Virus record (IMG/VR): IMGVR_UViG_3300044639_001412
Location: 1 to 25,837 of that record
DNA: 25,837 bases
Strand: one strand, 5' to 3'
Source: a virus
The notes under the pieces are model-generated. The model ran no database searches, was not told the origin of the DNA, and saw only the letters and a program-made list of their open reading frames with translations. The translations under genes and the position numbers were made by a program. Position 1 is the stretch's first letter; each line of letters begins with the position of its first letter. Shown here one piece after another: positions 1-25,837 of the stretch.

Positions 1-36
1 ACAAATTCTGTAATAAAATATATTTTTAAAAAAATA

Positions 37-50
37 TGACAAACTTGTAA
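37..50 (+). promoter_or_regulatory. dispersed motif TGACAAACTTGTAA, copy 1
   Basis: The 14-bp motif TGACAAACTTGTAA lies 43 bases before the first gene. Its core ACAA-AC-TTGT is a near palindrome. The identical 14-mer recurs at 9334-9347 and 10141-10154, with close variants at 4701-4714 and 20704-20717. It could be an operator or an unusual promoter element. The function is inferred; the repetition is seen directly. Confidence 0.5.
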
Positions 51-92
51 CCTTTATTAAAAATATACGTTAAAGGATATAAAATAAACAAT

Positions 93-344
93 ATGAAAAC
101 ACAAGAAGAAGTAAAACAATTAGCTGATGATTACTCGGAGGTATCATTTAATAAACGAGATTTATATGAGGGATATGTGGATGGCTACACTCAATGTCAA
201 GCAGATGTGATGGAACTTTTAGAATCAGAAATTCGTAGAGCTTACATACATGGTCAAGGTAATGCTCAAATGATGGAGGCTGGATTAGAAAGAGATGAAA
301 CTGAAGATTATATTAATTCAAGAATGAGAACGCTAAATAAATAA
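93..344 (+). CDS. hypothetical small phage protein (83 aa)
   Basis: I do not recognise a family. The product is an 83-residue, acidic, probably helical soluble protein with no signal peptide or membrane segment. It is rich in Glu, Gln and Arg and ends in Lys. The ATG is preceded by an A-rich leader (AAAATAAACAAT), the usual initiation context in Bacteroidota. It opens a run of very short co-directional genes, and the next ATG follows four bases after its stop. The repeated 14-bp motif at 37-50 sits just upstream. Small acidic proteins of this kind are typical of phage early regions. Confidence 0.65.
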   Translation: MKTQEEVKQLADDYSEVSFNKRDLYEGYVDGYTQCQADVMELLESEIRRAYIHGQGNAQMMEAGLERDETEDYINSRMRTLNK

Positions 345-348
345 TAAT

Positions 349-483
349 ATGGGAAAGATAATGTACTATGACTGGATAGGTTTTTGGATAACACTTGGTC
401 TACCCATAGTTCTAGTTCTTTTATTAGTACTATGGGTACAAGATAAGTATCATAAATTAACCTGTAAAATGTGTAAAAAATGA
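349..483 (+). CDS. single-pass membrane peptide with a C-terminal CxxC (44 aa)
   Basis: This short ORF fills the gap after the first gene. The product begins MGKIMYYDW and has one strongly hydrophobic segment at about residues 10-29, rich in Leu, Val and Ile. A short basic tail follows that ends in C-K-M-C-K-K. The layout fits a small inner-membrane protein with a cytoplasmic metal- or thiol-binding tail, though that role is inference. Its stop overlaps the next start in an ATGA arrangement, which suggests translational coupling and supports this being a real gene. No family is recognised. Confidence 0.6.
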   Translation: MGKIMYYDWIGFWITLGLPIVLVLLLVLWVQDKYHKLTCKMCKK

Positions 484-632
484 GTAAAGACCTATTAACT
501 AAATACTGCGCAAGTGAGATAAGGGATATTAAAAAGAAAAAACCTAAATTGCATCCCAAAGAAATTAATTTAAGAAATAAAGAAATATTTGATAAAAGTT
601 TCTTCGGTAAACGTAACCTTATTAAAAAATAA
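480..632 (+). CDS. hypothetical basic small protein (50 aa)
   Basis: The start overlaps the preceding stop (ATGA), a typical coupled arrangement in phage operons. The product begins MSKDLLTKYC and is very Lys/Arg-rich, with KKKK near residues 18-21 and a basic C-terminus. It might bind nucleic acid, but no fold is recognisable. The frame runs cleanly to TAA at 630-632, which rules out the longer upstream start sometimes possible for the next gene. Confidence 0.55.
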   Translation: MSKDLLTKYCASEIRDIKKKKPKLHPKEINLRNKEIFDKSFFGKRNLIKK

Positions 633-651
633 ACGTATAAAAATAAATAAT

Positions 652-966
652 ATGGACGTACCTTGTTTATGTATAAATGATAGTGAAAGACCTGAAGATA
701 TATTGCCTCAGAATTGGATTAATAAAGGAACGGAATACACTATAAACTATGTTTATTACCATGTTAATCAAGGAATACAAGGAGTAACTTTAAACGAAGT
801 ACAAACTAAATCAGAGATATACACGAGTTATAGATTAGATAGGTTTGCGTTTACTAGCGATGGGATTAGAAAGTTAATAGAGTTGATTGAAGAATGTACT
901 AAGCTTGGCAAGTTAGATATAATGGAGTTGATTGAAGAAAGTAATTTAGAATTAATAGATAAATAA
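652..966 (+). CDS. hypothetical protein (104 aa), start at 652
   Basis: I chose the ATG at 652 (MDVPCLCIND) over an in-frame ATG at 589. The longer form would overlap the 480-632 gene by 44 bases and would add Lys-rich residues read from an A-rich leader (AAAATAAATAATATGG). The protein is about 104 aa. Its N-terminal half looks beta-rich (TEYTINYVYY), and its C-terminal half is helical and acidic (LIELIEECTK, MELIEESNLE). It resembles small phage proteins of unknown function, and I recognise no family. Confidence 0.65.
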   Translation: MDVPCLCINDSERPEDILPQNWINKGTEYTINYVYYHVNQGIQGVTLNEVQTKSEIYTSYRLDRFAFTSDGIRKLIELIEECTKLGKLDIMELIEESNLELIDK

Positions 967-974
967 ATAAAAAT

Positions 975-1238
975 ATGAAAGATATAAAAAAAGAAGAATA
1001 CATTACTAAGTTTGAAATAAAACAAAATGTAATTAACGGAAATCCAGCAATAAGAACAATTGATGCTTATAAATGCTTAGATGAATATAAAAATGATTAT
1101 GTTGATAATTTTATAGATTTTTTATCTCAGAGATATAAAGGAATAAAAAAAGATAATCTATTGCATGAAAAAATATATTTTGAAAGTTTATACGAAAAAT
1201 CAAGCGAATTATTAAACAAATTATCTAAAGAGATATAA
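975..1238 (+). CDS. hypothetical protein (87 aa)
   Basis: This is an 87-aa, Lys- and Asp-rich soluble protein with no signal peptide, membrane helix or recognisable motif. The start ATG follows the previous stop by eight bases with an A-rich leader (AATAAAAAT), and the next gene begins four bases after its stop. That spacing supports membership in the same + strand operon. Tyr/Phe/Asp-rich segments around residues 30-50 suggest a folded helical domain. No function can be assigned. Confidence 0.6.
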   Translation: MKDIKKEEYITKFEIKQNVINGNPAIRTIDAYKCLDEYKNDYVDNFIDFLSQRYKGIKKDNLLHEKIYFESLYEKSSELLNKLSKEI

Positions 1239-1241
1239 AAC

Positions 1242-1478
1242 ATGAAGAAAGTAATTTTAACAATCGCGGTTGTAGCTTTAATTAGCTCCTGCAAGAAGAA
1301 AGAAAAAGAAGGCCCATGTAATTGTGGTATAGTACAATCAGATAACGTACAAGACTACTCTGTAGTTATTCAAAACGAATGTACAGGTAGTAATAAAACC
1401 TTTACTCTTAGTTCAGGAGATTGGATGAATGCTCACCCAGGAACTAAGTATTGTATAACCAATAGTGGTAAATGGTAA
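1242..1478 (+). CDS. small lipoprotein (78 aa)
   Basis: The N-terminus MKKVILTIAVVALISSC is a clear type II signal peptide: a basic start, a hydrophobic core and a lipobox (ISSC) with the lipidated Cys at residue 17. The mature part starts CKKKEKEG, contains further Cys residues (CNC, ECTG, YCIT) and is short enough to be a single small disulfide-stabilised domain. Phage-encoded lipoproteins often act at the host envelope, for instance in superinfection exclusion, but that role here is only inference. The stop overlaps the start of the next gene (TAATG). Confidence 0.8.
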   Translation: MKKVILTIAVVALISSCKKKEKEGPCNCGIVQSDNVQDYSVVIQNECTGSNKTFTLSSGDWMNAHPGTKYCITNSGKW

Positions 1479-1678
1479 TGAAAACAGTAATGCAGCAGCA
1501 TTTAGAGTGGCTTAAAAGTAGAATGACTATAACTACAAAAATGGAAAAAAAATTGCTTAAAATGGAAATGGAGCAGATTACAGACGCTTATATATCAAGC
1601 ATGAAGAATGAGCGTAACCTACTAAATATTAAATCAGCAGAAAATTACTATAACGAAACTTATAATCAAGACAAATGA
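1478..1678 (+). CDS. hypothetical helical protein (66 aa)
   Basis: The start at 1478 is preferred because it forms a TAATG overlap with the previous stop; an in-frame ATG at 1472 would add only two residues. The product begins MKTVMQQHLEWL. It is a Met-, Lys- and Glu-rich helical peptide, and the pattern around residues 18-40 could form a coiled coil. Its stop overlaps the next start (ATGA at 1675-1678). No family is assigned. Confidence 0.6.
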   Translation: MKTVMQQHLEWLKSRMTITTKMEKKLLKMEMEQITDAYISSMKNERNLLNIKSAENYYNETYNQDK

Positions 1679-1923
1679 AAAAACAAACTTATGATTTTAA
1701 AATCTTTAATGGAAGGATTAAAGTATATATAGATGGCTATGTAGCTTTTTGCTTTAATCAAATAGACTTCAAGGGATATTATGCTTACAAGGACGATACA
1801 TCTTTGTATGGGCTTGATATATACTTGATGAATGAAAAAGGTGGAGCTACAACAATGGAGGTCTATTTTAAGACTAAAGAGAATTGGCTTAGCGTATTAA
1901 AACTACTTGACCAAAACATGTAA
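1675..1923 (+). CDS. hypothetical protein (82 aa)
   Basis: This 82-aa protein is translationally coupled to the preceding gene through an ATGA overlap. Alternating hydrophobic and aromatic residues (YDFKIFNGRI, VYIDGYVAFC, YGLDIYLMN) suggest a compact beta-rich fold. A C-terminal helix follows (ENWLSVLKLL). It has no signal sequence or membrane helix. I do not recognise the family. Confidence 0.6.
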   Translation: MKKQTYDFKIFNGRIKVYIDGYVAFCFNQIDFKGYYAYKDDTSLYGLDIYLMNEKGGATTMEVYFKTKENWLSVLKLLDQNM

Positions 1924-1938
1924 TTAAACAAATTAAAT

Positions 1939-2154
1939 ATGAAAAAAACAAAGCGAATAATAAAGCCCAAGTCTAAGAACGAATGCTTTAAAGTTATTTA
2001 TAGAGCATTTGACCAATCTCATATAGAGATATTCCATAAAGACACTCCTTTACATCAAATAAGAAGCTATTTATATGGTATATGCCACACATTCATTATA
2101 ACAGATATAATACCAACATCTATTAAGTCTACTATAGAGGAGGATGCGGATTAA
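1939..2154 (+). CDS. hypothetical basic protein (71 aa)
   Basis: A 71-aa protein with a strongly basic N-terminus (MKKTKRIIKPKSKNE) and a hydrophobic, Ile/Tyr-rich second half, ending in acidic residues. An A-rich leader (AATTAAATAT) precedes the ATG. It is the last gene of the first + strand cluster, and a terminator-like hairpin follows within ten bases. The basic N-terminus would permit nucleic-acid binding, but nothing specific is seen. Confidence 0.55.
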   Translation: MKKTKRIIKPKSKNECFKVIYRAFDQSHIEIFHKDTPLHQIRSYLYGICHTFIITDIIPTSIKSTIEEDAD

Positions 2155-2160
2155 TAAGTT

Positions 2161-2206
2161 AAGCCTTTAAATTAGCTAATCAATAATTAAAAACAAGGCT
2201 TTTTAC
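2161..2206 (+). terminator. probable intrinsic terminator after the first gene cluster
   Basis: AAGCCTT at 2161-2167 pairs with AAGGCTT at 2195-2201, and a T-run follows. The loop is long (27 bases), so this terminator is weaker than those later in the window. It separates the 93-2154 cluster from the promoter and tRNA unit that follows. The stretch 2155-2309 has no gene. Confidence 0.5.
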
Positions 2207-2277
2207 TATGTTTAACCTACGTTTTTAGCCCTACAATACCAATCAATAGCCATCAATATACTATCAAAAAATAAACA

Positions 2278-2285
2278 TACATTTG
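2278..2285 (+). promoter_or_regulatory. Bacteroidota-type -7 element (TACATTTG)
   Basis: TACATTTG is an exact match to the TAnnTTTG -7 element of Bacteroidota primary-sigma promoters. It sits 24 bases before the ATG of the 30-aa ORF and right after a terminator. I see no convincing TTTG/TTG -33 element at the usual distance, so the promoter may be weak or activator-dependent. Confidence 0.5.
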
Positions 2286-2309
2286 TATAATAATAAAAGA
2301 TTTTAAATT

Positions 2310-2402
2310 ATGAAAAAACTAGTAAGGTGGTTTAATAAAAAGTTTGGATGGTTCTTTACTAATGGTAGAAAGTATCATAAAAATCCAAACATGTATAATT
2401 AA
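2310..2402 (+). CDS. 30-aa aromatic/basic micro-protein
   Basis: A 30-codon ORF begins MKKLVRWFNK and ends NMYN-stop. It is rich in Trp, Phe, Lys and Asn and could form an amphipathic, membrane-associated helix. It lies between an exact TAnnTTTG element and a tRNA-like gene that starts seven bases after its stop. An A/T-rich leader precedes the ATG. It may instead be the 5' leader of the tRNA/winged-helix transcript. Confidence 0.45.
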   Translation: MKKLVRWFNKKFGWFFTNGRKYHKNPNMYN

Positions 2403-2408
2403 TTAAAT

Positions 2409-2478
2409 AGTCATATAGCTCAATGGTAGAGCCCTAATTTGGATTAGGAAGATGTAGGTTCAAGTCCTACTGTGGCTA
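2409..2478 (+). tRNA. tRNA-like gene with a shortened anticodon arm (identity unclear)
   Basis: The acceptor strand AGTCATA pairs over seven positions with TGTGGCT at 2471-2477, with some G-T pairs. The D arm is GCTC-AATGGTA-GAGC and the T arm is GTAGG-TTCAAGT-CCTAC, both canonical. Between them the anticodon arm is CCTAA-TTTGGA-TTAGG, which gives a six-base loop. If the sixth pair forms, the loop is only TTGG. A normal seven-base loop cannot be drawn with a paired five-base stem. If TGG is the anticodon it would be tRNA-Pro, but that is uncertain. CCA is not encoded. It lies upstream of the winged-helix genes. Confidence 0.7.
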
Positions 2479-2492
2479 CAAATAAAAAACTA

Positions 2493-3095
2493 ATGGGAAT
2501 AAACAAACAAGGTAATAGTGAGAAAGTAATAGGAGCAGATATAAAACAACTTCATTGTTGTCCTGACCTTTCTATCCACTCTATGAATAAAAGTGTAACA
2601 AGGCACTATATTAACCTACATTTCATACTTCCTCCAACAGAGTTAACCTTATTAAACTTCATAGTATTTATATCTGATGCCATCAATGTGGTTAAATACG
2701 ATATAACCTTACTTAAACAATTCGATAAGGCGAGCAGCCGGGCAAAAGAACTATATGCAGCAGACACTAAAATAAGCTATAATACTAGTATGCCTAGTCT
2801 AAGGACTACATTTATAGGGTTGGTAGAGAAAGGTTTATTAGTTCCAATGAAGGCAAAAGGAGAATATATGGTATGTCCTACGTTAGTTTTTAGCTCTAAT
2901 CATAGGTTGTTTAGTATTAAAAAGATATTAGCGGATTATTCAAAAGCTTACAATTCGCCTCATCCATCCGAGTCGCTAAAAAGTATGTGCCAGGATATAA
3001 AGGATAGATACGATATAGAGCTAGACAGAACAAGAGTTAAGGATACATTAAAAAATAAAAAACATGAAGCAAAAAACAATAGTAATCAAGGGTAG
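2493..3095 (+). CDS. putative winged-helix DNA-binding protein (replication or regulation)
   Basis: I start at the ATG at 2493 (MGINKQGNSE) because the GTG at 2472 lies inside the T-arm side of the tRNA. The product is about 200 aa. Residues around 45-120 look like a winged helix: helices, then a serine/threonine-rich recognition helix (SMPSLRTTFIGLVEKGLL), then a beta wing that reads GEYMVCPTLVF. The C-terminus is very basic (DRTRVKDTLKNKKHEAK). This layout is known from phage replication initiators and transcription factors; which one applies is not clear. The C-terminus overlaps the next gene by 32 bases in another frame. Confidence 0.6.
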   Translation: MGINKQGNSEKVIGADIKQLHCCPDLSIHSMNKSVTRHYINLHFILPPTELTLLNFIVFISDAINVVKYDITLLKQFDKASSRAKELYAADTKISYNTSMPSLRTTFIGLVEKGLLVPMKAKGEYMVCPTLVFSSNHRLFSIKKILADYSKAYNSPHPSESLKSMCQDIKDRYDIELDRTRVKDTLKNKKHEAKNNSNQG

Positions 3096-3393
3096 TAAAG
3101 AAAAAGAGTTTATTAAAATACTCGCTTGGAGGTTCGGTATAACATCCCTGTCCGAGATAGACGTTTTACATTCCTTTGTATCCTATGGCTTGTTTGCTCC
3201 ATTTGATTTAGATAAGCATCTGAGAACTAGGATATTAAATGATTTAGGTATGCGAGATAATACTTTGAGCGTAGCTGTATCTAGGTTAGTAAAAAAAGAT
3301 TGCATAAAAAAAGCAGGAAAAAGTTTTTATCTTAATCCTGCCTTTAATAACCTTAATGATGTGGACCAAATAACTTTTCGTTATCAAGAATAG
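3064..3393 (+). CDS. putative winged-helix protein (109 aa), possible paralogue of the preceding gene
   Basis: This 109-aa protein starts inside the 3' end of the previous gene. It has the same order of elements: helices, a recognition-helix segment (DNTLSVAVSRLVKKDCI) and a wing ending GKSFYLNPAF. The first protein has LVEKGLL and GEYMVCPTLVF at the equivalent positions, so the two may be diverged duplicates forming a heteromer. No catalytic motif is seen. Its stop at 3391-3393 abuts the stop of the first minus-strand gene with no space between the converging units. Confidence 0.6.
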   Translation: MKQKTIVIKGSKEKEFIKILAWRFGITSLSEIDVLHSFVSYGLFAPFDLDKHLRTRILNDLGMRDNTLSVAVSRLVKKDCIKKAGKSFYLNPAFNNLNDVDQITFRYQE

Positions 3394-3636
3394 CTATATC
3401 TTAGCTTTAAGCCTCTCTAAAATATTCATATACTTCACCTCGAACTCGTTGGCTGATATTTTAACTGCATCATCCGCCGTAGCTGCTAAAAAAAAGTAAG
3501 CGCTAATCATTATACCTAGCTCTACCGCTTCAGATATATAAATCATCTCGTCCTCAGACACTATCTTAAAATAAGATACATTAGTTTTTGAGTAGTAAGG
3601 TAGTGGGGTTGTTTCAAAAAATTCTTCTTTCGTCAT
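3394..3636 (-). CDS. hypothetical protein (80 aa)
   Basis: The last gene of the minus-strand block. The product begins MTKEEFFETT. A hydrophobic, Ala/Ile-rich middle (ELGIMISAYFFLAATA) could be a membrane segment or a buried helix, and a basic amphipathic C-terminus (MNILERLKAKI) follows. The start has the recurring minus-strand leader (TTTAAAAACTAGGAACCATG). Its stop codon touches the stop of the convergent + strand gene, with no visible bidirectional terminator. Function unknown. Confidence 0.6.
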   Translation of the reverse strand: MTKEEFFETTPLPYYSKTNVSYFKIVSEDEMIYISEAVELGIMISAYFFLAATADDAVKISANEFEVKYMNILERLKAKI

Positions 3637-3657
3637 GGTTCCTAGTTTTTAAATTGT

Positions 3658-3873
3658 TTATGGTTTAATTTGTTTGTAATCGAACTTGCCTTTAACATGA
3701 GCGTTAAGGTGCTTGCCTATGCTATCTGCGTTTAATAACTCTCTCCAATCCTCGTATGTAAACTTATAATATTCGTAAGCGTTACCATTTTTAAACTCTA
3801 TTGTAAGTGCCTGACTATCAATATCATATTGAGTTGACTTAACTGTGGATGATTCCCAAAATTTTATTTCCAT
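3658..3873 (-). CDS. KTSC domain protein (71 aa)
   Basis: The whole protein fits the small KTSC domain (Pfam KTSC family). It has an early Ser-Ser segment, then a strand pair YDIDSQALTIEFKNG, the AYEYYKF segment, a helix (WRELLNADSIGKHL) and a final H-V-K-G-K-F. KTSC proteins are common single-domain proteins in phages and bacteria. A role in nucleic-acid binding has been suggested, without a clear biochemical function. The leader TTTAAAATTTAGAAACCATG matches those of neighbouring genes. A second, more diverged member lies at 4701-4931. Confidence 0.8.
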   Translation of the reverse strand: MEIKFWESSTVKSTQYDIDSQALTIEFKNGNAYEYYKFTYEDWRELLNADSIGKHLNAHVKGKFDYKQIKP

Positions 3874-3905
3874 GGTTTCTAAATTTTAAATTGTTAATTT
3901 TTGCG

Positions 3906-4202
3906 TTATTGTTCCTCTTGTGTGAACGTCCATTCTTGAGCCTGCCTATGTTTAAAATCTACTAAGCATCTGTATTGAGCATCCTCGTATTGTTCAGGGT
4001 AGTATTTTTGTATTAAGTCGCTAACTTCCTCGCCTATCTGTATTGAGTGGCCGTATTGAGTAGCTATGTTATTACTAAAAATAATACTTTCTATTATGCA
4101 GGATTCCTCGCCATTGTCGGTTTCTTCATAGGTAAAGAAAGAATATTCTACCTCTGCCGTGTAACTTTCGTTATCTATTTCAATTTCAATGTACGTTTTC
4201 AT
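3906..4202 (-). CDS. hypothetical acidic protein (98 aa)
   Basis: A 98-aa acidic protein that begins MKTYIEIEIDNESYTAEVEY. The alternating pattern predicts a beta-rich N-terminal half. The second half contains SDLIQKYYPEQYEDAQ and ends in QAQEWTFTQEEQ. Its start overlaps the end of the upstream gene (4186-4659) by 17 bases, so translation is probably coupled. No known domain is recognised. Confidence 0.6.
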   Translation of the reverse strand: MKTYIEIEIDNESYTAEVEYSFFTYEETDNGEESCIIESIIFSNNIATQYGHSIQIGEEVSDLIQKYYPEQYEDAQYRCLVDFKHRQAQEWTFTQEEQ

Positions 4203-4659
4203 AAGCTAGTGTATGGGTTATTTTTTTATCTATTACTCTAATTGTTAGTTGTTTACCTAAAAGCTGGTGCAAATATATATCCTCACCTTCCTTAAATCCG
4301 CATTGGTTAGATATATAGCTTATAATATCGCTTAAATCTTGTGTCTTAGCATCGCAAACTATTCTATAGTCATTATCATCAACTTCATAATTAGTGCCGT
4401 CAAAATCAAATTTAAAGCGTTTTAAAGCTATATCGCTTTGTGTGTATTGGTCTGCCGTCTTATAATCTATTAAGTTTAAGTCTAGGTTTATCGTTCCTCT
4501 CGCGTCAATGCCTTTAAAAACAAATATAACCTTTGGTGTGGTTTCTTTAAACCTTGTACATGGGTTGACCTGACTTTCTTTAATGGCTGCTATAAAAACT
4601 TTGTGTGTTCCGTCTGAGTTGATTAATGGCAATATCTTGCCTGCTAATATATTTAACAT
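4186..4659 (-). CDS. hypothetical protein (157 aa), possible nucleic-acid-associated beta fold
   Basis: A 157-aa protein beginning MLNILAGKILPLIN. The N-terminal half reads like a beta-barrel or sandwich (HKVFIAAIKES, PKVIFVFKGID, GTINLDLNLIDYK). A helix follows (SDIISYISNQCGF), then another strand pair (KQLTIRVIDKK). Phage single-strand DNA-binding and recombination accessory proteins can have this shape, but I see no diagnostic motif and do not assign one. Two copies of the dispersed motif lie upstream at 4664-4677 and 4701-4714. It overlaps the downstream gene by 17 bases. Confidence 0.6.
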   Translation of the reverse strand: MLNILAGKILPLINSDGTHKVFIAAIKESQVNPCTRFKETTPKVIFVFKGIDARGTINLDLNLIDYKTADQYTQSDIALKRFKFDFDGTNYEVDDNDYRIVCDAKTQDLSDIISYISNQCGFKEGEDIYLHQLLGKQLTIRVIDKKITHTLAYENVH

Positions 4660-4663
4660 ATTA

Positions 4664-4714
4664 TTACAAATTTGAAAGGTTAAAAAAGTCTATTAAAATA
4701 TTACAAAGTTGTCA
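4664..4714 (-). promoter_or_regulatory. paired dispersed motif upstream of the 157-aa gene
   Basis: Read on the minus strand, TGACAACTTTGTAA (4714 to 4701) is followed 37 bases later by TTTCAAATTTGTAA (4677 to 4664), which ends just before the ATG at 4659. The upstream copy contains the stop codon of the 76-aa gene. Both copies contain a CAnnTTTG string close to the TAnnTTTG -7 element, so promoter and operator readings are both possible. Confidence 0.5.
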
Positions 4715-4931
4715 CGGATAGGACGGTAAATTTACCTTTAATGTGGTCGGCGTAATACTTCAAGCAGGCCGCCGCCGTATTAAGATAGAATAGTTTGCCT
4801 ATTATTTCAATGGGGACGTCTTTATATTTACGCTCCTGAACCTTACCTTTAGTCTTTAATGCTATTGTAAGGTTGTCGCCGTCTTTACGCATGTAGTATA
4901 GGACGCTGTTAAAATCAAATGCCTTTATCAT
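4701..4931 (-). CDS. diverged KTSC-like protein (76 aa)
   Basis: This 76-aa protein has the order of elements seen in KTSC domains: an N-S-V-L-Y-Y-M-R start, a strand pair (DNLTIALKTKGKV), a Y-K-D-V-P segment, a helix and a closing H-I-K-G-K-F. The same closing motif appears in the clearer KTSC protein at 3658-3873. I infer a diverged paralogue with moderate confidence. The leader contains ACCCCATAAACCCC. The last codons (Val-Thr-Thr-Leu-stop) coincide with a copy of the dispersed 14-bp motif. Confidence 0.6.
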   Translation of the reverse strand: MIKAFDFNSVLYYMRKDGDNLTIALKTKGKVQERKYKDVPIEIIGKLFYLNTAAACLKYYADHIKGKFTVLSVTTL

Positions 4932-4960
4932 AATATAGGGGTTTATGGGGTTAATTAATT

Positions 4961-4990
4961 TGCCTTATCGTTCCTTAGTGCTAAAATGTT
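4961..4990 (-). repeat. intergenic repeat, copy at 4961-4990 (related copy 5971-6000)
   Basis: TGCCTTATCGTTCC followed by GTGCTAAAATGTTA is repeated at 5971-6000 as TGCGTTATTGTTCC...GTGCTAAAATGTTA. A partial copy, TGCGTTATTGTTCC, lies at 3902-3915. All lie at gene ends on the minus strand and include or touch the stop codon of the upstream gene. They could be RNA processing or translation-coupling elements, or traces of gene shuffling. Confidence 0.6.
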
Positions 4991-5264
4991 AATTAAGATT
5001 AAGTTTAAATACAATGCCTTGCTTAATCTTTCTAACGTCTTTATTTAGTTTAATAGTTTCTTGTACCCAATTAATTAAAGGATAGTTTTTTTTGGCCATT
5101 GCTATCAAGTCGCTGCGCTGCTTAGATAAATTAAAAACTAAATGCGCTTTCTCTTGCGGCGTGTTTAATCCTGTCTTTGCTTGCTCTATATCGTTGTTTA
5201 GCATGTTTAATAGTTCTTTATATGCCTCTATGTTTGCGATGTCGGATTTGCTGTATAAATTCAT
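4989..5264 (-). CDS. hypothetical helical protein (91 aa)
   Basis: A 91-aa, helical, Lys/Asn/Leu-rich protein that begins MNLYSKSDIANIEAYKELL. It probably consists of two to three helices (residues 8-30, 38-60, 62-85). The C-terminus is basic. The leader upstream of the start (TTTTAAAACCTTAAAGACATG) belongs to the family of recurring minus-strand leaders. No motif points to a function. Confidence 0.6.
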   Translation of the reverse strand: MNLYSKSDIANIEAYKELLNMLNNDIEQAKTGLNTPQEKAHLVFNLSKQRSDLIAMAKKNYPLINWVQETIKLNKDVRKIKQGIVFKLNLN

Positions 5265-5283
5265 GTCTTTAAGGTTTTAAAAG

Positions 5284-5523
5284 TTATTTAATGTTATCTA
5301 TAGCCGCTTTACACAATGTCGCCTCTATAATTGATATATATTGGTTTATCCTTACTCTGTTGTCGTTAATACTTCCGTTAAATTCAGAGTTTAGTATTTC
5401 TTCCGCGTTGCTGCCTTCCATTACTTCATTATCAATTATACAATATAGGTCGTTAAGTCTTGCTATAAGATTGCAATTATAATAGTTTGGATAGTATTTT
5501 TCTAAAAAATCAATTGTCGTCAT
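5284..5523 (-). CDS. hypothetical protein (79 aa)
   Basis: A 79-aa acidic, Asn- and Ile-rich protein that begins MTTIDFLEKYYPNYYN and is probably all-helical. The leader is TTTTAAAACATAGGAACTATG, matching its neighbours. It sits 19 bases before the next minus-strand gene. No family recognised. Confidence 0.6.
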   Translation of the reverse strand: MTTIDFLEKYYPNYYNCNLIARLNDLYCIIDNEVMEGSNAEEILNSEFNGSINDNRVRINQYISIIEATLCKAAIDNIK

Positions 5524-5543
5524 AGTTCCTATGTTTTAAAATG

Positions 5544-5693
5544 TTAAATTGTTTCTTTTACTTCTTTTATTGCGATTACTTCCGCCGTTGGTATTAACTT
5601 TAACTTTTCCTTTGCGGCGTGCTCTGTCTCCGCGCTTACTGTTATTATTTCAATACCTGCTGAGTGTCTTAATTTAATTTTATATCTTTTCAT
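5544..5693 (-). CDS. hypothetical small protein (49 aa)
   Basis: This 49-codon ORF fills the gap between two genes. The product begins MKRYKIKLRHSAGIEIITV, continues with a helix around SAETEHAAKEKL, and ends EVKETI. The beta-alpha-beta pattern resembles very small phage proteins that handle an amino-acid-like ligand or bind as dimers, but no family is assigned. The leader, AAAAACCTATAGTCATG, and the tight spacing of two bases to the upstream stop support it as a real gene. Confidence 0.6.
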   Translation of the reverse strand: MKRYKIKLRHSAGIEIITVSAETEHAAKEKLKLIPTAEVIAIKEVKETI

Positions 5694-5695
5694 GA

Positions 5696-5932
5696 CTATA
5701 GGTTTTTAAATATTATTTTGAAGTCTCTTTCCGTTCTTTTTAATATTCTATCAATGATTAAATTAATCTTGTATAAACTAAATTCCCAAAGGAGCGCGGA
5801 GGTCTCAAATTTATCATAATCAATCTTACAAACGTCAAAATAATCTAGTATCAAGGTTACTGCCTGTCTTTTGGTTTCTGTCTCGTTTTGCATCATGTTG
5901 TTTAATGAGTTACAAATGTTTTTATTTTTCAT
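5696..5932 (-). CDS. hypothetical protein (78 aa)
   Basis: A 78-aa helical protein that begins MKNKNICNSLNNMMQNETE. The middle, RQAVTLILDYFDVC, and the C-terminus, IIDRILKRTERDFKIIF, are amphipathic. Its stop is two bases from the next start, so it is probably co-translated. The leader has the ACCCCTAAATTTAGAAACCATG pattern. Function unknown. Confidence 0.6.
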   Translation of the reverse strand: MKNKNICNSLNNMMQNETETKRQAVTLILDYFDVCKIDYDKFETSALLWEFSLYKINLIIDRILKRTERDFKIIFKNL

Positions 5933-5970
5933 GGTTTCTAAATTTAGGGGTTTTTATAATTTAATTATTT

Positions 5971-6000
5971 TGCGTTATTGTTCCAATGTGCTAAAATGTT
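5971..6000 (-). repeat. intergenic repeat, second copy
   Basis: TGCGTTATTGTTCC plus GTGCTAAAATGTTA ends at the stop codon of the amidotransferase gene. It matches the copy at 4961-4990 in most positions, including the exact GTGCTAAAATGTTA part. It lies between the amidotransferase and the 78-aa gene. Confidence 0.6.
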
Positions 6001-6811
6001 AGTAATTAGTCAAGTGGTTGTTGTTATATTCGCTGTTATACTCTTGTAACTGCTCTATAATTTTTTTTAGGTCGTATGTATCAAACTCGTAAGAAAGTGT
6101 GTTTAAATCCTCCATAAAATAATAACTATCTATGTCCGTCCCTATTAAAACAGCTATTTTTTGTAAATTCTCGCTTGTTACATTCTCAAAGAAAAAATAA
6201 TCATCCTTTAAACTGCTGTATGTGGTTTTAACTGCTTTTGTTCCTTTACTTACCTTCTCGTTACCAAAGTATACAAAACTATTGCTTTGTTTGTAACTGT
6301 CGTTACTATACCAATTTAAGCCGTTCCAGTGTCCTAAATGTTCGTTTATTATTGTATCGCTGTCGTCTGAGTGTAAAAAGATTAGTTTTGAGTATCCTAT
6401 ATAATTACTAATTAACTCGCGTGTTGTGTCGTTACTTAAAAAATTATCAGGCAATTTTTTTAACATCTCGTTAAAATAAAACGTGTCGCTGTGCTTTTGG
6501 TCTCCTAAACCGCTTATGATTCCGTTGTGCACGAAGCCTAAATTATCGTTAACTTTAAAGGGGTGCAAATTAACATACTTGTCGTGTCCGCTTGTCGCGA
6601 TTCTAAAGTGTAGTACAATTTTATTAATTATTGGGTTTTTTCTTAGTTCTTTGTACTTGCTCAAAAACTCTTTATAATCATACGTTTTAAAAGTCTGCAT
6701 TTGTCCGCGCTCGTTCCATAACATGCCTGCTCCTTGGTCGTTATTATCCCATGAGTTTTTGATATGTTTATCTTTTATTTGTCCTTTGGTGTTTAAAATT
6801 GCTATGCACAT
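5999..6811 (-). CDS. class II glutamine amidotransferase (GATase II, Ntn-hydrolase)
   Basis: The protein (270 aa) is predicted to hydrolyse glutamine and release ammonia for a partner enzyme. Cys2 (MCIAIL) is the N-terminal nucleophile after Met removal. The class II pattern follows in order: HFRIATSG at residues 68-75 with Arg70, NLHPF at 81-85, LGFVHNGII at 91-99 with the Asn-Gly pair at 96-97, and SDT at 108-110. These match glutamine binding in GlmS/PurF-type domains. No synthase or isomerase domain follows; the C-terminal 100 residues are acidic and of unknown fold. The amidoligase gene lies directly upstream in the same operon, 42 bases away, and is the likely partner. Confidence 0.9.
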   Translation of the reverse strand: MCIAILNTKGQIKDKHIKNSWDNNDQGAGMLWNERGQMQTFKTYDYKEFLSKYKELRKNPIINKIVLHFRIATSGHDKYVNLHPFKVNDNLGFVHNGIISGLGDQKHSDTFYFNEMLKKLPDNFLSNDTTRELISNYIGYSKLIFLHSDDSDTIINEHLGHWNGLNWYSNDSYKQSNSFVYFGNEKVSKGTKAVKTTYSSLKDDYFFFENVTSENLQKIAVLIGTDIDSYYFMEDLNTLSYEFDTYDLKKIIEQLQEYNSEYNNNHLTNY

Positions 6812-6853
6812 GATATTATTTTTTAGGGGTTAATTAATTAGTTTAGTTTTGTT

Positions 6854-8128
6854 TTACGCTGCTTGGTTTACTTCTTTTGTTAGTGTTACATTCTCGAATT
6901 GTAAAGTGTATTTTATTACTCTATCAATTAAAGCGTTTAGTTTTTCGGGTGTGTTGTATACTTTTTTAATCAATGGAAGTAAAGTAGTATTTAGTTTAAA
7001 AAAAGCCTCTTTTATACATTCTGTTTGGTTGTTTAATATAAAATCCATTAACTGAGCGCGCCATATTAAAGTATCAAAATCAGGCACGGCGCTAATTATT
7101 CTATATTCGACGCGGTTGTCATGTATTTTAATACTTTGGTATTTTTCGTTATCGCTTAACAATTTCTCGTTACTCTTGCCTTTACTGTAGTTTTTATCAA
7201 TACGTCCATAGTATAGCGCATGAAACAATGGTGTATATCCTTTAAGGTTATTAAATAGTTCCGCGCCTGTTTTGCCTACCTCGCTTATGTTTATGTGTCC
7301 GCCGCATGATTTAGATTTGTTTGCGTTAATATGAGCTAATAACATACTATTTGCTTTTATGTCTTTCTTAATCTTTTTTACATCTAGCTCGTATGTTGGT
7401 GAGATTAGTTCAAAGCCGCTTGTATCGTCAAGGCTGCCGTCTCTCTCTTTTCTCCATAAAGGCGCGCTGTCTTTAAAATCGCTTATATATAAACTTTCTT
7501 TTACTTCTTGGTCCTCTTTCTCAATCTCGAAGCCTATAAAAAAGCGCGGTTTATCTGTAAATGTTTTTTTCTTGTAACTGCCGTCATGGTATCCGCTTAT
7601 ATAATCTTCGCTGTCATCTTCCTCCTCAGGGCTTAAATGATAACAACCGTCACTATCATGGTAGTATAAATCGTCTAGGTGGTGTAGTTCGTTGTCATCT
7701 TCACAATAGGCTAGGTCGTGGTAACTTCTTGCGTCATCATCGTAAAAATAGCCGTTACACTCGTCTAAACCTAACTTGTTAATTGCTTTATCACTGTATC
7801 GGTGCTCTCTACGTCCTATATAACATAGGCTTGTTTGTTCTTCTGTATATTCCTCGTAATATTCGCAAAAATACATATCATCATTATAGCAAATGTTTCC
7901 CTCCATGCTTGTACTATATTCTTCCTCAAAATAAAAATAGTTTTTATCCTCTATAGTTCTACTGTCTGCAATATGTTCAAAAGTGCAATAGTTATACTCT
8001 ATACTTTTTTTGATTTTTAGGAACGCCGCGAAGTCTTGCGCGTTATCTTTTAATACTTCCTTTGTAGTGTCGTTATCACTTATAAAGTTTATTATCTCTC
8101 TTGCTTGTGCAATTGTTAAATTTTCCAT
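6854..8128 (-). CDS. putative amidoligase (glutamine-synthetase-like fold) with a Cys/Tyr/Asp-rich N-terminal region
   Basis: The C-terminal half (about residues 195-345) carries the motifs of the putative amidoligase family related to glutamine synthetase and glutamate-cysteine ligase. They are GFEIE at 199-203, ERDGSL at 228-233 with GFELISP at 238-244, CGGHINIS at 275-282, and RVEYRI at 339-344. These are the expected metal/ATP-binding positions. The enzyme would use ATP to join a carboxylate to an amine or to ammonia. The N-terminal half includes an acidic region (about 78-170) with Cys at 80, 88, 102, 124, 142 and 162 and many Tyr and His. It could be a degenerate metal-binding or target-binding repeat. 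The neighbouring class II amidotransferase suggests ammonia is delivered to it. The substrate is unknown; protein, peptidoglycan and small-molecule targets are all possible. Confidence 0.85.
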   Translation of the reverse strand: MENLTIAQAREIINFISDNDTTKEVLKDNAQDFAAFLKIKKSIEYNYCTFEHIADSRTIEDKNYFYFEEEYSTSMEGNICYNDDMYFCEYYEEYTEEQTSLCYIGRREHRYSDKAINKLGLDECNGYFYDDDARSYHDLAYCEDDNELHHLDDLYYHDSDGCYHLSPEEEDDSEDYISGYHDGSYKKKTFTDKPRFFIGFEIEKEDQEVKESLYISDFKDSAPLWRKERDGSLDDTSGFELISPTYELDVKKIKKDIKANSMLLAHINANKSKSCGGHINISEVGKTGAELFNNLKGYTPLFHALYYGRIDKNYSKGKSNEKLLSDNEKYQSIKIHDNRVEYRIISAVPDFDTLIWRAQLMDFILNNQTECIKEAFFKLNTTLLPLIKKVYNTPEKLNALIDRVIKYTLQFENVTLTKEVNQAA

Positions 8129-8170
8129 GTCTTTAAGTTTTAAGGGGTTTATAATTGTTTGGGGGTTTTG

Positions 8171-8380
8171 TTAGTTGTTTACATATCTGTTGTTAAATTC
8201 TTGTTGTGTTACTTGCTGAGGTTGTTTGTTTAGGTTAAATGCTACCTCGTTTATAAATTCATCGTTATCAGGGTTTTTAACGCTGTTTGTCCATTTAGGA
8301 CATGCATCTACGTTAAATTTTTGCATTGTGCAATTAGTTAATAAAAAACTAGTTGATAAAATCAAGATTGCTTTTTTCAT
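8171..8380 (-). CDS. small lipoprotein (69 aa)
   Basis: MKKAILILSTSFLLTNC is a type II signal peptide with lipobox LTNC and the lipidated Cys at residue 17. The mature 53 residues contain DACPKW and a Gln/Asn-rich C-terminus (NKQPQQVTQQEF). It lies immediately upstream of the amidoligase in the same direction, so it may be the first product of the amidoligase transcript and act at the envelope. Small phage lipoproteins can block superinfection; this is inference only. The leader reads ACCCCTAAAAACCCCAAAAACATG. Confidence 0.8.
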   Translation of the reverse strand: MKKAILILSTSFLLTNCTMQKFNVDACPKWTNSVKNPDNDEFINEVAFNLNKQPQQVTQQEFNNRYVNN

Positions 8381-8457
8381 GTTTTTGGGGTTTTTAGGGG
8401 TTTGTATAGTTATACGTTATTAATTTAAAAAAGTTACATTTATTTACGTTTATTTTA

Positions 8458-8574
8458 TTATCTTTTTCTAGTTTTAAATAGTTTGTCAATCTTCGCTTGT
8501 TTCTTTCGTTGGGAGCTAAAAAAGTATTTTAGGTTTCGCGCGATGGTCTGAAGTATTGTTATTGTCTTATTCAT
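8458..8574 (-). CDS. possible 38-aa basic micro-protein
   Basis: A 38-codon ORF begins MNKTITILQTIARNLKYFF and ends KLFKTRKR. It is strongly basic, with an amphipathic first half. It is followed, after about 78 bases, by the lipoprotein gene. It lacks the conserved CCCCTAAAA leader of its neighbours, having only an A/T-rich stretch (CATAATAATATG). It may be a genuine tiny protein or leader RNA. Confidence 0.4.
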   Translation of the reverse strand: MNKTITILQTIARNLKYFFSSQRKKQAKIDKLFKTRKR

Positions 8575-8843
8575 ATTATTATGTATTATATATCGTTTAT
8601 ACTATTGTATTAATCTATTATGTACCTGTTTAGCGTGTGTATTATTTTAAGTGTTGTTAGGGATGTTATATTTTTTACTCTCTAACTATCTCAATACTAA
8701 CCTTTTACGTTGTTTTGTGTGTGTTGTGTGTGTGGGTTGTGTGTGTGGTTTCTTTATTCGTTTACTCAATGAGGTAGTGAATTAATGGCGTTTTATAGGG
8801 GGTTTATATCAAAACCACTCAATGAATAGGTAGTTTCGCCCTT
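8575..8843. other. intergenic stretch with a G/T-only tract and a short direct repeat
   Basis: No convincing gene is seen in this 269-base stretch. Bases 8709-8751 contain only G and T on the + strand (runs of TG), so the minus-strand transcript would carry an A/C-only tract. ACTCAATGAGGTAGT at 8764-8778 recurs as ACTCAATGAATAGGTAGT at 8817-8834. It separates the first minus-strand gene from the rest of the block and probably holds a leader or promoter for the lipoprotein-amidoligase genes. Confidence 0.5.
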
Positions 8844-9083
8844 TTAGATGGTTTTATTTAGTTCTTTTCTTAATATTGTCCTTGTCGCGTATCCTGTAAG
8901 ATTATATTCTTTTAAGTCGTGGCGATATAAACTACCTTTATAAACTCCGTTTTCATCTCTTATAAATTCTTTAGGAGTTCCTAAACTGTTACAAATATAT
9001 TCGCTGTTGTCCTCCCAGCCAAAACCATAATTTTGTTGTATTACTAAATTGTAGCTGAATTTGTTTTGTTTTGTAGTTATCAT
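8844..9083 (-). CDS. small conserved-looking phage protein (79 aa)
   Basis: The first gene of the minus-strand block. The product begins MITTKQNKFSYN. It contains QNYGFGWEDNSEY near the start and ends with a basic YATRTILRKELN. The pattern (a short strand with G-x-GWED, a charged middle, then a Y-x-x-R-x-I-x-R-+-E ending) is one I associate with very small conserved phage proteins of unknown function. The leader reads ACCCCTAAAACTTAAAAACATG. Transcription starts from the control region to its right. Confidence 0.65.
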   Translation of the reverse strand: MITTKQNKFSYNLVIQQNYGFGWEDNSEYICNSLGTPKEFIRDENGVYKGSLYRHDLKEYNLTGYATRTILRKELNKTI

Positions 9084-9116
9084 GTTTTTAAGTTTTAGGG
9101 GTTTGTTATTGTTTCT

Positions 9117-9133
9117 TATCTATTGTAAAGATA
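9117..9133 (-). promoter_or_regulatory. dyad over a probable leftward promoter
   Basis: TATCT (9117-9121) and AGATA (9129-9133) form a perfect five-base inverted repeat around seven bases. On the minus strand the site reads TATCTTTACAATAGATA, in which TATCTTTA is a one-mismatch TAnnTTTG element. It sits 34 bases before the start of the first minus-strand gene, so a regulator bound here would control leftward transcription. Confidence 0.45.
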
Positions 9134-9170
9134 GTTACTTTATCCGCGTATATTGTAATATTGGTACGAA

Positions 9171-9218
9171 CGGCAAAACAAATTTGTTAACGGTAAATTG
9201 ACTAGATAAGCGGTAAAT
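9171..9218 (+). repeat. three CGGYAAA repeats at exact 20-bp spacing
   Basis: CGGCAAAA at 9171, CGGTAAAT at 9191 and CGGTAAAT at 9211 are spaced exactly 20 bases apart, about two helical turns. A perfect 12-bp palindrome, AACAAATTTGTT (9177-9188), lies between the first two. The phased spacing suggests cooperative protein binding on one face of the DNA. Confidence 0.6.
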
Positions 9219-9313
9219 ATATGTATGTTTTTTTCGTTTGTTTTTTGGTGTTTTTGAGAAATGAAATTTTAGCTTAAATTATGTATGTTTTAATATTGAC
9301 AAACATGTAATTA

Positions 9314-9421
9314 AATAAAATCGTGCCAAAATATGACAAACTTGTAATATAGAATAAGTCTAAATAAATTAAAACCGTGCCAAAGTATAGTAATAATGAT
9401 ATATGGAATAAGTCTAAATAA
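9314..9421 (+). repeat. 54-bp tandem repeat, two units
   Basis: Units at 9314-9367 and 9368-9421 are each exactly 54 bases. They share a CGTGCCAAA block near the start and a nearly identical GAATAAGTCTAAATAA ending, and they diverge in the middle. Only the first unit carries the dispersed motif TGACAAACTTGTAA (9334-9347). A related TGACAAACATGTAA lies 37 bases before it, at 9297-9310. Confidence 0.75.
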
Positions 9422-9514
9422 GGACGTCTATATAGCTAATTAGAATCAATCTAAATAATGCGCTGAGTATTGTCGCGGATGATGTCAATAGTTAATTAGA
9501 ATTAATCTAAATAA
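9350..9514 (+). repeat. four dyad iterons, consensus TTAGA-n5-TCTAA followed by ATAA
   Basis: Copies are TAGAATAAGTCTAAATAA (9350-9367), TGGAATAAGTCTAAATAA (9404-9421), TAGAATCAATCTAAATAA (9441-9458) and TAGAATTAATCTAAATAA (9497-9514). The last two extend on the left to ATAGYTAATTAGAAT. Each has inverted arms TAGA/TCTA. Start-to-start spacing is 54, 37 and 56 bases. Direct iterons with an internal dyad are typical of initiator-binding origins. Confidence 0.7.
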
Positions 9515-9746
9515 GCCTATGAACATATAAGGCAGTCACACACAATATTTTTTACATACATAAAAACACATACATAAATTTTATATACTCAAATTACAGT
9601 CAGCCAAAAAATAACCAATTAGACAGAACCAAAACCACAAAACAAAAAACAAAAAACACAAAGACAAAAAGCATTTACAGACGAGATTTAAACAACCCCC
9701 CTCCACAGGCAGACGCAAACGGAATTTGGAATTTAGGCTATATAGT

Positions 9747-9840
9747 CCCACGTCAAAATATTTTTTATAATTTTTTTTTTAAGCAACTTAAATTACATTA
9801 ATACCCACGTCAAAATATTTTTTATAAAATTTTTTTTAAG
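9747..9840 (+). repeat. 37-bp direct repeat, two copies 57 bp apart
   Basis: Copies at 9747-9783 and 9804-9840 both begin CCCACGTCAAAATATT and end in a T-run and AAG, differing at two positions. Both contain long A/T runs, which could be an easily melted element. A second pair, TAAAAGTTCAATATGAT (9844-9860) and TAAAAGTTCGATATTAT (9901-9917), also has 57-base spacing. Confidence 0.75.
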
Positions 9841-9860
9841 TAATAAAAGTTCAATATGAT

Positions 9861-9890
9861 ATACGATTGGATACGATTATATACGATAAA
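9861..9890 (+). repeat. three ATACGATT-type repeats at exact 10-bp spacing
   Basis: ATACGATTGG, ATACGATTAT and ATACGATAAA start at 9861, 9871 and 9881, one per helical turn. They lie 41 to 70 bases before the -7 element of the rightward unit, the normal position for an activator site. Confidence 0.65.
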
Positions 9891-9904
9891 TATATTTACA
9901 TAAA

Positions 9905-9938
9905 AGTTCGATATTATTGTAACCTTACTGTAACTTTG
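9905..9938 (+). promoter_or_regulatory. rightward promoter for the 9948 operon
   Basis: TAACTTTG at 9931-9938 matches the Bacteroidota -7 consensus TAnnTTTG exactly. TTCG at 9907-9910, one mismatch from the -33 TTTG, lies 20 bases upstream. The predicted start is almost at the ATG at 9948, so the first gene may have a very short leader or begin at the downstream in-frame ATG 9963. Confidence 0.6.
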
Positions 9939-9947
9939 TGCGTATAA

Positions 9948-10154
9948 ATGGTAAAAACGGATATGAAAATGACGGAAGAAGAAAGCAGAGAGTTATTAGA
10001 TAAGGCATTGATAGATTGTCTATATGAGATTGATTTGTGTGGTCATAAGGCTTTGATAGGCAAGGATGGCTATATAGAGTATTTATTGAGGGGGTGTAAG
10101 ATTGACAAGATGGTAATGGATTATAATAACGATAAAAATATGACAAACTTGTAA
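9948..10154 (+). CDS. hypothetical protein (68 aa)
   Basis: The first gene of the rightward block. The product is acidic and helical at the start (TEEESRELLDKALIDCL), with a Cys-containing centre (DLCGHKALIGKDGYIEYLL). In-frame ATGs at 9948, 9963 and 9969 are all possible. The promoter position favours 9948 or 9963. The final codons Met-Thr-Asn-Leu-stop are the dispersed motif TGACAAACTTGTAA (10141-10154). The next gene starts one base after the stop. Function unknown. Confidence 0.6.
   Translation: MVKTDMKMTEEESRELLDKALIDCLYEIDLCGHKALIGKDGYIEYLLRGCKIDKMVMDYNNDKNMTNL
10141..10154 (+). promoter_or_regulatory. dispersed motif, copy overlapping a stop codon
   Basis: The exact 14-mer TGACAAACTTGTAA ends at the stop codon of the 68-aa gene and is one base from the next ATG. 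A degenerate copy, TGACAAGATGGTAA, lies 38 bases upstream at 10103-10116 inside the coding sequence. A coding coincidence is possible for the weaker copy. Confidence 0.45.
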
Positions 10155-10155
10155 T

Positions 10156-10500
10156 ATGGTAAAGGAAGATAATTATAGGGTATTTACTAGTGTATTTATG
10201 ATGGAGGGAGGTGATTTGTATTCTGATACAGATACAGACCCTTTGATTACCGCCGAATTAGACGCTATATGTGTATTGGCTTATGATGATGATGGAAATC
10301 GTTTGCCTTATTCAATAAGTGTTAGTATCTTTGGACAGGAATGGGATAGGGATAATTACTTATTTGAGGATAAGCCTATTACTTATAGGAGATGGGACCA
10401 AAAGGTTGCTGTTCATGTAATAGTGTTTAATAGCGAGATAGATAAGAGATTGTATGATTGTAACGAACAAATAATAATAGAGAGATATGGAAATAAATAA
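10156..10500 (+). CDS. hypothetical acidic protein (114 aa)
   Basis: A 114-aa acidic protein beginning MVKEDNYRVFTSVFMMEGGD. An Asp-rich early loop (YSDTDTDPLITAELD) is followed by a strand-rich region (LPYSISVSIFG, VAVHVIVFNSE). The Asp cluster might bind metal, but no family is recognised. It overlaps the methyltransferase gene by 14 bases, suggesting coupled translation. Confidence 0.6.
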   Translation: MVKEDNYRVFTSVFMMEGGDLYSDTDTDPLITAELDAICVLAYDDDGNRLPYSISVSIFGQEWDRDNYLFEDKPITYRRWDQKVAVHVIVFNSEIDKRLYDCNEQIIIERYGNK

Positions 10501-11218
10501 GATATATAATGAAGATTGTTTAGTTACAATGTCTAAAATGAAAGATAAGTTTGTAGATTTAGTTGTTACATCTCCGCCTTACAATATGAGAACAAGAATA
10601 AGAAATGGAGAATATACTACAAGAGAAAAAAGCGAACATTTTAGTAAGAAATACAAGCATTTTGATGATGCGCTACCAATAAATGAATTTTACGAATTTC
10701 ACAGTAAAGTTTTAGAAGAATTATTAAGAGTTTCAAAGATTGTTTGTTATAACTTTCAAATAGTAACCGGCAGTAAAGAAGCTTTTTTTAAAATTATCGG
10801 AGATTTTAATAAAAACATAAAAGATATTATTATTTGGGATAAAGGAAATGGTCAGCCAGCTATGCACCCACAAGTATTAAATAGCTGTTATGAAATGGTT
10901 TTAATATTAGAGGATGATGAAAAATGTGGAAGGGTAATACAAAATGCTAAATTTAAAAGAGGGGAAATGAATAATATATTGAGGATTGGTAGAGGTAAAA
11001 AAGTGTCCGATATTCATGGAGCAATTTTCCCAGAACAATTACCATTTGAATTAATAAATTCTTTTTCTATTGAAGGAGGTTTAGTTTACGACCCATTTAT
11101 GGGAAGTGGAACTACTGCATTAGTGGCAAAGAAATTAGGAATGAATTACATTGGTAGTGAATTGAGTAATGAGTATTGTGATGTAATAAACAAAAGATTG
11201 AATAGTACACTTTTTTAA
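10487..11218 (+). CDS. DNA methyltransferase, beta-class (N4-cytosine or N6-adenine)
   Basis: The enzyme transfers a methyl group from S-adenosylmethionine to an exocyclic amino group in DNA. It has the beta-class order. The catalytic motif TSPPYN is at residues 28-33, after the typical IYNEDCLVTM start. The SAM-binding DPFMGSGTT (202-210), followed by YIGSELSNEYCDV, is near the C-terminus. FPEQLPFELI precedes it, as usual. SPPY is more often linked to N4-cytosine enzymes, but N6-adenine enzymes can share it. At 243 aa it is compact. No restriction endonuclease is next to it, so it is probably a solitary phage enzyme that protects the phage DNA from host restriction. Confidence 0.93.
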   Translation: MEINKIYNEDCLVTMSKMKDKFVDLVVTSPPYNMRTRIRNGEYTTREKSEHFSKKYKHFDDALPINEFYEFHSKVLEELLRVSKIVCYNFQIVTGSKEAFFKIIGDFNKNIKDIIIWDKGNGQPAMHPQVLNSCYEMVLILEDDEKCGRVIQNAKFKRGEMNNILRIGRGKKVSDIHGAIFPEQLPFELINSFSIEGGLVYDPFMGSGTTALVAKKLGMNYIGSELSNEYCDVINKRLNSTLF

Positions 11219-11244
11219 CATAATTAATAAAATAATAGAGAAAT

Positions 11245-11565
11245 ATGGAGTATAAAGATTTTGAGAAGGCTATTGGGTTAATGGTTAGCCACAGTAGCAA
11301 ATTAAATAGAATGTATAGTGAGTTTAAGATAGACCTTATAGATTCTTTTGATGAACATAACACTTTAATAGAGATGTTATGGGATGAGATATTAACGGCG
11401 GAAGGTAATGAGTGGCTAGGTTGGTACTTATACGATAAAGGCGGTATTAGTGGTAAGCCTAGTAAGGATATTAAAGCTCATGATTTAGATAAGGAGATAT
11501 GCCGGAATTTAAAGGAGCTTCACAAGTATTTAGTAGATAGTAAGTATTTTAAAAACCAAAAATAA
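11245..11565 (+). CDS. phage-type hypothetical protein (106 aa)
   Basis: A 106-aa, mostly helical protein beginning MEYKDFEKAIGLM. It has a GNEWLGWYLYDKG segment in the middle and HDLDKEICRNLKELHKYL near the end. I associate this arrangement (helical start, W-x-x-W-[YF]-L-[YF] and a final E-I-C-x-N-x-x-E-L) with conserved phage proteins of unknown function. It has no catalytic motif I can name. It lies between the methyltransferase and the 227-aa gene in the same direction. Confidence 0.65.
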   Translation: MEYKDFEKAIGLMVSHSSKLNRMYSEFKIDLIDSFDEHNTLIEMLWDEILTAEGNEWLGWYLYDKGGISGKPSKDIKAHDLDKEICRNLKELHKYLVDSKYFKNQK

Positions 11566-11571
11566 AATAAA

Positions 11572-12255
11572 ATGAAAGAAAAACAAATTAGAAAAGTAAC
11601 CTTATCCTCAGAAGGATTGAAAGGTTTAATTATTGAAGGTACTGTAGAGACAGTAAAAGAGAATCGTATTGCTATTAATGGGTTTAAGGATACTGTTCGT
11701 CATCCTATACACTTAGATTTAGAAGATAAGATTAAGGATTTAAGATTCCATGCTATGAATATTGCGGGATTAATCACAGATTCGACACCTAAAAGTGAGA
11801 AGGCTAGTTTAATATCTAGCTGTAACGTATTATCTTTTGAGTTGAATGATGATTACTTTGTATTAAAAGTAGAGAGTCGTGTATTTGATACTAAGTTTAT
11901 TAAATTCTCTACTCCTAAAGTGGATAGCTCTGATGGATATGAGTTCTTTAGTGAAGTAAATCAATTATTAGGAGAGATTCTTGTTGAGGTTCATGCTTAC
12001 ACAAAAGGATTAAAGAAGATTACTAACGAGGAGATTACAGTTCGTTATATCCAACAAGGTAAAGATTCTAACATAGATATGGAAGCGTTTAAAGAGATGT
12101 CTAATGAAGATAAGAGAGATTATATGACTTCTGTATTAGAGAAGCTAGGATGTATCGTTATAACTAACGAGGATATGGATATTAGTAATATTGATGTTAC
12201 TGAAGAAATATTGATGTTGGAGGAGATTGCAGAACCAATTAAATTAAGAATTTAA
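11572..12255 (+). CDS. hypothetical protein (227 aa)
   Basis: A 227-aa acidic protein with a beta-rich N-terminal half (KVTLSSEGLKGLIIEGTVE, DDYFVLKVES) and an acidic C-terminus. No catalytic motif is seen. Its stop overlaps the start of the PD-(D/E)XK nuclease by one base (TAATG), so the two are probably made together. It might be an accessory to the nuclease, for example an annealing or binding protein, but this rests only on gene order. Confidence 0.6.
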   Translation: MKEKQIRKVTLSSEGLKGLIIEGTVETVKENRIAINGFKDTVRHPIHLDLEDKIKDLRFHAMNIAGLITDSTPKSEKASLISSCNVLSFELNDDYFVLKVESRVFDTKFIKFSTPKVDSSDGYEFFSEVNQLLGEILVEVHAYTKGLKKITNEEITVRYIQQGKDSNIDMEAFKEMSNEDKRDYMTSVLEKLGCIVITNEDMDISNIDVTEEILMLEEIAEPIKLRI

Positions 12256-13055
12256 TGACTATTCATACATTATTTCCAAATAAAGTTTACTTAGACCCTA
12301 TTGCTCATAAATACTTTGATAACGAAGGATTAGAGTATATGGGTTTTAGTAGACTTTATGGTTATTTAGTCCCTAAGTTTGATTCTGATGGCATATCTAG
12401 GATAATGGCAAGGAATAGCGGAGTATCTCAAGAAGAAATACAAGCTGGGTGGAATAAATCTACGGAAAACGGAACTAGAATAGACAAGGCATTGGAGTTA
12501 TACGCTCAGACTGCTACTTTTTTACCTGAAGATGCCGATATTAAAGAGTTGGTTATTGCTGTATTAGAGAAGTATAAGAGTTACAATAGAACTTATGAGC
12601 AAGGAATACCTTATGATTTAGAAAGAAGGCTTGCGGGTAGTTGGGATAAGCTAAGCTTAGTATCTAACAGAAAGGATAGTAAATTCCATTTGTCCGACTT
12701 TAAGTGTTTTGCTAAAGGATACGATAGTTTGTTTAAAATTAGCGGTCAATCATTCTTAAACGCTCCATTTAGTCACCTTCCTAATAACAAATACACGAAG
12801 ATTTGCTTCCAATTAAGTTATTACGCTCATTTATTTGAGGAATTAACAGGAAGAAAGTGCGAAAGGTTATTTATTGACTTAATAACTCCTTTTTGGAATG
12901 AAGATGGTACACTTAATAGCTATAAAAACGAAGCTGTACCTGCTATGTATATGAAGAATGATGTTAAATTACTATTAGATTACTTTAAGGATAAGATAGT
13001 AAGCGATATGACTCCAAATGCGGTATATTCTAACTTAGATGTAGAAGAATTTTAA
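12255..13055 (+). CDS. PD-(D/E)XK nuclease, RecB/Cas4-like exonuclease
   Basis: The 266-aa protein contains the core of the RecB-type nuclease superfamily. NGTRIDKALELY (72-83) resembles the N-terminal helix, Glu123 (DLERRLAG) precedes the GSWD motif with Asp131, and SDFK (147-150) provides the Asp and Lys of the DxK motif. QLSYYAHLFEE follows (Gln186, Tyr190), as in the QxxxY motif. The enzyme is expected to use two metal ions and to degrade or process DNA ends in replication, recombination or packaging. It is one-base coupled to the 227-aa gene and followed by a terminator, so it ends the transcription unit. Confidence 0.85.
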   Translation: MTIHTLFPNKVYLDPIAHKYFDNEGLEYMGFSRLYGYLVPKFDSDGISRIMARNSGVSQEEIQAGWNKSTENGTRIDKALELYAQTATFLPEDADIKELVIAVLEKYKSYNRTYEQGIPYDLERRLAGSWDKLSLVSNRKDSKFHLSDFKCFAKGYDSLFKISGQSFLNAPFSHLPNNKYTKICFQLSYYAHLFEELTGRKCERLFIDLITPFWNEDGTLNSYKNEAVPAMYMKNDVKLLLDYFKDKIVSDMTPNAVYSNLDVEEF

Positions 13056-13080
13056 TATTAACTAAAAATTACATAAATTA

Positions 13081-13115
13081 GTAGCGGAAACGAGATGTTG
13101 TCCGCTATTTTTTTA
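13081..13115 (+). terminator. intrinsic terminator after the nuclease gene
   Basis: TAGCGGA (13082-13088) pairs with TCCGCTA (13101-13107), with a 12-base loop followed by a run of T. It separates the early-type genes from the packaging and head module. Confidence 0.85.
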
Positions 13116-13127
13116 TAGAAACATATT

Positions 13128-13670
13128 ATGAGTTATTTATTTCACTTAGACCAAAAGAATAATGCTGTTCTTCACCCTGAAGCAGTTAGATTATGTCCAG
13201 AGTTGAGGCTGTTAAACGAGAAGGAAGTCTTGTTTATAATACTAGCCTTTGATTACAATTCTATTTACAAACAATATCCCGAAAGACAAAGACTATCTAA
13301 GGCTATTTGGCATGTATTCGGAGATAACAATCCTAAATTACTAGAAGAAGATAAAAGGGAGAAAAGAATGCAGGCGGCTATAGAAGCTTACAAGTCTTTG
13401 CAGTATAATAGAAACGAGGAATTGATTTCTATTTACCAACAAAAGATAGAGCAATCTCAACAAGAGATATTAATGGAGGATAGCTCTACTAGATTAAAGA
13501 ATTTAAGAGAAATCATATCCGGATTCCGTAAAGATATTAGAGATTTAGAAACAGAGATTATAGAAAAGAATATATTAGAAGCAGAGCTAAAGGGAGATAG
13601 GGAATTAAGCCTTATGGAATCTTGGCAGACTAATATTAAGCACTATAACTCAATTAGATTTAAGAAATAA
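13128..13670 (+). CDS. candidate terminase small subunit (180 aa)
   Basis: A 180-aa protein with a globular N-terminal part (residues 1-70, including HLDQKNNAVLHPEAVRLCPE) and a long helical or coiled C-terminal part rich in Glu, Gln and Arg (residues 75-170). The stop overlaps the TerL start by one base (TAATG). Position and coiled-coil layout suggest the small terminase, which recognises the packaging site, but no helix-turn-helix is obvious. The terminator at 13081-13115 lies just upstream. Confidence 0.5.
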   Translation: MSYLFHLDQKNNAVLHPEAVRLCPELRLLNEKEVLFIILAFDYNSIYKQYPERQRLSKAIWHVFGDNNPKLLEEDKREKRMQAAIEAYKSLQYNRNEELISIYQQKIEQSQQEILMEDSSTRLKNLREIISGFRKDIRDLETEIIEKNILEAELKGDRELSLMESWQTNIKHYNSIRFKK

Positions 13671-15664
13671 TGGATATTAAAGATATACCTATTTTAAAAA
13701 CTCCTTATTACAAAGGAAAAAACTTCTGTCCTAATCCAATAGTTAAATACGGAATACCCGGCTATGCAGATAGTTTGCTAAATCCTAAAGTGGTAGGAAC
13801 TCCTGATTACTTAAAGTATTGGGAAGAACAATTATACTATATTCACAACGGAATACAAACAGGAGGTATTCACATCCCTGGCAGATACTATTACTTCTTA
13901 AACTTTAGTACATTCTCTACTGTAGGAGGTGTTGTAACTCCCGATATGTGTGATTTACATTTAGAGTTAGCTTATTTAATAGATTACGCTAAAGCTAATG
14001 GTAAGAATATCATAGCAGCCAAAGGTAGACGTAAGGGTATATCCGAGTTTACTCAAAAGGCAGTTGTAGATTATGGATATAGATTTAACTTTGCTTACCA
14101 AGCAGGTGTAGCGGCAGGATTAAAGGATTATGCGGATGACTTTATGAAGAAATGGAGTTTAGCAGACTCTTTAATAGTTCCTGAGTTTAGAATGGGAACA
14201 TTATTGAACAATGATGATGAGGTAATAGCAGGATATAAAGCAAAAGAGAAAGGTCAATACATAGACAAGGGAACTAATAGCAAGATATTAGTAAGAACAA
14301 TGCACTCTAACCCTAACATGTTTAAAGGATTATATTTAAACGATGTAATCGCGGAGGAGTGTGGTGAGTTTGAGAGACTTAAAGAGTTTTATTCAGCCAC
14401 AAGGGCTTGTTTAACCAAAGGTAATAAGCAGATAGGCACTATGTTCTTCTATGGCACAGGCGGAAACATTAATAAAGGTTCAAAAGACTTTATGGAGATG
14501 TGGAATGAGCCCGATTCTTTTAATTTTATTAAATTCCTAATACCTGCAACTAGATTTTACTTTCCTAACTATGGTGGAGCAACGGATAACGACCAAGATG
14601 TAGGAGAGATTCCATCTTTATTAAACGGAGATAAAAAACCATACCAATTAATAGGAGTAGAAGATGAGGCTACTGCTAAAGAATCAATATTAAGATATAG
14701 GGCCATTAAAAAGAAAGGTCCATTAAAAGATTACTTAGAAGAATTACAAAACTTTCCATTAGACGAGACTGAGATATTTAAAAAGATGTTCAGTAATAAT
14801 TTTGATATTGAAAAGATAAATAATCAACAAGATGCTATTAATGCTACTCAAAATAAATATTCTAAGTATAGATTAGAGTGGATATTAAACGATAAGGGAG
14901 AACGCGGAGATACTCCTAGAGTAAGAGCTGTTCCTGCTAAAGATACAGATGACGAAAGAGATTGTGTATTAATAATGGATGCTTACCATCCTAATCCAAA
15001 GTTTCAATCTTTATATGTTGGCGGAATAGATGCTTATGACCAAGATAAAGGTGTATCTAAATCTTTAGGAGCTATGTGTGTATTAATGAGAAGAAATACT
15101 ATACACCCTGATTTTCAATTAGGGCCTGTAGCAGTTATATGTACTCGTCCTAAAAGAAAAGAATACTTTTTTGATATGTGTTGTAAACTATCTGTTTATT
15201 ATAATTTAATTGGAAGTACATTAGGAGATAAGGCTAGTAGCTCAGGTATAATTAATTGGTATAAAGACCATGGTTGTCAAAAGTATTTAGCTGTACGTCC
15301 TACTAAATTTGAAAGCACTAACTCGGAGCAATCACATGAGTATTGGGTATCCTTAAATACTTATAGTAGACCATTAATGGTAGGCTTAATGCAAACAGCT
15401 ATTTACGATTATGTTCAAAATATATGGTTCCCCGAACTTATTAATCAATTAGGTAATTTTGATGAAGTTACAGTAGGAAGTGATAATGACTTAGCGGATG
15501 CTTATGGTATAGCTTTAATGCAAGATATAAGCACAGTAATCTCTCCAAGGGATTTGAATTATAGTTTAAAAGATGACCCTTTTATGTTAAATTCATTTGA
15601 AGATGAAGAAGAAAAAGAAAAAAGAGTGAGTCTTGAACAAGATTGGAAAGGTTTTGGTAGATAA
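13670..15664 (+). CDS. terL: terminase large subunit (TerL)
   Basis: The 664-aa packaging ATPase and nuclease. A Walker A-like segment, AAKGRRKGISEF, is at 116-127; it deviates from the usual GKS/T form. A Walker B-like strand with the acidic pair VIAEECGEF is at 226-234, and the coupling segment GTMFFYGTGGN is at 256-266. The linker EELQNFPLDETEIF (357-370) is the usual bridge to the RNase H-like nuclease. The nuclease carries GGIDAYD (451-457) and DNDLADAYGIALM (605-617), the expected acidic metal-binding positions. Length and order match TerL of Bacteroidota podoviruses. The portal gene follows after 41 bases. Confidence 0.93.
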   Translation: MDIKDIPILKTPYYKGKNFCPNPIVKYGIPGYADSLLNPKVVGTPDYLKYWEEQLYYIHNGIQTGGIHIPGRYYYFLNFSTFSTVGGVVTPDMCDLHLELAYLIDYAKANGKNIIAAKGRRKGISEFTQKAVVDYGYRFNFAYQAGVAAGLKDYADDFMKKWSLADSLIVPEFRMGTLLNNDDEVIAGYKAKEKGQYIDKGTNSKILVRTMHSNPNMFKGLYLNDVIAEECGEFERLKEFYSATRACLTKGNKQIGTMFFYGTGGNINKGSKDFMEMWNEPDSFNFIKFLIPATRFYFPNYGGATDNDQDVGEIPSLLNGDKKPYQLIGVEDEATAKESILRYRAIKKKGPLKDYLEELQNFPLDETEIFKKMFSNNFDIEKINNQQDAINATQNKYSKYRLEWILNDKGERGDTPRVRAVPAKDTDDERDCVLIMDAYHPNPKFQSLYVGGIDAYDQDKGVSKSLGAMCVLMRRNTIHPDFQLGPVAVICTRPKRKEYFFDMCCKLSVYYNLIGSTLGDKASSSGIINWYKDHGCQKYLAVRPTKFESTNSEQSHEYWVSLNTYSRPLMVGLMQTAIYDYVQNIWFPELINQLGNFDEVTVGSDNDLADAYGIALMQDISTVISPRDLNYSLKDDPFMLNSFEDEEEKEKRVSLEQDWKGFGR

Positions 15665-15679
15665 TACACAATTATTTAC

Positions 15680-15687
15680 TATTTTTG
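15680..15687 (+). promoter_or_regulatory. -7 element (TATTTTTG) upstream of portal
   Basis: TATTTTTG matches TAnnTTTG exactly and lies 18 bases before the portal ATG. No good -33 element is seen. It may start a second transcript for the portal gene. Confidence 0.45.
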
Positions 15688-15705
15688 ATAAAAATATAAT
15701 TAACT

Positions 15706-17937
15706 ATGCAATTTCCATCGCAAACGATACCACAATATAAAAAAGATAAAGCTTGGTGTCAATTACACTTAGACTACGGTCAAAGAATATTGAGAAACAG
15801 CAACTTAGCTAAGCAAGATATGGATAACCATTATAAGCAATTTAATGGTATTAAAAGAGCAGGAAGTTACAAATATTTAATCAACACGCATGGTAAAGAA
15901 AATCGTGCTCAATTTATATCTTACAGAGCTTGTACTACAAAAATTCAACTAATGGTTGGAGAGTTCTTAACAAGACCTTTAAGTGCAACTGTTTATACAA
16001 ACAATAGAGATGCTAAATTCCAAAAGATGTCTCAGTTTGAATTTATGACAGGAGCAATGATTGCTAAGAAAGAGATACTAGAATTAAAAGAAAAAGCGGG
16101 TGTAGATATAATGGAAGGCGCTCCAATTCCTGAAGATGAGAATGACCCTATTTGGGAGAATATGTCTACAAAGGATAAGGAAGAATTAATTATGCAATCA
16201 ATCCTTAATGAGCAAATACCTGCGTTGAATTTAAAACAAAAGTTTGCAGATAACTTATTAGATTGTGCTATAACTTCTGTTATGTTTGGTAAAATAGAAC
16301 GTAACGAAAAAGGAGATACAGACTATATAAATATTGACCCTAGAGATGCTATCTACGAAGAAATTAAAGGAGACCCGCATTTAGAGAAAAGTCCTATCAA
16401 GGGATGTCGTCAATGGTTGCCTTTACACGAGATATTAAGACGTTACCAATTAGATAGAAAGCAAATTGAAACTATTGAGTCTATTGGTAAAAACCCAACA
16501 ACATATTACTCAGATAGTATTAAAGATGGCCCAAGTGGAACAGGATTAATAGCAGAGGTTATTCATCTTGAATGGATTTCTGTTATACCTGAATACTACC
16601 AAAAGATTAAAAAGACGGCAACTCAATTAGCATTAGACCCAACAGAAGAATATATTTATATCGCTTTAGATACGGATAAGTATGAAATGAATAAAGAACA
16701 TTGGGATAAAAAAAATGATGTAGAAGTTATTGCTAAGTATAGAGAAGATTTATGGGAAGCAACTCGTATCGGTGGATTAAAAGAATTAGATGTTAATTGC
16801 AGACGAGTTCAATTCCAAATGAGAAAGGTAGATAACCCTGCTTACATATTAAGTAGCTCTTACGTTGGATATTTATTCAACACGGTAGATGGACGTAGAA
16901 TTTCTATGTTTCAACAAATGGAAAACTGGAGTAACATATTTGATATTGTTATGTACCAAATCTTAAAAGATATTAATAAGTTCAAAGGTAAAGTGTTAGG
17001 ATTTAACTTAGCCGGCTTACCCGCAAAATCATCCGTTAAAGCTATACAATACGATATGGTTAATGATGGGTTTGTAACTTATGACACATCTGCTAGTGGT
17101 AACTTTCATGGTAGAGATGTATCTTTAAATAATATATTACAAGTAGAAGATTTAGGATTAAGTAATTCATTTGGAGCGTTAATTCAATTCAAAGATGTTA
17201 TCTTACAAATGATGGATAGAATGACTGGTATCTCTGAGAATAGAGAAGGTCAAATCGCTGCATCTGCTACAGCTACTAATACTAACTCTGCTATACAGGC
17301 ATCAAGAACTATTACAGAACCATTCTTTTACGGAGTTTATTCTTTTATAGATAAGACTTTAATGAGAATTATAGAGTCTACTAAAGTTACTTGGGCTTTC
17401 TACAAAGTAGAAGAAGGAGAGCAAATATTAGGTATAGATAAATGGAAGTTTATGCGAGTAACGCAAGAATTAGGATTTAAAGATTATGGTGTTCATTTAC
17501 AAGATTCAGGTAAGTATGCAGAGGTTAAGCGTTATATGGAAAGCTTAATGGCTAACTCTTTAAATGCAAAAGAGATACGTCCTGAAGATGCTTTATCATT
17601 TGCTTGGTCTGAAACTGCCGTAGAGCAAAAACAAATATTAAAAGAAGGTTGGAATAAGGTTAAAGAAATGCAATCTCAATCTCAGCAAATGCAACAACAG
17701 TCTCAAATGCAAATGCAAGAGCAACAAATTCAAATGCAACAAGCTCAACTACAACAGCAATTAGAAATATCTAATGCGGATAGAGAAGATAGACAAGCTG
17801 CTAGAATAGAGGAGATTATTGCGCAAGGAGAAGTTGATATTAAAGTAAATGCTGCAAAGGCAGGAAATGATGTTACTAAAATGAATTTTCAATCACAAAC
17901 AGAAAATCTTAATAATCAAAATCAAATGTTAGAATAA
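15706..17937 (+). CDS. portal protein
   Basis: The 743-aa protein directly follows TerL and precedes the scaffold and capsid genes, the usual portal position. Residues 1-100 contain IPQYKKDKAWCQLHLDYG and TKIQLMVGEFLTRPL, and the central part is mixed alpha/beta with NIFDIVMYQILKDINKFKG. TGISENREGQIAASATATN lies in the crown-proximal region. The last 90 residues form a Gln/Met-rich coiled segment (MQQQSQMQMQEQQ and similar), ending in an acidic and Asn-rich tail. The length is typical of crAss-like and related portal proteins. It forms the dodecameric DNA channel. Confidence 0.85.
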   Translation: MQFPSQTIPQYKKDKAWCQLHLDYGQRILRNSNLAKQDMDNHYKQFNGIKRAGSYKYLINTHGKENRAQFISYRACTTKIQLMVGEFLTRPLSATVYTNNRDAKFQKMSQFEFMTGAMIAKKEILELKEKAGVDIMEGAPIPEDENDPIWENMSTKDKEELIMQSILNEQIPALNLKQKFADNLLDCAITSVMFGKIERNEKGDTDYINIDPRDAIYEEIKGDPHLEKSPIKGCRQWLPLHEILRRYQLDRKQIETIESIGKNPTTYYSDSIKDGPSGTGLIAEVIHLEWISVIPEYYQKIKKTATQLALDPTEEYIYIALDTDKYEMNKEHWDKKNDVEVIAKYREDLWEATRIGGLKELDVNCRRVQFQMRKVDNPAYILSSSYVGYLFNTVDGRRISMFQQMENWSNIFDIVMYQILKDINKFKGKVLGFNLAGLPAKSSVKAIQYDMVNDGFVTYDTSASGNFHGRDVSLNNILQVEDLGLSNSFGALIQFKDVILQMMDRMTGISENREGQIAASATATNTNSAIQASRTITEPFFYGVYSFIDKTLMRIIESTKVTWAFYKVEEGEQILGIDKWKFMRVTQELGFKDYGVHLQDSGKYAEVKRYMESLMANSLNAKEIRPEDALSFAWSETAVEQKQILKEGWNKVKEMQSQSQQMQQQSQMQMQEQQIQMQQAQLQQQLEISNADREDRQAARIEEIIAQGEVDIKVNAAKAGNDVTKMNFQSQTENLNNQNQMLE

Positions 17938-17943
17938 TAATTC

Positions 17944-17951
17944 TATATTTG
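17944..17951 (+). promoter_or_regulatory. -7 element (TATATTTG) upstream of the scaffold-capsid pair
   Basis: TATATTTG matches TAnnTTTG exactly and lies 20 bases before the ATG at 17972. It probably drives the scaffold and capsid genes as one unit, ended by the terminator at 20674-20703. The leader ends ATTATAAACCATG; the leader of the 535-aa gene contains the same ATTATAAACCA. Confidence 0.55.
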
Positions 17952-17971
17952 TGTAATTAAAATTATAAACC

Positions 17972-19126
17972 ATGACAGAAGAAACAACATCGGTGCAAAA
18001 TGATACGGTTCGAGAGGAATCGTCTGCGCCAGTTCGTACAAACTTCGAGTTGCTATCGGATGATACGTTTTTAAATTCAAACTACAACGAAGCAACAGAA
18101 GAAAGTAAACCTACAGAAACAGTTAAAGAAGAAGCCTCTAAAGATGAGGTTAAAGACTTAGGACTAGAACCTGAAACTAAAGTAGAAGAAGTTGCAAAGC
18201 CTGCTGAAGCTAAAGAAGAAACTACGACTGAAACTGAAACTTTAGACTTAGAACCTTTATCACTAGAAGATAATAATTCTAATGAGCCTGAAGAAGGTAG
18301 TTGGGCTTATATTGCTAAGTTAGATGGATTAGAGTTAAAAGAAGATTCTTTAGATGCTTACAAGGAAGCTATAACAGCTCCTTATGAAGAAAAGCTAAGA
18401 GAGGTTGAGTCTTTAACTACTGAGAAGTTAATATCTAAATTTGAGGACCCTAATGTAAAGATGGTTTTTCAATTAGCAGAAGCGGGATTAACATTTGATG
18501 AGATTGTAGCTCCTTTTACTAAGATAAATGAATTTAAGGCTATGCCGGCATTAGACTTAGTAAGAAAGAATTTAGAGTTAACTCATACTGATTGGACTCC
18601 CGATATGATAGATTCAGAAATGGAAATATTGACTGCGGTGGACGGAAGATTAGAACACGAGCATAAAAAAATAATTGTCGAGCTAGATAGTATTCAAAGA
18701 GAAGAACAACATCGCAGACAAGACATAGTAAATAATTATAAAGTAAACGCTGAAAAATACGCCATGCAAGAGCGCGTTCAAAATTTAGAATCTGTATCAA
18801 AAGCTTTGAATAATATGTCAGAGTTCATGGGTTCTCCTTTAACGAGCGAGGTTAAGCAAGGATTAACGGAAAGAATGAACAATGGAAAGTACGACCAAAT
18901 GTTCAATGACCCAATTAAAAAAGCAGAGTTTATCGCATATATGGAGTTAGGTCAAAAGGCTCAAAAAAACTTAGAAGCTAAAAGCTATGCTAAGGGGAGA
19001 CTTGAAATAACTAAAAAACTGCATAACACACCGCCATTAACAACTGGAGGAGCAGGTAAATCAATAACAACAAACACAGAAGGCAATTTTGAAAGATTGA
19101 AAGGAGACACTTATCTTAATGGTTAA
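17972..19126 (+). CDS. candidate scaffold/head assembly protein (384 aa)
   Basis: The protein lies between portal and capsid. The first 115 residues are highly acidic and Thr/Glu-rich (EETTTETETLDLEPLSLED). The middle contains predicted helices and a coiled segment (HEHKKIIVELDSIQREEQHR). It ends with a Gly/Thr-rich tail (TTGGAGKSITTNTEGNFERL). Acidic, helical proteins at this position are commonly scaffolds that direct capsid assembly. A head protease is not evident. The motifs do not identify a family. Confidence 0.65.
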   Translation: MTEETTSVQNDTVREESSAPVRTNFELLSDDTFLNSNYNEATEESKPTETVKEEASKDEVKDLGLEPETKVEEVAKPAEAKEETTTETETLDLEPLSLEDNNSNEPEEGSWAYIAKLDGLELKEDSLDAYKEAITAPYEEKLREVESLTTEKLISKFEDPNVKMVFQLAEAGLTFDEIVAPFTKINEFKAMPALDLVRKNLELTHTDWTPDMIDSEMEILTAVDGRLEHEHKKIIVELDSIQREEQHRRQDIVNNYKVNAEKYAMQERVQNLESVSKALNNMSEFMGSPLTSEVKQGLTERMNNGKYDQMFNDPIKKAEFIAYMELGQKAQKNLEAKSYAKGRLEITKKLHNTPPLTTGGAGKSITTNTEGNFERLKGDTYLNG

Positions 19127-19161
19127 AAAAAATATAAATTAACCTTAAAAAAAAATAAATT

Positions 19162-20649
19162 ATGTCATTAAATCCAGGACAAACTCAAATCGTGAAAGGT
19201 TCATGGTCAGCAGACTGTACAACCGAGTTCGACTTAGTAAGAAACATGCAAAAAATGCCCGAAATACGCAAAGTATTAGAGCGAGTTGACAGACGTCAAT
19301 TAACAACATTATTAACTTCAGGAGCTGTAGGACCTTATGGTATCGACGTTAAAGCTGAAACTAAATTTGGTAAAATAAAAGACAGCCAATTAATTGGTGA
19401 TTCTTCTTACCGTTTCAACGTAATGGGTCGTATCCAAAAAGCTGCTACTATCTTATCTCAAGTAGGTTCTAGCGGTTCTGATGGTTCTTTCCAATTAATT
19501 ATCGCTGACGAAGGCGGACGTGGATGTTATATCTACAAAGGACAAGTAGTATTGTTTGCTAACGCAGGTCGTTACCAAGCTGTAGTTATGTCTACTCCTA
19601 CTCGTGTAGCTGCTGGTTGGTTAGTATCTTTCCAAAATCAACAAAAATCAGTATTCTCTTTTGCTACTGTAGTTGCTTCTCAAACAGGTGGTACTTATAC
19701 TTGTTTCCCTTCAACTACTGCTTACTCTGAGAAATCTTTAAAAGGATATGGTCGTGACCAATTCCCTGACACTTTCATTGTAGACATGACTACTCAACGT
19801 AAGACTGTATCTATCTCTGGTGGTGCTGCTACAGACATCTTATGGTATGAATACATGAGCTCAAATGGTCCTGTTAAAGGATGGAAATTTGAGAAAGTTC
19901 GTCAAGCTGAAGCTCAATGGGCTGTTGAAAACGAATTTGCTAAAATCTTTGGTGTATCTTCTATGAAGAATGCTGATGGCTCTCGTGCAACTGTTTCTAA
20001 CGTAATTGATGAAGAAACTGCATTACCTATTACTATTGGTGATGGTATCGAAGAACAAATTGGTGGTGGTAACGAAATTTTCGGTTCTGGTACTAATGGT
20101 GAAGCTACTGAAGATGATTTCATTGATGCAATGAATATCTTAACTAAATCTAGTAATGATACTGTAGGTGTAAACTTAGTATTCATGACAGGATTAGATG
20201 GTTACTATAACGCTCAACGTAAGATGGCTCGTTTCATCGCATCTCAAAATGCAACTTTACGTCAAGATGTTAAAGGTGGAGCTTCTATCGAAGTAGGTTA
20301 CGAAATTATGAAAATGCACTTCGCAGGAAGTTCAGTTTGTTTCGTACAACATCCTTTATTTGATGATGATTTACGTTTCCCTACTAAAGGTTCTGATGGA
20401 AAATCTATCATGTCATCTACTTATATCGGTGGTGATTTAGGAGCTATCAACGATTCAAATATCGAAATCATCGCTAAAGGTGCTTACGGTGTTAATCGTT
20501 CTAACGTAGTTGCTACTATCAACGGTTTAACAGGCATGGCTGGAGAAGCTATCTCTGAGGAAGATGCTTGGAAAATGTCTATGTTGCGTGAAGATATGAT
20601 TGTTATCTACAATACTCGTAGATGGTGTATCATCCGTAAATCTTTCTAA
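19162..20649 (+). CDS. major capsid protein (HK97-like fold expected)
   Basis: The 495-aa protein sits after the scaffold gene in the usual head order. It begins MSLNPGQTQIVKGSWSADC and has a helical start (QKMPEIRKVLERVDRRQLT). A middle part rich in Gly and beta segments (residues 85-180) may form an inserted domain. The C-terminal part contains LVFMTGLDGYYNAQRKMARF and ends NTRRWCIIRKSF. Codon use (GGT, GCT, TTC, ATC, AAC) is richer in C than that of neighbouring genes, consistent with high expression. An A-rich leader precedes the ATG, with no recognisable promoter of its own. An intrinsic terminator lies 25 bases after the stop. Confidence 0.88.
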   Translation: MSLNPGQTQIVKGSWSADCTTEFDLVRNMQKMPEIRKVLERVDRRQLTTLLTSGAVGPYGIDVKAETKFGKIKDSQLIGDSSYRFNVMGRIQKAATILSQVGSSGSDGSFQLIIADEGGRGCYIYKGQVVLFANAGRYQAVVMSTPTRVAAGWLVSFQNQQKSVFSFATVVASQTGGTYTCFPSTTAYSEKSLKGYGRDQFPDTFIVDMTTQRKTVSISGGAATDILWYEYMSSNGPVKGWKFEKVRQAEAQWAVENEFAKIFGVSSMKNADGSRATVSNVIDEETALPITIGDGIEEQIGGGNEIFGSGTNGEATEDDFIDAMNILTKSSNDTVGVNLVFMTGLDGYYNAQRKMARFIASQNATLRQDVKGGASIEVGYEIMKMHFAGSSVCFVQHPLFDDDLRFPTKGSDGKSIMSSTYIGGDLGAINDSNIEIIAKGAYGVNRSNVVATINGLTGMAGEAISEEDAWKMSMLREDMIVIYNTRRWCIIRKSF

Positions 20650-20673
20650 TCTAAGAATAGATATACAATTAAG

Positions 20674-20703
20674 AACCCTTGTAGAAATACAGGGTTTTTT
20701 TTA
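20674..20703 (+). terminator. intrinsic terminator after the capsid gene
   Basis: AACCCT (20674-20679) pairs with AGGGTT (20691-20696). GTA/TAC extends the stem inside with one bulged T, and the loop is GAAA. A run of T follows. It should limit read-through from the capsid unit. Confidence 0.85.
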
Positions 20704-20749
20704 TTACAATATTGTCATATTTTTATATCAAAATATTTTATTACATTTG
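20704..20749 (+). promoter_or_regulatory. promoter cassette with dispersed motif before the 375-aa gene
   Basis: TTACAATATTGTCA (20704-20717) is the reverse complement of TGACAATATTGTAA, a variant of the dispersed motif with a perfect ACAATATTGT core. It is followed by TATTTTTATATCA (20718-20730), a cassette recurring downstream, and by TACATTTG (20742-20749), an exact TAnnTTTG element 26 bases before the ATG at 20776. Confidence 0.55.
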
Positions 20750-20775
20750 CCTAAACAATTTAAAAATAAAACAAA

Positions 20776-21903
20776 ATGAATGTATTTAATCTTGACTTGA
20801 GACAGTCTACGGCGAGAGGCCTAAAAAAAGATGTAGATTACAAAGAGATTTTGGACGGAAATGGATTCGCCCATAAATTTGTAAATCTTGAAAACCCTAA
20901 GTATTGCCAAATGGAAGGCATTATTGAAGTAGAAGCTTTAAAGGTAACTAACAAGCATCTAAATCAAAAAATCATCCGCAAAACTAAAGACAGAAACACT
21001 GGTCTTTATTGGGGATTGCCAATTAGTATTAACCCGGACACAAAAGAGTTAATGTGTAAATCTTTTACATTAGAAGATAGAAACATATTCGATTTATCTG
21101 TTCCTGACCAAGCTATTGCATGGGCTATTTTAAAAAATAGTACTTGTATGGAAGGAAGTCCTAATCTTTACGGTAAAGCTTACTACAAAGTAATAGACAA
21201 GGAAAAGAAAGCTGCTGAGAATATTAGCAGAAGAACAATCCGTCAAAAAGCAGAAGTTATTATTTCTAAACTACAGGGTTCTTCTTTACAAGAAATGGCT
21301 ATTAACTTAGGTGTTAATGTAGAAGCTAATAGAAACATATCTATGCTTACGGATGAAGTTTATCGCAAGATGGAAGAAAATCCAAAATCATTTATTGAAA
21401 TGTACGAAAATCCACAAAGACAATATATTTCTATATTTAATAGAGCGTTAGCTTTAGGTGTATTGGATTACAACCTTGCAGAATCAACTTATAAGTATAA
21501 TGGATTACAAATGGGCCACACTAAAGAGATGGCTATTAAGTATTTAGTGGACAATAATAACTTAGCTACTTCTATTGACTCTAGGTGTAATTCTTTAGAA
21601 AATGATTCAAGAGAAGCTATGAGGATTCGTTACGAAGAAAATAATGAAGTTGATTCTTATGATGAAGTTGCTGAATTAAGAAAAAGATTAATGGAAGCAG
21701 AAGCTTTATTAAAAGAGAATAAAATAGAAAAAGAAGTAGAATTTGTTTCTCCTTTTAATTTACCTGAAAAAACTAAAGATAATGAATCTGAGATGGCAGA
21801 ATTAAGAGAGAAAGCAAAAGCTCTAAAAATACCTGGCGCGCACTTGCCGTCAGTTAAAAAAGAAACCTTACTAGCTAAGATAGCCGAAGCTGAAGGTAAA
21901 TAG
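20776..21903 (+). CDS. capsid-adjacent virion protein with C-terminal SAP/HeH-like motif (375 aa)
   Basis: The 375-aa protein directly follows the capsid unit. Residues 50-150 appear beta-rich (NHL- and KVT-containing strands, YWGLPISINPDTKELMCK). A long helical part is followed by a coiled segment (ELRKRLMEAEALLKEN). The last 36 residues read like a small helix-extension-helix (SAP/HeH) domain: MAELREKAKALKIPGAHLP, then KKETLLAKI. Such tails near phage capsid genes are often considered DNA- or capsid-binding. It may be a head-completion or minor capsid protein. Its codon use is ordinary, suggesting low copy number relative to the capsid protein. Confidence 0.65.
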   Translation: MNVFNLDLRQSTARGLKKDVDYKEILDGNGFAHKFVNLENPKYCQMEGIIEVEALKVTNKHLNQKIIRKTKDRNTGLYWGLPISINPDTKELMCKSFTLEDRNIFDLSVPDQAIAWAILKNSTCMEGSPNLYGKAYYKVIDKEKKAAENISRRTIRQKAEVIISKLQGSSLQEMAINLGVNVEANRNISMLTDEVYRKMEENPKSFIEMYENPQRQYISIFNRALALGVLDYNLAESTYKYNGLQMGHTKEMAIKYLVDNNNLATSIDSRCNSLENDSREAMRIRYEENNEVDSYDEVAELRKRLMEAEALLKENKIEKEVEFVSPFNLPEKTKDNESEMAELREKAKALKIPGAHLPSVKKETLLAKIAEAEGK

Positions 21904-21924
21904 TTTATACTATATAAAAAAAAG

Positions 21925-21954
21925 AGCCTTATGAGAAATTGTAAGGCTTTTTTA
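21925..21954 (+). terminator. intrinsic terminator after the 375-aa gene
   Basis: AGCCTTA (21925-21931) pairs with TAAGGCT (21942-21948), a seven-base stem with a ten-base loop, followed by T-rich sequence. The stop codon TAG at 21901-21903 lies just upstream, so the standard code is used here. Confidence 0.85.
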
Positions 21955-21957
21955 ATT

Positions 21958-21970
21958 TATCTTTATATCA
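21958..21970 (+). promoter_or_regulatory. cassette TAnnTTTATATCA, copy 2
   Basis: TATCTTTATATCA lies immediately after the terminator and 14 bases before the ATG at 21984. The same pattern follows two other terminators (20718-20730 and 24523-24535). TATCTTTA is one mismatch from TAnnTTTG, so this is probably a promoter. Confidence 0.5.
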
Positions 21971-21983
21971 AAATTATTTAACA

Positions 21984-22799
21984 ATGAACGCGATAGAAGT
22001 ATATAATTCAGTACAACTTTACATAGATAGAAGTAAAGGAGCTAGGTATTATTTTCAAGAAATTAATAAGGCTGTAAATGATGCTATTAAAATGCATATT
22101 GATGATATTACAGATACCGCTAATCAAAATAAATTAAGTGGAATAGATAGATTTCAAGTGTTTAGAGATGAGCTTTATACATTAATGAAAAGCAATACAT
22201 TTGTTCCCACTGTAGTTGGTTTGTATAATACAGACGTATTAGTTAATCACATAAACTTTCCTGCTGATTATAGAGCTTTTGCCGCATTGAGCGTAACTAT
22301 TAATGGAAATACTACTTATGGTAGAGAGACTACTTATAACGAAAGAGGTCCAATGTTGGAGTGTAGCTTTAGAAAGCCTACAAATAATAAAGTTTATTTC
22401 TTAGAAGATTCTACGGGATTAAAAATATATAGAGGAGTTACAGGAACGGCAACATCATCTTCTTTAGATTACGTTAAACAACCCGTTGAGTTTAATATGG
22501 GCAATGAGCTTAACCTAATAGATGCCGGAGTAGGTGTATTAACTATTAATACTTCTTATACTGCTTTTGAAGATTCTGTATATAATGGAATTGTTTATCC
22601 ATCAGGTACAGTATTCTCTACAAATGGTGTATTAACTACTTTAACAAGTGGTCAAGTGATATTAACTAGCTTATTGGTAACTATTGAATTACCTGCTAAA
22701 ACACATCCTGATATTGCTAAAAGAGCTGCTTCTATATTAGCAGGTGTAGTTGAAGATTTCCAATCAAGTGCGTTTGCAGAAAAAGAATCTAAAAATTAA
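21984..22799 (+). CDS. candidate head-tail connector or ring protein (271 aa)
   Basis: The 271-aa protein begins MNAIEVYNSVQLYIDRSKG and is helical at both ends, with a beta-rich middle (residues 75-220: VLVNHINFPADYRAF, YVKQPVEFNMG and others). The C-terminal helix reads HPDIAKRAASILAGVVEDF. Helical ends with an inserted beta part are usual for gp6/gp15-like connectors that form a ring beneath the portal. In crAss-like phages a ring protein occupies a similar position. The assignment is from layout and position only. Confidence 0.55.
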   Translation: MNAIEVYNSVQLYIDRSKGARYYFQEINKAVNDAIKMHIDDITDTANQNKLSGIDRFQVFRDELYTLMKSNTFVPTVVGLYNTDVLVNHINFPADYRAFAALSVTINGNTTYGRETTYNERGPMLECSFRKPTNNKVYFLEDSTGLKIYRGVTGTATSSSLDYVKQPVEFNMGNELNLIDAGVGVLTINTSYTAFEDSVYNGIVYPSGTVFSTNGVLTTLTSGQVILTSLLVTIELPAKTHPDIAKRAASILAGVVEDFQSSAFAEKESKN

Positions 22800-22826
22800 T
22801 TTGTATTAAAATAATACTTAAATTTG
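22800..22826 (+). promoter_or_regulatory. promoter upstream of the 535-aa gene
   Basis: TTTG at 22800-22803 and TAAATTTG at 22819-22826 are -33-like and exact -7 elements, separated by 15 bases, slightly short of the usual spacing. The 32-base leader that follows is A-rich and ends AAAAAACCATG. It probably gives the 535-aa gene its own strong transcript. Confidence 0.55.
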
Positions 22827-22858
22827 AACATTATAAACCAATTAAAAAATAAAAAACC

Positions 22859-24466
22859 ATGTCACAGAATGTAAACAGGTCAGTATTGTTTAATACGTCA
22901 GCAGCGTCTGATGTGCAATACAGTGGTGGTAACGTAACAATCCCAGGATTGTCTGCTATCCCGACAAACAGAATCATCAACTTTTCGCAAATTAACTACC
23001 GCGCGGAAATTGTTCAAGTAATCACGGTAGGTGGGTCTCTTTATACTCCAACAGCTTCTACAGCTTACACAGTATTAATCGGAGATTCTAATCGTAGAAG
23101 TCAAGGTTACACAGAGCCGTTTAAGAAGTATTCTTACACAACTCCTCCTGTAATCACAACTTTAGGTGCAACTGCTGCTTTACAGCGTGAAGCTATCACG
23201 GCTGCTTTAGTTGCTAAAATCAATGCTGCTTCAACTTACAATTTTGTAACTGCTGCTTCTTTAACAGGAGGTGCTGGTTTCACAATTACTGATGCTGCTG
23301 GTTATTACCCATACCCACACCAAGGTATGAATATTCGTCAAGGTGCAACAAGAGTTGTATTAGCGTCTAACGCTGATGGTACAGGTTTTGTTTCAACTGA
23401 TTTCGTAGTAACAACTGCTGCTGTTTATTCAGTAGGTGTAGGTTTAGATTTAGCTAACAATGCTCCAATCATGGATTTCATGACAGGAAATGTTATCTCT
23501 GGTACTGTTGATGCTCCTAAGACTATCACGGGCGCTGCTGCTGTTGCAGGTCAAAAATACAATGCTTTTTCTATTACTTATTTAGATAACGATACAATTG
23601 CAGGTATCACAGGAACTACAGGTTTATCAGTTAAACAACGTATTATTTGGGTTGATAACGGAGCAGGTGCTTCTGTTGTTAACTTAGCTGGTTACTTAGC
23701 TTTTGAAAAAGAAATCCACCGTTTAATCGGAATAGTTTATGGTCAAGACCCTAATGCTACTTTAGAGTTCTTTGATAAGAATTTCTTAATTCAAGGTCCT
23801 TTAGGTGCTGTTCCTATTACTACGGCAGGTGTTAAAAATAAATTTATTACTCCTTATGGTTTATTAAATCATTATAACATTGGAACTCAAACTATCGTTG
23901 CTCCAACTCAAGGCGCTAACGGTTTATTAATTGAACAAGATACTGCTACTGCTACTGAAGGCGCTCATTACTGCCCTGAAGTTGTTGCTGCTTGCCCTCA
24001 ACAATTCGTAGTAGGTAAAACTGCTATGACTTTAGTAAACAAGTTTTCTGCAACTACTGTAGCTAACGCAGTTTATATGGTTGGTTTCCGTGTTAAAGAA
24101 GCATTTACTGCTGACTTTAATGACTACAATAACTTAGCTGCTGTTGGAACTGGTGCTGCCGGAACTGCTGTTGCAACTTATGGTATTTTAGGTGGAGCTG
24201 CTACTGTAACTACTACTTCTGCTACTAACTTAGTAAATAGCGCTGTTAATACTGCTGTTATTGAAGTTGCTGCTAATGGCGCTGTTGGAATTTGGATGAA
24301 TGATGTTAAATACCCAGTTTACTCTGCGGGTACTACTCCGTTAGTATTTGCTGCTGGAACTGTATTAATTCCATTCTTCCAATACACTAACTTAAACACT
24401 GCTGCTGCGGTTATTAACGAGGTTGAATTTGAAGCGGTTGCTACTGATACTTTGTATAACTACTAA
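22859..24466 (+). CDS. abundant structural protein of unknown type (535 aa)
   Basis: A 535-aa Ala/Gly/Thr/Val-rich, beta-rich protein beginning MSQNVNRSVLFNTSAASDV. It has segments such as ASTAYTVLIGDSNRRSQGY and ALQREAITAALVAKINAA in the first third and a long Ala/Thr-rich second half. Codon use (GCT, GGT, ACT, TTC) resembles the capsid gene and differs from the connector gene before it. It has its own promoter and a strong terminator. I infer an abundant virion component such as a tail tube, decoration or capsid-fibre protein, but I recognise no family. Confidence 0.65.
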   Translation: MSQNVNRSVLFNTSAASDVQYSGGNVTIPGLSAIPTNRIINFSQINYRAEIVQVITVGGSLYTPTASTAYTVLIGDSNRRSQGYTEPFKKYSYTTPPVITTLGATAALQREAITAALVAKINAASTYNFVTAASLTGGAGFTITDAAGYYPYPHQGMNIRQGATRVVLASNADGTGFVSTDFVVTTAAVYSVGVGLDLANNAPIMDFMTGNVISGTVDAPKTITGAAAVAGQKYNAFSITYLDNDTIAGITGTTGLSVKQRIIWVDNGAGASVVNLAGYLAFEKEIHRLIGIVYGQDPNATLEFFDKNFLIQGPLGAVPITTAGVKNKFITPYGLLNHYNIGTQTIVAPTQGANGLLIEQDTATATEGAHYCPEVVAACPQQFVVGKTAMTLVNKFSATTVANAVYMVGFRVKEAFTADFNDYNNLAAVGTGAAGTAVATYGILGGAATVTTTSATNLVNSAVNTAVIEVAANGAVGIWMNDVKYPVYSAGTTPLVFAAGTVLIPFFQYTNLNTAAAVINEVEFEAVATDTLYNY

Positions 24467-24488
24467 GATTTAATTCTTAACTAAAATT

Positions 24489-24519
24489 AAAAGGTTACTG
24501 TAAAAAGTAACCTTTTTTT
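24489..24519 (+). terminator. strong intrinsic terminator after the 535-aa gene
   Basis: AAAAGGTTACT (24489-24499) and AGTAACCTTTT (24506-24516) form an 11-base perfect stem around GTAAAA, followed by T. It is the strongest hairpin in the window. Confidence 0.9.
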
Positions 24520-24522
24520 ATT

Positions 24523-24535
24523 TACTTTTATATCA
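24523..24535 (+). promoter_or_regulatory. cassette TAnnTTTATATCA, copy 3
   Basis: TACTTTTATATCA follows the terminator and lies 17 bases before the ATG at 24553. It has the same spacing and sequence pattern as the copy at 21958-21970. Confidence 0.5.
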
Positions 24536-24552
24536 CAAAAAAAAATTAAATA

Positions 24553-24894
24553 ATGGAAAATCAATCAACAACAGAAATAGTAAGAGCCATAAGATATTCA
24601 CCAAATTTAATGGCTTTTGGATACCAAAAATTAACAGTAACAGGAGCGTCTGCTCAAGCTTTAACTGTACCTACAGGTGCTTTATATGCAGAGATTAGAG
24701 TTGAATCAGCTACTACTAGCGGTATAATCATGAGGTATTTAATGTTAAATTCTACTACACCTCCTACTACTACAGATGGAATGGGATTATCTAATTTAGA
24801 TTTTTTTGATATTCCAACAGGAGATAACGTAGCAAACTTTAGGGTTATCGCGGTTAGCGGCTCCCATACATTACACATACAATACTATAAATAA
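24553..24894 (+). CDS. small beta-rich virion-associated protein (113 aa)
   Basis: The 113-aa protein begins MENQSTTEIVRAIRYSPN. The alternating pattern (YQKLTVTGASAQALTVP, ALYAEIRVES, IIMRYLMLN, NFRVIAVSGSHTLHIQYY) predicts a single jelly-roll or sandwich domain. Small proteins of this pattern are common among phage tail and capsid accessory proteins. It is separated from the next gene by six bases, so the two are probably translated together. Confidence 0.65.
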   Translation: MENQSTTEIVRAIRYSPNLMAFGYQKLTVTGASAQALTVPTGALYAEIRVESATTSGIIMRYLMLNSTTPPTTTDGMGLSNLDFFDIPTGDNVANFRVIAVSGSHTLHIQYYK

Positions 24895-24900
24895 CGAAAA

Positions 24901-25341
24901 ATGATTACAGCTTTTAAAAATGCAAAAAAATTATTTTCTCAAAATGGAGGAGGGAGTGGAGCTGCTACTAACTTAGTAGGTTCTCCGTGTGAAATTCAAT
25001 TAGCCGCAAGTGATGAATCTACTGCTTTAACAACAGGTACAGCTAAGGTTAGCTTTAGAATGCCTTTTGCTATGACTGTATCAGCAGTTAGAGCTTCTTT
25101 GGTAACTGCTCAAGCAAGTGGTACTATATTTACAGTAGATATTAATGAAGCGGGAGCAACAATACTTTCTACTAAATTAACAATAGATAATACTGAATTA
25201 ACTAGCACAACTGCTACAACAGACCCTGTAATATCAGATAGTGCTTTGGCAGATGATGCTTTAATAACTATAGATATTGACCAAATAGGAGATGGTACTG
25301 CTAAAGGTTTAAAGATATTATTAAAAGGAGTTAGGGCATGA
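24901..25341 (+). CDS. conserved beta-sandwich phage structural protein (146 aa)
   Basis: After a basic start (MITAFKNAKKLFSQ) and a Gly linker, the protein contains SDESTALTTGTAKVSFRMP, MTVSAVRASLVTAQASGTIF, VDINEAGATILSTKLTID, and then ADDALITIDIDQIGDG. I know this combination (ALTTGTAKVSFRMP...VDINEAGATILSTKL) as a widespread module of phage tail fibre and other virion proteins, typically a small beta-sandwich. It may support receptor binding or fibre assembly. Its stop overlaps the next start (ATGA). Confidence 0.75.
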   Translation: MITAFKNAKKLFSQNGGGSGAATNLVGSPCEIQLAASDESTALTTGTAKVSFRMPFAMTVSAVRASLVTAQASGTIFTVDINEAGATILSTKLTIDNTELTSTTATTDPVISDSALADDALITIDIDQIGDGTAKGLKILLKGVRA

Positions 25342-25837
25342 TAATAAATCCGTACATATATGGAGTTGGAACTGACCCCGATGCGCAAGCGTTTATAACT
25401 GCAACTGGTATAAGTGGAACAAATGCAACTGCTATTAATCAGTTAGTTTTAGATTTAAAAGCAGCTAGTATATGGACTAAGATGAAAGCTATTTATCCAA
25501 TTATTGGTGGCACTGCTTCTGCTCATTCTTATAATCTTAAAAATACAGCAGCGTTTCAAATAACATTTTCGGGAGGGTGGACTCATAGTTCAACGGGTGC
25601 TTTACCAAATGGAGTTAATGCTTTTGCAAATACTAATTTTGCACCATCAGTTAATTCAAGTGGTATCAATAATTTTCATAGTTCTTATTATTCTCGTACA
25701 AATGTAAATTTAGTACAAGTAGAAATGGGATGCGGTTCAAGTGATAGTCAGGGCACTTTATTAGAAATTAGAACTGTTAATTTAACTTACATTAGAGTTA
25801 ATGCGCCAACTACAAGCAGCTATGCAGATACTGCTTC
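25338..25837 (+). CDS. structural protein, partial, open at window end
   Basis: The frame opens at the ATG at 25338 (MIINPYIYGVGTDPD), overlapping the previous stop, and continues to the window end without a stop. The visible 166 residues include QAFITATGISGTNATAINQL, SIWTKMKAIYPIIGGTASAH and FSGGWTHSSTGALPNGVNAF. This is a recurrent Bacteroidota-phage pattern of a helical start and a lectin-like beta-sandwich domain, found in tail or fibre proteins. The C-terminus is outside the window. Confidence 0.75.
   Translation, partial: MIINPYIYGVGTDPDAQAFITATGISGTNATAINQLVLDLKAASIWTKMKAIYPIIGGTASAHSYNLKNTAAFQITFSGGWTHSSTGALPNGVNAFANTNFAPSVNSSGINNFHSSYYSRTNVNLVQVEMGCGSSDSQGTLLEIRTVNLTYIRVNAPTTSSYADTA

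Follow-up and report, generated by a model that had tools for sequence, protein, structure and literature searches.

A two-gene amidoligase and glutamine amidotransferase system of a known kind in a phage genome fragment

A phage genome fragment from an IMG/VR record carries adjacent genes for a free-standing class II glutamine amidotransferase (GAT) and a divergent Amidoligase_2-type enzyme. The pair is genuine and well supported, and belongs to a kind that is already known. On balance, we favour the view that it is a glutamine-dependent amide-forming system, in which the GAT would deliver ammonia to the amidoligase, and the amidoligase would place a carboxamide on a carboxylate.

The whole stretch of DNA analysed, hereafter the window, is a 25.8-kb fragment. 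Both open reading frames that a preliminary description had picked out, of 270 and 424 aa on the minus strand, were found at the coordinates given below. The amidoligase gene is the upstream member, and the GAT gene lies 42 bp downstream of it. The features discussed are as follows.

5999..6811, minus strand: stand-alone class II (Ntn) glutamine amidotransferase (GAT), 270 aa, assigned by profile, fold and invariant residues
6854..8128, minus strand: divergent Amidoligase_2-type carboxylate-amine ligase, 424 aa, assigned by fold, profile and invariant residues
8171..8380, minus strand: short predicted lipoprotein, 69 aa, lipobox LTNC, directly upstream of the amidoligase gene
10487..11218, plus strand: N6/N4 DNA methylase (PF01555, E = 2e-34), on the strand opposite to the pair

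The gene pair and its phage

Genes for TerL, portal and major head protein all lie within the same window as the pair, so the label of phage that it had been given is correct. Distant matches to TerL come mainly from crAss-like phages and from Flavobacterium and Cellulophaga phages. Further, the window has a GC content of 32%, and most of its genes lack a Shine-Dalgarno sequence. Together, these features make a Bacteroidota host likely. The window also encodes a tRNA at 2409-2479 on the plus strand (Rfam RF00005, 53.6 bits), whose anticodon was not assignable by ARAGORN.

Both genes of the pair are under purifying selection, with dN/dS values of 0.03-0.12 against the two nearest contigs. Terminator and Rfam scans found no regulatory element near them.

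An AAC-N3/4-TWAAA element sits 20-23 nt 5′ of the start codon in ten window genes. Counting occurrences up to 40 nt upstream, it precedes 12 of 32 genes, compared with a mean of 2.7 and a maximum of 8 across 300 shuffles of the upstream sequences. Examples are the upstream regions of the genes at 4989, 5284, 5999, 6854, 8171 and 8844 on the minus strand, and at 12255, 20776 and 22859 on the plus strand. A leader containing CCCC precedes six minus-strand genes, and in four of them it reads AACCCCTWAAA. The element may act as a translation leader in place of a Shine-Dalgarno sequence.

Identity of the two enzymes

The open reading frame at 5999-6811 encodes a class II glutamine amidotransferase that stands alone. 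The conserved catalytic part of this enzyme covers approximately residues 1-187 and is followed by a variable, helical C-terminus; as first described, it has no fused synthase domain. The protein itself scores below the curated Pfam cut-offs (17.9 bits against 23 for GATase_4, and likewise sub-threshold for GATase_6). Among its relatives, 64 of 84 match GATase_4 at E ≤ 0.01, the best at 7.9e-11. A profile built from 25 relatives matches the glutaminase domain of GlmS (PDB 1xff) at E = 3e-5, with the R70-G97 region aligned to GlmS. Profile-profile comparison of the relatives with the GATs of phiEco32, LUZ24 and phiM6 returns a probability of 98.7% (E = 4.5e-16). An AlphaFold model of the window protein (pLDDT 86) matches GlmS, EgtC and PurF in Foldseek, with GlmS ranked above EgtC.

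The catalytic residues of the GAT are intact. C2, H68, R70, T73, H83, N96, G97 and D109 are invariant in 84/84 relatives, and each relative begins M1-C2, placing the N-terminal catalytic Cys after Met1. The equivalents of GlmS R73, T76, N98-G99 and D123 are R70, T73, N96-G97 and D109, again in 84/84. Profile, fold and invariant residues therefore uphold the earlier assignment to class II. All motifs from which the two proteins had originally been recognised are present: Cys2, HFR (68-70), HPF (83-85), HNG (95-97) and SDT (108-110) in the GAT, and GFEIE (199-203), DGSL (230-233), GFELISP (238-244), CGGHINIS (275-282) and RVEYRI (339-344) in the amidoligase. Because all 84 relatives of each protein keep the catalytic positions unchanged, these motifs are not chance occurrences.

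The open reading frame at 6854-8128 on the minus strand encodes a divergent enzyme of the Amidoligase_2 type, within the glutamine-synthetase/GCS superfamily. This protein has no usable match in Pfam, PHROGs or NCBIfam, and does not reach the curated cut-off of PF12224. The protein has apparently diverged too far for the model to recognise it, given the strong match in profile-profile comparison: hhalign of the 84-relative profile against seven phage PF12224-family proteins (from phiEco32, LUZ24, phiM6 and others) gives a probability of 98.6% (E = 1.4e-15), while an unrelated profile used as a control gives 0.15%. PF12224 is also matched by 23 of the 84 relatives at E ≤ 0.01, the best at 4.9e-9.

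The top PDB matches of the amidoligase model (pLDDT 79) in Foldseek are YbdK, glutamine synthetases and Dop, with YbdK the best. All seven matches at E ≤ 0.001 are of the YbdK family or glutamine synthetases, followed by Dop at 1.0e-3; TM-scores are low (~0.3), so that the comparison supports superfamily and topology, not atomic detail. Membership of the amidoligase/glutamine-synthetase superfamily had been set beforehand as a refutation test for the 424-aa protein, and both hhalign and Foldseek place it there.

Eight amidoligase residues (E201, E203, D230, E240, H278, R309, E341 and R343) are identical in all 84 relatives, and align one-to-one with invariant columns of the phage PF12224 reference set. 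The GxExE, DxS..E, H, R, E-x-R catalytic pattern of Amidoligase_2 is thus complete in the window protein. It resides in a glutamine-synthetase-like catalytic domain at residues ~194-420. Residues ~1-190 (window 7559-8128) form a repeat domain rich in Tyr, Asp and Glu, with short beta units predicted. Some relatives (L021, L024, L156 and L159) carry CxxC zinc-ribbon-like repeats at the N-terminus, whereas the window subfamily lacks the cysteine pairs. The N-terminus appears to be a degenerate zinc-ribbon-like repeat domain, which perhaps binds the target or a partner. Y180, which lies in the linker leading to the catalytic domain, is conserved in 83/84 relatives.

Linkage across relatives and neighbouring genes

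Relatives were drawn from four viral-contig scans, using the best 80 matches per query, and their loci were grouped into 100 clusters with no common 100-mer in the pair genes. The linkage counts consequently describe the window subfamily, not all amidoligases. The two genes had been expected to travel together, with relatives not carrying only one of them, and they do so: among the matches listed, 92 of the 100 clusters have both, always on the same strand and with the amidoligase first in 85. The intergenic gap in these listed clusters is mostly between a 10-bp overlap and 70 bp. Seven of the eight remaining clusters end before a partner gene could be visible, and the sole real exception among the matches listed is L098, a 122-aa amidoligase fragment. 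Protein distances of amidoligase and GAT are correlated across 75 pairs (Mantel r = 0.68, 0/999 permutations), as co-inheritance predicts.

Tight coupling is not universal, since the pair genes are 1-3.5 kb apart in some clades. At L005, the large gap exists because a GIY-YIG homing-endonuclease-like gene (L005:9111-9743) has been inserted between amidoligase and GAT. In six clusters (L067, L078, L153, L167, L170 and L184), the GAT is followed by another amidoligase homologue, distinct from the first.

The preliminary description had also pointed to a neighbouring lipoprotein gene as making an envelope target plausible. The gene is present, but as a pointer to the envelope it is weak, because homologues occur only in the three nearest contigs (L002, L003 and L006, with overlapping loci of the same contigs). 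On the same grounds, it was rejected as a functional partner, and it is probably not an obligate part of the pair system. Short, non-homologous lipoprotein-like reading frames lie directly upstream of the amidoligase at L012:6308-6505, L146:3120-3284 and L148:4580-4753. Upstream lipobox enrichment (5/82 versus 17/1092, p = 0.015) is marginal, and we do not rely on it because the test was post hoc and at least one match (L067) is spurious.

Class II GAT domains occur as Gat-QueC in phage 7-deazaguanine DNA modification. This precedent, along with the N6/N4 DNA methylase gene in the window, would fit a route of DNA base hypermodification, in which the amide chemistry would act on a modified nucleotide. 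However, the methylase gene is not part of the pair and is read from the opposite strand. Further, neither QueC nor a thymidylate-synthase-type enzyme was found in any of 40 pair-carrying records, several of which are fragments. This absence disfavours DNA hypermodification, which we regard as very improbable.

Known systems and candidate reactions

The amidoligase-GAT pair is already known in phages, as the preliminary description had stated. Amidoligase (PF12224) and GATase (PF13522) are annotated in the OM43 phages MEP401 and MEP402, and occur in >30 metagenomic viral genomes (PMC10580990). According to that paper, Iyer et al. 2009 proposed for phiEco32 a role in modifying the cell wall and in superinfection exclusion; the paper's own authors describe the functions of the pair as still to be explored (PMC10580990). 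In MEP401/402, as in the window, the two genes have the same order and strand, with no further adjoining amide-bond gene, and they overlap by 10 bp. The GATs of these phages are 44-46% identical to that of the window over residues 1-176. They differ in their Zobellviridae lineage and Methylophilales host, and their amidoligase, distantly similar to that of the window, is longer (546-548 aa) and scores at about the Pfam cut-off. In both phages the pair adjoins primase, helicase and polymerase, i.e. the replication region.

The cassettes of phiEco32, LUZ24, UFV-P2, phiM6 and Vibrio 1.208.B, of the lineage described by Iyer et al. 2009, likewise combine Amidoligase_2 with a class II GAT, and their catalytic residues match those of the window. 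Beyond these two genes, the longer cassettes contain COOH-NH2 ligase, ATP-grasp ligase and gamma-glutamyl cyclotransferase genes in various combinations; the window and its close relatives have none of these additional genes. Within a phage collection, 286 records match one phage amidoligase of the amidoligase-GAT type. The literature searched yielded no biochemical study of a phage amidoligase-GAT.

Two further systems offer partial parallels. EgtA and EgtC of ergothioneine synthesis are likewise a GCS-type amidoligase and a class II GAT-like Ntn hydrolase, but EgtC cleaves a gamma-glutamyl bond by hydrolysis without supplying ammonia, the pathway context is different, and the match is at the level of fold only. 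MurT and GatD belong to other families, GatD being a class I-like GAT and MurT a Mur ligase. In Staphylococcus aureus, they resemble the phage pair in having separate glutaminase and ATP-dependent ligase subunits that amidate a carboxylate (PMC3267633).

Phage-ZRK32, which encodes a GAT, an amidoligase, a glutathione synthase and a cyclotransferase, has been proposed to help host nitrogen metabolism (PMC10945688). The window pair might similarly be auxiliary metabolic genes, part of a set for host nitrogen and amino-acid metabolism that raises amino-acid supply. The growth effects described there come from the phage as a whole and are not resolved to individual genes (PMC10945688). The pair belongs to a divergent enzyme family and not to host-like glutamine synthetase, and a pattern scan of bacterial contigs, which detects close matches only, found no bacterial homologue of the amidoligase subfamily. 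We consider this explanation improbable.

In the amide-forming system that we favour, the pair would be expressed from the non-structural, probably early, gene block of the phage. The N-terminal Cys2 of the GAT would hydrolyse glutamine and release ammonia. The amidoligase, using ATP and metal ions at a predicted E201/E203/E240/H278/E341 site, would convert a carboxylate into an activated acyl phosphate. Ammonia, supplied within a putative complex of the two proteins, would then attack the acyl phosphate to yield a carboxamide. The acceptor would most likely be a small acid, a host peptide or an envelope component, altered during infection. In favour of this reading stand the close linkage and correlated distances of the two genes, their invariant catalytic residues, the fold and profile matches, the low dN/dS, and the replication-region setting of the pair in MEP401/402.

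Some findings count against ammonia feeding. In 16/84 relatives (the L087-L108 group and MW202828, L027:5001-6218), the GAT is fused to a C-terminal gamma-glutamyl cyclotransferase domain (GGACT, PF06094), for which ammonia feeding has no use. The gamma-glutamyl hydrolase EgtC stands among the GAT fold matches beside the ammonia donor GlmS, and in some clades, as noted, the two genes are not closely spaced. The fusions make a gamma-glutamyl cycle of making and breaking a live rival. Here, the amidoligase would add a glutamyl group or other amino acid to an amine or peptide (cf. GCS, YbdK), and the GAT-like Ntn hydrolase would remove or transfer the gamma-glutamyl group (cf. EgtC after EgtA), a job in which the cyclotransferase domain would have a part in some phages. 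The steps would be sequential, with no channelling of ammonia.

The best structural match of the amidoligase, the carboxylate-amine ligase YbdK, is consistent with such a cycle. So are stand-alone GGACT genes near the pair in L020 (by coordinates, ~1 kb downstream of the GAT) and L063 (directly upstream of the amidoligase), and in the cassettes of phiM6, Vibrio 1.208.B, LUZ24 and StenR_269. However, GGACT, found in 15 of 50 records searched, is absent from the window and its closest long relatives (52-69 kb records), and the higher rank of GlmS over EgtC also speaks against the cycle. We hold it to be possible, though doubtful.

RimK ATP-grasp genes were found in 2/50 records, and COOH-NH2 ligase (PF14395) only in phiEco32 and LUZ24 among the records searched. 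The window, a 25.8-kb fragment, contains no gene for COOH-NH2 ligase, ATP-grasp or gamma-glutamyl cyclotransferase. Together with the distribution of GGACT, these results identify the window pair as the minimal two-gene form.

More speculatively, and we think it rather unlikely, the widespread two-gene form could be self-sufficient. The phage would use it early in infection to add a gamma-glutamyl or amide mark to a host envelope peptide or another host component, or to take such a mark away, and the target would be recognised by the repeat-rich N-terminal domain of the ligase. If true, such a system would represent a new phage-encoded host-modification chemistry. Conserved in ~90 diverse phage contigs, the two-gene form is the most compact version of the system, and hence the easiest to express and assay. 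This makes the minimal pair a good system for answering the question of its substrate, the solution of which would account for a common and costly phage investment.
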